Shown: in pieces, positions 1 through 64,000 of the stretch
How the letters are laid out: each line of letters begins with the position of its first letter
Position numbering within the stretch: position 1 is the stretch's first letter
Source: Nitratiruptor tergarcus DSM 16512
Lineage (GTDB): Bacteria; Campylobacterota; Campylobacteria; Campylobacterales; Nitratiruptoraceae
Direction of reading: 5' to 3'
DNA: 64,000 nt
NCBI RefSeq assembly: GCF_027946175.1
Contig: NZ_AP026671.1
Span: 1,240,001-1,304,000 of the forward strand
Translations under genes and position numbers: made by a program
The notes under the pieces: model-generated
The model's database searches: none
What the model was told of the DNA's origin: nothing
Seen by the model: the letters and a program-made list of their open reading frames with translations, nothing else

Positions 1-642
1 GTAGCACTCTCTCTCTTTCAAAACCTCTTCGCTACAAGGTCTATTTGTACCACACCCTGGCGTTATAAGATAGTCATAATATTTCCCATCAGCTGCAATA
101 TTAATGTCTTTGATTGCTTCATCTTTGTTTTCTGTAGCACTTACAATAGCAGCACCTGCACCATCTCCAAAAAGGATACATGTTGTACGATCTGTATAAT
201 CAACTATAGCACTCAATTTCTCTGCGCCAATAATTAAAACATTTTTTGCCATACCACTCTCTATAAAAGCTTTTGCAGTGGCTAACGCATATATAAATCC
301 ACTACAAGCTGCGCTGATATCAAAAGCCGGAATATTAGCAATTTCTAGTTTTTTTGCAATCATGCAAGCGGTAGAAGGCATACAAAAGTAGTCTGGAGAA
401 ATTGTTGCACAAACAATCATATCTACATCAGTAACTTGCATACCAGCACGTTCTAAAGCATTACGAGCTGCATTTACACCAAGATCGCTTGTAGATTCAT
501 CTTTATCAGCAATATAACGCGTTTTGATACCTGTACGCTTTGTAATCCATTCATCACTTGTATCAACCATTTTTTCTAAATCATGGTTAGTCAAAACATT
601 TTTTGGAATGTAAGCCCCGATAGAGCGCAGTGCTGCATACAA
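1..642 (-). CDS. fabH: 3-oxoacyl-ACP synthase III (FabH), C-terminus cut by window edge
   Basis: FabH condenses acetyl-CoA with malonyl-ACP to start type II fatty-acid synthesis in the cytoplasm. The first 214 residues lie in the window. The start is TTG at 642, preceded by an AAGGAT ribosome site, giving LYAALRSIGAYIPK. In this frame the catalytic Cys is residue 113 within FDISAACSG, where FabH enzymes carry it (Cys112 in E. coli). The stretch YTDRTTCILFGDGAGA follows and is typical of the family. The catalytic His and Asn lie beyond the edge. The gene sits 10 nt downstream of plsX in the same direction, the common fab/pls arrangement, so co-transcription is inferred. Confidence 0.95.
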   Translation of the reverse strand, partial: MYAALRSIGAYIPKNVLTNHDLEKMVDTSDEWITKRTGIKTRYIADKDESTSDLGVNAARNALERAGMQVTDVDMIVCATISPDYFCMPSTACMIAKKLEIANIPAFDISAACSGFIYALATAKAFIESGMAKNVLIIGAEKLSAIVDYTDRTTCILFGDGAGAAIVSATENKDEAIKDINIAADGKYYDYLITPGCGTNRPCSEEVLKERECY

Positions 643-652
643 TTTCTATCCT

Positions 653-1642
653 TTATTTTACCTCTTCGAGCCGTTTTTCTATATAACTATTAATATCAGA
701 TCGAATGTAATTAATAGCTTGATTGATAGCGTTTTTGATAGCTTTAGGTGTACTCTTTCCATGACTTATTATTGCACACCCTTTTACACCAATCAAAGGT
801 GCACCACCATACTCACTATAATCAATCTCTTTTTTGAGCATACGAAAAACTTTTTTCATCATTAGTGCCCCAGCCATGCTCACTGGACTCTTTTTTATAT
901 TTTTCTTTATAAGCTTACTTATTGCGTCTGCAACACCCTCACTGGTTTTGAGCAAAATATTCCCAGTAAATCCGTCACAAACAACAACATCAACACTGCC
1001 ATCAAAAATATTATTGCCTTCTACATTGCCTGTAAAAGTAGGTAAAGAACGTAGTAGCGAAAATGCTGCTTTTGTAAGTTCATTACCTTTGGTATCTTCT
1101 TCGCCATTAGAAAGGAGGCCAACTTTTGGTTCGCTATTTTTTAGAACAGCTCTTGCATACGCTTCTCCCATGACCCCAAACTCAAAAAGATGTTCCGGCT
1201 TACAATCAACATTGGCACCCACATCCAAAACAAGCGTTTTTTTATTTTTATATGTAGGCATAAGTGTTGCAATAGCAGGTCGGCTCACATTTTTCAATCT
1301 TCCCATGCGGAGTGTCGCTAAACTCATGGTCGCTCCACTGTGGCCTGCCGATACAACTCCATCTGCTTGCTGTGTTCGGACTAACTCAATAGCTTTATAT
1401 ATAGAGCTCTCTTTCCGTTTAAGCGCTTCAGTAGCTGGCTCATCCATACCAATCACATCACTGGCTTCTACAATCTCTACTCTATTGGAATATTTTTTGG
1501 GGATATGTGGAAGAATCTTCTCTTTTTTACCAACAAGTATGGCTTTGAAATCTTTATGCTCTTTAAGAGCCAACAATGTTCCCTCTACTATAGGATAAGG
1601 ACCGAAATCCCCTCCCATAGCATCGACAGCAATCTTAATCAT
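653..1642 (-). CDS. plsX: Phosphate acyltransferase PlsX
   Basis: PlsX converts acyl-ACP plus phosphate to acyl-phosphate, the acyl donor for PlsY at the start of phospholipid synthesis; it is a peripheral membrane enzyme. The 329-residue length is normal. The N-terminus [15 protein letters not shown] is the family signature, and the body carries the conserved [10 protein letters not shown] (about 101-110) and [10 protein letters not shown]-type (about 223-228) segments. The start lies 2 nt downstream of the rpmF stop, and fabH follows after 10 nt, so rpmF-plsX-fabH look like one transcript that couples ribosomal protein L32 with lipid synthesis, as in many bacteria. Confidence 0.97.
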
Positions 1643-1644
1643 GC

Positions 1645-1797
1645 TTAGCTTTTATATTCGCCTGTTGTAGGATTTACATGGTGTGGCATTTTCCATGTGC
1701 CATCTTTATCTTTTACTGGTCTTACTAGTTTAATTTTATAGTGCGTTCTTCTTTTCGCTGCTCTTGTTTTGCTTACACGTCTCTTAGGTACTGCCAT
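1645..1797 (-). CDS. rpmF: 50S ribosomal protein L32
   Basis: This 50-residue basic protein starts [17 protein letters not shown], the L32 signature, and ends in [10 protein letters not shown]32 is a structural protein of the large ribosomal subunit. It lacks the paired cysteines of zinc-binding L32 forms. The start at 1797 has an AAGGAGAAG ribosome site lying inside the end of the upstream DUF177 gene, which it overlaps by 14 nt. That overlap and the adjoining plsX indicate translational coupling within an operon. Confidence 0.97.
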
Positions 1798-2161
1798 TTT
1801 CTTCTCCTTCGGTTTGTTGTATACACTTTTTACAGATATGATAGTCGAGTTTTATCGACTCGCTTTCTGCATTTATGACTTCGTCAAGATCAATTGAACC
1901 ATCGTAAAATTCAATTACATCGGCTTCTTCATCAAAGCCCTCATAGATGCCGTCACTAAATTTAAGAAAAATCTCTTCGTCTATTGTAACAAAAAAATTC
2001 TCTCCACATCTACTACACTCTACCTCTTGCTTTCCTTGCAAGACACCAAGGAAATCAACGAGTTCTTTCTTCTTTTCTAATTTTCCACGGAGTGTAAGAG
2101 TGTCTTTCGTAACCTCTACATCTTTTTTTGAGAATCCGATTTTTTTAAAGGCAATTCTCAA
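1784..2161 (-). CDS. DUF177 (YceD-like) family protein
   Basis: This 125-residue protein precedes rpmF, the standard place for DUF177/YceD proteins, which have been tied to 23S rRNA metabolism in other organisms. It has two cysteine pairs, CSRCGE (about 49-52) and HICKKC (about 108-112), a likely metal-binding arrangement, and an acidic middle segment with [16 protein letters not shown]. It overlaps rpmF by 14 nt and begins one base downstream of the ndk stop. Family assignment rests on context and the cysteine pattern; molecular function is not established by the sequence. Confidence 0.82.
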
Positions 2162-2575
2162 TTAAAGGATCTCCCTTTGTGCAAAGAAAAATGCAATCTC
2201 TTTTTGGGCATTTTCCAAACTGTCACTTCCATGAACAGCATTTGCTTCAATACTCTCAGCAAAATCGGCACGAATTGTTCCAGGAGCAGCCTCTTTCGGA
2301 TTAGTAGCACCCATAAGCTCTCTGTTTTTTGCAACAGCATTTTCACCCTCTAGTACCATTACTACAACAGGGCCACTTGTCATATACTCAACAAGATCAT
2401 TGAAAAAAGGGCGCTCTTTGTGTACTTCATAAAATTTAGCTGCATCCTCTTTTGTAAGTTTAATTTTTTTCATTGCAGCTATTCTTAGTCCATTTGTTTC
2501 AAATCTGTCGATTATCTTGCCAATAACATTTTTTGCTACAGCATCCGGTTTGATAATAGAAAGTGTTCTTTCCAT
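2162..2575 (-). CDS. ndk: Nucleoside diphosphate kinase
   Basis: Ndk transfers the gamma-phosphate from ATP to NDPs by a phospho-histidine intermediate. The 137-residue protein starts [13 protein letters not shown] and holds the active-site His115 in NAVHGSDS. Length and motifs are complete. An extended -10 promoter (GCTATAAT, minus strand at 2613-2618) lies about 38 nt upstream. The next gene, DUF177, follows directly, so this promoter probably drives ndk-DUF177-rpmF-plsX-fabH. Confidence 0.97.
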
Positions 2576-2612
2576 TTGTGCTCCTACAGGGTTTTCAGAA
2601 TTTTAGAGGGTG

Positions 2613-2618
2613 ATTATA
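2613..2618 (-). promoter_or_regulatory. -10 element of the ndk operon
   Basis: On the minus strand the sequence reads TTTGCTATAATC, a near-perfect extended -10 of the Campylobacterota type, about 40 nt before the ndk ATG. No -35 hexamer is evident, which is normal for this group. Confidence 0.7.
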
Positions 2619-2652
2619 GCAAAGAAAGCATAAGAAAATATTAAAAAGGAGG

Positions 2653-2680
2653 CTTAATTGGGGCAAGTGCCCCAATTAAG
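2653..2680 (-). terminator. Terminator after the ferredoxin gene
   Basis: A perfect 13-bp inverted repeat (CTTAATTGGGGCA / TGCCCCAATTAAG) with a 2-nt centre starts right after the ferredoxin stop. On the minus strand it is followed within a few bases by TTTTTAATATTTT. This fits an intrinsic terminator insulating ndk from the ferredoxin. Confidence 0.85.
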
Positions 2681-2965
2681 TTATTCTATTACAGGCTGAT
2701 GATTTTCTCTCGCTTCGGCTGGAACATCATCTCTACATGTTGCGCCTTCAAGGCATACATCCCAAACGATACATCCCTCAGTAGGGCAAGCTTCTGCACA
2801 TGCAGGAGTATCATGATATCCTACACACTCAACACATTTATCTGGATATACATAATAGATCTCTTCTCCTGTTGGATTATCTTCATCATCAACAATTGCT
2901 TCAACTGGACATTCATCAATACATGCTCCACAGTTGATGCAGATATCAGTAATTTTAACCGCCAT
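2681..2965 (-). CDS. fdxA: 2[4Fe-4S] ferredoxin
   Basis: This small soluble electron carrier has 94 residues from the ATG at 2965, chosen because AAGGAG sits just upstream; an earlier in-frame codon would add ten residues without a ribosome site. The first cluster motif is CINCGACIDECP. The second is CVECVGYHDTPACAEACP, with the insertion between its second and third Cys seen in Alvin-type and Campylobacterota ferredoxins. Two extra Cys follow in WDVCLEGATC near the C-terminus. It is monocistronic, bounded by its own promoter and a strong terminator. From memory, C. jejuni keeps a similar ferredoxin beside ndk and a divergent peroxiredoxin; here metK lies between. Confidence 0.92.
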   Translation of the reverse strand: MAVKITDICINCGACIDECPVEAIVDDEDNPTGEEIYYVYPDKCVECVGYHDTPACAEACPTEGCIVWDVCLEGATCRDDVPAEARENHQPVIE

Positions 2966-2999
2966 GTTTTGCTCCTTCTTTGGGTTTAATGTCAATCAA

Positions 3000-3005
3000 A
3001 CTATA
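3000..3005 (-). promoter_or_regulatory. -10 element of the ferredoxin gene
   Basis: The minus strand reads TTGTTATAGTTTG about 35 nt before the ferredoxin ATG, a plausible TATAGT -10 box between metK and the ferredoxin. No operator was recognised. Confidence 0.45.
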
Positions 3006-3016
3006 ACAAAACAAAT

Positions 3017-4183
3017 TTAAACTTTGCTTATTCTCAAAAACTCTGCTATCTCTTCAGCCTTATTTGTCATTTCCCATGTAAATTCCGGTAACTCCCTGCC
3101 AAAATGACCGTATGCTGCAGTTTTTCTATAAATTGGTCGAAGAAGATCTAACGTCTCTATAATCCCTTTTGGTGTAAGATCAAACAGTTCTTTAACGCAC
3201 TCTTCAATTTTTTCATCTGCAACTTTGCCTGTACCGTGTGTATCAACCATTATAGAAACAGGTTCTACTACACCTATTGCATAAGCAATCTGGATCGTAA
3301 CTCTTTCGCATACTCCACTTGCTACAAGGTTCTTTGCAACATACCTTGCAGCATAGGCACCACTGCGATCCACTTTTGTAGGATCTTTACCACTAAATGC
3401 TCCACCTCCATGTGGGCAGCTTCCCCCATAGGTATCAACAATGATTTTGCGGCCAGTAAGACCTGCATCCCCTTGCGGACCACCTATAACAAACCTTCCT
3501 GTTGGATTGATATGATAGACAATGTCATCCGCGATGAGCTCTTTTGGTATTACCTTGTAGACTATTTCCTCTATAACTGCATCTTTGAGCCTGTTGTAAC
3601 TTACATCTGGATCGTGTTGTGTGGAGATAACAATAGTTTTGATCTCTTTTGGCTTACCATCTTCATAGCGTACTGTTACCTGCGCTTTGCCATCCGGACG
3701 TAAAAATGGCAAAACACCATCTTTTCTTGCGCGTGCTAATTCATAGGTAAGTCTATGTGCCATTGTGATTGGCAGTGGCATCAGGACATCAGTCTCTGTA
3801 CAAGCATATCCAAACATAAGCCCTTGATCACCTGCGCCTATTTCCCCACTTGCTTTATCAACACCTTGATTAATATCTGGAGACTGCTCTCCCACTGCAT
3901 TGAGCACTCCAGCACTTCTATAATCAAATCCATAGAGTGCATCTGTATAACCAATTTCACGAATCACTTCTCTTACTATATCTTGCATAGGTGCATACGT
4001 ATGAGTTTTGAGCTCGCCTGCAATGATTGCAAACCCATTACTTAGAAGCGTCTCACACGCAACACGTGCATGTGGATCTCTTTGGATAATATAGTCTAAG
4101 ATGGCATCACTTATCTGATCGGCCATTTTATCTGGATGTCCTTCCGTTACCGATTCAGAAGTAAATAAGTAATCTCTTGCCAT
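3017..4183 (-). CDS. metK: S-adenosylmethionine synthetase
   Basis: MetK makes S-adenosylmethionine from methionine and ATP. The protein is 388 residues from the ATG at 4183 ([19 protein letters not shown]), which has AAAGGGA about 8 nt upstream; an in-frame extension of eight residues has no such site. The GHPDK motif, the hexapeptide GAGDQG (about residues 110-120) and the [16 protein letters not shown] loop (about 260-275) are intact. It is flanked by its own -10 box and by the ferredoxin promoter, so it is probably transcribed alone. Confidence 0.97.
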
Positions 4184-4207
4184 AGCATCCCTTTTTGTTT
4201 TTTGCAA

Positions 4208-4213
4208 ATTATA
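4208..4213 (-). promoter_or_regulatory. -10 element of metK
   Basis: The minus strand reads GGATATAATTTGC about 25 nt upstream of the metK ATG, giving a perfect TATAAT. No SAM riboswitch-like fold was recognised in the short leader. Confidence 0.6.
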
Positions 4214-4326
4214 TCCAAAATTGGAAATGTTGCATCTATCACTTTGGGAAGCAATTTTTTTACACTAAAGAGTGCAACTAAATTTTTATTGCAACACTTT
4301 TTTTTTAATAAATATTTAGCTAAAAA

Positions 4327-4341
4327 TTGTTATCATTACAA
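4327..4341 (+). promoter_or_regulatory. PerR-box-like operator overlapping the peroxiredoxin promoter
   Basis: TTGTTATCATTACAA is a near-palindrome that matches the Bacillus Per box TTATAATNATTATAA at 11 of its 14 fixed positions. It overlaps a possible -10 (TACAAT, 4337-4342) about 40 nt before the peroxiredoxin ATG. Control by PerR (peroxide-sensing Fur family) is inferred from the motif and the downstream gene; the regulator gene is not in the window. Confidence 0.5.
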
Positions 4342-4380
4342 TGTTTTTCAAAAGAAAAAAATTATCCAAAAGGAGAAAAG

Positions 4381-4980
4381 ATGCTTGTAACAAAAAAAGC
4401 ACCAGATTTTACTGCACCAGCAGTTATGCCTAATAACACTATCAATGAAAACTTTAACCTCTATGAAAATATTGGTGAAAAGGGAGCGGTACTCTTTTTC
4501 TATCCACTCGATTTTACATTTGTATGTCCGAGTGAAATCATCGCTTTTGATCACAGACTCGATGAATTCAAAAAAAGAGGCATCAATGTAATTGGATGCT
4601 CAGTAGATAGCCACTATACACACCTTGCATGGAAAAATACTCCTGTTGAAAAAGGTGGTATTGGTAATATCCGCTATCCACTTGTTGCAGATCTTACAAA
4701 GCAGATCGCAAAAGATTATGATGTATTGCTTGAAGAAGCAGGAGTTGCTCTAAGAGGAAGCTTCTTAATCGATAAAGATGGTACTATCCGCCACTGCGTT
4801 ATCAATGATCTTCCACTTGGAAGAAACATCGATGAGATGATTCGTATGGTGGATGCTATGGAGTTTGCAAACGAGCATGGCGAAGTATGTCCAGCAGAGT
4901 GGGAAAAAGGTAAAGAGGCAATGAAACCAACTCCTGAAGGTGTTGCAGAGTATCTTGCAAAACACGCAGACGAACTCTAA
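4381..4980 (+). CDS. ahpC: 2-Cys peroxiredoxin (AhpC/Tsa family)
   Basis: This peroxiredoxin reduces hydrogen peroxide and organic peroxides in the cytoplasm. It has 199 residues from the ATG at 4381, preceded by AAAAGGAGA. The peroxidatic Cys49 lies in FTFVCPSEI and the resolving Cys170 in GEVCPAEW, a typical 2-Cys enzyme. The C-terminus lacks a YF motif, unlike eukaryotic sensitive forms. A PerR-like box overlaps its promoter, and a terminator shared with dxs follows directly. Tsa-type naming (tsaA) would be equally acceptable. Confidence 0.95.
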   Translation: MLVTKKAPDFTAPAVMPNNTINENFNLYENIGEKGAVLFFYPLDFTFVCPSEIIAFDHRLDEFKKRGINVIGCSVDSHYTHLAWKNTPVEKGGIGNIRYPLVADLTKQIAKDYDVLLEEAGVALRGSFLIDKDGTIRHCVINDLPLGRNIDEMIRMVDAMEFANEHGEVCPAEWEKGKEAMKPTPEGVAEYLAKHADEL

Positions 4981-4986
4981 CACTTC

Positions 4987-5006
4987 ACGGGCTTTTAGCC
5001 CGTTTT
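4987..5006. terminator. Shared bidirectional terminator of ahpC and dxs
   Basis: ACGGGC TTTTA GCCCGT followed by TTTT forms a 6-bp GC-rich hairpin 6 nt after the peroxiredoxin stop. On the opposite strand the dxs stop codon lies in the loop of the same hairpin, so one structure probably ends both convergent transcripts, though the T-tract favours the plus strand. Confidence 0.7.
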
Positions 5007-6815
5007 CTGCTTAATTTTTTGCGCCAACTGCTTTGGCGTAAGTCCCAAAGCCTCTTCAACATCGCCTACTTTTCCATGAGAGATAAACTTATCCTCAAAC
5101 TCAAATGAGACTACTGCTACATCTTCTATATTTTTTTGCGCAAAGAGCTCCAAAATTGCACTAGCTACTCCACCAAGTTTTGCACCATCACTAAAAACAA
5201 ACCATTTTTTATAGCGCCGTGCTAAATGCATTAAAAGCTCTTCATCTAAAGGCTTGACAAAACGTAAATCGAGCAAAGATGCATCAAAATCGAGCAGTTT
5301 TAATGTCTCATATGCTCTTCCTACACCATTGCCATACCCTACCAAGAGAATATCACTCTCTTTTTCAATCAAAAGTTCACCTTTGCCAAGAACAAAAGGT
5401 GTAGCCTCAAATGTATCACAATCAAGAATAAAACTACCTCGTGGATAGCGAAAAGCGCAGGGTCTTTGAAAACCTTGGGCAAATTCTATAGCATATTCAA
5501 GTGTCTTAACATCCCGTGGAGCAAAGAGATGGAGATTTGGTATAGGTCGTAAGTAGCTTATATCAAAAGCTCCTTGATGCGTCTCTCCATCCTCTCCCAC
5601 AATCCCTGCTCTATCGATTGCAAAAGCTACAGGCAGATCCATCAAGGCAATATCGTGAATAACTTGATCATATCCTCGCTGTAAAAAGGTTGAGTAGATG
5701 GCTACAAAGGGCTTAAAACCCTCTTTTGCTAAAGGCCCCATAGATGTGACTGCATGCTGCTCTGCAATCCCTACATCCCAAAAGCGATCTGGAAACTCTT
5801 CAAGCAAAGGTTTCAGCCCTGTTCCGCTTGGCATTGCAGCAGTCACACCTACGATTTTTTCATCTTGGCGTGCCAGTTCTAAAAGTTTTTTACTAAAGAT
5901 TGAAGTGGCACTCGGCTTGGTACTCCTCTTAAGAGACTCTCCAGTCTCAAGATCAAAAGGTCCCACACCATGCCAATGCTCAAAGTACCCTTCTGCAATT
6001 TTATACCCTTTTCCCTTTACTGTTTGGGCATGAATAATAACCGGTTTTTGCATCTCTTTGGCAATGGTAAGAGTTTCTATAAGAAGTTTAAGATCGTGCC
6101 CATCGATTGGACCTATATAATCAAGCCCCAACTCTTCAAACAAAATTCCCGGAGTTATAAGTTTTAACGACTCTTCAAACCGCTTTGCAATATATGTTGC
6201 TGACTCTGGCAGATGCTGTAAGAGCTGCTCGGTACGCTTCTTCATATGCTGATAAAAAGGGCTTGCCATCTTGCGACTTAGATATTTACTGATAGCACCT
6301 ATAGGCTTGGCAATACTCATCTCATTATCATTGAGAATAATAACTACTGGATATTTACGATCTCCTAGCTCGTTAAGCGCTTCATACACCATTCCTGCAC
6401 TCATTGCTCCATCACCAATGAGCACTACAGGAGTTCGATCTTCTCCTTTGAGCGCAATCGCTTTTGCTGCACCTACAGCCAAAGAGATAGATGTGGAGCT
6501 GTGCCCTGCTACATAGTAATCATAAGGGCTCTCGCTTGGTTTTGTATATCCACTAATTCCTCCAAACTGGCGGAGTGTATCAAACCTCTCCCATCTATCA
6601 GTAAGAAGTTTATGAGCATAGGCTTGATGGCTCACATCGAAAATGAAGGGATCTTTATTTACATCAAAAACATAGTGCATCGCAATAATAAGCTCCACTG
6701 CACCCAATGTGGAGCTCAGATGCCCCCCATTTTTGCTTACTACCTCTAAGATACGCTTGCGAATGGAAGATGCTACCTCTTCGAGTTCTTCGATGCTTTT
6801 ATCTTTTATATTCAT
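4995..6815 (-). CDS. dxs: 1-deoxy-D-xylulose-5-phosphate synthase
   Basis: Dxs joins pyruvate and glyceraldehyde-3-phosphate by thiamine diphosphate chemistry, the first step of the MEP isoprenoid pathway. It has 606 residues from the ATG at 6815 ([14 protein letters not shown]), which has AAAGAGG 8 nt upstream. The ThDP/Mg motif [16 protein letters not shown] is at about 142-157, and the transketolase-type segment [18 protein letters not shown] is at about 405-422. It overlaps the 3' end of hisC by 17 nt. From memory, C. jejuni and H. pylori have fliF-fliG-fliH directly upstream of dxs; those genes are absent here. Confidence 0.97.
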
Positions 6816-7905
6816 CAAATACCTCTTTACATTTTTCAAAAAAGATACTGTTTTGCTCTGGTGTCCCTATGGTGATGCGCAGTGCATTCATACCATAGCT
6901 ACTGAGATCTCTTACAATAATACCGCGACGCAACAAGGCATTGGCTAAATCTTTAGCATTGATATTTTGAGGTAAGAGATATGTAATAAAGTTTGTATAG
7001 CTATCAATAAATTCAAGTTCATTTTGCATCGCAAAATGGATAAAGCGATCCATTTGCGCAAAGTTTTTCTCAATTGCCCTTTGCACAAATTCCTCATCTT
7101 TAAGTGCCTCGGTCGCTGCTAGGAGGGAGAGCGTAGTAATATTAAAAGGTGGGCGCAGTTTATAAAGCTGCTGGATAATCTCTTTTTGCGCAATCCCATA
7201 TCCTACACGCATACCTCCAAGTCCATAGGCTTTGGAAAATGTACCAAGATAGATAGCATTGGGATACATTGCAATTAGCTCACGTGGGGGTATAAGCTTT
7301 TTAGGATCTTTATAGGCAGCATACTCCATATATGCCCCATCTACAACTACTAAAGGATCTTTTACCTTTTCTAAAAAGGAGTAGAGATACTCTTTATCAA
7401 TTGCATCTCCTGTAGGATTGTTGGGAGTGCATATATGCACGATTGAAGGATTATGTTTTTGGTATAAATCGTAAAACTCATCCAAATCATGGCGGTAGCA
7501 GGAGCTACGAATAATCTTTGATCCTTGCTGCAACGCATATATCTCATACATTGCAAAAGTAATTTTACTCATAAGTACACTCGTATGCTCATTGAGTACC
7601 GCCCTTGCGCAAAACTCTAATACCTGATCACTACCGGCTCCAATGATAATCTCCTCTGCACTCACACCAAATCGCTTAGCCAAAGCGGCTTTGAGCTCAT
7701 ACATACTATCATCAGGATAGAGATACATTTTATGCGCATTCTCTTGCACCTTTTTAACTACTTTTGGACTCGTCCCATAAGGATTTTCATTTGATGCGAG
7801 CTTAATAATATCCTTTTCATCTATTCCATACTCTCGTACTACGAGCTCTATTGGTTTCCCCGCTTCGTAGGTTTTGAGTCTTTGTAAATTCTCATTAAAT
7901 CTCAT
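6799..7905 (-). CDS. hisC: Histidinol-phosphate aminotransferase (class I/II PLP enzyme)
   Basis: This is a 368-residue PLP-dependent aminotransferase starting [20 protein letters not shown] at 7905, with AAGGAG 9 nt upstream. The family pattern is clear: [10 protein letters not shown] near the N-terminus, CTPNNPTGD at about 160-168, and the PLP lysine in [15 protein letters not shown] at about 221-235. It overlaps pheA by 4 nt (ATGA). The pairing with pheA suggests it may also transaminate phenylpyruvate or prephenate; HisC enzymes are often bifunctional. No other his genes are nearby. Confidence 0.93.
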
Positions 7906-8972
7906 TTGGGCTCTCCTTTTGCATAGCTGCCCAGCCATTTAATCTCTTTTTTGTGTTTTGCAAAGACCTCTTGCACATTCTTATCATCAACATGCCCATC
8001 AAAATCTATATAAAACCAGTAGTTAAAATCTTTATCTTCAGCAGGGCGCGACTCAATTTTTGTAAGATTAATCTTTGCTGCATCAAAATCTTCCAAAAAT
8101 CTCACCAAGGCTCCTGGTCTATCTTGCAGTTTTGCAAGGATAGATGTCTTATCAAAACCGCTTCGCTGATTTTTAAAGTTACTAAGCACTATAAAGCGTG
8201 TCATATTTGTATGCACATCTTCAATATTTTCAAAAAGAATAGGTAAATTATAGAGCTTTGCAGCAATATTGGAGCATATTGCTGCACTCCCTGGTTCTTT
8301 TGCTGCAAGCATGGCAGCTTTTGCAGTAGATTCCACAGGAATCTGCTCTACATCTTCTAAGAAGTGCTCTTGCAAAAAGTTTCTACATTGGCCAAAGGCA
8401 ATATCTTTGGAGTAGATCTTTTTAATTTTTTTGAGATCCTCTTCGAGTGAAGCAAAAGAGTGATGAATGGGCATATAGACTTCTGCAACAATTTTTAAAT
8501 CACTTTTGCCAAGGAGATCGAGCGTCTCTCCTACAACGCCATCGATAGAGTTTTCTATCGGCACTACTCCATATTTAGCCCTCTGCGCTTCGACAGATTT
8601 AAAGACTGCAGCAATAGAGTGGGTCGGTAAATATTCACTCATAGCACCAAAGCGAGACTCTGCAGCCTGGTGGGTAAAACTTCCCTCAGGACCCAAATAG
8701 GCTACACGCTCAGGGCGCTCCAGATTGCGTGAAACAGCAAATATCTCTAAAAAGATCGCTTCAATAGCTTTATCGTTAAGAGGACCTCTGTTTTTTTCTT
8801 TGAGTCTATTGAGGATAGCAATCTCCCTCTCTGGCCGATATATGGGAGCGTTTGTTCTGTTTTTTAGCTCTCCTACCTTCTTGACTACTTCCATACGCTT
8901 ATTTAAGAGCTCTAAAATCGCATCATCTATGCTATCGATCTCTTCGCGCAGTTTTTGTAATTTCTCATCCAT
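7902..8972 (-). CDS. pheA: Bifunctional chorismate mutase / prephenate dehydratase
   Basis: PheA converts chorismate to prephenate and then phenylpyruvate. The 356-residue protein has an AroQ-type chorismate mutase (about 1-88, with [16 protein letters not shown]), a prephenate dehydratase domain (about 92-270, starting [15 protein letters not shown]) and a C-terminal ACT regulatory domain (about 278-352, with ESRP and [10 protein letters not shown]). The ACT domain implies feedback control by phenylalanine. The start at 8972 has TAGGAGTGG upstream and overlaps the HAD gene by 8 nt, within a tightly packed operon. Confidence 0.97.
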
Positions 8973-9735
8973 GATCCACTCCTAAACATTGTGCTGCCTC
9001 GCCAATATCTTTGCAAATAAAATCCGGCTTGAAATCGAGTTTTGGCAAAATCTCCTCAGCATTTTTAAATTTCCCACTCAATACAAAAACAGTTTGCATC
9101 CCAAGCTGATGGGCTCCTAGGAGATCTCCTTGTACATCATCACTAATAATTGTAATCTCTGAAAAATCTTTTGCACCAATTCTTTGGAGCGCTTTTTGAA
9201 AAAAGAGTCTGCTCGGTTTTCCAACTACACTATACTTGGCTCCCGTAGCAAAGTGAAACATCTCTAAAAGTGCTCCTACACCTGGATAGCGCTTATCTCC
9301 TTTTGCATAGATCGATGTTTGATGCATTCCATACAGTGCTGCTCCACGAAGTAAAAACTCATCAATTTGTGCAAACTCATCAAATGTATAATTATCTTTG
9401 ACACTCAAAACTACAGCTTCAGGTGCTTCATATTCTAAAATATATCCTTTTGCCTTCAATACATCCAAAAATCCCTCTACTCCATAGGCAGCAACTTTTT
9501 TTGCTTGCAAAACCTCTTGCAGCACCATTAAAGGATCTATATATGCATCTTTTTTAATCGCAAATCCAAGGGAGCGAAGATACTCTAAAAAATCGGCTCT
9601 TTTTGTATTATTGGTAATTATGATATAAGGAATCTCTTTTTTATTGAGCAAATCAATAAATGTTACAGCCCCTTTGATAGGAAGTTTATCTTTATCATCA
9701 ATAAGAGTTCCTTGCACATCGATAAAGAGCTTCAC
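8965..9735 (-). CDS. HAD-superfamily hydrolase (NagD-like) with altered motif I
   Basis: This 256-residue HAD-family phosphatase is of the NagD/4-nitrophenylphosphatase type. Motif I reads FIDVQGTLID: the nucleophile Asp is present, but the usual second Asp (DxDGT) is Gln. Motif II is IIITNNTKR (about 37-45), the motif III lysine lies in GKPSR (about 190), and motif IV is ISDDVQGDLLGA (about 208-219). It overlaps pheA by 8 nt and lysA by 4 nt. A HAD gene is, from memory, in the same place in C. jejuni between lysA and pheA, which suggests a conserved role. The substrate is unknown. Confidence 0.85.
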   Translation of the reverse strand: MKLFIDVQGTLIDDKDKLPIKGAVTFIDLLNKKEIPYIIITNNTKRADFLEYLRSLGFAIKKDAYIDPLMVLQEVLQAKKVAAYGVEGFLDVLKAKGYILEYEAPEAVVLSVKDNYTFDEFAQIDEFLLRGAALYGMHQTSIYAKGDKRYPGVGALLEMFHFATGAKYSVVGKPSRLFFQKALQRIGAKDFSEITIISDDVQGDLLGAHQLGMQTVFVLSGKFKNAEEILPKLDFKPDFICKDIGEAAQCLGVDHG

Positions 9736-10934
9736 ACCATAAACCTTACTTCTTTCTCTATTAAGTACTCAAAACTCTCTCGCTCGCGAATGAGCCTATC
9801 TTCTCCCCCCTCAATAGCTACTTCAGCTGGACGTGGGCGCGTGTTGTAGTTGCTACTCATAACAAATCCATAAGCTCCCGCACTCTTAACAACTACAATA
9901 TCTCCATGCTCTGTTTTTGGAAGGAGGCGATCCTTAGCAAAAAAATCCCCACTTTCACACACTGGCCCCACAACATCAGCCAAACTCGCATCCTCACTCT
10001 TTCCTACAACTTCTACCTCATGGTAAGCGTTATAAAGACTAGGACGCAAAAGATCATTCATTCCACCATCTACAATAATAAAGCGCTTAGAGCCAGTCTC
10101 TTTCTCATAGAGCACACTTGTCAAAAAGACTCCCGCATTTCCCACTATAAATCTCCCAGGCTCACAGATAATCGTCATATCTGTGCCACTTAAGGTAGAG
10201 AGGATTGCTTGCGCATAGTCATAAGGCTCAATGGTCTTTTCATCTTTGTAGCGTATCCCAAGACCTCCACCAACATCAAAAAATTTTATATCAATATCTA
10301 TTTTTTGCAGCGCTCTTGTAAGTTCTGCTACAATCGCACTAGCCTCTTTTATCGGTGCAAGTTCGGTTAACTGGCTGCCAATATGAAAATGGATACCTAC
10401 AGGATTGAGATAGGGTGAACTTTTAGCTTTAAGATAGAGTTTTTTAGCAGTATCTATTGCAACACCGAATTTATTTTCACTCAAACCTGTAGAGATATAA
10501 GGGTGAGTGAGTGGATCAATATTAGGATTTACCCTCACACTAATGCGTGCCTGTTTGCCAAGTTTTGCAGCAATCTCTTCTACTCTAAACAGCTCTGCTT
10601 CACTTTCTATATTTATAAAAAGTATATCTTTTTCTAGAGCCTCGGCTATCTCATCATCACGTTTTCCCACACCACTAAAAATAATTTTATAATTGGGAAT
10701 ACCTGCAAGGAGCGCTCTTTTAATCTCCCCAATGCTTACACAATCAGCACCACTGCCAAGATTTGCTAAATGCTTTAAAAGACTTAAATTGGAGTTTGCC
10801 TTAACCGCGTACGCAATAATCGATTTTCTTGCTTTGAAAGCAGTTTTTATTTTGTTATAGTTGCGGGAAATCTCATCAAAATCGTATACATACAGAGGTG
10901 TACCATACTTTTGGGCAAGCGCCTTATAATCCAT
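9732..10934 (-). CDS. lysA: Diaminopimelate decarboxylase
   Basis: LysA decarboxylates meso-diaminopimelate to lysine with PLP. It has 400 residues from the ATG at 10934 (MDYKALAQKYGTPLYVYD), preceded by AAGGAT; ten upstream in-frame residues lack a ribosome site. The PLP lysine lies in AYAVKANSN (about 43), HFHIGSQL is at about 185-192, and EPGRFIVG at about 265-272. The active-site Cys lies in GPVCESGDFFAKDR (about 330-343). It overlaps the HAD gene by 4 nt and follows the LptG-like permease by 36 nt. Confidence 0.97.
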   Translation of the reverse strand: MDYKALAQKYGTPLYVYDFDEISRNYNKIKTAFKARKSIIAYAVKANSNLSLLKHLANLGSGADCVSIGEIKRALLAGIPNYKIIFSGVGKRDDEIAEALEKDILFINIESEAELFRVEEIAAKLGKQARISVRVNPNIDPLTHPYISTGLSENKFGVAIDTAKKLYLKAKSSPYLNPVGIHFHIGSQLTELAPIKEASAIVAELTRALQKIDIDIKFFDVGGGLGIRYKDEKTIEPYDYAQAILSTLSGTDMTIICEPGRFIVGNAGVFLTSVLYEKETGSKRFIIVDGGMNDLLRPSLYNAYHEVEVVGKSEDASLADVVGPVCESGDFFAKDRLLPKTEHGDIVVVKSAGAYGFVMSSNYNTRPRPAEVAIEGGEDRLIRERESFEYLIEKEVRFMV

Positions 10935-10970
10935 CCAGATCCTTTTTTGCCCCAATATTAGCAAAATTTT

Positions 10971-12002
10971 TTAGAATTTCTTATAAAAATAGTAAGCAAT
11001 AAGAGCAAGTATAAGTATTGGTGCTACTATAGCGATTTCTGGTTGCAAAGATCCTGCAAAGGCTAGTTTAACAAAACTATATAATACTCCCCATACCACA
11101 AGTGTCGATAAAATTGCACCAAAACTAAACAGATTAAGATTGGCAATGCGAGCACTCACCGGAACAAAGTAGAATATCACTATCATGAGTAATGGAGCAA
11201 AGAAAGGATAAAAAAGATGAAAAAGTATTACAGCTTTGAGTTTACTAATATCGATTTTTTGACTTTGAAAAAGCTTTAAAGCATAGATTGCATCCAGTAG
11301 TGATATATTGGTCTTACCCTCATACACAGAATCAAGTATTTTTGGTTTATACCCCACAAGGGTATCGAGGGAGGTCTCTTTGATGCTAATCCTCTCTCTT
11401 AGCCTCTCTATCACCGATGCCTTTGTGATATGCCAATAGTTTTGTTTGAAATCTGCATGTTCTGCTAACACAATTTTTTTGATATTTGTACCGTTTACTT
11501 CAAAAATTCGTACACCTTCTGCGCTGCGATCTAAAGGTAGAAGTCTTTTAAAATAGACATAGGAGTTATTGTATTTAAAAAAGAGATTTTTTGTTGTATT
11601 CATAATAGAGTTATATTTTTTGATGTTATTAGCATATTCATCTGCATAGGTAAAGGATGTAAGATGTAAAATAAGATAAACCATAGTCAATGCAACTGCT
11701 GTAATAAATAGAGGGAAAATTATCGCTTTTTTGCCAATGCCAAGAGCATAGAAAGCAACAAGCTCATTGGAGCGAATCAGTGAAATCTTGAGGCTTATCA
11801 TTGCAAATACTAATGAAATGGGAAAGAGAATATCGATGCCATTCATAGCCTTATAGGTAAGATAGAGCACTTGTAAATTGGCAGAATTTGGAAGTTTTTT
11901 AAATACTTGTAAAAAGTCGAGTCCTACAAAGAAGAGTGTCAAGGAAAAGAGGATCAAAAAAAAGTATTTACTATATAAAAAAACAAGATATCTCTTGGCC
12001 AT
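10971..12002 (-). CDS. LptG/YjgQ-family permease
   Basis: This 343-residue inner-membrane protein has hydrophobic segments near residues 10-30, 55-75 and 95-115 and three more at the C-terminal end (about 265-340), the 3+3 layout of LptF/LptG permeases with a central periplasmic jellyroll-like region. These proteins work with LptB to extract lipopolysaccharide from the inner membrane. The start MAKRYLVFLYSKYFF at 12002 has AAAGAGG upstream. Whether it is LptF or LptG cannot be settled by eye; no partner permease is in the window. Confidence 0.82.
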   Translation of the reverse strand: MAKRYLVFLYSKYFFLILFSLTLFFVGLDFLQVFKKLPNSANLQVLYLTYKAMNGIDILFPISLVFAMISLKISLIRSNELVAFYALGIGKKAIIFPLFITAVALTMVYLILHLTSFTYADEYANNIKKYNSIMNTTKNLFFKYNNSYVYFKRLLPLDRSAEGVRIFEVNGTNIKKIVLAEHADFKQNYWHITKASVIERLRERISIKETSLDTLVGYKPKILDSVYEGKTNISLLDAIYALKLFQSQKIDISKLKAVILFHLFYPFFAPLLMIVIFYFVPVSARIANLNLFSFGAILSTLVVWGVLYSFVKLAFAGSLQPEIAIVAPILILALIAYYFYKKF

Positions 12003-12046
12003 CAAACCTCTTTGTTACCGTTTATTGAGATTGTAGCAAAAAAAGT

Positions 12047-12613
12047 TTAGTCGCACTTGAGAGGTTTTTGACTATAGCGGCTGCGAACAGAGTCTAAATC
12101 CTCTTTTGTTAATGCCAATGCCGCATCGGCAGCTTTTTGCAAAGATGGACGTATGCACTCTAGCTCTTTTGGAGTAAAATTGCTCAATACATATTTTATA
12201 ACTTCCTCTTTAGAAGAGGGTCTTCCAATTCCAAATCGGATGCGAAGATAATCCTGTCCGATAGAGCTATCAAGAGACTTCAAGCCATTATGGCCACCGC
12301 TACTGCCCCCCTTTTTAAAACGTAAAGCTCCAAGTCCTAAATCAAGATCATCATGAATCACTATGATATCGTCTAATGCAATTTTGTAAAAATTTTTCAC
12401 TGCAGCTACGCTTTCACCGCTGCGATTCATATATGTAAGAGGTTTGAGAAGAAAAATATTTTTATGGCGGAAAAGCTCGCCTTTGAAAGAGGCTTTATTA
12501 ATTTTTGCTGGCTCAAGGCGGTGGATAAGCTCATCCACCACCATAAAACCTACATTATGCCTGTTGAGTGCATACTCACTTCCAGGATTACCCAGACCTA
12601 CGATGAGGTGCAT
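12047..12613 (-). CDS. pth: Peptidyl-tRNA hydrolase
   Basis: Pth releases peptides from prematurely dropped peptidyl-tRNA. The 188-residue protein starts [20 protein letters not shown]; the catalytic His lies in NRHNVGF (about residue 19), and IHDDLDLGLG (about 90-99) and GGSSGGHNGLKS (about 106-117) complete the signature. Its start shares one base with the rplY stop, so the two are translationally coupled, a common bacterial pair. Confidence 0.97.
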   Translation of the reverse strand: MHLIVGLGNPGSEYALNRHNVGFMVVDELIHRLEPAKINKASFKGELFRHKNIFLLKPLTYMNRSGESVAAVKNFYKIALDDIIVIHDDLDLGLGALRFKKGGSSGGHNGLKSLDSSIGQDYLRIRFGIGRPSSKEEVIKYVLSNFTPKELECIRPSLQKAADAALALTKEDLDSVRSRYSQKPLKCD

Positions 12614-13149
12614 TACTTGGCTTTAACAACTCCAACTACAGCAACTCTATCTGGTATCATATGTGTTACACCTTCAGGAAGCTCAATATCGCGAATCAAA
12701 ATTGCATCACCTACATCAAGATTACTTACATCAAGAGTAATGCTATCAGGAATGTTTTCTATAGCACCTTTTACTTTGATACGTCTCTTTGAAGTAACCA
12801 AAACACCTTTGTTTTTGAGTCCTATTGGAGTTCCTACAGTTTTGATAGGTACCATATAGTATGTCACAACGCCAGGTTGTGCAACCATCAAGTCAACATG
12901 TAAAAGATCGTATGTTACTGGATCTTTTTGATAATCTTGCACAACTACTTGCAACTCCTTATCACCAACTTTTACTGGAAAAGCCAAAGTCTCTTTATGG
13001 CGAACAGTACGGATGAAATCACCTTTTTTAAATGCCGCATGAATATTTGGAAAATCTTTTCCATATATATTGGCAATTAGATAACCATCCCGTCGCAAAG
13101 CTTTTGTAGCTTTCTTCCCGGTACTCTCTCTAATAATGCCTTCTAACAT
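12613..13149 (-). CDS. rplY: 50S ribosomal protein L25 (Ctc family)
   Basis: L25 binds 5S rRNA. The 178-residue form has the N-terminal L25 domain (about 1-90, [20 protein letters not shown]) plus the C-terminal beta domain of the long Ctc/TL5 type (about 95-178). It leads the rplY-pth pair and has a clear -10 box just upstream. Confidence 0.95.
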
Positions 13150-13182
13150 TGCACTTCCTTACTTAAAATTTAATGGGAGCTA

Positions 13183-13188
13183 ATTATA
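13183..13188 (-). promoter_or_regulatory. -10 element of rplY-pth
   Basis: The minus strand reads TTCGCTATAATTAGC about 36 nt upstream of the rplY ATG, a perfect TATAAT in the short gap after pilT. Confidence 0.65.
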
Positions 13189-13206
13189 GCGAAAAAAGTT
13201 TTTTAT

Positions 13207-14361
13207 TTACTTAATTTTGAGATCTATTATATCACTATCTCTGCCAACGAACTCATCTTGGGACTTATCAATATGATCTATCATAAGATTGAGATTCGAT
13301 TTTGATGAAGCGTGAAGGAGAGCCTCTTCTTTACTTATAATTCCTCTTGCATAGAGATTTGCAAGGGCTTGATTAAATGACTGCATACCATATATTTTTC
13401 CCTCTTCTATAGCGTCACGAATATCCATGTCTTGCCCTTCTGCAATCATAGAGGCTATGCGCTCTGTTTTAAATAAGATCTCTAAAGCTGCTGTTCTTTT
13501 CCCATCTACTGTTTTGACAAGTCTTTGCGAAAGAATAGCTTCTAAAACTGAAGAGAGGATAAGACGAATACGGTTTTGCTCTTCAACAGGAAATACACTC
13601 ACAATTCTATTAATAGTATCTTTTGCATCGAGTGTATGGAGCGTAGAGAGCACAAGATGTCCTGTCTCTGCAGCGTGGAGTGCCATCTCTATTGTCTCAA
13701 GATCTCGCATCTCACCAATTACAATAATATCAGGATCTTCTCTGAGTGCTGCACGAAGTGCTCGTGCATATGAAGGTGTATCTTGGCCAAGACTTCTTTG
13801 ATTAATAATACAGTTTTTATTTTTATGCACAAACTCCACAGGATCTTCAATAGTGACTATGTGTTCTGCTCTTGTATTGTTAATGGCATCAAGAATCGCT
13901 GCCATAGTGGTCGATTTCCCGCTTCCTGTAATACCTGTAACAAGTACTAAACCTCGTTTGAGTTCCGTTATTTTCTGCACAGATTCTGGAAGTCCAAGCT
14001 CATCAATCGATTTAATCTGTGTAGGAATAACACGAAAGACTGCAGAAACCCCATCTATTTGAAAAAATATATTCGCTCTAAAGCGATACTCTTCATTCAA
14101 ACTGAATATGAGATCTACATCTTTATTTTTAATCAACTCCTCATAGCGAGTGCGCAAAAGCTCTTTTGCCAAAAGCTTAACATCTTCTGCACTCATTGAC
14201 TCTTTAGTCATAGGTATAATATCACCCTCTATGCGTGCATACACAGGAGCATTTGCTTTTATATGCAAATCGCTCCCGCCATATTGAATAAGTGTTTGCA
14301 AATATTGTTTCAATCTTGCAATCATCCGATAATCATGCGTTACCGGATCAAAACCTAACAT
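13207..14361 (-). CDS. pilT: Type IV pilus retraction ATPase PilT
   Basis: PilT is the hexameric motor that disassembles type IV pili, powering twitching and DNA uptake. The 384-residue protein has the Walker A motif GITGSGKSTT (about 143-152), the Asp box IEDPVEFVH, Walker B GEMRDLETI and the His box ETGHLVLSTLHT. Its C-terminus has a helical IISKEEALLHASS segment like PilT's. It overlaps transaldolase by 7 nt. No pilin or assembly genes are nearby. PilU is an alternative, less likely given the length. Confidence 0.88.
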   Translation of the reverse strand: MLGFDPVTHDYRMIARLKQYLQTLIQYGGSDLHIKANAPVYARIEGDIIPMTKESMSAEDVKLLAKELLRTRYEELIKNKDVDLIFSLNEEYRFRANIFFQIDGVSAVFRVIPTQIKSIDELGLPESVQKITELKRGLVLVTGITGSGKSTTMAAILDAINNTRAEHIVTIEDPVEFVHKNKNCIINQRSLGQDTPSYARALRAALREDPDIIVIGEMRDLETIEMALHAAETGHLVLSTLHTLDAKDTINRIVSVFPVEEQNRIRLILSSVLEAILSQRLVKTVDGKRTAALEILFKTERIASMIAEGQDMDIRDAIEEGKIYGMQSFNQALANLYARGIISKEEALLHASSKSNLNLMIDHIDKSQDEFVGRDSDIIDLKIK

Positions 14362-15338
14362 TGCAACTCTTTTAAAATCTCTTCGAAGGCATCGACAAAA
14401 GCCTGCAGCCCCTCTTGGAGCAGTTCATGATAGACTTTCTTCATATCGATCTCATTAGCTTTTAAAAGTGCAAAAAATTTATCAATCTCATCTTGTGGAA
14501 GTGGGAGTTTAGCACTTTTATCTCCATCACGTACAAAAGCTTCAATTGTATGGATTGGAGCAGTATTTACAGCTTTTGGAGCTACAAGCTCACTGATATA
14601 GTAGTGTGGAGGATACTCTCCTCCTTTAACGCCTGTACTTGCAAAAAGAGCTTTGGTATTGGGGAGGTTGCGTTTTTTTATCATATTGTAAATCTTTGCT
14701 GCATTCATAATGCCAACTTTGCCAATAGGCAATCCTTTAGCTTGCATGAGAGGATCGAGCTTGCGATCAAAGCGGCTCACAAAGATGCTAAGTACCGTAT
14801 GGCTTGATTGGTTCTTTTTAAAACCTGTTTCTATAGCATCGAGGCACTCATCAGCTTGATTGGGTGAAAAAATGAGCGTAGCATTGACATTCACGCCTTT
14901 TCCAACAAGCTCTTCAATAGCCGCACATCCAGCTGGTGTCACAGGCACTTTTATCATTACATTTTTGCGATCAATTCTTTGTAGTAGTCGTAACGCCTCT
15001 TCAACTGTTCCTTTCGCATCATTTGCAAGTCTAGGATCTACCTCTATACTTACAAAACCATCATCACCCTTTTCATACAGAGGCTTTAAAATATCAGCAG
15101 CCTTTTGGATATCTGCTATAGCTAGGGCCTCATACTTCTCTTTTGGTGAAAGCCCAGTAAGCTCAGATAGTTGCTCTTTATATGCAGGAGATTTTAAAAT
15201 CGCATCTTTGAAAATTGCAGGATTACTCGTAGCGCCATTAACAATCCCTTCATGAAGGAGTTTTGGAAACTCTTGCTCCAAAAAAGATCTTTCAATAAAA
15301 TCTGCCCACAGTGAAAACTCAATTTCAGGTAAGTACAT
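14355..15338 (-). CDS. tal: Transaldolase
   Basis: Transaldolase moves a dihydroxyacetone unit between sugar phosphates in the non-oxidative pentose phosphate pathway. It has 327 residues from the ATG at 15338 (MYLPEIEFSLWADF), with GGGAGGAG directly upstream; eight earlier in-frame residues lack a site. The Schiff-base lysine lies in NVMIKVPVTPAG (about 127) and GATSNPAIF is near 34-42. It overlaps both aat (14 nt) and pilT (7 nt), so it is embedded in a clpS-clpA-aat-tal-pilT run. Confidence 0.95.
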   Translation of the reverse strand: MYLPEIEFSLWADFIERSFLEQEFPKLLHEGIVNGATSNPAIFKDAILKSPAYKEQLSELTGLSPKEKYEALAIADIQKAADILKPLYEKGDDGFVSIEVDPRLANDAKGTVEEALRLLQRIDRKNVMIKVPVTPAGCAAIEELVGKGVNVNATLIFSPNQADECLDAIETGFKKNQSSHTVLSIFVSRFDRKLDPLMQAKGLPIGKVGIMNAAKIYNMIKKRNLPNTKALFASTGVKGGEYPPHYYISELVAPKAVNTAPIHTIEAFVRDGDKSAKLPLPQDEIDKFFALLKANEIDMKKVYHELLQEGLQAFVDAFEEILKELQC

Positions 15339-16023
15339 GCTCCTCCCTTGTCCATTTTCCAACTTTACTACTCTTTTGCATTGCTCTTTCTAATTCATCT
15401 AAAAACTGATCTCTAGCGATTTCAACAGCGCCAAGGCGTTTGAGATGATCGCTAGGCACCTGACAATCGATGAAATCAAATTTAAACTCCTCAGCTAATT
15501 TGCAAAGATGCACAAGAGCCACTTTACTTGCATCGCTCACTTTACTAAACATGCTCTCACCAAAAAAAGCAGCACCCATACTTAGTCCATAGAGCCCACC
15601 TACAAGTGTTTGTTCTTGGTACACTTCTATAGAGTGAGCAAAACCCATCTCGTGCAACTCACAAAAGGCCTCAACTACTTCCGGTAAAATCCAAGTACCC
15701 TTCTCTTGGCGCAGTTCTTTGCAACTCTCAATTACTGCTTTGAACTCAGTATCGATTTTGACAGTGAATTTTTTTAGACTTTTGCGCAAAGATCGGGAGA
15801 TTTTTATATCAGTTGGATAGAGAAGGAGTCTTGGATCTGGTGACCACCAAAGAATAGGATCTCCTTCGTTATACCATGGAAAGATTCCCCATTTATATGC
15901 GTTAAGTAATCTATTGGGGTTGAGATCGCCGCCATAGGCGACAATCCCTTCACGGCTTGCATAACGAGGATCTGGAAAATTATAACTATAAAGACTTAGT
16001 CTTGGAATAAAGATGCCACTCAT
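15325..16023 (-). CDS. aat: Leucyl/phenylalanyl-tRNA--protein transferase
   Basis: Aat adds Leu or Phe to N-terminal Arg/Lys of proteins, creating primary N-degrons. The 232-residue protein has the signature GGDLNPNRLLNAYKWGIFPWY region at about 30-50 and WWSPDPR after it, then the core GGLYGLSMGAAFFGESMFS (about 147-165) and the conserved FDFIDCQ (about 192-198). It overlaps clpA by 4 nt and tal by 14 nt. Its neighbours clpA and clpS act on its products. Confidence 0.97.
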   Translation of the reverse strand: MSGIFIPRLSLYSYNFPDPRYASREGIVAYGGDLNPNRLLNAYKWGIFPWYNEGDPILWWSPDPRLLLYPTDIKISRSLRKSLKKFTVKIDTEFKAVIESCKELRQEKGTWILPEVVEAFCELHEMGFAHSIEVYQEQTLVGGLYGLSMGAAFFGESMFSKVSDASKVALVHLCKLAEEFKFDFIDCQVPSDHLKRLGAVEIARDQFLDELERAMQKSSKVGKWTREEHVLT

Positions 16024-18209
16024 TGAATATCAAAAACTATCTGCTCTTTTTTCGCATCAACTTTTACCTTACCACCATGTCTTAGTTTTCCAAAGAGAAT
16101 CTCATTTGTAAGTGGCGTTTTTATCTCTTGTGCTATTACTCTTGCAAGAGGCCTTGCACCGAGCTCCTCGCTATATCCTTTTTTAGCGAGATACTGACGC
16201 GCACTCTTTGTGAGTGTAAGCAAAATACCCTTGTTATCAAGCTGCATATTGAGTTCATCTATGAACTTATCTACAATCCCTTCCACAATTTCAATACTAA
16301 GTGGTTTAAAGCGAATAATTGCATCGAGGCGATTACGAAACTCTGGTGTAAAGTACTGCTTCAACGCCTCATCAAATTTACTCACTGACTCTTTTTTAAA
16401 TCCCATAATATTTGCTTCAGTAGCACCTACATTTGATGTCATAATAAGTATTACATGTTTAAAATCAGCAATGTTTCCATTATTATCTGTCAAAGTCGCA
16501 TTATCCATAACCTGCAGCAAAATATTGATGAGATCTGGATGTGCTTTTTCTATCTCATCAAGCAGCAACACTGTATAAGGATGCTTACGAATCGCTTCAG
16601 TTAAGAGTCCTCCCTCTTCATATCCTACATAGCCTGGAGGTGCGCCAATAAGACGTGATACAGCATGTTTTTCCATATATTCACTCATATCAAATCGCTC
16701 AAAATGTACTCCAAGTGTGCGGGCAAGCTCTTTTGCAAGCTCTGTTTTTCCTACTCCTGTTGGTCCTACAAAAAGAAAAGATCCTATCGGCTTATTTGGT
16801 GGATTGAGCCCAGCACGACTTCTCTTAATTGCCATCGCCACTGAATCAACCGCCTCTTCTTGTCCAAGAACACGAGTTTTGAGACGCTCCTCAAGATTTT
16901 TCAAAATCTCTAGATCATCGCTAGTAACTCTTTGTGGCGGTAGTCCCACCATTTTAGCTATCGTATCTTCAATATCGTTGACTGTCACAACGCTTCTTCT
17001 TTTTTTGCGCAAATGAAAACTTGCACCAACCTCATCAATCAAATCGATAGCTTTATCCGGAAGCTGCCTGTCATTGATGTATTTATCACTCAACTCCACT
17101 GCGCTGCGCAAAGCATTGATATGATATTTGACTTTATGATGTTTTTCATATTTATCTTTAAGTCCTTTGAGGATCTTAAAGGTTGTTTCAAGATCTGGCT
17201 CTTTCACATCCACTTTGGCAAAACGGCGGCTCAATGCTCTATCTTTTTCTAAAAAGTTGCGAAACTCACTATAAGTTGTAGCACCAATACATCGAATTGC
17301 ACCACTTGCAAGGGCAGGTTTAAGCATATTCGATGCATCCATGCTACCACCTTGTGTCGCACCAGCTCCTACAATTGTATGGATCTCATCAATAAAAAGA
17401 ATAGCTTTAGGAATAGCTTTGAGCTCCTCTACCACTCCTTTGAGCCTTTTTTCAAAATCTCCTCGATATTTTGTCCCTGCAAGCAGTGCTCCCATATCAA
17501 GCGAATAGAGTTTTGAGCCTTGGAGAATATCTGGCACACTATCCTCCGCAATCTTTAGAGCAAGCCCCTCGGCAATAGCGGTTTTACCAACTCCTGGCTC
17601 ACCTACAAGCAAAGGATTATTTTTCTTGCGACGACAAAGGATCTGCATAACGCGCTCAATCTCTTTTTCGCGTCCAATGACAGGATCGATTTTACCCTCT
17701 TTGGCCTCTTCTATGAGATCAAGCGTAAACTTCGCTAAATATGAATCTTCATCTTTTTTAGTCTCTTTTTTCGGTTCAGAAATCTCTGGATGATGAGAGA
17801 TGATCTCTAAAATATCGAGCTTACTAATACCCTGCTCTTTGAGAAGATAGACACTATAGCTATGCTCTTCATCAAAAAGAGCTGCTAAGAGATCTCCTAC
17901 AGTAGCCTCTTTTTTCTCAGCACTCTGGATATGGCGTATCATATTTTCTATGACACGCGAAAGCGCTACAGTCTCAAAAGGCTCACGTACCACATTTTCT
18001 GGTAAGGGTTTGAGCGTATTTTCAAGATGCTGGATGAGTTTTTTCTTAAGTGTAATAACATCTGCACCAGCCTCTTTGAGAATCGCTTCACCTTCGCGAC
18101 TATTAAGGAGTGCTAAAAAAACATGCTCTACAGTAAGATATTCATGTCGATGCCTCTTAGCAAATCGCACCGCTTCTTTAAAAATTGTATTGAGTTGATT
18201 ACTTATCAT
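16020..18209 (-). CDS. clpA: ClpA, ATPase subunit of the ClpAP protease
   Basis: ClpA unfolds N-degron and other substrates for ClpP. The 729-residue protein has the Clp N-domain (about 1-140), AAA-1 with GEPGVGKT (about 205-212) and LFIDEIHT, and AAA-2 with GPTGVGKT (about 487-494) and [10 protein letters not shown]. The ClpP-docking loop aligns at IMGFKKES, reading MGF instead of the usual IGL/IGF, still a hydrophobic-G-hydrophobic tripeptide. It begins on the last base of clpS and overlaps aat by 4 nt. clpP is not in the window. Confidence 0.97.
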
Positions 18210-18505
18210 TATTCTTCCTCCATAACCGCTTTAAGCGGAAACTCATGGGCACGTGCCAGGCGGTGCACTTGATCTACCTTTGTCTCGGCTATTTCATATG
18301 TATAGACACCGCACAGGCCTTTGCCCTCTTTATGTATTTTTAGCATAATATTGACTGCTTCTTCATAGCTTTTATGAAAAACTTCACAAAGTACATCCAC
18401 AACAAAATCCATAGTTGTATAATCATCATTTAATAAGAATACTTTATACAGTTTTGGCTCTTGCAGAGCCGTACTCTCTTGCGATTCAACCTTTGTCGCC
18501 ACCAT
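18209..18505 (-). CDS. clpS: N-recognin ClpS
   Basis: ClpS binds N-terminal Leu/Phe/Trp/Tyr and hands the substrate to ClpA. The 98-residue protein has [18 protein letters not shown] (about 23-40), with the Asn-Asp pair that contacts the N-degron, and [17 protein letters not shown] (about 63-79). The annotated ATG has the GAGGGG site only 1-2 nt away, so GTG at 18502 may be the true start. It heads the clpS-clpA-aat-tal-pilT run. Confidence 0.96.
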
Positions 18506-18544
18506 CCCCTCTTTTCTTCTATTTCTCGCCTACTTTTATTTTAG

Positions 18545-18550
18545 TATAAT
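18545..18550 (+). promoter_or_regulatory. -10 element of bioD
   Basis: TTTTAGTATAATTTTC places a perfect TATAAT 34 nt before the bioD ATG. The same gap must hold the divergent clpS promoter; the minus strand reads ATTATACTAAAAT over the same bases, so the two promoters may overlap. Confidence 0.6.
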
Positions 18551-18583
18551 TTTCTTAAAAGCAAAAGCATCAAAAGGAGCTGG

Positions 18584-19222
18584 ATGAAAATTTTTATCAC
18601 CGCTACCGATACAGGTGTAGGCAAAACCTATACTCTTCTCAAACTCTTACAATTATCAAAAGAGTTCGGTCTTAGAGCCGCAGCTTTCAAACCTATAGAA
18701 ACGGGGGTTACGCGCAGTCCTGAAGATGGTAGCAAACTTTTAAGAAAAAGTCAAGAAATAAATCCAAACTTAAAGAATTTAACCATAGATGATATTGTGC
18801 CATACAGATTTGAACTGCCTGCAGCCCCCTATGTAGCTAAAAAAGGAGAGAGCATAGATTTGGATCTCATTGAAGAGAAAATAGAAAAAATCTATGCACA
18901 TTGTGATATTCTTTTCATTGAGGGTGCAGGGGGATTAATGGTACCTATTAAAAAAGATTTTTTTATGATTGACCTCATTCAAAAGCTACATATCCCCGCT
19001 TTACTTGTCACACCCTCTAAGCTTGGCTGCATCAATCAGACACTTTTAAGTCTAGAGGCACTGCGCAAAAGAGCCATACCTCATCAATGGTTTATAAATC
19101 TCTTTGAAGACAAAGAGAGTTTTTATGAAGTAACTTATCCTTTTTATAAAGACTATTTCGATGAAGTGCCTCTTGATCTGCGATCAATACTCCACCGTTA
19201 CACGCACGCGTATATGGCGTAG
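18584..19222 (+). CDS. bioD: Dethiobiotin synthetase
   Basis: BioD closes the ureido ring of dethiobiotin from DAPA, CO2 and ATP. The 212-residue protein starts MKIFITATDTGVGKTYTLLK with the P-loop TDTGVGKT, then KPIETGV (about 37-43) and FIEGAGGLMVPI (about 109-120). AAAGGAG lies upstream. Its last 39 nt overlap antisense with the glycine-zipper gene. No other bio genes are in the window. Confidence 0.95.
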   Translation: MKIFITATDTGVGKTYTLLKLLQLSKEFGLRAAAFKPIETGVTRSPEDGSKLLRKSQEINPNLKNLTIDDIVPYRFELPAAPYVAKKGESIDLDLIEEKIEKIYAHCDILFIEGAGGLMVPIKKDFFMIDLIQKLHIPALLVTPSKLGCINQTLLSLEALRKRAIPHQWFINLFEDKESFYEVTYPFYKDYFDEVPLDLRSILHRYTHAYMA

Positions 19223-19675
19223 TGGTCTATCGCTATAGCGTACAATTTGATGTCCCATCACCTTAGCATAGTTTTTATACTCTATAATGCGCTCACCCGT
19301 CTCTTTATAGCGAGTACGACACCTTCTTACTACTCTATAGTCGCGATGTGAACCTTTATTTGCGAGATTTTTACCAATTAATGTACCTATAATCGCTCCT
19401 CCTACAGTGGCTGCTGTTTTTCCACTTCCCCCACCTATTTGATGGCCAAGGACACCCCCAGCAGCTCCACCAATAATCGCTCCTACAGTCTCATCATTAC
19501 TATTTTCATATACAGGAACCTCCTCTTCCCAACACTCCTCATAAGGGACTCTGCGTGTCACATGACGGCTTACCTCTACGCTTTTATATACTGGTACTCT
19601 TTTTGTAAAGGTTATCACTTCAGCATACAAAGATCCTACAAGAGCCATACTTAGTAGTAGCGCTATTTTTTTCAT
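19184..19675 (-). CDS. Glycine-zipper 2TM-domain exported protein
   Basis: This 163-residue protein starts at the ATG 19675 (MKKIALLLSMALVGSLYAEV), with AAAGGAGCG upstream and a signal peptide cleaved after SLYA. A Cys-containing segment ECWEEEVPVYE is followed by a glycine zipper GAIIGGAAGGVLGHQIGGG and VGGAIIGTLIGKNLANKG at about 70-110, which usually forms a paired membrane hairpin in outer-membrane or periplasmic proteins (Rickettsia 17-kDa antigen/SlyB-like). The tail is basic, with a YRVVRRCRTRY stretch. The function is unknown. Its 3' end overlaps bioD antisense by 39 nt. Confidence 0.85.
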   Translation of the reverse strand: MKKIALLLSMALVGSLYAEVITFTKRVPVYKSVEVSRHVTRRVPYEECWEEEVPVYENSNDETVGAIIGGAAGGVLGHQIGGGSGKTAATVGGAIIGTLIGKNLANKGSHRDYRVVRRCRTRYKETGERIIEYKNYAKVMGHQIVRYSDRPLRHIRVRVTVEY

Positions 19676-19700
19676 GCTCGCTCCTTTAGATAACTTTTTG

Positions 19701-19706
19701 TATAAT
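19701..19706 (+). promoter_or_regulatory. -10 element of pyrB-pabB
   Basis: CTTTTTGTATAATATATC gives an extended -10 (TGTATAAT-like) 30 nt before the pyrB ATG, inside the upstream region of the divergent glycine-zipper gene. Confidence 0.7.
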
Positions 19707-19735
19707 ATATCAAATAAATGTGAGGCGATTGTGAA

Positions 19736-20611
19736 ATGAGCAAACATCTAATTACTACCAAAGATCTCAAGAAAGAAGAGATTGAAGATATTTTCAATCT
19801 TGCTACACAATTTTTACAACCCCCTTATGAAAAACTCTTGCAAGATAAACTCATTATAACTATATTTTTTGAAAACTCTACCCGTACAAGAAGCAGTTTT
19901 GAAGTAGCTGCTAAAAATCTTGGAGCACAAGTTGTCAATCTTGATGTGACTCGTAGCAGCACAAAAAAGGGAGAAACACTCTTTGATACTGCAGCAAATC
20001 TTGATGCTATGGGGCCAAATGCTATAGTAGTACGCCATAAGCATGCAGGAGCTCCCGCTCTCCTTGCTCGCCATGTGAGCTGCTCACTCATCAATGGAGG
20101 AGATGGGGCACACGCCCACCCCACACAAGCCCTTCTCGATCTTTTCACACTCAAACAACATCTAGGCAATGTGCAAGGGAAAAAGATAGCGATTGTGGGA
20201 GATATTAAAAACTCCCGTGTAGCCAACTCCAATATAGAGCTGCTTACTCGTTTTGGTATGGAGGTGATATTGGTTGCGCCTCCACACTTTTTACCTCCTA
20301 CATCTCTTCGCACTTCAAGTAGTCTCCAAGAGGTCATAGATGAAGTAGATGCTATTATGAGCCTGCGTACACAAACAGAGCGACACAAGTATCCAATCTA
20401 TGCTTCACTACGTGACTATGGGAGCGATTTTTGTATCACAAAAGATCTCATTGGCGATCGTGATATTCTTATCCTCCATCCAGGACCAGTCCACCGAAAT
20501 ATCGATATAAGCGACGAAGTTCTTGCAGATCCTCGATGCAAAGTACTTGAGCAGGTAAGAAATGGAGTAGTAGTGAGGATGGCGATTTTGGTAAAACTGA
20601 TACATGGATAG
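19736..20611 (+). CDS. pyrB: Aspartate carbamoyltransferase catalytic chain
   Basis: PyrB makes N-carbamoyl-aspartate, the committed step of pyrimidine synthesis. The 291-residue protein carries the carbamoyl-phosphate motif [12 protein letters not shown] (about 46-57) and the aspartate-binding region [14 protein letters not shown] (about 123-136), and HPGPVHR near residue 249. No pyrI regulatory chain follows; instead pabB overlaps by 8 nt. Confidence 0.97.
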
Positions 20612-21545
20612 ACTCTCCTATTATGCGAGCAAAAATATCCCTTTTTTGTTTGTTATCGACTATAAAAAGGAAAATGTTTTTGCCAAGCCTCTAGCAGAGT
20701 TACAAAATATCTATTTTAAAGTTCCCAGCTTTTGCAACTACACACTTCCCCCTAAGCGCTATCCTAAAATCTTAAAAAAAGAGCCCATCTCTTTTGCAAA
20801 GTATCACAAAGCATTTACCTATGTGCAAGAGGAGATAAAAAATGGAAACACCTACCTCCTCAACCTCACCTTCCCTACTAAAATCGCTACTGATAGCACA
20901 CTCCTAGAGATTTTCTATGCCACAAAGGCTAAATTTAAACTCTACTTCCAAGATAGCTTCATCTGCTTCTCACCTGAGCGATTTGTGAAAATAGAAGATA
21001 ACTGCATAAGTACCTATCCAATGAAAGGCACAATTGATGCAAATTTGCCAAATGCCAAGCAAAAAATTCTATCAAATATAAAAGAGATGGCAGAGCATAC
21101 AATGGTAGTAGACCTTTTGCGCAACGATCTCAATATGGTTGCAAAAAATGTGCGTGTAAAACGCTTTCGCTATGTAGATAAAATCCGTGCAGGAGACAAA
21201 GAGCTTTTACAAGTATCGAGTGAAATTGAGGGAAAACTTGAGCCCCACTGGCAAAAACACTTAGGAGAGATCTTCGATGCACTTCTTCCTGCTGGAAGTA
21301 TCACAGGTACTCCTAAAATTTCTACATGCCATATCATTGAAAAAGCAGAGCAGTATGCAAGAGGATTTTATACAGGAGTTTTTGGCTATTTTGATGGAAA
21401 AAGTCTCGATAGCGCAGTTATGATACGCTTCATTGAAAAAAGCCCAGGGGGACTTGTTTATAAAAGTGGTGGAGGTATCACCATTGATAGCGATGTAGAA
21501 GCTGAATATAAAGAGCTACTTGACAAAATCTATTTACCACTCTAA
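20604..21545 (+). CDS. pabB: Aminodeoxychorismate synthase component I
   Basis: PabB aminates chorismate for p-aminobenzoate and folate synthesis. The 313-residue protein is shorter than E. coli PabB (about 450) and keeps mainly the chorismate-binding domain: [25 protein letters not shown] (about 139-150), [12 protein letters not shown] (about 230-241) and [12 protein letters not shown]. The N-terminal anthranilate-synthase-like domain is reduced. It overlaps pyrB by 8 nt. Its 3' end overlaps the convergent pqiC-like gene by 4 nt. No pabA glutaminase or pabC lyase is nearby. Confidence 0.9.
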
Positions 21546-22060
21546 TTTGCATCTATTTTTTTATGCAGACATCGCTTTGCAACATCTTTTGCCACCATCG
21601 CATAGAGGTTTTGCAATGCGCTATCAAAAGTCTGCTGGATATTTTCTTGGAGATCTTTTTTTACTACAAATTTTTTATCAAAATAGTATCCCTCAATGAC
21701 GAGATGATTTGCATGTATATAGATCGCATCTACATGTAATTTGACAATACAACGTGGTACCTTATCCCCTTCCCAAGGGTAGTGCAATACATTCTCATTT
21801 CCTAAGTAACTGTGCAGATATGCAATAAGTCTCTTAGTTAAAAGTTCATCTGGCTCGCCAGCTAACGCAAAATCAATAAATCTCTCACTCTCTTCCCGCA
21901 CTAAAATTTTATCAATAAGAAGATAATCTGGTAGTTCCACATCTGCTACGCCAATAAAAATTTTAGTATGATAATGTGCAGTTGTTTCAAAATATGGCTG
22001 ATGGTAGACTTTTTGCGCACATCCTATCATTAAAAATGCAATAAGCCATACAAAACGCAT
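21542..22060 (-). CDS. pqiC: PqiC-like outer-membrane lipoprotein
   Basis: This 172-residue protein has a lipoprotein signal peptide with the lipobox LMIGC (Cys14), then a domain compatible with the ABC-type transport auxiliary lipoprotein family (PqiC/YmbA): VADVELPDYLLIDKILVRE at about 38-56 and RLIAYLHSYLG at about 82-92. It directly follows the MCE-domain gene, the order pqiA-pqiB-pqiC of E. coli. PqiC anchors the PqiB tunnel at the outer membrane. Assignment is from context plus motif; sequence similarity is not obvious by eye. Confidence 0.75.
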   Translation of the reverse strand: MRFVWLIAFLMIGCAQKVYHQPYFETTAHYHTKIFIGVADVELPDYLLIDKILVREESERFIDFALAGEPDELLTKRLIAYLHSYLGNENVLHYPWEGDKVPRCIVKLHVDAIYIHANHLVIEGYYFDKKFVVKKDLQENIQQTFDSALQNLYAMVAKDVAKRCLHKKIDAN

Positions 22061-23674
22061 CTAATCTCCAAAAATCAAAGCATTTGGTTTTTTATCTAAT
22101 TTCAGTAGTACCTTACGCAGCGCCTTACTAGCTCTATCAATATCTTCAAGAGTTTTTGTAAGCTGCTTTTTAAATAAGGAGTTATTGGAGTAGCTTTTTG
22201 CTAGGGTTTCATACGATTTAAGTGTATGTTGTAAATCTTTAAGAAGTGTGTGAAGCTCTTTTGGCAACGCTTTGGTTTCATTTGCATCTAACAGTTTTGT
22301 CACTGCATCAGAACTTTTACGCAAAGAGAGAAGAGTCTGACGAAGAGGCTCACTATTTTTTTCTAAAAGATTTGAAAATGCATTTATACTATGCTCTATT
22401 GGGAGTTTTTCAAGTTTTGTAAGTAGAGATTGAATCTGCACTATGAGACTATTTTGCTCTACAGGCAAAGTAGGTAAGAGATAGAGATTTGTGTCTATCT
22501 GATGCAAAGCACCTGGCTTTTTATCGAATACGAGATTAACGAAAAGCGTTTTTGTTAAAATATTTGATTGTTCCAGTCTTGCTTTAAGACCATTTTTGAC
22601 AGCCTCTTCAAAAGGTCCAATGCCTTCTTTGGAAGTCTTTTTAAATGCTGCTACATCGATAGAGGCTATGACTTCTGAATCTATCTCTCCTCCCTTCACA
22701 GAAGCCTTTATATCTTTAACGCTCCCTATTTCAAAGCCCTTAAATTTTACAGGAGCACCTTTTTGCAAATAACCTACCCCTTTGTTAAAACGCAGAAGAA
22801 AATTGCGATAATCAGTTTGAGAGACTCCTAACTTCTTATGGAGTGCGCTCTCTTTACTTGGATAGAGCCATAAAGGATGATGCAAATCTATCTTTTCATG
22901 CAGCTTGGCAACAGGAGTAAAAAACTCCACCCCTCCAATGAGCAGTTGTGATAGAGTACCAATATTAAGATTGATACCATTGGCAGCAAGATTGATATCG
23001 ACACCTCTGATATTCCAAAATTTTGTAGAGGAGTTGATATAGCTATCATACGGCTTTTTAACAAAAATATAGATATTGACAAACTCTCCACTCTTATCAA
23101 GCTCTACTTTTTTAATACTTCCTACTTCAAGATCTTTAAAATAGACAGGAAGTCCAGGAGTCAGTGTATATGAAGATGAGGATTTGAGCCAAAAGTTACG
23201 TCCCTCTTGCAAGATAATATCTAGAGGAGCTTCATCCAAACCTTGAAATTCCACCTTCTTTTTTCCTCCAACCTCACTCGCCATCTGGATGTAAGAGCCA
23301 CTCACTAAAGCATCCAGTCCCCGTACTTTTCCAATGGCAATCTCTGGTTTTACTATCCAAAATCGCGCCTTCTCATTCAAAAAAGGAGTAACATCTTTAT
23401 TCATACGGGCATATACTGCCACTCCCTCTTTTTGTTTGAGAATCTCAATCCTCTCAACTACTCCCACTTTTACATCGCGAAACTTCACAAAAGACTGCTT
23501 TGGTTCCAATCCCCCACTATTTTTAAAATATATCACGACCTCAGGACCAAGCTTAGCATAGTAGCGATAGATCATCCACCCACCAATAAGGAGAGCTATG
23601 ACAGGAATGATCCATACAACAAAATTGATTTCACTTTTTTTAATTTTTACTTCAACAATTTCATCTTTTTTCAC
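22061..23674 (-). CDS. pqiB: PqiB-like MCE-domain protein
   Basis: PqiB-type proteins form a periplasm-spanning lipid tunnel from stacked MCE rings. From GTG 23674, with GGAGAGGA just upstream, it has 537 residues: one N-terminal membrane helix (about 15-37), three MCE/MlaD repeats (about 40-130, 155-225, 280-380; compare GLEPKQSFVKFRDVKVG, LTPGLPVYFKDLEVG, LQKGAPVKFKGFEIG) and a long helical, coiled-coil C-terminus (about 410-530). Earlier in-frame codons at 23713 or 23698 would lengthen the overlap with the upstream pqiA half; the GTG gives a 14-nt overlap. It is the core of the pqiA-pqiA-pqiB-pqiC cluster. Confidence 0.9.
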   Translation of the reverse strand: MKKDEIVEVKIKKSEINFVVWIIPVIALLIGGWMIYRYYAKLGPEVVIYFKNSGGLEPKQSFVKFRDVKVGVVERIEILKQKEGVAVYARMNKDVTPFLNEKARFWIVKPEIAIGKVRGLDALVSGSYIQMASEVGGKKKVEFQGLDEAPLDIILQEGRNFWLKSSSSYTLTPGLPVYFKDLEVGSIKKVELDKSGEFVNIYIFVKKPYDSYINSSTKFWNIRGVDINLAANGINLNIGTLSQLLIGGVEFFTPVAKLHEKIDLHHPLWLYPSKESALHKKLGVSQTDYRNFLLRFNKGVGYLQKGAPVKFKGFEIGSVKDIKASVKGGEIDSEVIASIDVAAFKKTSKEGIGPFEEAVKNGLKARLEQSNILTKTLFVNLVFDKKPGALHQIDTNLYLLPTLPVEQNSLIVQIQSLLTKLEKLPIEHSINAFSNLLEKNSEPLRQTLLSLRKSSDAVTKLLDANETKALPKELHTLLKDLQHTLKSYETLAKSYSNNSLFKKQLTKTLEDIDRASKALRKVLLKLDKKPNALIFGD

Positions 23675-24239
23675 ATTCCTCTCCAATAAGCCTCTCATCA
23701 ATTGATGAGGCACTGAGTATCGTCAACACTACCATTATCGCAAAAGATGTAGCCCCAACTCCTGGTATTATAGCTATATTCTTAAAATGTATCAAAGCAA
23801 CCAAAATAATAACCACAAATACATCTATCAATGACCAAGGCCCTGTAATTTCAATGAGATGATAGAGAAAAATCTTTTGGCGCACGCTTTTGCAATCAGC
23901 CTTCCATAGCGCATAAATGATATAAAAAAGCACGATAAATTTAGTAAGAGGAATTATTACCGATGCTACAAGTATTATGAGAGCTACTGGATAATCACCT
24001 GCTTGAAACATCTGTATCACACCTTCAATAATAGTGCTCCCATAGGTATTGGAAAACTTACTTGTTTGCAAAATTGGATAGATATTTGCTGGAATATAAA
24101 ATGCAATTGCTGCAATGAGCAGTGCCAAAGCTTTCTGGAGCGAAGCTTTGCGCTGTAAAAAAATAGTTTGATCACACCTTCTACATTTTGGCACATCTTC
24201 ATTCACAGCACCACAAAAAGGGCAACGAATATATTTCAT
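23661..24239 (-). CDS. PqiA-like membrane protein, second half-unit
   Basis: This 192-residue protein has two zinc-ribbon Cys pairs at the N-terminus (CPFCG, CRRCD) followed by four membrane helices, with the paraquat-inducible-protein-A motif IPANIYPIL at about 49-57 and ITGPWSLIDVFVV at about 130-142. E. coli PqiA is one protein with two such halves; here each half is a separate gene. The start MKYIRCPFC at 24239 overlaps the upstream half by 4 nt (ATGA). It presumably feeds lipid to PqiB. Confidence 0.88.
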   Translation of the reverse strand: MKYIRCPFCGAVNEDVPKCRRCDQTIFLQRKASLQKALALLIAAIAFYIPANIYPILQTSKFSNTYGSTIIEGVIQMFQAGDYPVALIILVASVIIPLTKFIVLFYIIYALWKADCKSVRQKIFLYHLIEITGPWSLIDVFVVIILVALIHFKNIAIIPGVGATSFAIMVVLTILSASSIDERLIGEECEKR

Positions 24240-24841
24240 ACCTCTTCCCATAAATCCCAGTACTGCTCAATTTTTATGTAGCGCGTCAGATAAATCTCAA
24301 GCAGTACAAAAAACGCCATTGCCCAAAAAGCCAGTCCAAAATGGATATGTGCATACTCATAGATTTTTACCATAGCAACGAGAATAGAGACAAAGAAGAT
24401 ATCGAGCATACTCCAACGGCTCAATAGCGTCATAAACTGCAAAACCCATTTAGCAAAAACTCTTTTTTTCATCACTAATAATAATGAAAATATAAATAGA
24501 GTTCCCATAAGCAGCAAAGGAAAGAGAAAAAGCACTAAAAAAGCAAAAAGTGCCATAAAAATGTATCCTTCATGGAGCAGTTGCCAAATAGCATCTAAAA
24601 GATTAACAGAAGAAAAACTCCCTGCAAAATCGATCTGGACAATAGGAAAAGTAGAGGCAATAGTAAAAAAGATAAGTGCAGCTAAACTCAATGCTAAAGC
24701 TCTTTGGGGAAGATCTGTATAATTTTTATAAAGTCTTGCATTGCAGTTTGCACAGTGTGCCTCTTCTTTTTTGCTTAATGGCAGCTTCTTATGGAGCGTT
24801 TGACATCGAGGACAGATAGTGAGATCTTTTAAGTTATTCAT
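24236..24841 (-). CDS. PqiA-like membrane protein, first half-unit
   Basis: This 201-residue protein has N-terminal Cys pairs CPRC and CANC and four predicted helices, with ASTFPIVQIDF at about 61-71 and LLSRWSMLDIFFVSILV at about 139-155, matching the repeated PqiA domain. It leads the cluster pqiA1-pqiA2-pqiB-pqiC. The two halves differ enough to be an old duplication. Start at 24841; the promoter was not defined. Confidence 0.88.
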   Translation of the reverse strand: MNNLKDLTICPRCQTLHKKLPLSKKEEAHCANCNARLYKNYTDLPQRALALSLAALIFFTIASTFPIVQIDFAGSFSSVNLLDAIWQLLHEGYIFMALFAFLVLFLFPLLLMGTLFIFSLLLVMKKRVFAKWVLQFMTLLSRWSMLDIFFVSILVAMVKIYEYAHIHFGLAFWAMAFFVLLEIYLTRYIKIEQYWDLWEEV

Positions 24842-24887
24842 TTTACAATTTTAGCATATTTTAAGCTTCAAAAAAGATTCGTAAAAG

Positions 24888-24893
24888 TATAAT
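24888..24893 (+). promoter_or_regulatory. -10 element of the DUF2853-ATPase operon
   Basis: GTAAAAGTATAATTAATT gives a perfect TATAAT 28 nt before the DUF2853 ATG. Confidence 0.6.
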
Positions 24894-24920
24894 TAATTAA
24901 AATTAGCGAAAGGAGCGCAG

Positions 24921-25262
24921 ATGAATAAGCTTGAAGAAAAGATAGCTCTTTATAAAGAGAAGATGAAAGAGATCGAGCCAAATTTTGATGAAGAGCTTCT
25001 TGAAAAGATAACAAGAAGTCTTGGCCCTTCAATCTATAAAAAAGATTCTGAAATAGTCTCTTGCTCAAGCGAGAGTGAACTTGAACGAGTACGCAAAAAT
25101 TTTCTTAAAATGAAACTAGGTCTTGATAAAAGTGATGAAGAGCTTGATAAGGCTATCAAAGAGGTTTGTGAAAAAATGGGAAGCTCTAATCGCAATAAGT
25201 ATCGTGCACTTTTTTACTACTTTCTTGTGAAAAAATTTAATAAAGAGTCCCTCTATATCTAA
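24921..25262 (+). CDS. DUF2853 family protein
   Basis: This 113-residue acidic helical protein matches DUF2853 as I remember it: LEEKIALYKEKM at the start, LGPSIYKKDSEIVSCSSESELE in the centre, NFLKMKLGLDKS, and SSNRNKYRALFYYFLVKKF near the C-terminus. No function is established. The gene has AAAGGAGCG before its ATG and shares one base with the downstream ATPase start (TAATG), so the two are co-translated. Whether the pairing is conserved elsewhere needs a neighbourhood search. Confidence 0.85.
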   Translation: MNKLEEKIALYKEKMKEIEPNFDEELLEKITRSLGPSIYKKDSEIVSCSSESELERVRKNFLKMKLGLDKSDEELDKAIKEVCEKMGSSNRNKYRALFYYFLVKKFNKESLYI

Positions 25263-27196
25263 TGCAAGAGCTTTTTGAAAAACTAGGTCTTTTTTACCTT
25301 GGTAAGCAAGTAGATCAAAAAGGGGAAGAGACAGGACTATTAGAGCTCATAAAAAGCAAAGATTTTACCACCCACGCCGCTATCATCGGCATGACAGGTA
25401 GCGGCAAAACCGGTCTTGGTATCGGGCTCCTTGAAGAGGCTGCAATCGATAAGATCCCAGCTCTCATTATAGATCCAAAAGGTGATATGGGCAATCTGCT
25501 CTTAACTTTTAAGAACCTCTCTGCTAAAGAGTTTGCGCCATGGGTAGATCCACTTGAGGCACAAAAAAGCGGTCTTAGCATCGAAGAGTATGCTGCAAAA
25601 ATTTCTTCTATGTGGAAAGAGGGGATAGAGAGCTTTTACCAAGACGCATCGCGCATAAAGCGACTGAAAAATGCTGCCGACTTTACAATATATACGCCGG
25701 GCAGCAGCGCAGGTGTACAACTCTCAATTCTCTCCTCTTTTGATGCACCAAGCAAAGAGATACGTGATGATATCGATAGCTATAGCTATCTCCTCTCATC
25801 AAGTGCCAGCTCACTCCTTGCACTCCTTGGCAAAAATCAAGAAAAAGCTTCAAATGAATTCATACTTCTATGCAATATTCTCGATTTTTACTGGAAAAAA
25901 GGGGCAAGTATAACTCTTGAAGAGCTTATCGCCAATATCATTAATCCCCCTTTTAAAAAGATAGGAGTCTTACCTCTCGAGGGATTTTATCCAGTAAGGG
26001 AGCGCACGCAATTGGCTTTACAGCTCAACAATCTCATCTCTAGCCCTTCTTTTAGCAACTGGATAGTGGGAGAGCCTCTAGATATTGCAAAACTCCTCTA
26101 CACTGATGAGGGAAAACCGCGTCTGAGCATTATGTATATTTCCCACCTCAATGACAATGAACGTATGTTTTTTGTCACTTTCTTGCTCAATAAACTCATA
26201 TCCTGGATGCGCACGCAAAGTGGAACATCTACCCTTCGAGCGCTTCTCTATATGGATGAGATTTTTGGCTATTTCCCTCCAAATGCAAATCCTCCATCCA
26301 AAGAGCCGATGCTGCTTCTTCTCAAGCAGGCACGTGCTTTTGGTATAGGAGCAGTGCTCTCTACTCAAAACCCAGTAGATATCGACTACAAGGGTTTGGC
26401 AAATATCGGTACATGGTTTTTGGGAAGATTGCAAACAAAACAGGATATTGCCCGCGTCATTGATGGACTTTTAAAAAATAGTCCTGATGCACTCGATAAG
26501 CAGACCATAGAAAAGATTTTATCCAATCTTCCAAAACGCACATTCTTGCTGCGCAGTATCCACAAAGAAAATCTTGAGATATTCAAAACTAGATGGGTGC
26601 TCAGTTACCTCAAAGGACCACTGAGTAAAGAGGAAGTGGCAAAACTGATGGCTCCTAAAAAAAAGCAAACAGACAGAACCACACAACAGCAAAAACAAAA
26701 AATCACTCATACCCCTTCTCTCTCTCTCAAAGCCTTAGTACCTCAAGGAGTTACACAACTCTTTGAGATCTACAATCCAGGTGTAGCATCTTTTAACTTT
26801 TTACCCTTTATACGTACACAAGCAACACTGCACTACTATAGTGCCCCAAGAGGTATAGATTTTACTCAAGAGCTTTGCTATGAGTTTGAGGCAGAAAATA
26901 TCAGCCTTGCAGATACAGAGCCATGTGATGCAAAAGAGTTGAGCACACAAGCTCCATCAAATGCTATGTATGCAGATCTTCCATCAGAACTTTTACAAAA
27001 AAGTGGGTGGACAGCTCTTAAAAAAAGATTGCGCGATGAGCTCTATCTCAAAAAACGCCTTACTCTTTACAAAATACCCAAACTTGGTATCGAATCACAT
27101 CTGGATGAATCTCTTGAAGATTTCCAAGCAAGAGCAAGAGCACTTTTACGCGATTTACAAGAGCAAGAGAGAAAAGATCCAAAAACGCTACGATAG
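25262..27196 (+). CDS. HerA/DUF87-type ATP-binding protein, main part (reading frame broken near 27170)
   Basis: This 644-residue P-loop ATPase has FYLGKQVD at the start, Walker A GMTGSGKTGLGIGLLEEAA (about 43-61), IIDPKGDMGNLLLTF (about 68-82), LLYMDEIFGYFPPNANPP (about 323-340) as Walker B, and LSTQNPVDIDYKGLANIGTWFLGRLQT (about 363-389, sensor region). It resembles the large bacterial ATPases related to HerA helicases and conjugative motors. The family, as I remember it, goes on with a basic coiled coil and a GRKxxSxSTxxxAGT segment. Here that part lies in another frame (27171-27605), so the ORF ends early at DLQEQERKDPKTLR. A short GAGAGA run at the joint suggests a 2-nt loss (or 1-nt gain). 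Confidence 0.85.
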   Translation: MQELFEKLGLFYLGKQVDQKGEETGLLELIKSKDFTTHAAIIGMTGSGKTGLGIGLLEEAAIDKIPALIIDPKGDMGNLLLTFKNLSAKEFAPWVDPLEAQKSGLSIEEYAAKISSMWKEGIESFYQDASRIKRLKNAADFTIYTPGSSAGVQLSILSSFDAPSKEIRDDIDSYSYLLSSSASSLLALLGKNQEKASNEFILLCNILDFYWKKGASITLEELIANIINPPFKKIGVLPLEGFYPVRERTQLALQLNNLISSPSFSNWIVGEPLDIAKLLYTDEGKPRLSIMYISHLNDNERMFFVTFLLNKLISWMRTQSGTSTLRALLYMDEIFGYFPPNANPPSKEPMLLLLKQARAFGIGAVLSTQNPVDIDYKGLANIGTWFLGRLQTKQDIARVIDGLLKNSPDALDKQTIEKILSNLPKRTFLLRSIHKENLEIFKTRWVLSYLKGPLSKEEVAKLMAPKKKQTDRTTQQQKQKITHTPSLSLKALVPQGVTQLFEIYNPGVASFNFLPFIRTQATLHYYSAPRGIDFTQELCYEFEAENISLADTEPCDAKELSTQAPSNAMYADLPSELLQKSGWTALKKRLRDELYLKKRLTLYKIPKLGIESHLDESLEDFQARARALLRDLQEQERKDPKTLR

Positions 27197-27605
27197 TAAA
27201 CTCAAACGCCTCCATCAAAAGCTTGATCGCCTCTATGAGAAACTGCAAAAAGAGAAAGAGGAGGCAAAAAGCAAAACAACAGATACTATCATATCCCTTG
27301 GAATGACACTGCTTGATTCTCTCTTTGGGCGCAAAAGAGTAAAAAGTTCAACCATCTCTAAAGCTGGCTCAACACTCTCTAAAGCAAAACGGGCATACAG
27401 TGAGTATGATGACATAAAGATAGTAGAAAAGCGTATAAAAGATCTAGAAGAGGAGATAGGAACGCTTCAAGAAGAACTTGAAAAAGAACTAGATAAGCTT
27501 GAAGAAAAATATACGCTGCAAAACTATTCACTCAAAGAGTTCTACATCAAACCACGTAAAAACGAAATCAAAATTAATCTGCAGCTTGTGTGGAAACAGG
27601 CCTAA
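27171..27605 (+). pseudogene. Out-of-frame C-terminal part of the HerA-like ATPase
   Basis: Read from about 27171 this frame gives EKIQKRYDSKLKRLHQKLD, a coiled coil, then TIISLGMTLLDSLFGRKRVK, STISKAGSTLSKAKRAYSE, a second coiled coil and a KPRKNEIKINLQLVWKQA end. This is the expected C-terminal region of the upstream ATPase, shifted by +1 (or -2). It lacks its own plausible start. Either the gene is disrupted, or there is a sequencing error, or the ribosome changes frame; I favour a mutation or error. Its stop overlaps the serpin stop on the other strand. Confidence 0.75.
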
Positions 27606-29713
27606 GGCCTGCTCACTACACCCATAAAAAGAGGTGTAAGGGTTTTATTGTGCACAATCATAAAAACAAAAGGTTTGTCGCAATAGAAAGTATAAACAGG
27701 TGGTATCTGCGCTGATGTCTCTACTATAGTAGTGGCTGTGGCTGCTGCGGCTTCACTTCCCTCTTCTGTTACTTCAATGAAAGTTTTGTGAAAGATACCA
27801 CTTACAAAAAGATTTGCATTTGGATTGATAGGCTTGCCAAGTAAAGAGAGGTCAGCACGTACAGGATCAAAAATATCTACAATACCCAATGCTTGCAACT
27901 CTTCAACAATATTTTTTGTCCCCCAAGTGAGTTTAAATTTTGGCATTTTAAACAGTACATCAAACATCTCTCTTTTTGTACTATTAATTTGCTGCATAGA
28001 TGTTTTGGAGAGATTTTCTAAAAGTCCTTGTATATTAAAATCTTCATTTGGCAAAAAGAGCCACATGCTCAGCTCTGCATTTTTATAGGGCAACTCTAGC
28101 GCACGAAATCCATCCATTTCACTAACATTAAAATCACCCTCCATATTCATCATATCCACTTGGATACTCTCTTGCGATGCAACATAAAAAGGCTCTTTTT
28201 CTGTTTTTGTTTTATTGAACTCCTTTTGCCATTTGCCATAAAAATAAAGGGCATTGACAAGCACCATTCTTGTATCTTGTTGTACTGATCCTTGTGGTAA
28301 GAGGTCTTTGATCTTCTCATGCGTCTTCTCTTCAACCCAACTATTTATCTCTTGGCGTACCTCTTCGCTTTTTTCTAAAAAGTTTGCACTATAAATGGAA
28401 GCATCAAAGAGATCCTCTATCAAATAGCGATAACTTTTATAAAGATGAAATTTTTGCTCTACCCATGCAGCATTTGCAACAGCCAGTGTAGCATCACGAA
28501 CCTGCAGCTGCTTTTGCAGCTCTTCATACGAATCGCCAATGGCAAGATTTGATGGATAGTCTAAAGCTTTTCTTATTTGCGTGCGACTCTCATCATGAGC
28601 TCCAAAGTAGAGCATATCCAACACCCCTACAATACTAAAAGGAGAGATAAAAAGATTTTGCCCATCGTAAAGCTTTTGTGTTAGATGCATGCCAAATTGA
28701 TAGATAGATGTTGCAAGTTTTGTTCTGTTTGTCTCTTTGATATTTTCACATGATCCACTATGCAAAAAGCGAGCCTGTGAATCTGCTTTGAGTACACAGT
28801 AGTTGGGATATGTCTGTTGTAGCGGTTCACAAGGTGTTGTAATGCATTCAATCTGCTTCAACCCACATACTGGTGCTTGCGGTTCATCATCACAAGAAGT
28901 TATTTGCTGCAGTAAAGCTACATCTTCTCTGTTGCCATAATCAAAGACCACTTTTTGTGTATCTTTACTCACTGCAAAAGCAGCTATGTAATATGCCATG
29001 TCGGCAGTGCCAATCTCTGGTCGTATAATTTTTACTGGGATCTTTATCACACCACCAAAAAATTGTGGATCCTTAAAAATAATGCGATTTGAACCGCTTG
29101 TTTGCACTATTTTATACAAAAGCAGCTTGTAACTTGTAAAATCGATAGGATAATCAAACCCTGCATCTTTTGCCTCTTGGTAGTGAGTAAATACCTGAAA
29201 CTTTGGCAGATTTCTATATTCGTGATTGCGTTTTAATCCCAAATATTTAATAAAGCCTTGAGAGAAACTTATCGAGTTTGGTAAAAGCGTGTAATTAAAA
29301 AATCCTAAATCTTCATAGCGAAAAAAGTCTCCTGGCTCCACTGGAAGCAATCTATATACTCTCTTGTTTTTTGTGTCTGCAGAAATAGCAATAAAATCAA
29401 ACCGCGTATCCCCATCATTATCAAGATCTCCAATGTAGTAAAAAAGCCACACTGGTGGAGTATCGCAAGAGAGATTTATCTTTTTCCAGCCAAAAACATT
29501 AGTTCGGCTTGGCGTTACACCATGCAATCTATAGCAGTTTCCTCTGGGTGTCTCATAAACCCAGTTATAGGCACTATTTTGAGAAGTTTCGGGATAAAAA
29601 GCAAAATATTTGAATTTCCCAGAAAGATTAAAACTCCTATATTGTAAACTTAAAGGATGAAATTCAGCAAATAGCGAAAAAACCAGCACAAACAGTAACC
29701 ATAAATGTCTCAT
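27602..29713 (-). CDS. Secreted Kazal-serpin fusion, predicted double protease inhibitor
   Basis: This 703-residue exported protein has a signal peptide (about 1-16), an unassigned domain (about 17-270, with a Cys60/Cys83 pair and an Asp-rich GDLDNDGDTRFDF stretch), a Kazal-like domain (274-322) with six Cys at 274, 283, 290, 295, 306 and 322 around APVCG, TTPCEP and TYPNYC, and a full serpin domain (about 330-703). The serpin hinge EEGSEAAAATATTIV begins at residue 650; counting P17-P1 from it puts P1 at Thr666 and P1' at Ser667 (EcoRange of ETSAQ). VNALYFYGKW and the C-terminal FVFMIVHNKTLTPLFMG are classic serpin segments. The hinge alanines predict an inhibitory, not a storage, serpin. 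Target proteases are unknown. It has its own -10 box, and a structured RNA lies upstream. Confidence 0.93.
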   Translation of the reverse strand: MRHLWLLFVLVFSLFAEFHPLSLQYRSFNLSGKFKYFAFYPETSQNSAYNWVYETPRGNCYRLHGVTPSRTNVFGWKKINLSCDTPPVWLFYYIGDLDNDGDTRFDFIAISADTKNKRVYRLLPVEPGDFFRYEDLGFFNYTLLPNSISFSQGFIKYLGLKRNHEYRNLPKFQVFTHYQEAKDAGFDYPIDFTSYKLLLYKIVQTSGSNRIIFKDPQFFGGVIKIPVKIIRPEIGTADMAYYIAAFAVSKDTQKVVFDYGNREDVALLQQITSCDDEPQAPVCGLKQIECITTPCEPLQQTYPNYCVLKADSQARFLHSGSCENIKETNRTKLATSIYQFGMHLTQKLYDGQNLFISPFSIVGVLDMLYFGAHDESRTQIRKALDYPSNLAIGDSYEELQKQLQVRDATLAVANAAWVEQKFHLYKSYRYLIEDLFDASIYSANFLEKSEEVRQEINSWVEEKTHEKIKDLLPQGSVQQDTRMVLVNALYFYGKWQKEFNKTKTEKEPFYVASQESIQVDMMNMEGDFNVSEMDGFRALELPYKNAELSMWLFLPNEDFNIQGLLENLSKTSMQQINSTKREMFDVLFKMPKFKLTWGTKNIVEELQALGIVDIFDPVRADLSLLGKPINPNANLFVSGIFHKTFIEVTEEGSEAAAATATTIVETSAQIPPVYTFYCDKPFVFMIVHNKTLTPLFMGVVSRP

Positions 29714-29743
29714 GGAAGATCCTTCTTTGGTAGGGTATACAAG

Positions 29744-29749
29744 ATTATA
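29744..29749 (-). promoter_or_regulatory. -10 element of the Kazal-serpin gene
   Basis: The minus strand reads TAGTTATAATCTTG, a perfect TATAAT about 31 nt upstream of the serpin ATG, which has AAGGA as ribosome site. Confidence 0.6.
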
Positions 29750-29793
29750 ACTATATAACTGTTAGTGGAGAGTTATAAGAGAGACAAATAGTG

Positions 29794-29877
29794 AGATTTG
29801 GCATTGGGAAGCAACCCAACACCAAAATCTGCAGCACCATTACAGAAGTAGCGACTCAAAAGAGTTACACTTCCTTG
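29794..29877 (-). ncRNA. Candidate structured RNA or leader between ssrA and the serpin
   Basis: No ORF lies here. On the minus strand two hairpins can form. The first (29873-29845) pairs GAAGU with ACUUC and ACUC with GAGU around a UUUU loop. The second (29830-29794) pairs AGAUUUUGGUGUUGGG with CCCAAUGCCAAAUCU around UUGCUU, with one bulged U. Two G-U wobble pairs keep the second stem continuous on the minus strand; the plus-strand equivalents are C-A mismatches, so the minus strand is favoured. An extended -10 lies just upstream. It does not match 4.5S, 6S or a riboswitch that I know. It could be a free small RNA or a long serpin leader. Confidence 0.4.
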
Positions 29878-29883
29878 AAGTAA

Positions 29884-29892
29884 ATAATAGCA
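29884..29892 (-). promoter_or_regulatory. Extended -10 promoter for the candidate RNA
   Basis: The minus strand reads TTTTTGCTATTATTTAC, i.e. TGC followed by TATTAT, the typical Campylobacterota extended -10. It would start transcription near 29877, at the edge of the first hairpin. Confidence 0.5.
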
Positions 29893-29957
29893 AAAATTTT
29901 GTTAAAAGTATGTTAATGAAGGGAGATTTGGATAGTATGTGTAGATTCGATACATTC

Positions 29958-30331
29958 TGGTGGAGGTGTCGGGAATCGAACCCGAGTCCGGAAACAACCG
30001 ACCATAGGCCTCTACGTGCGTAGCAGCGCTGATTGATCTCGACTACTACAGGCTCAGCGCCCGAAACCTGCAGTAGTCCAGCCTCAAAGTGTCGATAAGC
30101 GGCTAGGCAACCGCTTATCCAAGCCCTCTTGCATGTGACCCCACAAAATCCTATCCCAGAGGGCAGGGATAGGTGCGAGGGACCGTAAGTTTCTTAACTT
30201 ACGCAGCTACTGCGTAAGCCGGTCTGTAATCTGTATTGTTTGCGTCTATTTTTTTGAGGAGTTTTTACGGCGTTCCTCAAGCCGGCACGCAGCCTATGAC
30301 CGACTGCTCCCGTCGAAGCCATGTCACCCCC
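29958..30331 (-). ncRNA. ssrA: tmRNA (ssrA)
   Basis: tmRNA rescues stalled ribosomes and tags the unfinished peptide. The 5' end GGGGGTGACATGGCTTCGACGG begins at 30331 and pairs with the 3' CACCTCC before the encoded CCA at 29958-29960, closing the tRNA-like domain; GGGTTCGATTCCC is the T arm. The length is 374 nt. The tag reading frame is at 30243-30199 on this strand and encodes ANNTDYRPAYAVAA before TAA, very like the ANNVKFAPAYAKAA tag I recall for Campylobacter. It lies 20 nt downstream of trpA. Confidence 0.97.
30199..30243 (-). other. tmRNA tag-peptide reading frame
   Basis: Fourteen codons starting at the resume codon GCA (30243-30241) encode ANNTDYRPAYAVAA, followed by TAA at 30201-30199. 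The last residues (AVAA) give the hydrophobic-Ala-Ala end read by ClpXP/ClpAP-type proteases. Confidence 0.93.
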
Positions 30332-30350
30332 ATACTATGGGGCAACCAGC

Positions 30351-31091
30351 CTAGGAGTTGATTAATTCCTTAATCTTTCCTGAAAGCTCGGCTATTTTAG
30401 CAATTTTTTGGCTATTTGTCAAGGCTTCATCTAGTAAAATTTTTACAAAAGCACTTCCAACAATAACCCCGTCTACATCTTTTGCTTTCTCTTTTGCTGT
30501 CTTTTCATTCACGCCAAACCCTATATAGACTGGAGTTTCGGTAGTCTCTCGGATCCATGCAATTATTTGAGAGAGATCTTCACTCTTTTGTGCTCCAGTA
30601 ATTCCAGCATATGCAACAAGATAGATAAATTTCCTCGCATCTTTGCAGATAATTTCAATACGCTCTTTTGTATCTGTTGGTGCAACAAAATCAATAAGTG
30701 CAATACCCTTTTCATCAAAAAGTGGTTTATATGCAATCGCCTCTTCATAAGGAAGATCTGGAATAATAAAACCACTTGTTCCCAACTCTTTTGCTTCATC
30801 TATGCTTCTTTGCACACCTCTATGGTAAAAAGGATTGAAATAACCCATCCACAATGTATCCACCTCGTTGGCTACAGCGCGTGTAATATCGAGTACATCA
30901 GCAAATTTAAACCCCTTTTGCAATGCCCTCATATTTGCCTCTTCGATCACAGGACCATCGGCGACAGGGTCGCTAAAAGGAATACCCAGTTCCACACTAT
31001 CAAGCCCCTTTTCTTTCATGGCCAAAATGAGATCGATAGTAAAATTCTTATCGGGATATCCACTTGTTATGTAGCCTACGAGTCTCTTCAC
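30351..31091 (-). CDS. trpA: Tryptophan synthase alpha chain
   Basis: TrpA cleaves indole-3-glycerol phosphate to indole for the beta subunit. It has 246 residues from GTG 31091 (VKRLVGYITSGYPDK), preceded by AAAGGATTGCA; a longer in-frame ATG lies 31 codons up and would run into the panB promoter. The catalytic Glu lies in LDSVELGIPFSDPVADGP (about 36-53), the Asp in PDLPYEE (about 113-119), and IGFGVNEK is near 200. It stands apart from other trp genes and is divergent from panB. Confidence 0.95.
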   Translation of the reverse strand: MKRLVGYITSGYPDKNFTIDLILAMKEKGLDSVELGIPFSDPVADGPVIEEANMRALQKGFKFADVLDITRAVANEVDTLWMGYFNPFYHRGVQRSIDEAKELGTSGFIIPDLPYEEAIAYKPLFDEKGIALIDFVAPTDTKERIEIICKDARKFIYLVAYAGITGAQKSEDLSQIIAWIRETTETPVYIGFGVNEKTAKEKAKDVDGVIVGSAFVKILLDEALTNSQKIAKIAELSGKIKELINS

Positions 31092-31116
31092 TGCAATCCT
31101 TTGCTTTTTGATTGTA

Positions 31117-31122
31117 ATTATA
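31117..31122 (-). promoter_or_regulatory. -10 element of trpA
   Basis: The minus strand reads AGTGTATAATTAC, an extended -10 (TGTATAAT) 26 nt before the trpA GTG. It faces the panB promoter. Confidence 0.65.
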
Positions 31123-31131
31123 CACTTTTTT

Positions 31132-31140
31132 TGATAAAAT
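31132..31140 (+). promoter_or_regulatory. Extended -10 of panB-ruvB
   Basis: TTTTTTGATAAAATGAA contains TGA followed by TAAAAT, 26 nt before the panB ATG chosen here. Confidence 0.55.
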
Positions 31141-31165
31141 GAATTTAGTTCACAAAGGGGAGGAT

Positions 31166-31945
31166 ATGGCGAAAAAGCACACAATTGATACTATCAAAGC
31201 TGCTAAAAATAGTGAAAAACTCGTCATGATTACTGCATACGATGCTCTTTTTGCAAAGCTTTTTTCACCTTTAGTAGATATGATCTTAGTAGGTGATAGC
31301 CTCAATATGATTTTTGCAGCCAAACCAGATACCCTCTCTGCTTCAATGGAGCAGATGCTCTATCATACCCAAGCTGTATGTGCAGGCGCGCCTGAAAGTT
31401 TTACTATTTTTGATATGCCTTATGGCAGCTATACGAACAAAAAAGATGCGCTCAAAAATGCTATAAGAGTCTATCAAGAGAGTTATGCTGATGCAGTAAA
31501 ACTAGAAGGCGGTAAAGAAAAGTGCCATATTGTCTCCCATCTTACCAAAAATGGTATTGCTGTCATGGGTCATATCGGGCTCTTACCACAGCATGTGCGA
31601 GGAGCAGGCGGATACAAAGTAGCAAACAATAAAGATAAACTCATAGAAGATGCAAAAGCACTCGAGGATGCAGGAGTATTTGCCATTATTTTAGAGGGCG
31701 TTAAAGCTGACATTGCCAAAGATATCACTGCAAGTGTAGAAGTTCCTGTCATTGGTATAGGAGCTGGAAAAGATGTCGATGGACAAGTACTTGTATGGAG
31801 CGATATGCTAGGATTTTTTGAAGATTTCAAGCCAAAATTTGTCAAGCGCTACCTCAATGGGGCAAAACTTGTCAAAGAGGCTGTAGCGGCGTATGCGCAA
31901 GAGGTCAAAAACGGTAGATTTCCTACAAAGGATTATAGCTACTGA
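31166..31945 (+). CDS. panB: 3-methyl-2-oxobutanoate hydroxymethyltransferase
   Basis: PanB makes ketopantoate for pantothenate and coenzyme A. It has 259 residues from ATG 31166 ([15 protein letters not shown]), with GGGGAGG upstream; the ATG at 31139 lies within the promoter region and lacks a site. The metal and substrate motifs [10 protein letters not shown] (about 41-50), VKLEGGKEK (about 111-119), MGHIGLLPQ (about 135-143) and [16 protein letters not shown] (about 195-210) are intact. It shares one base with ruvB. Confidence 0.96.
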
Positions 31946-32952
31946 TGGAACGTATAATAGAAGTAGAAAAATTTAGTGAAGAATCAAGCTTTGAAAACAG
32001 ACTGCGACCCGCTACGTGGAATGAATATATTGGTCAAGAAAAGATCAAAAAAAATCTCAAAGTTTTTATTGAAGCAGCAAAGAAAAGAGGTGAAAGCCTC
32101 GATCATATCCTCTTTTTTGGTCCGCCTGGACTTGGTAAAACCACACTTGCTAATATCATAGCAAGCCAGATGCAAAGCAATATTAAAATCACAGCTGCCC
32201 CGATGATTGAAAAGAGCGGTGACTTGGCAGCAATCCTTACCAATCTTGAAGAGGGAGATATCCTCTTTATTGATGAAATTCATAGACTCTCGCCAGCAAT
32301 TGAAGAGATCCTCTATCCAGCTATGGAAGATTTTAGACTCGACATTATTATTGGAAGTGGTCCTGCAGCACAGACTATCAAAATCGATCTACCTCGTTTT
32401 ACTCTCATAGGTGCAACAACACGTGCAGGAATGCTTAGCTCTCCTTTGCGCGATCGTTTTGGGATGCATTTTCGCTTAGAGTTTTATACTCCCGAAGAAC
32501 TCTCTCGTATCATTGATAATGCTGCAAAAAAACTTGGCAAAAGTATTGAAGAAGACGCTGCAGTTGAGATAGCAAAACGTAGCCGGGGTACTCCTCGAAT
32601 AGCTCTACGCCTCCTCAAACGTGTAAGAGATTTTGCAGATGTAGCCGATGAAGAGAAAATCCTCCATAACCGTACACTTGAAGCACTGGAGGCTTTAGGA
32701 GTAGATGAGCGTGGATTTGATGAATTGGATCTGCGCCTTCTTAAGCTGCTTGCAGAAGCAAAAGGCAAACCTTTGGGTCTTAGTACTATTGCAGCAGCTT
32801 TAAGCGAAGATGAAGGCACTATTGAAGATGTGATTGAACCATTTTTGCTAGCCAATGGTTTTATTGAGCGTACAGCAAGAGGAAGAGTAGCAACTCTCAA
32901 AACCTATGAGCTACTTAAGCTCTCACCAAATATCCAATCAACACTTTTTTAG
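31945..32952 (+). CDS. ruvB: Holliday junction branch-migration ATPase RuvB
   Basis: RuvB drives branch migration with RuvA. The 335-residue protein has [18 protein letters not shown] near the start, Walker [14 protein letters not shown] (about 55-67), Walker [11 protein letters not shown] (about 104-113), sensor [20 protein letters not shown] and a C-terminal winged-helix domain (about 260-330). It is coupled to panB and is followed directly by the AI-2E-type permease. ruvA and ruvC are not here. Confidence 0.97.
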
Positions 32953-32961
32953 GTGGAATAT

Positions 32962-33999
32962 ATGAAACCTATCCATTTTCTTGGAATTTTAATTGTTGTC
33001 ATAGGCTACTATCTTTTTAAAGTCTTCTCACCCTTTATTGGCAATATCACCATAGCCACTCTTCTTGCACTCGCTACGTACAAAATACATCGCTTTTTGC
33101 TATTAAAATTTCCAGGGAGAATCTTACCAGCACTTTTAAGCACTATAATACTTGGTGTGCTCTTTTTTGCACCACTTATCTACATCATTACAAATGCTGC
33201 TACTTTTGTGGCACAAATCGACTTTACTCACCTCAAACAAACAATCACAGAGACAAAAAAGTTGATAGAGTCAACTATTGCCTCCCAAAACTGGCTCTCC
33301 TCTATTAATATGCACGAGTATACCGCGCAACTTGATGTCAATAAAATTATCAATTGGCTCATCTCTACTGCTACATTTTTGGGAACCAAAAGTGCAAATT
33401 TTATAAAAGATACGCTTTTGATACTTATTTTTTACTTTTTTGCAAATCTCTATGGAAAAGATCTGCTCCAATATTTTCAACGCATTATCCCATTGCGTTC
33501 TGAAGACAGCATTACCATCTTTGAAAACCTTACGGGCGTAATGGGGGTCGTATTCAATTCAATCATTGCTACTGCTATTTTTGAAGGAGCACTTTTTGGA
33601 ATTATTGCCCACATTTATGGATACAACGGTCTTCTTTTTGGGATCCTCTATGGCTTTTCATCTTTGATACCGGTAGTTGGCGGGATGCTGATGTGGCTGC
33701 CTGTGAGTATAGATCTCTACTTTAGTGGCAACACCTCTGGAGCTATAGTGTTGGCACTCTACTCCATCATAGTTATATCTGTTATTGCAGATACATTTAT
33801 AAAACCTATCATTATTAAATATATTGATGATATCATGAGTGAAGAGGAGCACACCCGCGTCAATGAGCTTCTTATATTCTTCTCAATTATTGCAGGGCTC
33901 TCTAGCTATGGCTTTTGGGGCATGATTATAGGACCTGCAGTTATTACACTTATGATAAGTGTACTTAACCTCTATCCAAAACTTGCCCTGAAGAGTTAA
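32962..33999 (+). CDS. AI-2E family (PerM-like) membrane transporter
   Basis: This 345-residue integral membrane protein starts at ATG 32962 with AGGTGG just upstream (an in-frame GTG at 32953 is part of that site). It has the AI-2E-transporter layout: two or three N-terminal helices, a hydrophilic region (about 90-130), then five or so C-terminal helices with YGFSSLIPVVGGMLMWLPV (about 230-248) and FWGMIIGPAVITL (about 315-327). Substrates in this family vary (autoinducer-2, Na+/H+ exchange, unknown). It is the last gene of the panB-ruvB run and overlaps the convergent ATP-grasp gene by 4 nt. Confidence 0.85.
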   Translation: MKPIHFLGILIVVIGYYLFKVFSPFIGNITIATLLALATYKIHRFLLLKFPGRILPALLSTIILGVLFFAPLIYIITNAATFVAQIDFTHLKQTITETKKLIESTIASQNWLSSINMHEYTAQLDVNKIINWLISTATFLGTKSANFIKDTLLILIFYFFANLYGKDLLQYFQRIIPLRSEDSITIFENLTGVMGVVFNSIIATAIFEGALFGIIAHIYGYNGLLFGILYGFSSLIPVVGGMLMWLPVSIDLYFSGNTSGAIVLALYSIIVISVIADTFIKPIIIKYIDDIMSEEEHTRVNELLIFFSIIAGLSSYGFWGMIIGPAVITLMISVLNLYPKLALKS

Positions 34000-35177
34000 T
34001 TTTCTACCATATGCGCTACAAACTTGCTTATATTATCAATGATTTCGCCACCCCTGCGAAATCCTACACCGCACGCCTCAAAAGCAAAAAAGACTCCAGC
34101 TTGATATTTTCTACCTAATGAATCCTTAGGAAGTTCAACATACTCTTGATAGATAGATGGGAAGCTTTCATAATCTCCATCTCTTTTAGCCACTATATTT
34201 CCATTGGCATCGTAAATTGTAGTGTTTGCTCCCTCTCTTCCAAAACATTTTTTCTCTACATAGGAACGATCTTGTAAAGGCTCAAAAGATGTCTCAAGCA
34301 ATAAAGGGTGATTGGGAAAGAGATCCCAAAGGATTTTGAGCATTCCTTTGCTTTGAAAAAGAAGCGTATAGGCAGGATTGAGAATAATTGCTTGATGATG
34401 CTTTACAATTTCAGTAAGCAAAAGGGCAAGTTCTGGCTCTTCGATAGCGATATTTTCCCAAGGAATAAGCTTAAACCAGTATTCATAACCCTTGTCTTGA
34501 CAAAAAATCCCATCCTCCGAAAAGCCGACCTCATCTGCATAGCAAAAATGCGTAGCAAATCCAGCTTCAGCTGCAATAACTTCAAGAAGTCTTGTAGTGT
34601 TTTCATCCTCTAAACTTCCTCTAATAGAGCTAAAAAGAATCTTCCAACTCTGATAGAGCTCCTCAAATTGGCTTACATCCAATGTCACAAGTCGTTTAAA
34701 ATTGTCACGCAAAGCCTCATAGATAAAATTAAACTGTTTTGCTTCTTCAAGTTGGTTGTATTTAAGCATTGCCCATTGCAAGATTGCAGTCTCAAACAAA
34801 GATGTTGGGGTATCTGCGTTAAATTCAAGAAGCTTAATAGGTTTACCATCTATGCCACCTGCAAAATCAAACCTTCCATACAGATGCCAGTGCACATCCT
34901 CTTCCCAGCTCTGCTTGATAAGATCCACTAAGTTAAAAGGGATCCCTATCTCAAAGAAAAGATTGTTTTTTATTACATACTCTCCAGCTTCAACAAACAT
35001 ATCATAGAGCTCATTTGCCGCATCTGCATACCCTTTTGCCTCTTCCTCAGTGATTACAAGCACCTCATCAGCTACATAATCACTCCCATCACTATCAGTA
35101 TGCCAGACAAAGCCAATACTTTCTAGATACCCTTTATCAAGAGGCTTAATCTTTTTTAACTTCACTATCTCTACCAC
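33996..35177 (-). CDS. Glutathionylspermidine synthase-like ATP-grasp protein (YgiC/YjfC type)
   Basis: This 393-residue protein matches the C-terminal ATP-grasp ligase domain of glutathionylspermidine synthase: WHLYGRFDFAGG (about 97-108), KLLEFNADTPTSLFE (about 115-129), EYWFKLIPWENIA (about 233-245), FGREGANTTIYDANGN (about 316-331) and FFAFEACGVGFRRGGEI (about 364-380). The amidase domain of the bifunctional enzyme is absent. E. coli relatives YgiC and YjfC lack the glutathionylspermidine activity, so the true amine and acid substrates are unknown. It sits downstream of a membrane micro-peptide and a lipoprotein, a set that recalls ygiB-ygiC. Confidence 0.88.
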   Translation of the reverse strand: MVEIVKLKKIKPLDKGYLESIGFVWHTDSDGSDYVADEVLVITEEEAKGYADAANELYDMFVEAGEYVIKNNLFFEIGIPFNLVDLIKQSWEEDVHWHLYGRFDFAGGIDGKPIKLLEFNADTPTSLFETAILQWAMLKYNQLEEAKQFNFIYEALRDNFKRLVTLDVSQFEELYQSWKILFSSIRGSLEDENTTRLLEVIAAEAGFATHFCYADEVGFSEDGIFCQDKGYEYWFKLIPWENIAIEEPELALLLTEIVKHHQAIILNPAYTLLFQSKGMLKILWDLFPNHPLLLETSFEPLQDRSYVEKKCFGREGANTTIYDANGNIVAKRDGDYESFPSIYQEYVELPKDSLGRKYQAGVFFAFEACGVGFRRGGEIIDNISKFVAHMVEN

Positions 35178-35274
35178 ACTTTTTCATATATTTAATGACC
35201 ACATAGGGCATAATAGCAAGAATGATCATGAAAAAAAATGTAGCATAAAGACCTATCATATGTGTATCATTCAT
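35146..35274 (-). CDS. 42-residue single-helix membrane peptide
   Basis: The ORF from ATG 35274 (MNDTHMIGLYATFFFMIIL) has TTGGAGG placed well upstream. It holds one hydrophobic helix (about 7-29) and a basic-acidic tail KKCGRDSEVKKD, predicted type N-out/C-in. It begins one base downstream of the UPF0323 lipoprotein stop and overlaps the ATP-grasp gene by 32 nt, so it is translated within that operon. I do not recognise a family; the good ribosome site and tight packing argue that it is real. Confidence 0.7.
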   Translation of the reverse strand: MNDTHMIGLYATFFFMIILAIMPYVVIKYMKKCGRDSEVKKD

Positions 35275-35275
35275 C

Positions 35276-35878
35276 TTAGCCTCCAAATCCAAAAAATGAT
35301 CGTTTTGTAGATGGAGTAGACTTTTTGAAAAAGCCACTTTTTACATTAGAACTCTTTTTAGGTGTCTGCGCCTTTTGAAAACTTTTCACGCTTCTTTGGT
35401 AGGCACTTGGATTTTTAAAAGTCTGCTCTCTTCTTTGCTGATATGTAGGATTGTTAAAAAGTTTGTTTCCAAGCCAGCTTCCAATAATAGCTCCTGCAGC
35501 ACTTGCCAATATCACCTCACCTAAGCTCATCCCACTATGAAGCTCTGGATTAACAAGAGGACTTTGGTTTGCTTCAATCTTTTTTGCTTCTTGGGCAACC
35601 AGTTTATCAAGCTCCTCTTCACTTAAGATTCGCTCTTTGCCATTGAGTTCACGCAATATCACTCGCGTTGTACTGCTTGGATACTCTTCAGCTATCTTAT
35701 ACTCTCCAGGAGCTGTCTCTTCAATAACAACAAAAGCCCCCTGCTTCTTCGCAGCTTCGCTAAAAGCGTTAGTCTCTTTATGCTGCTGCTTCTCTTCACA
35801 CCCTGTAAGTCCTAAAACTAGTAGAGCACCCAATCCTCCCACCATAGCATAACTAGAAACTTGTTTGAGTAACTTCAC
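35276..35878 (-). CDS. UPF0323-type lipoprotein
   Basis: This 200-residue lipoprotein starts at GTG 35878 ([15 protein letters not shown]), with GAGGAGGAGAG upstream. The lipobox is GLTGC, making Cys27 the lipidated residue. The middle contains [20 protein letters not shown], followed by a glycine-zipper-like [17 protein letters not shown] (about 126-142) and a Ser/Lys-rich tail ending RSFFGFGG. This matches the UPF0323 family of Campylobacterota (from memory C. jejuni Cj0371, beside an ATP-grasp gene). It resembles in layout the E. coli YgiB (DUF1190) lipoprotein. Function unknown. It overlaps lgt by 26 nt; Lgt itself lipidates such proteins. Confidence 0.85.
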
Positions 35879-36683
35879 CTCTCCTCCTCAAATAGATATA
35901 AAGAATTATGGCTGTACCCATCATCGCAAGGCACAGCAGTTGTCCCATTGTCATCCAGCCACAACAGATAAATCCAAGCTGCATATCGGGCTCCCTGAAA
36001 AACTCTATTAAAAATCGAAAGAGTCCATAGAAAAATCCATACAACGCTATCAGCTCTCCATCGAAGTGTTTATGTTTTCTATACCAAAAAAGAATAACAA
36101 AAAGTACAAAACCTTCAAAAAATGCTTCATAGAGCTGTGAAGGGTGCCGCAAGACATCTCCTACGTAGATACCCCAAGACACATCAGTAGCACGTCCTAT
36201 AAGCTCTTGGTTTAAAAAGTTGCCAATACGGCCAAAAATATATCCTACAGGAACAGAAACTGCAGCCAAGTCAAGAAGTTGCCAAAAGTTTTTGTGATAC
36301 TTCTTTGCATAGAAATATGTTCCTAGTAAAAACCCTATTATTGCCCCATGGTAGCTAAATCCTCTAATTCCTACAAAATGACCGTTGAGAAATGGATTGA
36401 AAATTTGCCAGGGATGGGTAAGGTAGTACGATGTATGAGGATCGTAAAAGAGAATAAAGCCAAGTCTTGCACCTAAAATCACTCCCACTTCAACCCAGAT
36501 AAAATAGATATCAAGCTCTTTTTTGGAAAAAGGGAGACGATCATGCTTTACAAGCCATTCAGCAAAGAAAAGTGCTGTGAGGAGTGCAAGCACATACATG
36601 ATCCCATACCAATGAACAGGAAAACCAAAAATATGAAATGCTACAGGATCGAAATGCTCGTAAATATGCTGCCAAAACTCCAT
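35853..36683 (-). CDS. lgt: Prolipoprotein diacylglyceryl transferase
   Basis: Lgt attaches diacylglycerol to the lipobox Cys in the inner membrane. The 276-residue protein has about seven helices and the signature [17 protein letters not shown] (about 151-167), with the catalytic region [15 protein letters not shown] (about 103-117). AAGGAAG lies before the ATG, within an inverted repeat (36690-36709). It is the first gene of an lgt-UPF0323-peptide-ATP-grasp unit. Confidence 0.96.
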
Positions 36684-36689
36684 CTACTT

Positions 36690-36709
36690 CCTTGAATGAA
36701 AATTCAAGG
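36690..36709 (-). promoter_or_regulatory. Inverted repeat covering the lgt transcription start and ribosome site
   Basis: CCTTGAAT GAAA ATTCAAGG is a perfect 8-bp inverted repeat with a 4-nt centre, between the lgt -10 and ATG. Its ATG-proximal arm includes the AAGG of the ribosome site. It lacks a U tract, so it is not a terminator for the upstream chemoreceptor gene. It may be an operator or a hairpin limiting lgt translation. Confidence 0.5.
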
Positions 36710-36710
36710 A

Positions 36711-36716
36711 ATTATA
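36711..36716 (-). promoter_or_regulatory. -10 element of lgt
   Basis: The minus strand reads TTTTCGCTATAATTCC, a perfect TATAAT about 30 nt before the lgt ATG. Confidence 0.6.
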
Positions 36717-36727
36717 GCGAAAAATAT

Positions 36728-38200
36728 TTAGGCAGCAGCTTGCTGTATCTCTTCCTCGCTCATCACTTTTTGCTCATAACTCTCCAACAATTTATCGAGC
36801 AGTTTGAAAAGTGTCTCTGAAGTAGTTTCAAGCTCTTGAAACTCTTTATAAATCTGATCTTGATGCTCAATAAGATACTCTTCAAAATCTGGTTTTTGCA
36901 CAAGATCTATAATACGTTTTGAGTAGTCATGAATAGTTTTATGCGGTTTTTCTATCTGTTTATAGACGTCTAAAATACCATAGAGTTTTTTACCCTCACC
37001 GTAATACCATTTACCAAAATCGCAATGATGTTCATCTGTATATGGAGTCTCAATTTGTGCACTAAAGAAGTTGCGATATACCACTTTATTTTTATAAATA
37101 ATGTGATCTAGCTTGAACTTCGTAATTGTCAGGATATTTTGTATTAAATTCGCTAGCGTGGTTGTTTTGAGGGCATTTTCGGTAAACTCATCAATGGATG
37201 TGCGAAATTTTCCAAGCACAACAGCAGACTCATTAGCAATACGCTCCATTTTTGCAGAATTATTCATACTATTTTGACTCTCTACTTGCAACTCATTAAG
37301 TACACCTCGTACCTCATCAGTAGATTGCTGGGTCTTTTCTGCTAATTTGCGTACCTCTTCAGCAACGACCGTAAAACCTTTACCCATCTCTCCTGCGCGG
37401 GCTGCTTCTATAGCAGCATTAAGTGCTAGGAGATTGGTCTGATCTGCAATATCATCAATGAGTTTAATAATATTATTAACATTTTCCGTCTTTTGATTGA
37501 GCTTTTCTATAACAGTATGGGACTCTTTTACCATATCAATGAGATTGTTAAGCTTTGTTACAATCTCATCAAGTGCATGTGAAACCTCTTTTGAATTACT
37601 TGATATCTCGTTACTATTTTCTACAATATCTTTTACCTTATCGATTGAACCCAAAAGATCTTGTTTAATAATAGATAAACCTCCAGCAACTCCTCCTCCA
37701 AGCTGCCCCACTTTGGAGTTGAGCTTCTCCTTTTCAACAAATTTCTCTTTTACCATCATATTATCTACAGAGGTATTAATTGATTGAGCAATACTTTTGA
37801 ATATTCCTTGATATTTTTTTTCATCGAGTTTCGTAAAATGCTTCTGCTCTAAGCTTTTCAATACACCATTAACATCTGTCAAGAAGCCTTCCACCTGGTG
37901 CATAAATCCCATAAGATTTTCAAACATATTTTTGAGTGTTCCTGTATCATTGATGCTCACATCATATTTGAATATCCCTCCTTTGGCTTTTTGTAAAACC
38001 AAGGATATGGTATTGAGGGATTTACGAATATTTATCACACTTAAAAATATGATAATCGCACAGATGAAATTGACAATATTGAGTACAAAAATGGCATTAA
38101 ATCCATTTTTGTAAACTTCAAAACCCAGCGAAATAGAAAACAGAACAATAGATATTATATTTGCATATTGGATCTTCTGTAATGAGGATATCTGTTTCAT
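36728..38200 (-). CDS. Methyl-accepting chemotaxis protein with C-terminal CZB domain
   Basis: This 490-residue receptor starts at ATG 38200 ([15 protein letters not shown]). Two membrane helices (about 12-30 and 36-60) are joined by only a few residues, so there is no periplasmic sensor. A HAMP-like/helical region follows, then the kinase-signalling hairpin tip [24 protein letters not shown] (split here about 258-281). The C-terminus is a CZB zinc-binding domain: [19 protein letters not shown] and HKTIHDY provide His, Cys, His and His ligands. CZB sensors respond to zinc or hypochlorous acid in other bacteria. There is no CheR-binding pentapeptide; it ends QQAAA. Its ribosome site lies in a hairpin (38204-38242). 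Confidence 0.93.
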
Positions 38201-38203
38201 TGC

Positions 38204-38242
38204 CCAACCTTTTTCGTTTTTTACCATTATCGAAAAGGTTGG
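38204..38242 (-). promoter_or_regulatory. Hairpin hiding the ribosome site of the CZB chemoreceptor
   Basis: On the minus strand CCAACCTTTTCG is followed 14 nt later by CGAAAAAGGTTGG, a 12-bp inverted repeat with one bulged A, ending 3 nt before the ATG. The second arm holds the AAAGG ribosome site. There is no U tract, so it is not a good terminator for the carbonic anhydrase. It may act as an RNA switch, a thermosensor or a DNA operator. Confidence 0.5.
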
Positions 38243-38269
38243 ACAAAAATTTAAGATAAATTATGAAAA

Positions 38270-39019
38270 CTATTTGAGGATGACTCTAGCATGAAGTGGC
38301 TGCGTAGGACGATTATTGCTTCCCATGATTTTGTGCATTTTCGCAATCTGCTCTTTTGATGCTTCAACTGCATTTTTGAGTACTATCCAGCGTACACCTT
38401 CTGTACATGGAGGGGTAGTAAAAGATCCATCATAGCGGTAGTAGTCAAGCTTTTTTGGAAAAAAATCACCAGGATTGAACATCTCTTTAAGAGGCTGCTT
38501 ATGTCCTACTTTTGGATCAAGATATGTTAAAACCTTCTCTAAAGCTCTATTTTTCTTTCCTTCTTTAAACATCAAAGCAATAACAAGATACTCACCATCT
38601 TTACTTTTGTGTACAAAATGCGCCTCCATTGGAAAATGCTTTCCATTTATTGTATTTTCGCTTGGAGTATGGAAATGGTACTGCAAAAGTACAAAAGGTA
38701 TTCCATCTACCACTACTTCATTTTTCCCTTGGGTTGTCACTTTTATAGTATGCCCATTGTTCACTACATTTTGGCTAATGCCTGCATAGATGATTTGAAG
38801 CTTTGGAAGCTTAGCTTCAATAAATCTTGTCATATCTACTGGTGATTGATTAACACCAAATTTACACATACGAAATTTGGGATCTATTTCACCCCAGTGC
38901 TTTGGTCCTTCGCTTCCACTATATCCCCAATGCTTATGTTCTGCATGATGCCCTTCACCACTTACTCCTGCAAAGAGCAGTCCCGTTAGAATTCCTGCTA
39001 TGACAAACACTTTTTTCAT
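38270..39019 (-). CDS. Periplasmic alpha-carbonic anhydrase
   Basis: This enzyme interconverts CO2 and bicarbonate in the periplasm. From ATG 39019, with AAGGAAG upstream, it has 249 residues and a signal peptide (about 1-18). HWGYSGSEGPKHWGEI and NQSPVD are family signatures. The zinc ligands are His115 and His117 (QYHFHTPSEN) and His134 (EAHFVHK). A Cys pair (Cys52 in FRMCKFG and the Cys of TTPPCTEG) would form the usual disulfide. The His-rich N-terminus (GHHAEHKH) is noteworthy. A periplasmic alpha enzyme fits CO2 supply in chemoautotrophs. It is transcribed alone or read through into the chemoreceptor. Confidence 0.95.
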   Translation of the reverse strand: MKKVFVIAGILTGLLFAGVSGEGHHAEHKHWGYSGSEGPKHWGEIDPKFRMCKFGVNQSPVDMTRFIEAKLPKLQIIYAGISQNVVNNGHTIKVTTQGKNEVVVDGIPFVLLQYHFHTPSENTINGKHFPMEAHFVHKSKDGEYLVIALMFKEGKKNRALEKVLTYLDPKVGHKQPLKEMFNPGDFFPKKLDYYRYDGSFTTPPCTEGVRWIVLKNAVEASKEQIAKMHKIMGSNNRPTQPLHARVILK

Positions 39020-39050
39020 TATCACTTCCTTTTTATTTTTTACAGCAATA

Positions 39051-39056
39051 ATTATA
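39051..39056 (-). promoter_or_regulatory. -10 element of the carbonic anhydrase gene
   Basis: The minus strand reads CTATATATAATTATTGC, with TATAAT about 32 nt before the ATG. Confidence 0.6.
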
Positions 39057-39068
39057 TATAGTTGTAAT

Positions 39069-40343
39069 TTAATCCTCTTTTAAAGCTTCGGCTATGAGCT
39101 CAATTGGATTTTTAAAAATCACATCACTTCTAGCTTGTACTAATGCATTACTTAGTTGTACGCGACAGGCACTACACTCTGCAGCTACAACATCTGCTCC
39201 ACTTTGCTCTATCATAGCAGCTTTTGGCTTTCCTGCAGCCTCGGCTAAATGATACTTCTCAGACTGTATGGTCACACCTCCAAAGCCGCAGCAGCGGTTA
39301 GGATCTTCCATCTCTTTGATAGTAAAGTTTTGTGCCAAAAGTGCTCTTGGTTCCCTCCAGATACCTTGCACTTTGCGCGCATGGCATGGATCGTGATACG
39401 TCACACTTGTTGGCAGCTTCTTCCCACGCTCTTGTAAAATTTGCAAAAGTGGCGTTTGCTCATAGAGCCATTGAGTAGCAAGAAAGATTTTTTCATTAAG
39501 TTTTGCTGCCCTCTTAGCCCACTCCTCTTCACCTCTATTGCGAAAGTAAACCTCCCAATCGTGTTTGATCATTGCACTACAGGTAGCTTCTGGAACTATT
39601 ATTGCTTCCACTTCATCTATAAAACTCTCAAAATACTCAATATTTCTTTTTGTAAGATACCCTACTGTATCAAAATCACCAGTAAAATATGCTGGAGCAC
39701 CACAGCAAAGCTGCTTTTTGGGGATAAAGATCTCATAATCTAAAGCTTTGAGAATAGCAACAAGGCTATCTCCAATTTCAGTATAGTTATAGTTTGCTAA
39801 GCACCCAATAAATATTGCTACTTTTTTCTTCTTCCCTTCATTGAGATGCTCTGGATATTTATTAAGAAAACTTACACTCTTCATAGAGGGCAACAAGCGC
39901 CCTTTTTTAAGCATCGGAAGATTAAATTTCGCTAGTAACCCCCGCCCTTTTGGATCAGGAGCTAAAGCACAGCTTTTAAAGACAAATCCAAGTTTACTAA
40001 AAATATCCATCATCGTGCGGTGGCGCAGCAGCCAAAAAAAGGCTCTTTTATACCATGCAATTCCATATTTTTTGGCGATATCGGCGCGCACCTCTTCTAT
40101 TACCATATCTGTTGGCAAGGAGTTAGGGCATACATCGACACAGTTTGTACACAAAAAGCAGCTCTCAAAGATATCTTTTGCGGTCTTGTCAAGCTCTAGT
40201 TGCCCTTTTTCATAATCGCCCAAAAGCTCGATAAATCCCCTGGGACTTGTTACTTCATCTGGATTTACTTGGTGGATAGTACACGTAGGAATACACTTTC
40301 CACACTTGATGCAATCCTGGCTTACTTTAGTAAACTCAAACAC
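39069..40343 (-). CDS. GlcF/HdrD-like Fe-S oxidoreductase with two CCG domains
   Basis: This 424-residue protein starts at GTG 40343 (VFEFTKVSQDCIKCGKC), 1 nt after the addA stop, with AAAAAGG upstream; a longer ATG at 40370 lies inside addA. Two 4Fe-4S motifs (CIKCGKCIPTC and CFLCTNCVDVCPNSLP) are followed by two CCG domains with LCCGAPAYFTGD (about 215-226) and RCCGFGGVTIQSE (about 349-361). This is the architecture of GlcF of glycolate oxidase and of HdrD/LutA-like subunits. The flavin partner is not adjacent, so the substrate cannot be named. Confidence 0.87.
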   Translation of the reverse strand: MFEFTKVSQDCIKCGKCIPTCTIHQVNPDEVTSPRGFIELLGDYEKGQLELDKTAKDIFESCFLCTNCVDVCPNSLPTDMVIEEVRADIAKKYGIAWYKRAFFWLLRHRTMMDIFSKLGFVFKSCALAPDPKGRGLLAKFNLPMLKKGRLLPSMKSVSFLNKYPEHLNEGKKKKVAIFIGCLANYNYTEIGDSLVAILKALDYEIFIPKKQLCCGAPAYFTGDFDTVGYLTKRNIEYFESFIDEVEAIIVPEATCSAMIKHDWEVYFRNRGEEEWAKRAAKLNEKIFLATQWLYEQTPLLQILQERGKKLPTSVTYHDPCHARKVQGIWREPRALLAQNFTIKEMEDPNRCCGFGGVTIQSEKYHLAEAAGKPKAAMIEQSGADVVAAECSACRVQLSNALVQARSDVIFKNPIELIAEALKED

Positions 40344-40344
40344 T

Positions 40345-42924
40345 TTATACCTTTTTGAGAATATTTTCATCGAGATAGTAGAGAAATCCTTGCACCTTTT
40401 TACCAGTAATCGCAGCTACCGCATCTTTATAAAATGTAACCTGCTTTATATAGGTGCTCTCATCTGCTGGTTTAGTGCTTTTATAATCGATAACAATAAA
40501 GCTATCCTCATCTTCAATCAAGAGATCAATTATACCAAGCCTCTCTCCATGCACAAAGGGGATCTCTTTGTAAAAATCTCCTTTAAACAATTTTTCAATC
40601 TTCTCTCTTGCTTCTTTTACTCGCTTTTCCAAATCATCTAGCTCATGAAAAAGTGCATACCTACTCTTGACATAGTCACACCCGATCTCAAAACTTTTAT
40701 GGTAGGCCTCTCCTTTGTATATTGCCTCATAGTCGTTTGGCTTATACTCTTGCTCTTCTAAAAACTCCTGCTTGCCAAAAAACTGGAGTGGGTATGCAAA
40801 CGGCTCTACTTCTAAAGAGTCTTGCGAAGATGATGCTACCTCGATTGCACCTCTTTTAGTAGTATGCAAAAATCCAAAACGTCTGCTTTTTGGTTTTTTA
40901 AGTACAATGAGTGAATTTACTGCCCGCGTAAGCGCAACATAGGCCACATTGCGCAGCTCTGCTTTCTCTTTTTCTTGCACCTTTTCTAAAACTTTTGCAT
41001 ACTCCTCATCAAAATACTCTCTTCCTTGCTGGCGTAACCGCAGTCCCTGCAACTTCACCCCATCATACTCAAATATAACACTCTCGCTTCTTGGTCTATC
41101 TACACCTATGACATCAAGCACAATAGTGTGGGCAAAATCGAGCCCTTTTGATTTATGGATTGTCAAAACCTCCATACCGCTACTGCTATTTGGCATCTGT
41201 GTGGTTGAGCCTTCAATACCAAGCAAAAACTCTTCAATATCTTTATACATGAGAGCCTCTTGCATCAATGCTACAGTCGATGCATCCCATAACCCGTAGC
41301 GATCACAGATTTTGCGAATAAGATGTACTGGCTTATCAAGCTCCATCTGCTCAATATCACTCACTCCAGCTACTGCGCAAAAATGAAAGTGAGCAAGAGT
41401 GTTTTCATTATTAGCAAGGTACTTGATAGCTTCAATAACCGCTCTTGCAAATGGTTGGTGAATAATGAGTTTCGATGTGCTTGTAAGAGGACGTATCCCA
41501 AAGGTTTCTTCTATAAAATCTGCTACTTTTAAAATATCCTTATTTGTAGGCACCAAGATGGCAATATCTTTACTCGCAACTCCTGCATCAAAAAGCATCT
41601 GAAGTTTTTCTTTGAGTGTTTGGAGTATATCTTCACTTTCACACACCTCTACATAGCCACCATCTTTTTTCCATTTTTGATGAAGTCCGAACTCCTCATT
41701 TACATAGGCTACAATCTCTTTTTTTGAGCGATAATTGACATTAAGCTCTTCTATATCCATACTGTAGCGCTGCGCTACATAATCAAAAAGCTCTGGCATC
41801 CCACCACGAAATCCATAAATAGACTGTTTCGTATCTCCCACATAGAAAAAACTGCGAAAATCTTTAGCTCCCTCTCCCGCAGCTATCTCATCTACAAGAG
41901 GTTCAAATATTTCCCAATCCTCCACAGAAGTATCTTGAAACTCATCAATCATAATATGTGCTAAGCGGCTATCAAGACGAAAATAGAGAAAATCTTTTTG
42001 CAATGAATGCTGCAAAAGATCATAAGTGATATGCTTAATATCGGTAAAAGAGAGGATGTTCTCTTTTTTGATAAATGATAAACGCATAGCGCGAAAACGC
42101 CAATAAAAATGAAAGAGTTGCGCGAGGAATTGAGACTCTTTATAGGCAAAATAGTCTCTGAGCTCCCTTTTGAGATCTTGAAAAACTGTTTCAATCTCTT
42201 CACATTTTTTTACTCCTGGGATCTTGCAACTATTCTCTTTGAGCCACGAACGAATACCGTTAGAGGTTTTTACAAATTCATCGATACTCTCTACCTGCTT
42301 AAAAAGCCTCTTTTTTGCATCACTTCCAAACTCTTGCACATGCGCAGCTATTTTGTGGTAAAGCTGCAGTACTTTTTGTGTATTGTCCTGTAAAGGCTTA
42401 GGAGCTTGTAATGGTAACTCTTTATCTTTTTCATAAAGTAATGAAAAAAACTGCTCCAGTTTACTGCCGTGCCATAGAGTAAAAGAGATGAACTCTTTTA
42501 ATTCATTCTCATCCATCGATTCAATAAACTCTTCAAAAAGATCAATCTTTTCTGTTACTTCAAAATCGGTTGCAACTCCTCCATAGTAGGCAAATTTGCG
42601 TAAAATCTTTTGCACAAAAGCATCAATTGTCATGATCAAAAGATCTTCATGCATAAATTTTTGCAAAACTTTTTCTCTGCTTTTTAGTAGCTCCTCTTGC
42701 GCAATGCCAGCTACTTTGGAGAGATTACAAAGAAGCTCTTCATCCATGTTTTTTAAAAACTCTGCCACACGCTCTCGCATCTCGTTGGCTGCTTTATTAG
42801 TAAATGTAATTGCTAGCACATCATAGGGTGAAGATCCCTGAAAAAGCCGTGCGAGATAACGCAAAGCCAAGGCATAGGTTTTCCCTGTTCCTGCACTAGC
42901 TTTTAGTGCCAATAACTCTCTCAT
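40345..42924 (-). CDS. addA: AddA/RecB-like helicase-nuclease
   Basis: AddA is the helicase and one nuclease of AddAB, which resects double-strand breaks for RecA. The 859-residue protein is shorter than Bacillus AddA (about 1230). It has Walker A LKASAGTGKTYALALRY (about 7-23), AITFTNKAANEMRERV, IDEFQDTSVEDWEIF (about 330-344), YVGDTKQSIYGFRGG, LTIHKSKGLDFAHTIVLD and a PD-(D/E)XK nuclease with IIDLLIEDEDSFIVIDYKS (about 807-825). It overlaps addB by 4 nt, confirming the pair. Confidence 0.92.
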   Translation of the reverse strand: MRELLALKASAGTGKTYALALRYLARLFQGSSPYDVLAITFTNKAANEMRERVAEFLKNMDEELLCNLSKVAGIAQEELLKSREKVLQKFMHEDLLIMTIDAFVQKILRKFAYYGGVATDFEVTEKIDLFEEFIESMDENELKEFISFTLWHGSKLEQFFSLLYEKDKELPLQAPKPLQDNTQKVLQLYHKIAAHVQEFGSDAKKRLFKQVESIDEFVKTSNGIRSWLKENSCKIPGVKKCEEIETVFQDLKRELRDYFAYKESQFLAQLFHFYWRFRAMRLSFIKKENILSFTDIKHITYDLLQHSLQKDFLYFRLDSRLAHIMIDEFQDTSVEDWEIFEPLVDEIAAGEGAKDFRSFFYVGDTKQSIYGFRGGMPELFDYVAQRYSMDIEELNVNYRSKKEIVAYVNEEFGLHQKWKKDGGYVEVCESEDILQTLKEKLQMLFDAGVASKDIAILVPTNKDILKVADFIEETFGIRPLTSTSKLIIHQPFARAVIEAIKYLANNENTLAHFHFCAVAGVSDIEQMELDKPVHLIRKICDRYGLWDASTVALMQEALMYKDIEEFLLGIEGSTTQMPNSSSGMEVLTIHKSKGLDFAHTIVLDVIGVDRPRSESVIFEYDGVKLQGLRLRQQGREYFDEEYAKVLEKVQEKEKAELRNVAYVALTRAVNSLIVLKKPKSRRFGFLHTTKRGAIEVASSSQDSLEVEPFAYPLQFFGKQEFLEEQEYKPNDYEAIYKGEAYHKSFEIGCDYVKSRYALFHELDDLEKRVKEAREKIEKLFKGDFYKEIPFVHGERLGIIDLLIEDEDSFIVIDYKSTKPADESTYIKQVTFYKDAVAAITGKKVQGFLYYLDENILKKV

Positions 42925-45116
42925 ACTTCACCCTTGCAGCCAAATTTATATGGACAGTAGCGGCATACATCTCTCTCTTGGCTCTTTACTGTCTGCGTGC
43001 AGATTTTATCGAGTGCATTTTTGAGTTTCTCTTTGCTGTGCGTAGTATCGAAACGTTGAAGTTTCGTATTGCGCAGATCCCAAAAGTAGACTCTCTCTGT
43101 TTGCCAGATATAGGCATAAAACTCCGCTTGAAGCTTTGCAGCATCCTTGTTGTAATCATTGAGATAGTTTGAGGTTTTGTTTGTTTTATAATCAAATATA
43201 TAGACTCCATCATCCTTTTTTACAACCCGATCTGCTCTAGCAAAAAGCTCTACGCCCTCCAATACTCTACTTTTTTGCACCTCTGTCTCCACTTCACCTT
43301 GCAAGTGAATAAAATCCTCTTGGGCAAATTTCTGAAGAGGTTTATACCACTCAGTAGTGAGCCTATATCTCTCGTACTGCGAGACTCCTCGTACAAGCGC
43401 TTGCCAAATGAATGCAAAATACTCCTGCGGATTTTTTGGAGATCGTTTGATAGCCTCTTCTATTGCACTGTGAATAGATATGCCTCGATACCCCACTTGT
43501 GGAGCTTTTATAGCTTTATGATAGTGAAGATAGTAGCGCAAGGGACATTTTAAAAGAATTTCTAGCATTGTAGGAGAGAGCTTAGTTGGTGGTGCGAAAT
43601 CCTCTACTATTTCAAATACTGAGGGCTGTCTTGTTTGGCGGTAAAGCACATGTGCAAAGCGCAAAGGAGGTTCTTCCTCTTTTATAAAAGGCAGCTCCCA
43701 TAAAAATCTGCTTGCATCACTTACATCACTTTTGACAAAACTTACCGCAGCTCTCTTTGCACCCATAAGCAATCTATAGTAGTAGTGCTTTTGCAACGAC
43801 TTTTTCTCTGCAGTTGTAGGCAGTTTGGCATGTTTTCTTGTAGCTGTGTTGAGAAAAAGATCCTCTTGGGAAATTTGCGGGACAAACTCTTCATTGAAAT
43901 CAACGATGATTACTCCATCAAACTGCGTTCCTCTGCTCTCCAATACCTCCATAACAGTGACTTTTCCACCTCGTATATCATCAAAGCTCAAACTTTGCAG
44001 TCTTTGGAGCAGCAACTTTACAACAAACTCCAAAGAGATATCGATCTTTTGCATAAATCTATCAAAACGGAAGAGATCCTCTTCAATGACTCTCTTCTCT
44101 TTATCACTGGCTTTTGCAAAAAGATAGCTTTGCAGTTCGCTCCAGGAGCTTATCTTTTTAAACTCCTCAATATCTTCATCTGTAAGTTTTGCACCATACT
44201 CCTCTTCATAAAGATAGATATATCGATAGAGTGCTTCAAGCTTACGATAGAGTGGAGAGTAGATAAAGCTCTCTCCCATACTGAAATTGAGGTTTTCCAA
44301 TCTATCAAAACTCTCTAAAAACTCCTTAAAATCTGCCTGTGGTAAAATGACAACAATATTTTCTGGCTTGATACCACTGCGTACAAACTCTTCAATCTTT
44401 GCAAAAACATAGTTACACTGCTCAATGCGCTCACTAAATGCAGAGTATTCGATCTTTTCTAACTTTGGAAGCTCTTTTGAAGAGTGTATTACACTCTCTT
44501 TTGTAATAGTGTATCTTCCTGGCTTTTGAATAGCAAACATCTTTTTAGCCAAAGGGAGATTAAATGGACTTACCAAGAACTCAATACGCCAAGGAGTTGT
44601 AATTTTTGCTAAAACCTCCCTATCAAAACGGGTAAGATAGCCACTAAGATGTATCTCTATCTCTTCAAACTCATTGAAATAATCATTATTTATCCAGTAC
44701 TCATCAAGCACAATAATATCTGTTAGCCCCTGAGAGTGCAAAATATTTTTATAGTTACTGCGGATCTCTTGGAGGATCGCAAGATGCTCACTATATTCTG
44801 CATAGGTATCACTGCTTTGAAGCGAATCAAAATCGACTCTTTCTAAAAACATCTCTTTCAAAAAAGCGTAAAGCAGATCCCCTTCATGCAAAAACTTCTC
44901 AAAACTCTTCTCAATACCCAGTTTTTCTAATTCAACATCCTTACATGCCTGGTAAAAATAGTAGCTGCGTAGCTCCTCTTGAACAAATACATACTCACTC
45001 AGTATCGCTCTATCAAGGAAATCACCGATTGTCAGCAGCTTTGGCAAAAGGCGCTGCGGATGCTTAGCAGCATATTGACGTAGCTCCCTTTGAGTAGTAA
45101 AGACGAGAAGTTTCAT
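42921..45116 (-). CDS. addB: AddB-like nuclease subunit
   Basis: AddB partners AddA; its helicase fold is usually inactive and recognises recombination signals. This 731-residue protein lacks a visible Walker A motif at its N-terminus (LLVFTTQRELRQYAAK). The C-terminal nuclease has LKCPLRYYLHYHKA (about 532-545), ARADRVVKKDDGVYIFDYKT (about 643-662) and the iron-sulfur staple: Cys in KCPLRY plus CRYCPYKFGC at the very end. It overlaps addA by 4 nt and hemN by 4 nt. The 4Fe-4S cluster is inferred from the spacing. Confidence 0.88.
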   Translation of the reverse strand: MKLLVFTTQRELRQYAAKHPQRLLPKLLTIGDFLDRAILSEYVFVQEELRSYYFYQACKDVELEKLGIEKSFEKFLHEGDLLYAFLKEMFLERVDFDSLQSSDTYAEYSEHLAILQEIRSNYKNILHSQGLTDIIVLDEYWINNDYFNEFEEIEIHLSGYLTRFDREVLAKITTPWRIEFLVSPFNLPLAKKMFAIQKPGRYTITKESVIHSSKELPKLEKIEYSAFSERIEQCNYVFAKIEEFVRSGIKPENIVVILPQADFKEFLESFDRLENLNFSMGESFIYSPLYRKLEALYRYIYLYEEEYGAKLTDEDIEEFKKISSWSELQSYLFAKASDKEKRVIEEDLFRFDRFMQKIDISLEFVVKLLLQRLQSLSFDDIRGGKVTVMEVLESRGTQFDGVIIVDFNEEFVPQISQEDLFLNTATRKHAKLPTTAEKKSLQKHYYYRLLMGAKRAAVSFVKSDVSDASRFLWELPFIKEEEPPLRFAHVLYRQTRQPSVFEIVEDFAPPTKLSPTMLEILLKCPLRYYLHYHKAIKAPQVGYRGISIHSAIEEAIKRSPKNPQEYFAFIWQALVRGVSQYERYRLTTEWYKPLQKFAQEDFIHLQGEVETEVQKSRVLEGVELFARADRVVKKDDGVYIFDYKTNKTSNYLNDYNKDAAKLQAEFYAYIWQTERVYFWDLRNTKLQRFDTTHSKEKLKNALDKICTQTVKSQERDVCRYCPYKFGCKGEV

Positions 45117-46480
45117 ACTGTCTTGCTAAAAACCTTCTTGCCTTCGCCATGCTTTTTCATATAAGCATCAAAAGGCATAACGATATTGCGTATGAGTAAT
45201 GTTCCCGTTGGACTTACTTCAATTGCTTTGTCACTTACTTTTACAAGATCTTGTTCTTCAAACTCTTTGAGTTCTTGTAAAGCATCAGCAAAGTACTCTT
45301 GAAAATCGATATTAAACTCTTTTTCTATGCGAGGAATATCAAGCTTGAAGTTTGCCATGAGCTCCATAATAACAGCTTTGCGTACTCTATCATCAAATGT
45401 GAGTTTTACGCCTCTATGGTAAGGAAGCTTTCCGCTATCAACCGCTTCTTCATAGAGCTGCATCTCTTTATAATTTTGTGCATAGTAGTCTTCACCCTCA
45501 CCAATACTAGTAAGCCCTATTCCTATTAAATCTGCTCCCCCTTTTGTGGTGTAACCTTGGAAGTTTCGATGAAGCTCTCCTTTTTCAATTGCTTGAAAGA
45601 GCTCATCTTCAGGTTTTGCAAAGTGATCCATTCCAATCATCTTATACCCATGCGTTGTAAAAAAGTCGATTGTATATTTGAGGATGGCAAGCTTTACTTC
45701 AGGAGTTGGGAGTGTGGTCTCATCAATTTTGCGCATTGTCTTTTTGAGCCAGGGCACATGGGCGTAGTTAAAGACTGCAAGGCGATCGGGATCGAGCTCC
45801 AAAGTCTTTGCAAGTGTCTCTTTAAAGCTCTCAAGAGTTTGATAAGGAAGCCCATAGATAAGATCGATATTGACGCTTTGCATACCATATTTTCGAGCAA
45901 GATCTACTGCGTTTTTTGTTACCTCAAAACTTTGCAGGCGATGAACTGCTTGCTGCACCTTTTCATTAAAATCTTGCACACCAAAACTGACTCTATTAAA
46001 TCCCCCTGCTGCAAGGGTTCGCATATGATCTTCGCTGAGGAATCTCGGATCTATTTCGCAGCTTACCTCAGCCTCTTTGCTCCAGTGAGGGAATACCTTT
46101 TTTATCTCTTCAATAATGATTTGGAGTTGCTCAGGTGAAAAAAAGGTAGGCGTCCCTCCTCCAAAATGGAGCTGAATGACCTCTCTTGAGGTATCGAGAT
46201 GACGCTGCAATATTTGTAGCTCTTTTTTGAGATACTCTATATAGCGATCTTTTTTCTCCTCTTTTGATGTGAACACAACATTGCAACCACAAAAGTAGCA
46301 AGCACTGCGGCAAAATGGCAGGTGAAAATAGAGTGAAAGAGGTTTTTGCGAGTCTTGATTTTCTAGGCTTTGTATATACTCTTCATAAGTAAAATCTTCA
46401 CTAAACTCCACAGCAGTGGGATAGCTTGTATAGCGGGGACCTGGACGAGAGTATTTGACGAATTTCTCAAAATCTATCAT
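45113..46480 (-). CDS. hemN: Oxygen-independent coproporphyrinogen III oxidase
   Basis: HemN is a radical-SAM enzyme that decarboxylates coproporphyrinogen III without oxygen in heme synthesis. The 455-residue protein has SRPGPRYTSYPTA (about 10-22), LYFHLPFCRSACYFCGCN (about 49-66) with the CX3CX2C cluster ligands, FGGGTPTFFS (about 105-114) and the HemN_C domain near the end. Its length and PGPRYTSYP motif separate it from HemW. It is downstream of the UPF0763 gene by 2 nt. Confidence 0.96.
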   Translation of the reverse strand: MIDFEKFVKYSRPGPRYTSYPTAVEFSEDFTYEEYIQSLENQDSQKPLSLYFHLPFCRSACYFCGCNVVFTSKEEKKDRYIEYLKKELQILQRHLDTSREVIQLHFGGGTPTFFSPEQLQIIIEEIKKVFPHWSKEAEVSCEIDPRFLSEDHMRTLAAGGFNRVSFGVQDFNEKVQQAVHRLQSFEVTKNAVDLARKYGMQSVNIDLIYGLPYQTLESFKETLAKTLELDPDRLAVFNYAHVPWLKKTMRKIDETTLPTPEVKLAILKYTIDFFTTHGYKMIGMDHFAKPEDELFQAIEKGELHRNFQGYTTKGGADLIGIGLTSIGEGEDYYAQNYKEMQLYEEAVDSGKLPYHRGVKLTFDDRVRKAVIMELMANFKLDIPRIEKEFNIDFQEYFADALQELKEFEEQDLVKVSDKAIEVSPTGTLLIRNIVMPFDAYMKKHGEGKKVFSKTV

Positions 46481-46482
46481 TA

Positions 46483-46977
46483 TTATCCTTGCATTGGTGG
46501 AAATTGGAAATCTTTAAGTCGCATAAAGAGATTAGGATGGTTTTTCTTGATATCTTGTACAAGCTTTTTGATATCGATATCAAGGAGATTTTTGTTTTTA
46601 GATTCTGCAAGACGCTTTTGGATCTCATTCATTGCTACCACCCACACATCATTAAAATCTATCGGAAGATTTTCTAAGATCGCTTTTTCTAGTTTAAGAT
46701 TGAAATTCTCATACTTTGCTTCATTGAGGGATTTTATAAGATGCAGCATCGCTTCAAGACTTGAGAGTACAAAGACTTTATTCTCTTTGCCAATAACAAA
46801 CCATGGTGCATTATTCTCCCAACTTCCTTGTATCAACTCAAGTGTTTTTTTGTTAGGGTCTTCTGTATCTTCAAGTTTAACTACTGTTACGTTTGCAGGA
46901 TTTTCAATACCAAGTTGTCCTGCCATCTTATTTATCTGACTCAGCAGATTTTCACCCGTTATTTTTACCGGATCCAT
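46483..46977 (-). CDS. UPF0763/DUF2603 family protein
   Basis: This 164-residue soluble protein matches the UPF0763 (DUF2603) family, known to me only from Campylobacterota: INKMAGQLGI near the start, KKTLELIQGSWENNAPWFVIG in the middle (about 43-63, split by family conservation), and PNLFMRLKDFQFPPMQG at the C-terminus. It lies between argF (stop adjoining) and hemN (2 nt), all in one direction. Its function is unknown; no catalytic motif is visible. Confidence 0.85.
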   Translation of the reverse strand: MDPVKITGENLLSQINKMAGQLGIENPANVTVVKLEDTEDPNKKTLELIQGSWENNAPWFVIGKENKVFVLSSLEAMLHLIKSLNEAKYENFNLKLEKAILENLPIDFNDVWVVAMNEIQKRLAESKNKNLLDIDIKKLVQDIKKNHPNLFMRLKDFQFPPMQG

Positions 46978-47904
46978 TTATCCTCTCCTTTTGCGATCAA
47001 GCCATACCATAACACCCTTTTGGGCATGGAGCCTGTTTTCCGCCTCTGTAAAAATCTCTTCAGCATGTGCTTCAAAAATCTCTTCACTCACTTCATATCC
47101 CCTATATGCAGGGAGACAGTGCAAAAAGATTGCATCAGGTTTTGCTAATGCCATCATCTGCTTATCTACCATATATCCTTGAAAATCTTTAAGTCTCTTC
47201 TCTTTCTCATCCTCTTGTCCCATACTAATCCAAGTATCAGTGGTTACAACATCAGCATTTGCAACAGCCTCTTTGGGATCGTTTGTAAATTCTATCTTCG
47301 CTCCACTCTCTTTGGCAAAACGCAATGCATCTTCTACCACATTTTTTGCTGGCTCATACCCTTTTGGCGTTGCGATACGGAGTGTAAATCCTAGTTTACT
47401 TACTAGCATGAGCCATGAGTGCGCCATATTGTTCCCATCGCCCACATAAGCAACTACGGGATTTTCGGCTTTTCCAAACTCTCTCATAGTCAAATAGTCA
47501 GCCATGAGTTGCACAGGATGGTACTCGTTTGTAAGACCATTAATAACAGGCACTTTACTATAGGCCGCAAACTCTTCAAGTTTTGCCTGCTCGAAGGTGC
47601 GGATCATAACCATATCACACATACGGCTCACTACCCGCGCGGTATCTTTCATAGGCTCGCCACGCCCTAGCTGCAAATCGTTTTTACTCAAAAAAAGACC
47701 AATACCTCCAAGCTGATAGATCCCCACCTCAAAACTTACTCGCGTACGTGTAGAGCTCTTTTCAAAAATCATTGCAAGAGTCTGATTTTCAAGATATGGC
47801 ACAAACTCTTTGCGTTTTGTCTCTGTTTTTATCTGCTCGGCTAATGTAATAATTTCTAAAATCTCTTCTTTCGTAAAATCTTTGAGTGTCAAAAAGTGTC
47901 TCAA
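46978..47904 (-). CDS. argF: Ornithine carbamoyltransferase
   Basis: ArgF makes citrulline from ornithine and carbamoyl phosphate. It has 308 residues from TTG 47904 ([15 protein letters not shown]), chosen because AAAAGGATGG precedes it; a TTG six codons earlier has no site. [13 protein letters not shown] (about 44-56), [14 protein letters not shown] (about 124-137) and HCLPAYRG (about 262-269) are complete. It is followed directly by UPF0763 and hemN. Confidence 0.95.
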
Positions 47905-47936
47905 AGGCCATCCTTTTAGCAAAATAGAAACAGTTA

Positions 47937-48902
47937 TTATAGCAGTTTTGCTGCCTCTTTGGCATGATAGGTAATAATGATATCTGCACCAGCCCTCTTA
48001 AAGCCTAGAAGCGTCTCCATCATCACCCGTTCATAATCGATCACACCAGCGCGCGCTGCCATTTTGAGCATCGAGTACTCGCCACTAACATTATAAACCG
48101 CTAAAGGAAGCATACTTGCTTCTCTAATATCACGCACAATATCAAGATATGCTAGAGCTGGCTTTACCATCAAAATATCTGCGCCTTCTGTTTCATCTTC
48201 GATACTTTCCAAAATCGCTTCTCGTCTATTTGCAGGATTCATCTGATAACTGCGTCTATCTCCAAAGCTAGGAGCCGACTCAGCCACATCGCGAAACGGA
48301 CCATAGTATGAGCTGGCAAACTTTGTTGAATAACTCATAATAGGAATATGGCTAAAACCAGCTTCATCAAGTCTAGCACGAATAGCTGTAATCATCCCAT
48401 CCATCATACCACTTGGAGCTATCATATCGGCTCCCGCTTTTGCATGGACAATTGCCTGCTCAGCTAAAAGAGTGAGCGTTGAATCATTATCTACCGTTTG
48501 CAACTTTGGATCAAGCACACCACAGTGCCCGTGATCGGTGTATTCACAAAAACAGAGATCTGTCACCACAAACATATCAGGATGTGTTTCCTTAATTGCT
48601 CTTACAGCTCGTGCAATAATACCATGCTCACAGAGCGCTTCACTCCCTACACTATCTTTTGTATCTGGGATACCAAAGAGGATAACTGCTTTGAGTCCCA
48701 AAGATTTGAGCTCTTCACACTCTTTGAGGATCTCATCAATACTCATCTGATAGACTCCTGGCATAGAAGCTATCTCATTTTTTACCCCCTCACCGTTTCT
48801 TACAAAAAGAGGATAGATAAAATCGTTGATATCGAGCCTTATCTCTTGGACAAGATCGCGCAATACTGGATTGATGCGAAGCCTTCTAAATCTTTTAAAC
48901 AT
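47937..48902 (-). CDS. hemB: Delta-aminolevulinic acid dehydratase
   Basis: HemB condenses two aminolevulinates to porphobilinogen. It has 321 residues from ATG 48902 ([17 protein letters not shown]), with AAAGGAA upstream; a longer in-frame start lies in the ribA promoter region. [16 protein letters not shown] (about 115-130) carries the zinc cysteines, and [10 protein letters not shown] (about 243-252) the Schiff-base lysine. It is divergent from ribA and in line with argF-UPF0763-hemN, so two heme genes flank an arginine gene. Confidence 0.96.
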
Positions 48903-48933
48903 TTGCATTTCCTTTGCATATAAGTTCTTTTGA

Positions 48934-48939
48934 TATAAT
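48934..48939 (+). promoter_or_regulatory. Extended -10 of ribA
   Basis: TTCTTTTGATATAATTTC contains TGA then TATAAT, 30 nt before the ribA ATG, in the hemB-ribA divergent gap. No FMN riboswitch fits in the short leader. Confidence 0.65.
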
Positions 48940-48968
48940 TTCATTACATTTTACCAAAAGTAGGCTAA

Positions 48969-49532
48969 ATGGATATAAAGGTAAGCGAAAAAGCCAATCT
49001 CCCAACAAAATATGGTGATTTCACAATACAGTGTTTTGCCCAAGGGTGCAAAGAGCATCTTGTGATTATGAAAGAGCCTCTCGGCGATGTACCGGTAGTG
49101 CGGGTACATTCAGAGTGTCTCACAGGAGATACCCTCGGCAGCAAAAAATGCGATTGCGGCGAGCAGTTAGAGTTTGCCCTTAACTACATCGCAAAGCATG
49201 GTGGTATGGTGATATATCTTCGCCAAGAGGGGCGCAATATCGGGCTTCTCAATAAAGTAAACGCCTATGCGCTCCAAGATAGAGGCTATGATACAATTGA
49301 AGCAAACCATCAGTTAGGTTTTAGTGCAGATGAGCGCACCTATGAGATGGTAGAGTTCATTCTCGACTTTTACGGCATCAAAAAGATAAAGCTCCTTACC
49401 AACAATCCAAAGAAGATCGAAAGCCTTAAAGATGTGGAGATTATTGAACGCATACCTATCAAAGTAACACCCAACCCCCACAATGAAAAATATCTTCAGA
49501 TTAAAAAAGAGAAGATGGGGCATCTCCTATAA
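48969..49532 (+). CDS. ribA: GTP cyclohydrolase II
   Basis: RibA opens GTP in the first step of riboflavin synthesis. The 187-residue monofunctional form (no RibB domain) has VRVHSECLTGDTLGSKKCDCG (zinc cysteines at about 53, 64, 66), LRQEGRNIGLLNK (about 86-98) and LLTNNPKK (about 140-147). It stands alone downstream of its promoter; rsmG follows after 72 nt with a separate promoter. Confidence 0.96.
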   Translation: MDIKVSEKANLPTKYGDFTIQCFAQGCKEHLVIMKEPLGDVPVVRVHSECLTGDTLGSKKCDCGEQLEFALNYIAKHGGMVIYLRQEGRNIGLLNKVNAYALQDRGYDTIEANHQLGFSADERTYEMVEFILDFYGIKKIKLLTNNPKKIESLKDVEIIERIPIKVTPNPHNEKYLQIKKEKMGHLL

Positions 49533-49571
49533 TTTCGCTAAAAGCTTGGCAACTGCCGGCACATTGCACGC

Positions 49572-49577
49572 TATAAT
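49572..49577 (+). promoter_or_regulatory. -10 element of the rsmG run
   Basis: GCACGCTATAATTATAAAAAGC contains TATAAT (GCTATAAT type) 27 nt before the rsmG TTG start. Confidence 0.6.
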
Positions 49578-49604
49578 TATAAAAAGCTTGTATAAAGGAA
49601 CAAT

Positions 49605-50144
49605 TTGCAAGATAAGTTGGAGCTCTTTTCACAAAAATTGCTTGAGTGGAATGCCATTCACAATCTCACAGGAGCAAAAACTCCACAAGAGGTACAAAAC
49701 AATATAAATGATTCGCTCTATCCTTTGCAGTTTTTAGACTCTACACCCCAAAAAGCCCTCGATATTGGCACAGGGGCAGGATTTCCTGGACTTGTGCTTG
49801 CAATTGCCATGCCACAGACTCATTGGATCTTGGTTGAGCCGCGAAAAAAACGTGCATCCTTTTTGCACTACATCAAAACAGCATTAAAGCTAGACAATGT
49901 CACAGTTATACCCTCTCGCATAGAAGAGATTGCGCCAACAAAAGTAGATCTCATTACATCACGAGCTGTAATGCCAACAAAAGATCTGCTACAATTGGCA
50001 AAAGATTTTATCGATAAAGAGACTACAATCCTTTTGTATAAAGGGGAGGAAGTAACAAGAGAGCTTGATGATATTACAAATTATCAAATCAAGCAAAATG
50101 GCAAACGCCGCTATCTTTTTTTAAAGGGAAAAGATGTTATTTAA
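49605..50144 (+). CDS. rsmG: 16S rRNA (guanine527-N7)-methyltransferase
   Basis: RsmG (GidB) methylates G527 of 16S rRNA using SAM. It has 179 residues from TTG 49605 ([16 protein letters not shown]), with AAAGGAAC upstream. [11 protein letters not shown] (about 20-30), the SAM loop [18 protein letters not shown] (about 46-63) and LITSRAVMP (about 109-117) identify it. It overlaps the PP0621-like gene by 11 nt. Confidence 0.95.
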
Positions 50145-50334
50145 AATTCTACTTTTAGCAGCTATTATTGGAGGAGTCTACTACTTCTTTATCAAAAAAA
50201 AGCCACTGCCAGATAAAGAGACAGATGTGATGGTCGAGTGTGATAAGTGTGGTACATATTTTAGTAGCAAAGAGGCAATTATCAAAGATGGTAAATACTA
50301 CTGCTCTAAAAAATGCGCAGGAGTAAAAGAGTGA
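50134..50334 (+). CDS. PP0621-type small membrane protein with a Cys cluster
   Basis: This 66-residue protein has one N-terminal membrane helix (about 2-19) and a C-terminal [17 protein letters not shown] and YYCSKKC pattern, i.e. two CxxC-like pairs suited to zinc. It matches the PP0621 family as I recall it. It is packed between rsmG (11-nt overlap) and the next ORF (4-nt overlap). The function is unknown. Confidence 0.8.
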
Positions 50335-50699
50335 TAATCTTTGGTCATCCCAAAATACCTAGTCCACCGATTATCACAATCAAAAGCAAAGAAGAGATCG
50401 CACAAATTCCAGCCAATGCAATTGTAGCTTTTGCGTTTGATTTCGATCTTTTGCACTACTGCCGAGACAACAACATCACTTGTGCAGTGTGGATCTCTTC
50501 TACCACTGAAGCAGTCTATGCAAATGCTCTGGAAGCAAAATTTTTGCTCTGCAACCTCCCTTTAGCAAAAGAGGTACAAAAAGTAGCTGAAAATTATCTT
50601 TTCGATGCGAAAGTGATAGCCAAAATCGATGAGAGACTCATAGAAAAAGCAATAGAAGCTGCAATTGATGGAGTACTACTCACAAACTATACGCGCTAA
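50331..50699 (+). CDS. Conserved hypothetical protein, 122 residues
   Basis: The start is GTG 50331 ([17 protein letters not shown]), with CAGGAGT upstream and a 4-nt overlap with the upstream gene (GTGA). The protein is soluble, alpha/beta in pattern, with IVAFAFDFDLLHYCRDNNI, a SSTTEAVYANALEAKFLLC stretch (about 57-75) and an acidic helical C-terminus. I do not recognise a family; the sequence looks like a small Rossmann-type domain. It overlaps alr antisense by 24 nt. Confidence 0.65.
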   Translation: MIIFGHPKIPSPPIITIKSKEEIAQIPANAIVAFAFDFDLLHYCRDNNITCAVWISSTTEAVYANALEAKFLLCNLPLAKEVQKVAENYLFDAKVIAKIDERLIEKAIEAAIDGVLLTNYTR

Positions 50700-51680
50700 G
50701 TTGGGGCTTAGTTTCACAAGCACTTCGTAACTGATTGTACCAATCTCTTTGGCTACTCTTTTTGCATCATCAAAAATGCATATCTTATCTTGCTTGCCCT
50801 CTACGATAATATTATCCATACTCACACGCCCTAAAATCTTTCCATCTACAATGCTTTTTTGAGCACGAAAAATTCCATCACCATAGCCAATATCATAAGC
50901 TGAAACCACCATATCACGATCAGCTTCAAACACGCCTCCATACCCTACCCTCTGCCCTTTTTTAAGCACTCTTGAAGAGAGCCTCCTTGCCCAAAGAGAA
51001 AGAACCGGTTTTAATGGAGGAGATTTAAAAATCTCATCAGTTTCCAAATAGCCATACGCTGCAATACCGACTCTAGCAAAATCATCCTCTATTCTTTGCT
51101 TTCGAAAGAGCGCTGCTGAGTTGCAAGAGTGAAAGAGTGGCTTTGGTAATTCATACCTTTTAACAAGCTCCAAACTTCTCTTTTTTACCTCATCAAAATT
51201 TCTCTCTTGCCAAAAAAGCTCACTGCTTAGCTCATCTGCACTGCGAAAATGGGTAAAGACGCCTTTGAGATTGAGCGCTCTTTTTTGAATAATTTTAAAA
51301 GCCTCTTCCAATTCATCTGGCACAATACCGTTGCGGTGCATCCCTGTATCGATTTTAAGCTCAATATGAGAGCCAGTGGGAAATCTTTTGAGATCTTCTA
51401 AGCTATTGATGGTATAGTGGAACTTCTCTTTTTGCTGTGGAGCATCAGCTAAAATGAGAATATAATCAAAAAGATTTTCTATTTCTTTAGCTTCAGCGGT
51501 ATTCCTTACCACAGCCCTTTTGATGCCATACTCACTTGCCAACTTGGCAATCTCCAAAAGCCCATGCCCATAGGCATTATCTTTTAAAACAATAGCAACC
51601 TTCTCATTGCCACCCGCTTTTTTGGCGATAAGCTCTAAATTGTGAAAAAAGGCGTTTTTACTAAGTTTTATATATGCCAT
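50676..51680 (-). CDS. alr: Alanine racemase
   Basis: Alr supplies D-alanine for peptidoglycan. The 334-residue PLP enzyme is slightly short. The PLP lysine is in IVLKDNAYGHGLLEIA (Lys33), HFRSADE (about 142-148) follows, and the catalytic Tyr lies in GYGGVFEADRD (about 241-251). Its start lies 2 nt downstream of the VapC-like stop, but the toxin pair and alr are probably unrelated. Confidence 0.94.
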   Translation of the reverse strand: MAYIKLSKNAFFHNLELIAKKAGGNEKVAIVLKDNAYGHGLLEIAKLASEYGIKRAVVRNTAEAKEIENLFDYILILADAPQQKEKFHYTINSLEDLKRFPTGSHIELKIDTGMHRNGIVPDELEEAFKIIQKRALNLKGVFTHFRSADELSSELFWQERNFDEVKKRSLELVKRYELPKPLFHSCNSAALFRKQRIEDDFARVGIAAYGYLETDEIFKSPPLKPVLSLWARRLSSRVLKKGQRVGYGGVFEADRDMVVSAYDIGYGDGIFRAQKSIVDGKILGRVSMDNIIVEGKQDKICIFDDAKRVAKEIGTISYEVLVKLSPNLARIVCE

Positions 51681-51682
51681 AT

Positions 51683-52105
51683 CTACTCTTTGATAAATCT
51701 ATTAAAAAATTCTTTACTATTTAAAATCTCTATATCTTTACTAACAAAATTTTCATCATTTGATATGATCATATTACAATTTTGTTTTTTTGCCATTATA
51801 TATTGAAGTGTATCTTCTAAATCTTTAAAATCCTTATCTCTTAACATCAAATCACACGCCTTTTCTACATCTTCATTTGAAAATTCAATCAATGTTAGTG
51901 TTTTTATAATTTTTTGAATGTTCAATATTGCCTTTTCTTTATCAATTTTTGCATTAATATAATATATTGTAGTAATTAAATCACAAGATGTAAAAATTTG
52001 ATGATTTAAAATTAAATATTCATACGTTTTTACACTATATTCATGAAATTCTCTTTTAATATCCAAAATATCTAAAATAATATTAGCGTCTAAAAATATT
52101 TTCAT
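51683..52105 (-). CDS. PIN-domain toxin (VapC-like)
   Basis: This 140-residue PIN protein has the N-terminal acidic motif MKIFLDANIILDILD (Asp6), a central helical region, DLEDTLQYIMAKKQNCNMIISNDENF with further acidic residues (about 95-120) and a tail EILNSKEFF. PIN toxins cut RNA, often initiator tRNA or rRNA. It overlaps the upstream antitoxin by 4 nt (ATGA). The pair is more AT-rich than its neighbours, consistent with transfer. Target unknown. Confidence 0.85.
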   Translation of the reverse strand: MKIFLDANIILDILDIKREFHEYSVKTYEYLILNHQIFTSCDLITTIYYINAKIDKEKAILNIQKIIKTLTLIEFSNEDVEKACDLMLRDKDFKDLEDTLQYIMAKKQNCNMIISNDENFVSKDIEILNSKEFFNRFIKE

Positions 52106-52341
52106 ATATTATTACCCATCTCCTCTTTTACAGATTGAATAGTTTTTCCAACTAAACTTCCAGGTTCAACTTGCATAATAGATTGAAAAGCTCTTAGTTT
52201 TTCCTCTTTGAGATACTCTTGATATTTTTCTTCTATAAGTTTTCTAATAACTTCCGATTGTGTGGTTTTTTCTTTTTTTGCAATCTCTTCCAAATGTTTG
52301 GCTATGATTTCATCTAATAAAAAATTTTTCCTCACAGTCAT
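52102..52341 (-). CDS. Ribbon-helix-helix antitoxin
   Basis: The 79-residue protein has an RHH fold signature: MTVRKNFLLDEIIAKHLEEIAKKEKTTQSEVIRKLIEE as beta strand plus two helices (about 1-38), and a C-terminal arm (about 45-79) to neutralise the toxin. Its ATG is about 30 nt downstream of a -10 flanked by inverted repeats, fitting autoregulation by the complex. Confidence 0.85.
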   Translation of the reverse strand: MTVRKNFLLDEIIAKHLEEIAKKEKTTQSEVIRKLIEEKYQEYLKEEKLRAFQSIMQVEPGSLVGKTIQSVKEEMGNNI

Positions 52342-52365
52342 ATTCTCTCCATATGTACAAGTTTA

Positions 52366-52381
52366 TATGCATTATAGCATA
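52366..52381 (-). promoter_or_regulatory. Toxin-antitoxin operator enclosing the -10
   Basis: TATGC ATTATA GCATA is a perfect inverted repeat whose 6-nt centre, read on the minus strand, is the -10 hexamer TATAAT. Binding by the RHH antitoxin would block polymerase. The distance to the antitoxin ATG is about 30 nt. Confidence 0.6.
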
Positions 52382-52407
52382 CATATTGCATACTACATAT
52401 AATATGT
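52381..52407. promoter_or_regulatory. Second inverted repeat of the toxin-antitoxin promoter
   Basis: ACATAT and ATATGT arms flank 15 nt just upstream of the first repeat on the toxin-antitoxin strand, a likely additional antitoxin site. Confidence 0.35.
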
Positions 52408-52417
52408 ATTATAAGCT

Positions 52418-52423
52418 ATTATG
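52418..52423. repeat. Left copy of IS21 target duplication
   Basis: ATTATG immediately precedes the left end of the IS21 element and is repeated at 54451-54456. Confidence 0.85.
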
Positions 52424-52473
52424 TGTCAAGTGCAACCTAAAAATGTACCAAGATGCGAAGTGAAAATGTACCA
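52424..52473. repeat. Left terminal repeat region of the IS21 element
   Basis: The end contains two copies of AAAATGTACCA (at 52440-52450 and 52463-52473) spaced 23 nt apart, the expected multiple transposase-binding repeats. Confidence 0.8.
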
Positions 52474-52481
52474 CTTTGAAA

Positions 52482-53270
52482 CTAAAAATTGTTATCGAGT
52501 CTAGTAAGGACACCAGCTTTTCTTTTTTGCTTAAGCCTGTAGCTTTCACCTTGGATATTGAGTATATGGCTATGGTGAATAAGTCTATCAAGAACAGCAG
52601 TAGTTAACGCTTCATCATTGTTTAACACCTCCTTGAATTTTGTAAAAGATAGATTGCTTGTAATGATAATTGAACCTGTTTCATATCTTTTGTTGATTAC
52701 CTGAAAAAAGAGATTGGCCTGGTTTTCATTGAGCTTGATATAGCCAAATTCATCGATAATCAAGAGTTTTACTGTATTGATAACCTTTTTGAAATAGTAC
52801 TGCAATCTGTTTGTCTGCTGGGCTATCTCAAGTTGCAATAACAGATCTGCTGCAGTGATGAATTTTGTTTTTATTCTTGCTTGTGTAGCCAAATATCCCA
52901 AAGCTATGGCCAGGTGGGTTTTCCCAACACCGCTTGGTCCAATAAGCAGGATATTTTCGGCATTCTCTATAAATCTTAAAGTAGAAAGTTCATTAATAAT
53001 ATTTCTATCTACCGCAGAAGATGAGAAATCAAACATCTCCAGAGTCTTTACTTTTGGAAAGCCTGCCATTTTTAGTGTTGTTGCTTTTGAACGCTCTATC
53101 TTCTTTTGATGTTCATATCTAAAAAGCTCAAGCAAAAAGTGACTGTATGAAAGATTCTTTTTAGCTGCTTCTTGAGCTATGGATGAAAAGCTCTCTTTAA
53201 TGGCAGGAAGTTTAAAAAGCGCAGCATACTCTTGTATCTGTTCATTTATACTGTGTATCTCTTTATGCAT
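52482..53270 (-). CDS. istB: IS21 helper ATPase IstB
   Basis: IstB is the AAA+ target-site regulator of IS21 transposition. From ATG 53270 (MHKEIHSINEQIQEY) it has 262 residues, with Walker A NILLIGPSGVGKTHLAIALG (about 108-127), Walker B LLIIDEFGYIKL (about 163-174) and VLDRLIHHSHILNIQGESYRLK near the end. A longer start at 53294 is possible. It overlaps istA by 8 nt. Confidence 0.94.
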   Translation of the reverse strand: MHKEIHSINEQIQEYAALFKLPAIKESFSSIAQEAAKKNLSYSHFLLELFRYEHQKKIERSKATTLKMAGFPKVKTLEMFDFSSSAVDRNIINELSTLRFIENAENILLIGPSGVGKTHLAIALGYLATQARIKTKFITAADLLLQLEIAQQTNRLQYYFKKVINTVKLLIIDEFGYIKLNENQANLFFQVINKRYETGSIIITSNLSFTKFKEVLNNDEALTTAVLDRLIHHSHILNIQGESYRLKQKRKAGVLTRLDNNF

Positions 53271-54339
53271 GGCAAACTCCCAAAAGCGCATCATACTCCT
53301 CTAAAGAACTCTTAGCTGTATTATGTATGTTTATGCTGTTTTTATACTTTTTATTTGACAAGGAAAGCTTTTTGTCTATGCAATTGTCATATTCATTTTT
53401 GTTATGCAAGCTTTTTGGCTTGGCTGAAATTATTAGCGGCAGCAGAGCTTTTTGCTCTTTTATAAAGAGCTCTTTTGGTTTTTGCTTCGTTGTTGCGTGC
53501 ACTCTATTATGAACGATTTCAAGCCACTGAAATATCTGGCTGTTAAGAAGCTTTGTATCTATAACAAGCGAAGAGTTTTTGAGTCTTGCTTTCAAAGGAA
53601 TATAGAAGTTTCCTTTCATATAGCCTATAACTCTCTCTACCTTCCCTTTTGTTTTTGCCCTGTAGGGTTTACAAAGTTTTGGAATAAATCCATACTCTTT
53701 GGAAAAATCCAAAAACCTCTCATTAAATCTGTGTTTTGCATTCCCGTAAGCGTTATGCTCTATCACCACGCTTTTGAGGTTGTCGTAAAGAATGGTTCTT
53801 GGCACTCCCCCAAAGAAGGCGAAAGCCTTTTTATGACAATTTATAAAACTATCAAAGCGCATATTGTCTGTAAAGCAGATAAATGCGTATCTGCTATAGC
53901 CCAAAATCATCGCAAAGGCATAAACGGGATTCTTCCCTCTTCGTATCACCGTCCAGTCAGCTTGCGCCTGCTCGCCCGGATCTGTCTCAAATCGTACTAC
54001 CTCTTCCTCTTTTACGTTCATATGCTCTTTATAAAGCCCGCTCATAAACGCCTGCAATATTCTTATCTTCCCCTCATACCCTTTGGCTGTAATCTCCCGG
54101 TATATTACCGTTGAAGGAATTTTATCCGGCAACCCTTGAGCTATTCTCTTTTTTATATACTCTTTGTATGGATCGAGCTTCGATTTGTAAACTCTCGGTT
54201 TTCTTGGCAGAAGCTTATCCTCTTTGAGTCTTTTGGATACGGTTCTTCTATCAAGTCCTGTCATCCTTGCAATAGCTCTTATGCTGTATCCTTGTCTGTA
54301 AAGTGTATGTACCATCACAAACTCCTCGTATGTAATCAC
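53263..54339 (-). CDS. istA: IS21 transposase IstA
   Basis: IstA is the DDE transposase. From GTG 54339, with GGAGG well placed upstream, it has 358 residues: an N-terminal HTH (YSIRAIARMTGLDRRTVSKRL, about 16-36), and an integrase-type core with AQADWTV (first Asp, about 130), ILYDNLKSVV (second Asp, about 183) and KGKVERVIGYMKGNF (Glu, about 231). It is on the short side for IstA (often 400-500), but both ends look complete. Confidence 0.93.
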   Translation of the reverse strand: MITYEEFVMVHTLYRQGYSIRAIARMTGLDRRTVSKRLKEDKLLPRKPRVYKSKLDPYKEYIKKRIAQGLPDKIPSTVIYREITAKGYEGKIRILQAFMSGLYKEHMNVKEEEVVRFETDPGEQAQADWTVIRRGKNPVYAFAMILGYSRYAFICFTDNMRFDSFINCHKKAFAFFGGVPRTILYDNLKSVVIEHNAYGNAKHRFNERFLDFSKEYGFIPKLCKPYRAKTKGKVERVIGYMKGNFYIPLKARLKNSSLVIDTKLLNSQIFQWLEIVHNRVHATTKQKPKELFIKEQKALLPLIISAKPKSLHNKNEYDNCIDKKLSLSNKKYKNSINIHNTAKSSLEEYDALLGVCHA

Positions 54340-54399
54340 TATTGCCTCCAAATATTTTTGGAAGCGATTATATTCTTTTATATTTCCTCATCTCATGGA

Positions 54400-54450
54400 T
54401 GGTACATTTTCATCTTGCGTCTGTGGTGTATTTTAACATTGCAGGTGACA
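54400..54450. repeat. Right terminal repeat region of the IS21 element
   Basis: TGGTACATTTT at 54400-54410 and a weaker TGGTGTATTTTA at 54424-54435 mirror the left-end repeats; the tip TGACA ends at 54450. Confidence 0.8.
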
Positions 54451-54456
54451 ATTATG
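54451..54456. repeat. Right copy of IS21 target duplication
   Basis: ATTATG directly follows the right end of the IS21 element and matches 52418-52423. Confidence 0.85.
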
Positions 54457-54575
54457 ACAAAAAACTCCTCTTTCGTAATAGCCAAAAAATGGATGATACC
54501 AAGTTTAGTTTTCTAAAAAGTTTTTAATCGTTTACACAGTACTCAATTAACCGTGAACAACTCACTTCCATGAAA
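54451..54575. other. Short gap between IS21 and the transposase remnant
   Basis: Removing the IS21 element and one ATTATG copy joins this gap to the toxin-antitoxin promoter. It holds only ORF fragments of about 20-25 codons and is very AT-rich; no gene was recognised. Confidence 0.5.
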
Positions 54576-55148
54576 TTATTTAAATACTAAATTAAACTTG
54601 ATTTTTGCTCTAATTGTTTGGATAAATGGAAATAAGAGTACAAATAGAGTTGCAAAAAAATAAGAGAGCAGTTTTTTATATGCTTTCTTAAACTTATTGT
54701 AAATCTTTTTAAGATTGTATCTATAAGTTGAAAATATTATACTGACTAGATTGCCATGCAATCCTTTTAAAAAGTTTCTTCCCATTCTATAATACTGTTT
54801 TGTATGAGAAAAAACACTTTCAATTGAAGAGCGTATTTTAAGATGTTTGTATCTTTTTTATTGTTGGGTGTTTCAATAAGCACTGTAGTTTCTGCTTTGT
54901 AATCGTGTCCTCTAAATCTTTTATCTGCCAAAAAATTGATTGTTTTATGAAAGATAGTTTGTGTCGTTTCATTTGCTTGATTGAGGACTTCTTTTAAAAT
55001 ACGATCATCATAAGGATTGCCCTTATACGTATCAGCATGGAGAATAAAGCACTCTTTTGCAGTTGTAATGAAAGTGGATTTATTACCAAATTCATGCCGT
55101 TTATGGGCTTTACCTTACGAAATACAGACAACTTCTGCTTCATGAAAG
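54576..55148 (-). pseudogene. Decayed IS5-like transposase, 3' part
   Basis: Read on the minus strand from about 55135 it gives AEVVCIS, a stop, then GKAHKRHEFGNKSTFITTA, KGNPYDDRILKEVLNQA and FLADKRFRGHDYKAETTVL in one frame, then a frameshift to RSSIESVFSHTKQYYRMGRN and FLKGLHGNLVSIIF in the frame ending at 54576. These are the second half of IS5/ISL2-type transposases (compare GNPYDGHT, DRGYRGH, RMGRNYLKG). One in-frame stop, one frameshift and a missing 5' half mark it as a remnant. It abuts the DUF262 gene's stop, so that gene's last codons may come from the insertion. Confidence 0.82.
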
Positions 55149-56897
55149 CTATAGAGTAAAATGGCCTCCTTTATCAAGAAACATCGCTCTTGTATTATAA
55201 TTCCATTCTTCAAAAATAAATTCCTTTATTTTCTCTCGTCTAAATTCAATAAATCTTTTTACATCACCTAAATTATTCCAGTCAAAACTACCATATTTTT
55301 TTGATAACTCTTCAACAATTTTATCTATTTCATTATGTGAAATAAGTGGGGCTAAATTATACGCCTCGATTTTCTTATCAACAACATTATTGCCTTTTGA
55401 TGAGTTAGAAGCAACTGTATCAATAACAAGATTACCTATATTATGTAAATATGACTCTTCAAATTCCTCTGTAAACTTTAAATTTTTTGCTTTTTTAGCA
55501 GTAATATGCTCAATTGATAATTTAAGACGTGAGTCATTTTCAAAGAAGGATTTTTTAGTTAATACAGGAAATCCTTTCTGCTTTCTTAGATAATTTTCAT
55601 ATTTGAAGAGTATATACTTCGTCACACCGTCATAGAAATCTATATTTGGCACATTTTCTTTAAATAAAGTAATTATCCTCCACCAGTTGTCACGAAAAAT
55701 TATTTTTATATCGTTGTATAGTTGAACAAAATCTCCTTTAAAATCCCTTGCAAGTTCATAAAAATATTTAACTCCCGTATCAGCTCTTTTTCCTGCAACT
55801 AATGAAATAAATGCATAAAGTTCTGCTAGACTAGCTATCTCTCTAAAATTTCTTTTGTCATCATACTTATCATATTTAAAAGAACCCATCAGTAATGGAT
55901 AAAAATTAGCTATTCGATTAAGCATAAATAGATCGTCTATTTTAGGAGCATTAATACTATTCATGACTATTTTTTCAATTATTTCAAAAGATTCCTTTAA
56001 TTCTTTACTTATTTTTTTTATTAATTTTATTTTGTTATCGCTTGAATATGTTTGATTTATGATTTCTTTTATAAAATCTTTAGGATTTCTAAATTCCTGG
56101 CCTGTCCAATTTAGGCTCGAAATGACATAATACATAATAATTTGCTCTTCTTTTATCAAACCTTCAAGGGATTCGCTTTTTCTGTAGATTTTTGCGAAAT
56201 TGTTTTCAATATCTCCTAATAATTGTTCTGATCTATTTAAAGTTATACTTACTTGGTACATCAAAAAGCTTTTAATAGCCTCTAAATCAGTTAATCTTTT
56301 CCCTCTATCATTAATCAATTCGAAAATCTGTGCTGCATCAGATTTATTGTTAACTGTATGGACCAGAACAAGAGAGTTTTCCAGTTTTTGCAATAGTTGC
56401 TCTGCAATTTCTGTGTTTAGTTTGTTTATTTCTTCCTCAAAGAATCTCTTTGCATTGAATAATCTAATTTGTGATTTAGTATCGAAATCAGTAGGCATAT
56501 TATGATTAATAATATATGTATGAAAAAAGGAATTATCGTTGTTTGAAGTATTTAACTTAAATACTCCTTCATCTTCGATATATCGCCTATATATTTTCTT
56601 TTTTAATTGACCTCTACTATTAAGAAAATCAAGGATGGCTTTTATAAATATAACTGAGGTTGTAATTCTCTGTTGTCCATCTACAATATAAATCTTAGTA
56701 AATTCATCCATTTCTCCTGCTTCATGAAATAAGAAAGTACCAAAAAAATATGGCTTATCTATCCGTTGATTTTTTAAATCATGCAGAAAGTCAACTAATT
56801 GTTTTTCCTCCCAAGTATATGCCCTTTGATATTCGGGTATTTCGAAAATTTTATCACCATCGAATATATCTTTGAATTTCAATTTGCCTTCTTGCAT
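55149..56897 (-). CDS. Single-chain DUF262/DUF1524 (GmrSD-like) protein
   Basis: The 582-residue protein has an N-terminal DUF262 domain with PEYQRAYTWEEKQLVDFL (about 21-38), FFGTFLF and IVDGQQRITT (about 71-80; DGQQR is the nucleotide-binding signature), FELINDRGKRLTDLEAIKS (about 193-211), and a C-terminal DUF1524/HNH-like nuclease domain with SIEHITAKKAK and YLHNIGNLVI...NSSKGN (about 465-510). This is the GmrS+GmrD fusion layout of type IV modification-dependent restriction enzymes. GAGGTG precedes the ATG. It stands alone beside insertion sequences. It probably defends against phage with modified DNA, but the substrate is unknown. The C-terminus GGHFTL may be altered by the abutting transposase remnant. 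Confidence 0.88.
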   Translation of the reverse strand: MQEGKLKFKDIFDGDKIFEIPEYQRAYTWEEKQLVDFLHDLKNQRIDKPYFFGTFLFHEAGEMDEFTKIYIVDGQQRITTSVIFIKAILDFLNSRGQLKKKIYRRYIEDEGVFKLNTSNNDNSFFHTYIINHNMPTDFDTKSQIRLFNAKRFFEEEINKLNTEIAEQLLQKLENSLVLVHTVNNKSDAAQIFELINDRGKRLTDLEAIKSFLMYQVSITLNRSEQLLGDIENNFAKIYRKSESLEGLIKEEQIIMYYVISSLNWTGQEFRNPKDFIKEIINQTYSSDNKIKLIKKISKELKESFEIIEKIVMNSINAPKIDDLFMLNRIANFYPLLMGSFKYDKYDDKRNFREIASLAELYAFISLVAGKRADTGVKYFYELARDFKGDFVQLYNDIKIIFRDNWWRIITLFKENVPNIDFYDGVTKYILFKYENYLRKQKGFPVLTKKSFFENDSRLKLSIEHITAKKAKNLKFTEEFEESYLHNIGNLVIDTVASNSSKGNNVVDKKIEAYNLAPLISHNEIDKIVEELSKKYGSFDWNNLGDVKRFIEFRREKIKEFIFEEWNYNTRAMFLDKGGHFTL

Positions 56898-57146
56898 AAT
56901 TTTTTCACCTCAATTATTGCATAACATTTTAATATTATTGTACTCCAAAAACTTTAAGTTATAATATTGAAAAAGACTTTTATAGCAAGAAAAAACCTAA
57001 CCTATTTTACGGTTAATAAAAATTTTTCATTAACTACACAAAATTAATCTTTAAATACAATTTTTTGCATAAAGCAGTAATAAATTTCATTTTTTGATTT
57101 TATTAATACCCCATTTTCGCTACCATAACAATTAAAAAGGCTTGGC
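56898..57146. other. AT-rich gap between the DUF262 gene and aguA
   Basis: This 249-bp stretch has no credible ORF. It is very AT-rich with many short A and T runs and must hold the two divergent promoters. No clear extended -10 was found for aguA; a weak TACAAT on the minus strand (56937-56942) may serve the DUF262 gene. It marks the right border of the accessory island. Confidence 0.5.
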
Positions 57147-58085
57147 ATGAGACTCCCTGCAGAATGGGAAGAGCAAAAGGCGCTTTTGCTTGCCTATCCG
57201 CACGAAAAGAGTGATTGGCTACCCTATCTGGATGAGATAAGAGAGTTTTACAAAGAGTTTATCTCTATTGTAGCTCACTATCAAGATGTCTATTTAATCA
57301 CACAAAAAGCTCTTAATTTCCCTCCAACAAAACATAATATACACATCTTCAAAGCCCAAACAAACGATACATGGGTGCGGGATTTTGGGGCCATCACTGT
57401 TTTTGAAAACAATAAAACAAAACTTCTTGATTTTACATTCAACGGCTGGGGGCTAAAATTTCCAGCAAACTACGATAATCAGCTCAATAGAAAAATTTTT
57501 CATACCAAAAAGATTGGCTTTGTATTAGAAGGTGGTAGTATCGATAGCAATGGAGAGGGAGTCTTGCTCACTACCTCAACATGCCTTTTGGAAGCCAATA
57601 GAAATCCCCATCTATCAAAAGATGAAATTGAAAAGCAACTCAAAACCTTCTTTGGACTTAAAAAGATTTTGTGGCTAAATCACGGCTTTTTAGAAGGAGA
57701 TGATACAGACAGCCATATCGACATGCTAGCGCGCTTCGTCTCTGCTAATAAAATTGCCTATATCACTTGTGACAACAAAGATGACATACACTATATCGAA
57801 TTAAAATTGATGGAAAAAGAGCTGCAAAGCTTTGGATTTGAGTTAGTTCCTTTGCCATTCGTCTCAGCTAAATATTTTGAAAATGAAAGACTTCCAGTAA
57901 GTTATGCCAACTTTGTTATAATAAATGGTGCAGTAATAATGCCAACATATAATGATCCAAATGACGAAGAGGCTTTGAAAATTTTTCAAAAACTTTTCCC
58001 ATCACGAGATATTATTGGACTTGATGCCTCAGTGCTTATTCGCCAGCACGGCTCGATTCATTGCAGCTGTATGAATATATTTTAA
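57147..58085 (+). CDS. aguA: Agmatine deiminase
   Basis: AguA hydrolyses agmatine to N-carbamoylputrescine and ammonia. The 312-residue protein is on the short side. It has LPAEWEEQKALLLAYPHEK at the N-terminus, NDTWVRDFGAITV (about 72-84), VLEGGSIDSNGEG (about 126-138), GDDTDSHIDMLARFV (about 185-199) and the catalytic Cys in HGSIHCSCMNIF at the end. AguB (N-carbamoylputrescine amidase) is encoded 2.3 kb downstream on the same strand, with znuABC between. Together they make putrescine. Confidence 0.93.
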   Translation: MRLPAEWEEQKALLLAYPHEKSDWLPYLDEIREFYKEFISIVAHYQDVYLITQKALNFPPTKHNIHIFKAQTNDTWVRDFGAITVFENNKTKLLDFTFNGWGLKFPANYDNQLNRKIFHTKKIGFVLEGGSIDSNGEGVLLTTSTCLLEANRNPHLSKDEIEKQLKTFFGLKKILWLNHGFLEGDDTDSHIDMLARFVSANKIAYITCDNKDDIHYIELKLMEKELQSFGFELVPLPFVSAKYFENERLPVSYANFVIINGAVIMPTYNDPNDEEALKIFQKLFPSRDIIGLDASVLIRQHGSIHCSCMNIF

Positions 58086-58095
58086 AGGAGTATAT

Positions 58096-58929
58096 GTGCG
58101 TTTTTTGCTTTTATTCTTTTTTGCTACACTTCTTTTTGCCAAAGATACGATACTTGTCTCAATTTTGCCACAAAAATTCTTTTTGGAGCAGATTGCAAAG
58201 GATAGTTTTGATATAGAAGTACTTATACCCCCAGGGGCAAGCCCTGCCACATATACTCTCAAACCATCACAAATAAAAAAGATCCGCAAAGCTCGCTGCT
58301 ATTTTACTATAGGTGTTCCTTTTGAAAAGGCATGGAGAGATCGTATACAGGCTGCAAACTCTGAGCTTCATTTCGTAGATAGTGGCAAATATATTCGTCG
58401 CTATCCCCTAGCACATCATCACCACCATGAAGAGCATGAGCATGAAAAGAGCCTCGATCCCCATATATGGTTAGCCCCCAATCTCGTACCCCTTATTGCT
58501 AGAGCAATGCTTGATGAACTTCTAAAACTTGAGCCCAATAAAAAGAAGTTCTTTCTCACAAACTATCAAGAATTTGCCCAAAAAACTATAGAGATTGATT
58601 CCAAAATCTATTCTTTGCTTTTGCAAAAAAAATCAAAAGCTTTTTTGGTTTATCACCCCTCTTTTGGCTACTTTGCTAGAAGTTATGGTTTGGAGCAACT
58701 TGCAATCGAAAAAGAGGGGAAAGAGCCAAAAATGCAAGATCTTATACAATTAGCCAAAAAAGCAAAAGCACTGGGCATTAAAACAATTTTCATCGAACCG
58801 CAGTTTCCACAAAAAAGCGCCAAGTTTCTTGCCCAAAAAATTGGTGCTATGGTAAAAGTCATCGATCCCCTTGCATATGATTGGGAAAACAATATTTTAA
58901 AGGTAGCGCGTGCAATTGCCGGCGATTGA
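58096..58929 (+). CDS. znuA: Zinc/metal ABC transporter substrate-binding protein (ZnuA-like)
   Basis: This 277-residue periplasmic protein starts at GTG 58096, with AAAGGAG upstream, and has a short signal peptide (MRFLLLFFFATLLFA). It shows the cluster-9 fold: LIPPGASPATYTLKPSQ (about 45-61), a His-rich loop HHHHHEEHEHEK (about 108-119), DPHIWLAPN (about 122-130), YHPSFGYFARSYGL (about 183-196) and IFIEPQFPQKSAK (about 234-246). The His loop favours zinc over manganese. It overlaps the ATPase gene by 20 nt. Confidence 0.92.
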   Translation: MRFLLLFFFATLLFAKDTILVSILPQKFFLEQIAKDSFDIEVLIPPGASPATYTLKPSQIKKIRKARCYFTIGVPFEKAWRDRIQAANSELHFVDSGKYIRRYPLAHHHHHEEHEHEKSLDPHIWLAPNLVPLIARAMLDELLKLEPNKKKFFLTNYQEFAQKTIEIDSKIYSLLLQKKSKAFLVYHPSFGYFARSYGLEQLAIEKEGKEPKMQDLIQLAKKAKALGIKTIFIEPQFPQKSAKFLAQKIGAMVKVIDPLAYDWENNILKVARAIAGD

Positions 58930-59641
58930 GGTTGATGGACTCTACTTTGCTTATGACAAAGAGTATGTCTTAGAAAATATTAACCTCACAATCTATGATA
59001 AAGAGTATATTGCAATTATTGGGCCAAATGGTGGTGGGAAGACAACTTTTCTCAAGCTCCTTCTAGGACTCTTGCAACCTCAAAAAGGTAAAATCTCTAT
59101 TTATGGAAAAGAGCCATCTCAAGCAAAAAATCTCATTGGCTATCTGCCACAACAGACAAACTTCAATCTCGATATGCCCTTGCAAGCAAAGGAGATCATC
59201 TTGCAAGGAAGACTGAGTGCAAAGAAGTTTCGTTTTGATAAAGATGACCTTACACTATTGGATGAAATTGCACAAAAACTCAATATTGCCCATCTGCTTC
59301 ATAAAAAGATAGGCACCCTCTCTGGTGGACAGAGACAGCGGGTACTCCTGGCACGTGCGCTTATTACAAAACCAAAAATCTTAATCCTCGATGAGCCAAC
59401 TGCAGCAGTAGATATTGAAGCACAAAAAGAGATTTATGAAATTTTGCGAAATCTATCCATTACAAGACTTGTTGTAAGCCACGATGTAAATATTTTGCTC
59501 GAAGGTGTAGATCGGGTACTCTATATCAATCGCACACTCTATATCCATGATAATCTCAAGCTCAATATCCAAAAAAGAGATGGCCATTTTTGCGAAATGG
59601 AGCTTTTTGAAGAGCTTAAAAAGGCTTGCATCCATGATTGA
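58910..59641 (+). CDS. znuC: Zinc ABC transporter ATPase (ZnuC-like)
   Basis: The 243-residue ATPase starts at GTG 58910 (MQLPAIEVDGLYFAYD), with AAAGG 6 nt upstream; a TTG two codons on is an alternative. Walker A IIGPNGGGKTTFLKLLLG (about 37-54), the Q loop YLPQQTN, the signature LSGGQRQRVLLARAL (about 139-153) and Walker B ILILDEPTAAVD are intact. It couples ATP hydrolysis to the ZnuB permease. Confidence 0.95.
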   Translation: MQLPAIEVDGLYFAYDKEYVLENINLTIYDKEYIAIIGPNGGGKTTFLKLLLGLLQPQKGKISIYGKEPSQAKNLIGYLPQQTNFNLDMPLQAKEIILQGRLSAKKFRFDKDDLTLLDEIAQKLNIAHLLHKKIGTLSGGQRQRVLLARALITKPKILILDEPTAAVDIEAQKEIYEILRNLSITRLVVSHDVNILLEGVDRVLYINRTLYIHDNLKLNIQKRDGHFCEMELFEELKKACIHD

Positions 59642-60425
59642 GACAATCACTTTTTTTGCAAACTCTTTTCTTGCCACAGCTCTTCTTGCAATCGCTATTG
59701 CAATTATTGGATCCATCATGCTTATAAATCGCTACAACTATTTAGCTGCAAGTATCGCTCATGGTAGCTATGGTGGCGTCGGTATGGCTATTTATCTTGG
59801 TACGGGAGTAGTTCTGGGAGCGACACTCTTTGCAGTTGCTTTGGCGTTACTGCTTGCCTATATCACCTACAAAGAAAACCGCCGCACAGATATTTTAATT
59901 GGAGTTTTATGGGCTGTAGGAATGAGTATAGGCATTATTTTTATTGATCTTACTCCTGGTTACAATGTAGATCTGCTTGCTTTTTTATTTGGAAATATCC
60001 TTCTCATTCCAAAAAGCGATCTCTTTTTTATGGCTGGTGTGGATCTTGCACTGCTCATATATTTAAGCACCTTTTATCACCATATCTTAGCAGTGGCATA
60101 CGACAAAGAGTTTGCACTTACACGCGGACTCAATGTCAAACTCATACACACTCTTACTCTCATACTCATTGCCCTCACAGTTGTGATGAGTATACGATCC
60201 ATTGGGCTTATTCTAGTAATAGCACTGTTTAGTATTCCACCCTATATTGCAGAAAAGTATACAAAAAACTTTATATCTATGATGATTGTAGCTGGTATAA
60301 TTAGCTTTATTATCATGTGCATAGGTCTCTTTGTAGCCTCATCACTCAATATTTCAGCAACTGCCTCGATTATAATTATTGCTGGAGTTCTTTTTATACT
60401 AACATTTATAAGGATAAAACAGTGA
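59634..60425 (+). CDS. znuB: Zinc ABC transporter permease (ZnuB-like)
   Basis: The 263-residue permease starts at ATG 59634 (MIETITFFANSFLATALL) and has about eight helices of the ABC-3 family, with LAASIAHGSYGGVGMAIYLG (about 35-54) and VVMSIRSIGLILVIALFSIPP near residues 182-202. It overlaps znuC by 8 nt and aguB by 4 nt. The metal transporter thus lies inside the aguA-aguB unit. Confidence 0.92.
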   Translation: MIETITFFANSFLATALLAIAIAIIGSIMLINRYNYLAASIAHGSYGGVGMAIYLGTGVVLGATLFAVALALLLAYITYKENRRTDILIGVLWAVGMSIGIIFIDLTPGYNVDLLAFLFGNILLIPKSDLFFMAGVDLALLIYLSTFYHHILAVAYDKEFALTRGLNVKLIHTLTLILIALTVVMSIRSIGLILVIALFSIPPYIAEKYTKNFISMMIVAGIISFIIMCIGLFVASSLNISATASIIIIAGVLFILTFIRIKQ

Positions 60426-61321
60426 AAGTGGCCTTGATACAACAATGTTTTCATAAAACAAAAGAGGATACTATCAAAAAAAGTTTAGAACTCATTGATA
60501 CAGTTAGTGATGCAGAGCTTGTAGTGCTCCAAGAGCTTCATCAAGGACCATATTTTTGTCAAAGTGAAGATACACAAAACTTTGCTTTAGCAGAAGAGTT
60601 TGCTGCTGATGTAGAGTTTTGGCGATGGGTCAGTGAAGAAAAAAGTATTGTACTGGTCACAAGTCTTTTTGAAAAGAGAGCTCCTGGACTTTACCATAAT
60701 ACTGCAGTGGTTTTTGATAAAGGAAAAATAGCGGGGATATATCGCAAAATGCATATTCCGGATGATCCCGGATTTTATGAGAAATTTTACTTTACTCCTG
60801 GAGATCTTGGATTTGAGCCAATTGACACTTCAGTTGGAAGATTGGGGGTACTGGTTTGTTGGGATCAATGGTATCCTGAGGCTGCAAGGATAATGGCGCT
60901 CAAAGGTGCGGAGATCCTTATCTATCCAACAGCAATTGGATGGTTCGATGAAGATAGTGAAGATGAAAAAAATCGCCAACTAGATGCTTGGATAACAATC
61001 CAACGCTCTCATGCCATTGCAAATGGATTACCACTTATTAGTGTCAACCGTGTAGGATTTGAAGAAGACCTGAGTGGATGCCTCAAAGGCATTCGATTTT
61101 GGGGCAATAGCTTTGTGTGTGGTCCACAAGGAGAGATTATTATACAAGGAGATAACAAAAGTGAACAAGCGTTAATATGCGAAATTGATATTAACCGTAC
61201 AAAAGAAGTACGTGATATCTGGCCATTTTTACGCGATCGTAGGATTGAAGCCTATGAGTGTCTATTACAAAGATTTTGCCAAAGGAGTAGTATTGAAAAT
61301 AAGTCCAATAAGAGAAAATGA
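60422..61321 (+). CDS. aguB: N-carbamoylputrescine amidase
   Basis: AguB hydrolyses N-carbamoylputrescine to putrescine, CO2 and ammonia. It has 299 residues from GTG 60422 (VKVALIQQCFHKTKED), overlapping the znuB stop (GTGA). The nitrilase triad is visible: Glu in VVLQELHQGPYF (about 39), Lys in IYRKMHIPDD (about 117) and Cys in GVLVCWDQWYPEAARI (about 152). PTAIGWFDEDSEDEKN is typical of this subfamily. It completes the agmatine route begun by aguA. Confidence 0.94.
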   Translation: MKVALIQQCFHKTKEDTIKKSLELIDTVSDAELVVLQELHQGPYFCQSEDTQNFALAEEFAADVEFWRWVSEEKSIVLVTSLFEKRAPGLYHNTAVVFDKGKIAGIYRKMHIPDDPGFYEKFYFTPGDLGFEPIDTSVGRLGVLVCWDQWYPEAARIMALKGAEILIYPTAIGWFDEDSEDEKNRQLDAWITIQRSHAIANGLPLISVNRVGFEEDLSGCLKGIRFWGNSFVCGPQGEIIIQGDNKSEQALICEIDINRTKEVRDIWPFLRDRRIEAYECLLQRFCQRSSIENKSNKRK

Positions 61322-61748
61322 AAAAGTAACATATAAAAATCCACCTTATGAGTTTTTTGAAGCAGTTGGTGGAGTAGATGGAATGAAAGATTTTATGTAT
61401 AGCTTCTATGATAAGATTTATGAGAGTGAAATTGCCCACTTTTTCCCACAAGATGAGGAGGAGTTTGCAAAAGTCAAAGAGAAAAATACACTCTTTTTCA
61501 TAGCTATTTGTGGAGGACCAAAGCTCTATGAAGGTGCAAGTGACAAAAATCTCAATGAATACATGATCGAATTTCACAAAAATTTTTCAATTGATGAAAA
61601 AGCCAGAATCGAATGGCTAGGAACTATGATGGAGACACTTGAAGAGCTTGATATTCCAAAAGAACTCAAGCAAGCATTTTGGGATTATGTAGACAACTTT
61701 TCCAAGCTTATGGTAAATCGCTCCAGTGAGCTATATAAATATGTCTAG
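61293..61748 (+). CDS. Truncated hemoglobin (group II-like)
   Basis: From TTG 61293, placed 5 nt after AAAGGAG, the protein has 151 residues; an ATG at 61254 would add 13 residues but lacks a site. It shows the 2-over-2 globin pattern: FFEAVGGVDGMKDFMYSFYD (about 21-40), HFFPQDEEE, FIAICGGPKLYEGAS (about 73-87), the proximal His in EFHKNFSIDEKARIEWLG (about 98-115) and MMETLEELDIP. GGP and the WLG tryptophan favour group II. Such globins bind O2 or NO; a detoxification role is inferred. It overlaps aguB by 29 nt. Confidence 0.85.
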   Translation: MKISPIRENEKVTYKNPPYEFFEAVGGVDGMKDFMYSFYDKIYESEIAHFFPQDEEEFAKVKEKNTLFFIAICGGPKLYEGASDKNLNEYMIEFHKNFSIDEKARIEWLGTMMETLEELDIPKELKQAFWDYVDNFSKLMVNRSSELYKYV

Positions 61749-61750
61749 CC

Positions 61751-62293
61751 TTACTGAGAGTTTCGTTCAAACCACCAACAAAGAGCAAAAAGAAGACCTG
61801 GCGTCTTTGGCTTGCTCTCATCATACATAAATTCTTGCGCTTTTGCTACAGGAAGATAGACTACCTCTATCACCTCATCATCTATACCGCCACCATCTGC
61901 TATCTGTGTACTCACTTCTGCGTAGTAGAGAGTCTGCTTCGATCCAGCAAAGCCTACTGAAGTAAAAAATGAAGTAATTTTTTCAATTTTTTCTACCTGG
62001 TAGCCAGTCTCTTCTTCTACCTCTTCAATAGCTATCTGCTCCAAGCTTTTCTCTTTATCTACTATACCAGCACACAATTCATAACTAAACTCAAAGCCGT
62101 GCTGCATATATAAAGCCGGCCGAAACTGCTTGACAAGCACAAATACATCTTTTTGTGGATGATAGAGCAATATAGCCACACTATCATGCGCTTTTACTGC
62201 TTCCCACCGCTTTGTCTTTCCATTTTGTTCATAAACAATTTCAACTGGCTCTATAAATTTTGGATTCTTTAAAACTTTAATCTCTTTTATCAT
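61751..62293 (-). CDS. NUDIX hydrolase (ADP-ribose/UDP-sugar pyrophosphatase-like)
   Basis: This 180-residue protein starts at ATG 62293 (MIKEIKVLKNPKFIEP), 1 nt after the mgtE stop. It has VFVLVKQFRPAL (about 54-65) and a NUDIX box GIVDKEKSLEQIAIEEVEEETGY region (about 80-102) in which the metal-binding EExxEE part is kept, but the first Glu and the Arg of the consensus (Gx5Ex7REUxEE) read Lys and Glu. The family acts on nucleoside diphosphate sugars. Which one cannot be read from sequence. Confidence 0.85.
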   Translation of the reverse strand: MIKEIKVLKNPKFIEPVEIVYEQNGKTKRWEAVKAHDSVAILLYHPQKDVFVLVKQFRPALYMQHGFEFSYELCAGIVDKEKSLEQIAIEEVEEETGYQVEKIEKITSFFTSVGFAGSKQTLYYAEVSTQIADGGGIDDEVIEVVYLPVAKAQEFMYDESKPKTPGLLFALCWWFERNSQ

Positions 62294-62294
62294 C

Positions 62295-63653
62295 TTAGTG
62301 TACCAACATAACTTTTGCAAGTCCCAAAAATGCAAAAAATCCCACAACATCTGTGACAGTTGTAAGTAATACACTACTCCCCACTGCAGGATCTTGCCCA
62401 ACTTTTTTGAGAAACAGCGGAATAACTGCACCAAAAAATCCAGCTGCCAAAAGATTGATAATCATTGCAAGAGCAATGACAACACCTAAAAGATGATTAC
62501 CAAACCATATCCATGCAATCGCCCCCATAATAACAGCAAAAATGAGTCCATTCAACAATGAGACAACAGTCTCCTTCATGAGTGCCTTTTTTGCGTTTTG
62601 CCAGTCAATCTCTCCAAGGGCAAGTTTACGTACAACTACTGTGAGTGTTTGCGTTCCAGCATTCCCTCCCATAGAAGCTACTATTGGCATCAATACTGCA
62701 AGAGCTACATATTTTTGGATCGTCTCATCAAAAAGCCCAATGACAAAAGAGGCAAGTATCGCAGTACCTAAGTTTATAAGAAGCCACCAAGCTCTCTTTT
62801 TTGTTACCTCTTTAATATCCTCTTCCTCTTCTGCTTCCTCTTCAAGACCTGCAAGGTTATAGATCTGCTCTGTTGCTTGCTCTTCAATCAAGTCTATAAC
62901 ATCATCCGATGTGATACGCCCTAGCAATCTTCCTTCATCATCAACTACTGCCACAACAGCCAAGTCATAATCTTCAAACTTCTTAATAAGTTCAGCCACA
63001 GGTTCATTTACATGCACAGTAATAGGTTCATACTTTTTTTCATGAATAATGTCTGCAAATTTGGCATTAAAATCGTAAAGAATAAGATCTTCTAAAGGAA
63101 TAATTGCTTTGAGTTTCTCATCTTTATCAACTACATATACCTGGTGAATATTTGACACTTCACCCTCAGCCTTAAGCTTTCTGAGTCTCTCAATTGCATC
63201 TTTTACCTTTTCATCTACATAGGCTTTAAATACCTCTGTTTGCATATATGCACCGGCGGTAGATTCATCATAAGAGCTGAGAGTCTCAATCTCTTCTTTA
63301 TACTCTTTATCGATATTTTGTAAGACTTTTTGCTCTAAATCACTATCGATATCTTCAATATCTTTGACTAAATCCACCGCATCATCACTATCAAGCTCTT
63401 CTACCGCTTTTGCGAGCTTTTTGACTGAAAGCTGCTCGATCGCTTCATCTTTAATCGATTCTGGAAGCTCTAAGAGTACTTCACCAAGCACCTCTTCTGG
63501 AAGTTTGCGTAAAATCGCAAAAAACTCCTCTTTATTTTCACTATAGAGATATTTGAGAAATGCTGCTATTTCAGAAGGGTGGAGAGTAATTTCACCGCTT
63601 TTGAGCTCTGTTTCTAAAATATGTCGAATTTTTAGTACCTCATCCTTTTGCAT
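62295..63653 (-). CDS. mgtE: Magnesium transporter MgtE
   Basis: MgtE is a gated Mg2+ channel. The 452-residue protein has an N-terminal superhelical domain (about 20-130), two CBS domains (about 140-255) and a C-terminal five-helix membrane domain with PIVASMGGNAGTQTLTVVVR (about 323-342), the pore signature. MgtE closes when cytosolic Mg2+ is high. It overlaps the M23 peptidase by 14 nt. Confidence 0.96.
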   Translation of the reverse strand: MQKDEVLKIRHILETELKSGEITLHPSEIAAFLKYLYSENKEEFFAILRKLPEEVLGEVLLELPESIKDEAIEQLSVKKLAKAVEELDSDDAVDLVKDIEDIDSDLEQKVLQNIDKEYKEEIETLSSYDESTAGAYMQTEVFKAYVDEKVKDAIERLRKLKAEGEVSNIHQVYVVDKDEKLKAIIPLEDLILYDFNAKFADIIHEKKYEPITVHVNEPVAELIKKFEDYDLAVVAVVDDEGRLLGRITSDDVIDLIEEQATEQIYNLAGLEEEAEEEEDIKEVTKKRAWWLLINLGTAILASFVIGLFDETIQKYVALAVLMPIVASMGGNAGTQTLTVVVRKLALGEIDWQNAKKALMKETVVSLLNGLIFAVIMGAIAWIWFGNHLLGVVIALAMIINLLAAGFFGAVIPLFLKKVGQDPAVGSSVLLTTVTDVVGFFAFLGLAKVMLVH

Positions 63654-64000
63654 TATCCCCTCCTTCTATACTTTTAAGCACTTCTAAAATTTTTGGTTTC
63701 TCTCTTTTTTGTACAAGCTCATTGAGTTCCTCTTTATATCTATTGACAATCTTTTTAAATTTTCTCAGCTCTTTGCCACTTAGCCTACTTTTGGTGATAC
63801 GTACCACTTTGAGAGGATTTATAGCTCTACCATTTTTATAGAGCCCAAAGTGCAGATGTGGTCCAGTACTCAGCCCCGTACTTCCCACATATCCAATAAT
63901 CTGTCCTTGCTTTACATATTTTCCAGCACGAATATTCCTGCGAAATTTTGATAGATGAGCATAGAGTGTTTTATACCCATCTCTATGGGCAATAATGATT
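63640..64000 (-). CDS. M23-family (LytM) peptidase, N-terminus beyond window
   Basis: The last 120 residues are present. IIIAHRDGYKTLYAHLSKF, the LysM-like KQGQIIGYVGSTGLSTG and GPHLHFGLYKNGRAINPL (metal ligand HLH) are the C-terminal half of an M23 zinc endopeptidase, which cuts peptide cross-links in peptidoglycan. In Campylobacterota such proteins set helical cell shape. A basic tail (about 40 residues with SGKELRKFKKIVNRY) follows the catalytic domain. It overlaps mgtE by 14 nt. Confidence 0.9.
   Translation of the reverse strand, partial: IIIAHRDGYKTLYAHLSKFRRNIRAGKYVKQGQIIGYVGSTGLSTGPHLHFGLYKNGRAINPLKVVRITKSRLSGKELRKFKKIVNRYKEELNELVQKREKPKILEVLKSIEGGDNAKG

Follow-up and report, generated by a model that had tools for sequence, protein, structure and literature searches.

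Why would a bacterium encode a serpin, and does a small cysteine-rich domain in the same chain make the protein a double protease inhibitor? These questions are raised by a minus-strand open reading frame (positions 27602-29713) in a 64,000-nucleotide stretch of the Nitratiruptor tergarcus DSM 16512 genome (1.94 Mb in two contigs), referred to here as the window. A comprehensive phylogenetic study calls the physiological role of bacterial serpins 'enigmatic' (PMC8233489). In Nitratiruptor, an unusual and conserved architecture, a near-constant P1 residue and the presence, in the same cells, of a candidate target that has a module in common with the serpin make this role directly testable. The explanation that we favour, with moderate confidence, is that the protein is an exported inhibitory serpin with a Kazal-derived brace or accessory domain and a localising N-terminal module, and that it would act on subtilisin-like or HtrA-like proteases.

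Architecture, distribution and inheritance

Counted from its ATG, the protein has 703 residues, with cysteines at 60, 83, 274, 283, 290, 295, 306, 322 and 678; its translation confirms the reading frame, the cysteine positions and the Thr666 given in a preliminary description made from the sequence alone, and the vent origin guessed there is supported as well, Nitratiruptor being a genus of deep-sea vents. The hydrophobic N-terminus, which resembles a Sec signal by eye, and the similar starts of the orthologs suggest that the protein is probably exported, as had also been proposed. A search of NCBIfam with the protein assigned no family. Its parts are listed in Table 1.

Table 1. Parts of the serpin protein and its upstream neighbour, with positions in the window.
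Feature	Residues	Window positions	Strand	Basis or remark
Sec signal peptide, probable	1-16	29666..29713	(-)	MRHLWLLFVLVFSLFA read by eye; orthologs start similarly hydrophobic
Duplicated N-terminal module	about 22-138	29300..29650	(-)	profile A7 matches, hhalign of halves
Beta-rich middle domain	about 139-272	28898..29299	(-)	AF2 model
Kazal-derived domain	273-323	28745..28897	(-)	cysteine alignment, relatives, AF2, VIA-align
Serpin domain	338-703	27605..28702	(-)	PF00079, Foldseek
Hinge and reactive centre loop	650-671	27701..27766	(-)	P1-P1' Thr666-Ser667, counted
tmRNA (ssrA)		29958..30331	(-)	upstream neighbour of serpin gene, outside the protein

Of the 16 Nitratiruptor genomes searched, 11 carry the gene (the window's own is one of them), with 34-73% identity and an identical order of domains in all orthologs; the copy in G400 is broken across two contigs. 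Six cysteines (274, 283, 290, 295, 306 and 322) are invariant among these proteins. With so many orthologs and such constancy, the architecture is not a product of chance. In the other genera of the family that were searched, the gene was found in none. The rarity of serpins remarked on earlier extends to the phylum, in that 7 of the 397 Campylobacterota genomes searched have PF00079, in one case as a fragment with a stop, and the two other complete serpins (L007 and L008) are without the extra domains. The words 'Nitratiruptor' and 'serpin' never occurred together in one paper in our literature search, and at title level we found no earlier description of a bacterial Kazal-serpin fusion, which is weak evidence of novelty.

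The serpin gene lies between the tmRNA gene upstream and a convergent ATPase gene downstream. The ATPase-serpin adjacency recurs in G374, G401 and G405, and ssrA is near the serpin gene in G400, G401 and G405; the gene has been relocated in YY09-18 and is absent from the site in SB155-2, YY08-10 and G278. In G374, ssrA is followed by an open reading frame that looks by eye like an integrase (L084:7416-8657), making the site a possible insertion hot spot. An origin of the serpin gene in a mobile island at ssrA was considered and rejected: because in several species the ATPase gene and ssrA flank the serpin gene, it is simpler to suppose a gene long present in the genus and inherited vertically with losses and moves.

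The serpin domain and its reactive loop

The serpin domain is complete, as had been claimed. PF00079 matches at E 1.4e-103 and 347 bits (cutoff 27) over profile positions 4-370 of 370, and a Foldseek comparison of the predicted fold with solved serpins gives E 5e-34 and a TM score of 0.87 by target. The closest known proteins are the prokaryotic 'hub' serpins and the SERPINB3/B4-like serpins (MEROPS I4): the domain is 38% identical to conserpin over 356 residues, SERPINB3 is its best match in the PDB, and the inhibitory hinge is shared. What sets the Nitratiruptor protein apart from them is an additional stretch of about 330 N-terminal residues that comprises the N-terminal module, the beta-rich domain and the Kazal-like domain.

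The hinge, EEGSEAAAAT, begins at residue 650 and conforms to the P17-P9 motif published for inhibitory serpins, ExGTEAAAA (PMC8233489), with Ser at P14; 10 of the 11 ortholog hinges fit likewise. Its mean identity among orthologs (0.83) exceeds the value of every ten-residue block of the serpin body (310 blocks); the body averages 0.43. Both observations agree with the earlier assignment of an inhibitory hinge. Counting 17 residues from the start of the hinge places P1 at Thr666 and P1' at Ser667, which upholds the predicted scissile bond, and the same count gives P1 as Thr in nine orthologs, Ile in one and Val in one. The exception among the hinges is that of G328, RKGSEGSAGT, which is degraded, with Gly at P12 and P9. 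This sequence could be taken to mean that inhibition has been lost and that the protein now serves in binding or as a structural element, but with all other hinges fitting the inhibitory motif and the hinge being the best-conserved block, we consider such a loss very unlikely.

In the AF2 model, the hinge lies within the sheet (strand 652-662), residues 665-676 have pLDDT <50, and the loop is inserted in part, an arrangement like that of latent or cleaved serpins; the confidence of this placement is low. We take the serpin alone to be the most likely inhibitor. According to the standard serpin mechanism, a target serine protease would attack the reactive loop at Thr666-Ser667, the loop would then become strand 4A of sheet A, and the protease would be trapped covalently.

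A Kazal-derived domain of altered form

The small domain that precedes the serpin had been described as a six-cysteine Kazal domain, a designation that stands for the relationship but not for the cysteines. In searches with the whole protein, no Pfam Kazal family scores above cutoff, and the best matches of the isolated region are sub-threshold (Kazal_CFAI, E 0.019; Kazal_2, E 0.21). When the region is aligned on PVCG and TYxNxC (together with ovomucoid and SPINK1 sequences, here and in the profile comparison below), Cys274 corresponds to CII, Cys283 to CIII, Cys306 to CIV and Cys322 to CVI. CI and CV are absent, and Cys290 and Cys295 form an extra C-x4-C pair within a lengthened beta hairpin; thus only four of the six cysteines are those of Kazal domains, the spacing is wrong, and the six-cysteine pattern (1-5, 2-4, 3-6) does not apply. 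The predicted fold, on the other hand, has the expected beta2-alpha-beta Kazal topology: residues 282-319 of the AF2 model form strands 282-286 and 298-302, a helix at 305-310 and a strand at 314-319. By VIA-align, residues 272-324 match the FIM module of complement C6 and the FS module of hevin, both of which contain Kazal-type folds; the Z scores (4.1 and 3.0) are low, as would be expected of a stretch of about 50 residues.

A whole-protein search of genome contigs gave no relatives, but an alignment of the Kazal region did. The closest outside relatives are from Paceibacterota and Falkowbacteria (45-56% identity), and two of these CPR relatives exceed the Pfam Kazal_1 cutoff of 21, at 29.3 and 24.3 bits. 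The CPR and archaeal domains (L053-L058, 43-56% identical to the Nitratiruptor domain) likewise have the extra hairpin cysteine pair and the PVCG...TYxNxC frame; unlike the Nitratiruptor domain, their loops are canonical, and none was seen joined to a serpin. Two of them, L057 and L058, one from a Pacearchaeota archaeon and the other from an uncultured bacterium, differ further in having a CV beside CIV and, at the place expected for CI, a cysteine upstream of CII. Most members of this set fall short of the Pfam cutoff or barely pass it. A joint profile of the Nitratiruptor domains and these relatives matches ovomucoid/SPINK1 (prob 92.5) and, in the PDB, GmSPI-2 best (E 1.3e-6), followed by an elastase inhibitor, infestin and SPINK1. 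The profile built from Nitratiruptor alone is not significant against the PDB or against ovomucoid/SPINK1 (prob 12), so the case for Kazal descent is carried by the CPR intermediates. On the combined indications of these relatives, the joint profile, the AF2 topology and VIA-align, we conclude that the small domain is Kazal-derived. It documents a bacterial and archaeal branch of Kazal domains with an extra hairpin disulfide, a branch that Pfam mostly misses.

Whether this domain inhibits is a separate matter. The notion that one chain combines two mechanistically different protease inhibitors is not supported as it was stated, because only four of six Kazal cysteines are present, no Pfam Kazal cutoff is passed and the loop is non-canonical. 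Kazal inhibitors have seven residues between CII and CIII (PMC4169406). The Nitratiruptor loop is acidic, has eight residues in 9 of the 11 orthologs and lacks the P2 Thr, whereas the CPR relatives retain the canonical C-[TI]-x-x-Y-x-P-V-C. Because the would-be protease-binding loop is acidic and in most orthologs one residue too long, a domain of Kazal descent with a structural or accessory role is a better fit than a second inhibitor.

Absence of the CI-CV pair would not by itself prevent inhibition, since GmSPI-2, a Kazal inhibitor (MEROPS I1) that also lacks this pair and has the same two disulfide positions and topology, is fully active against subtilisin and proteinase K (PMC4169406); EPI1a, another two-disulfide Kazal protein, inhibits subtilisin A (PMC1236909). 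In the Nitratiruptor domain, moreover, P2 and P1 of the Kazal loop vary among orthologs within a fixed frame. One could therefore imagine that the serpin traps proteases by its suicide mechanism while the Kazal-like domain acts by the standard mechanism, an acidic P1 (Asp or Glu) being aimed at Glu/Asp-preferring or subtilisin-like proteases. We regard this as unlikely: the Nitratiruptor loop, besides its length, acidity and missing P2 Thr, is without an aromatic P2', the canonical loop is kept in the CPR relatives, and no Pfam Kazal family matches the domain above cutoff. GmSPI-2, for comparison, has a seven-residue loop with Thr at both P2 and P1, and it has no C-x4-C hairpin pair.

The Kazal-like region is better conserved among orthologs than the serpin body (0.58 versus 0.43). 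Such conservation might reflect a clamp that braces the serpin at vent temperature, in the manner of the N-terminal tail of tengpin or the vitronectin SMB domain on PAI-1, elements that precede or bind a serpin, may stabilise its native state and act on the same serpin patch (PMC8233489). Consistent with a clamp, the domain ends about eight residues before serpin helix A in the AF2 model, and most Nitratiruptor isolates are cultivated at 55 C (PMC9723563). However, the pTM of the model is 0.56, and YY09-18 carries the domain although it is grown at 37 C; we consider a clamp possible, if doubtful. The sequences of the tengpin tail and SMB are unrelated to the domain. The higher conservation would also fit a functional surface. 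In the explanation that we favour, the Kazal-derived domain would be a compact brace or accessory with predicted disulfides 274-306 and 283-322 and the hairpin pair 290-295.

The N-terminal module, a plasmid subtilase and candidate targets

What had been called an unknown N-terminal domain can now be divided into a duplicated, recurring module and a beta-rich domain, and its identity is resolved in part. The module consists of two homologous halves (hhalign E 7e-13) with an EF-hand-like DxDxDGDxR loop. It also has DxNxDGxI-type loops reminiscent of EF-hands and dockerins, with a sub-threshold EF-hand score, and strands like the blades of beta-propellers, but there is no significant family or fold match to either group. 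For the middle domain, Pfam gives no match, Foldseek with residues 20-328 finds nothing significant, and VIA-align detects a weak similarity to NigD-like proteins, with 83 residues aligned at Z 4.4. A PrcB-like identity, suspected from the sequence, was dropped for want of Pfam support.

The module is shared well beyond the serpin. Its profile (A7) matches more than ten proteins (about a dozen) in the window's genome, several of which have recognisable signal sequences, repeats of the LVIVD or RCC1 kind, or linkers rich in serine, and it was found in 2 of 68 genera, Nitratiruptor and one other (G357). One relevant protein is a subtilisin-like protease of 606 residues (L096:6787-8604; PF00082), encoded on contig 2 of the same genome, which at 35 kb is plasmid-sized. 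Two related half-modules form the C-terminal end of the subtilases of the window's genome, YY09-18, G404 and G400, and these repeats match the serpin module profile with a probability of 97.3 and E 2.7e-11 (hhalign), compared with E 0.64 at best for shuffled decoys. None of the sister-genus subtilases scores against the profile, and the subtilase of G405 has no module repeats in the DNA searched. The upstream neighbour of the plasmid subtilase, a protein of 957 residues (L096:3905-6775), carries tandem repeats and serine-rich linkers followed by the same half-modules.

Among four closed genomes, the window's genome and YY09-18 have the serpin, the module and the module-bearing subtilase, and SB155-2 and YY08-10 have none of the three. 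Across Nitratiruptor, the subtilase occurs in 5 of the 11 genomes with the serpin and in 1 of the 5 without it. Metagenome-assembled genomes often lose plasmids, and the incomplete pairing in draft genomes is possibly due to such loss in binning. A strict pairing of subtilase and serpin was not accepted as proven, given these counts and the G405 subtilase. We put forward only tentatively the idea that the plasmid subtilase and the chromosomal serpin work at the cell surface as a self-contained protease-inhibitor pair whose related address modules direct both partners to one location; if true, the physiological target of a bacterial serpin could be identified.

In every ortholog P1 is Thr, Ile or Val, and we therefore favour subtilisin-like or HtrA-like serine proteases as the likeliest targets. 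The target could be the cell's own periplasmic HtrA, with the serpin limiting proteolysis in the envelope. The genome encodes two HtrA-type proteases, H. pylori HtrA cuts after V, I and A (PMC7324608), a preference that resembles the serpin loop, P1 is beta-branched in all 11 serpins, and the animal SerpinE2 inhibits HtrA1 (PMC11026092). Yet HtrA is near universal, whereas only part of one genus has the serpin, and the closed genomes SB155-2 and YY08-10 manage without it; we judge an HtrA-directed serpin to be fairly improbable.

Inhibitors caught up in an arms race usually vary at P1. The near constancy of P1 across the genus thus speaks against a serpin directed at foreign proteases, whether of animals, competitors or predators in the vent surroundings, and the module in common with a self-encoded subtilase points inward. 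An outward role is rather unlikely in our estimation, even though the predicted export signal and the patchy distribution of the serpin are in keeping with it, as is the habitat: Nitratiruptor lives on chimneys, and YY09-18 came from a polychaete nest (PMC9723563). In the explanation that we prefer, the N-terminal module would most likely place the serpin at a site common to module-bearing proteins, the plasmid-encoded subtilase among them.

Other members of the module family in the window's genome are encoded at L002-L006, L059-L063 and L097-L100, with C-termini of LVIVD, RCC1, ZU5-like or other type. In the 1675-residue protein at L100:1504-6528, the module precedes dozens of RCC1-like GTVVTWG repeats, arranged in three blocks with poly-serine linkers between them.

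Follow-up and report, generated by a model that had tools for sequence, protein, structure and literature searches.

An apparently intact single-chain GmrSD-type gene in a variable spot of the Nitratiruptor tergarcus genome, predicted to encode a restriction nuclease

One open reading frame in the window (the whole 64,000-nucleotide stretch of DNA analysed) carries both halves of a GmrSD-type enzyme on a single chain, and we propose that it is an apparently intact and probably functional gene for a predicted restriction nuclease, lying in a variable spot. The protein belongs to an already known kind, that of GmrSD and HEC-06, and we consider it likely that it is an autonomous one-gene restriction nuclease that was probably acquired horizontally. 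Both domains, all of the motif residues, a family-like predicted fold, a complete conserved C-terminus and a single-gene organisation were found in the sequence and in the model built on it. By analogy with related enzymes the protein may have NTPase and nuclease activity and a role in defence, and analogy is likewise the guide to the DNA feature that it would recognise. The first-pass annotation had singled the gene out as a lone defence candidate; from its sequence it is a plausible defence gene, the observation was confirmed and the interpretation as a whole is partly supported. The features discussed are collected in Table 1.

Table 1. Coordinates, in window positions, of the gmrSD-type gene and adjoining features
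Feature	Position	Strand	Evidence
CDS, single-chain DUF262-DUF1524 (GmrSD-type) protein, 582 aa	55149..56897	(-)	ORF list, Pfam, PADLOC
Shine-Dalgarno-like GAGGTG, 8 nt 5' of ATG	56906..56911	(-)	read off sequence
GmrSD_N / DUF262, residues 9-213, putative NTPase and DNA sensor	56259..56873	(-)	Pfam PF03235, E 4.4e-34
DGQQR motif, residues 73-77	56667..56681	(-)	invariant in A1 and A2
GmrSD_C / DUF1524, residues 412-523, putative HNH nuclease	55329..55664	(-)	Pfam PF07510, E 2.7e-11
HNH core E463-H464...N489...N498	55404..55511	(-)	alignments A1 and A2, AlphaFold2 model
Non-conserved C-terminal tail, residues 568-582	55152..55196	(-)	pLDDT, relatives' ends, transposase homology
IS5-family transposase remnant, in-frame stop and frameshift	54642..55156 (about)	(-)	tblastn with intact relative
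IS21 element (istA, istB)	52423..54453	(-)	Pfam, NCBIfam, genome comparison
VapBC-like toxin-antitoxin pair: PIN 51683-52105, ribbon-helix-helix 52102-52341	51683..52341	(-)	Pfam

The frame begins with ATG and is not a product of chance, as 500 mononucleotide shuffles of its bases gave no stop-free stretch longer than 170 aa. Both Pfam domains scored above their gathering cut-offs (118.8 against 33.2 bits for GmrSD_N and 44 against 23 bits for GmrSD_C), which bears out the earlier description of one chain joining DUF262, with its DGQQR, to a DUF1524/HNH end; no NCBIfam model matched the 582-aa protein. The motifs published for GmrS are QR, (I/V)DGQQR and FxxxN, with E/D-H-N-N for GmrD (as described in PMC4619093), and the window protein has them all, as Q24-R25, D73-R77 and F192..N196 in the DUF262 part and as E463, H464, N489 and N498 in the DUF1524 part. 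Neither alignment (A1, 14 sequences; A2, 18 sequences) varies at D73-R77, H464, N489 or N498, while E463 is invariant across A2 and nearly so in A1. Activity is reported to be lost in the D507A, H508A and N522A variants of Eco94GmrSD (PMC4437046). The first-pass annotation had named the loss of catalytic residues or truncation of the HNH core as what would speak against it; the residues proved invariant and the core complete, and it was not refuted. A1 comprises 14 of 21 aligned sequences, L005, L008, L014, L019, L024, L028 and L035 having been left out for being fragmentary, 5'-shortened or more distant. A2 comprises the window protein and 17 of 22 listed loci (L070, L077, L079, L089 and L195 left out); the 22 were selected from 160, each underlying search giving its best 80 loci. 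The one departure from the family pattern is the xPQ that follows the catalytic histidine and a hydrophobic residue, which reads TAK (HITAK against the usual H(I/L/V)xPQ). Its proline is absent from three of the 14 sequences of A1 (the window protein, L004 and L018) and two of the 18 of A2 (the window protein and L068); the two nearest relatives lack it too, and it is not among the residues given as essential for Eco94GmrSD in the available text of PMC4437046.

An AlphaFold2 model built on A2 (mean pLDDT 84.4, pTM 0.83) has both domains on one chain with helices from residue 204 to 440 between them. Its nuclease part is less certain (block mean pLDDT 61-86 over residues 461-520, and below 50 for residues 498-500, N498 included); the HNH region consists of strands 461-464 and 490-493 and a helix at 506-512. 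Foldseek returned five PDB chains at E<=0.001, every one of the GmrSD family: DndI (9jfl, 4.6e-14 and 3.2e-13), SspE (7drs, 7.1e-10) and BrxU (7p9k, 1.1e-4; 7p9m, 7.6e-4), with query-length TM-scores that were low throughout (0.45 and 0.43, 0.41, and 0.32 and 0.30, respectively). VIA-align 2 gave the same order, with Z 21.6 for DndI (508 residues, rmsd 9.8), 16.3 for SspE (527 residues, rmsd 17.8) and 10.7 for BrxU (419 residues, rmsd 15.4), and the C-terminal construct of SspE (7dri_C) reached Z 13.4 over 344 residues at an rmsd of 4.2. The large full-length rmsd values suggest that the lobes are arranged differently in the model. A sequence-profile search matched DndI at 8.5e-43, SspE at 1.9e-24 and BrxU at 1.5e-5, and also an 818-aa DUF262 protein, 20yv, at 1.7e-26.

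As DndI is the closest solved structure by both profile and VIA-align 2, the window protein might be a phosphorothioate-sensing effector of the DndI/SspE type that is controlled by sulfur marks on the host DNA. Y25 of DndI (PMC11662687) aligns, by reading of the alignment, with Y23 of the window protein; however, Y23 is invariant in A1 and A2 and so is not diagnostic for the DndI type. DndI is reported to stay active and to harm cells without the phosphorothioate mark (PMC11662687). The search for sulfur-marking genes covered DndC, DndD and SspC. In profile searches of the window genome (1.94 Mb, 99.99% complete) nothing matched DndC at E<=1 or DndD at E<=0.001, whereas these two models gave signal below the cut-off in 8 of 14 and 9 of 14 control genomes, respectively. 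SspC hits were confined to two P-loop stretches, each about 68 residues long (E 2.9e-4 and 7.1e-4). These searches disfavour phosphorothioate dependence in cis, and sensing of sulfur marks in cis is unlikely because DndC and DndD were not found and SspC gave P-loop matches only; an effector of this type is highly improbable. The gene is alone in a nearly complete genome in which no DndC, DndD or full SspC match was found, and is for this reason a clean candidate for asking what such enzymes recognise without a sulfur-marking cassette.

Beyond its last conserved residues the gene runs into the remains of an IS5-family transposase. The remnant matches residues 277-452 of the 463 of an intact transposase from genome G150 (L229; tblastn), which is of the IS5 family by NCBIfam (E 9.2e-146). 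Recognisable homology begins at 55156, within codon 581, so that only the end of this codon, codon 582 and the stop would lie in IS5 DNA. The true junction could lie a little further upstream, in transposase sequence that may be too variable for alignment. Derivation of the tail from the transposase is unsupported beyond the tail's end, as recognisable homology covers codon 581 onward only and not the other approximately 13 residues. In the model the last helix spans residues 543-564, and pLDDT is below 50 over residues 569-582. Conservation stops near W565, and the roughly 15 residues of tail beyond it are predicted to be disordered. In the A1-search and A2 alignments most relatives stop close to the W565 position, give or take a few residues, and a few extend into longer tails that are their own. 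The C-terminus, on this comparison, has gained a short tail and lost no conserved residue. It had been suggested at first that a few residues might have been lost or gained where the C-terminus abuts the transposase; the gain stands and the loss does not, since alignment to homologues, a check proposed at the same time, shows the conserved part reaching W565 uncut. A truncated HNH core was ruled out because all motif residues and helix 543-564 are present.

The same junction bears on whether the gene could be a functionless passenger with a foreign tail, one that has stayed intact by chance while the island around it decays. Its closeness to a dead transposase and its unconserved, presumably disordered tail would fit this, as would the lack of a terminator-like site in 54500-57200 and a count of 12 promoter-like sites there against a shuffle mean of 16.5, a scan that is itself uninformative. 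The GC content of the gene is 0.279, that of the toxin-antitoxin pair 0.234 and that of the whole window 0.381. The difference between gene and window speaks for the proposed horizontally acquired nuclease, but low GC in a spot rich in insertion sequences could also mark a gene on its way out. However, a whole frame of 582 codons has been kept in AT-rich DNA with every motif residue intact, a Shine-Dalgarno-like site is present and tail length varies among relatives, and we regard a passenger as quite unlikely.

The interval that contains the gene is bounded by an alanine-racemase-like ORF (50676-51680, a name given by eye) and by a PAD_porph/agmatine deiminase gene (57147-58085, by Pfam). The gene is alone in an island with two insertion sequences and a toxin-antitoxin pair, as first described, these being the IS21 element, the IS5 remnant and the PIN/ribbon-helix-helix pair. 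The IS21 element is present in three genomic copies, the other two being 100% identical over 2031 and 2028 bases. Among ORFs of at least 60 aa from the alanine-racemase-like gene to the agmatine deiminase gene, with PADLOC run on three ORFs, no other defence gene was recognised. No partner for a two-gene system was recognised adjoining the gene either, and DUF262 ORFs of 489 and 142 aa belong to a separate locus at the far end of contig 1. We note that this locus (L065:619-7264, near the contig end) is a second defence-like cluster, with a WYL regulator, an AAA ATPase that matches IetA, a protein that matches ShosA and the two DUF262 ORFs in tandem, the second of which stops inside the DUF262 profile. 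At the corresponding position genome G001 has an interval of about 0.6 kb between the alanine racemase and agmatine deiminase genes, with one 172-aa ORF (L059:1798-2316) that matches nothing in Pfam, NCBIfam or PADLOC. The interval of G011 measures about 1.9 kb (L060:1833-3635) and holds a PemK toxin, a MazE-like ORF that falls just short of the Pfam cut-off, and a DUF4268 protein with a match to the PADLOC candidate PDC-S11 (E 1.9e-123). These differing contents mean that the spot is variable, and in one relative another defence-type gene occupies it. In G004 the counterpart of the other flank was not found within 11 kb; a 457-aa protein with near-identical repeats, judged by eye, adjoins the agmatine deiminase gene there (L058:1647-3020).

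At E<=0.001 there was a match in 33 of 100 relatives, mostly partial or distant, and at E<=1e-25 the counts were 15 of 398 genomes of the order and 21 of 397 of the phylum, two counts that overlap and both include the window's own genome. Within the genus the distribution is patchy (2 of 16 genomes at E<=1e-25, own included), which speaks for the proposed horizontally acquired nuclease. A scan of genome contigs with the single protein found no relative, but an alignment-based scan did; plasmid and phage records (642 and 13) gave only places below 60% identity. Relatives L005 and L019 lie at or near contig ends and are therefore not judgeable, the gene of G118 being in two pieces on two contigs (L019 and L028), and no defence partner was recognised by eye beside the Planktothrix relative, L069. 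One or two stops are listed inside the matched spans of L020, L029, L030, L032 and L035; these five frames are open to the conserved end, so the stops would appear to be where the genes themselves finish. Among the best 80 loci of each search, the two nearest full-length relatives are 43-44% identical to the window protein. The nearest, in G226, is nested in a JetABCD (Wadjet) operon, where it separates JetC from JetD and has the reverse orientation (L062:4379-11534); no paper combining a GmrSD gene, Wadjet and such embedding was found. The other, in G008 of the same genus, lies, preceded by a small ORF, in the gap from hypD to a hypE-like gene that has AIRS domains (L061:4983-7111). In four of five other genomes of the genus, the window's own included, no more than about 75 bases part these flanks, and in the fifth, G003, a PemK-like toxin ORF stands between them (Pfam 7.1e-17, L231:2496-2846). 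G008 retains, by alignment, about the first 15 codons of the G003-type PemK-like ORF, after which the gmrSD-type gene follows. As the two nearest full-length relatives occupy nested and replaced positions, their location argues for a role in defence. One idea that would join the Wadjet (G226) and PemK (G008) cases is that of a DndI-like nuclease outside any sulfur-marking cassette, which would use another self mark, for example ordinary DNA methylation, and spread as a single mobile gene that enters or replaces parts of defence and toxin-antitoxin loci; we hold this to be very doubtful.

For an autonomous restriction nuclease of the GmrSD/HEC-06 kind, we propose that DUF262 at the N-terminus, with its ParB/Srx fold and DGQQR pocket, would bind NTP and DNA and sense a chemical feature of the DNA. 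By way of the helical linker, hydrolysis of the NTP might then move the two lobes relative to each other, and the HNH site of DUF1524 (E463-H464-N489-N498, with a divalent metal) would cut or nick incoming phage or plasmid DNA. As to the feature sensed, a special case is that the enzyme specifically restricts DNA with glucosylated hydroxymethylcytosine, as do the GmrSD enzymes that exclude T-even phages. The domain order and the E/D-H-N-N site are indeed those of GmrSD and Eco94GmrSD (as described in PMC4619093 and PMC4437046). However, enzymes that share the fold are reported to sense differing features, 5mC, 5hmC and glc-5hmC for BrxU and sulfur marks for SspE and DndI (PMC10952713; PMC11662687), so glucosylated DNA is one possibility among several, and the nearest model found is HEC-06 and the nearest structure found DndI, Eco94GmrSD being compared by description. 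Specificity for glucosylated DNA is therefore unlikely in our judgement. The first-pass annotation had looked to phages with glucosylated DNA; this is unsupported, as DndI and HEC-06 are closest and BrxU more distant, and the sequence does not fix the substrate. With this gene, a family whose known members differ in the DNA features they recognise gains a putative DUF262-DUF1524 nuclease that is apparently intact and encoded by one gene.

Turning to known systems, the best among the PADLOC models listed was HEC-06 (E 2e-43), followed by Orf5 (4.8e-34), with 3.7e-15 for the best SspE model, ranked by E-value without PADLOC's own system cut-offs. HEC-06 (Hma-embedded candidate 06; PDLC04157, 04154, 04155) is likewise one gene of the DUF262-DUF1524 type and is reported to act independently, as a single gene (PMC11411939), and to be antiviral in assays (PMC12988326); however, no Hma operon was recognised around the window gene and the match is limited to residues 15-516. 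BrxU (7P9K), which has been equated with HEC-05, shares the GmrSD-family fold but is a weaker match than DndI or SspE, and by eye no BREX gene was recognised among the listed ORFs of the window. SspE (7DRS, 6JIV) is similar in fold, but its entries are 771 aa long and it works with SspABCD. For a phage-resistant strain, PMC8713573 discusses a DUF262-DUF1524 protein of Campylobacter jejuni as a homologue of SspE. TgvAB of Vibrio cholerae, as described, also has GmrSD-type domains, but as two obligatory proteins where one is found here. The type IV enzymes Eco94GmrSD and CT596 GmrSD have the domain order and nuclease site in common with the window protein (PMC4619093 and PMC4437046, by description) and differ from it in having xPQ in place of TAK. 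DndI of Salmonella (9JFL) is the closest solved structure over the full length and, according to PMC11662687, likewise has both domains, DGQQR and HNH, although it is only about 20% identical to the window protein (TM 0.45) and has IscS-DndBCDE as partners, where the window protein appears to stand as a single gene.
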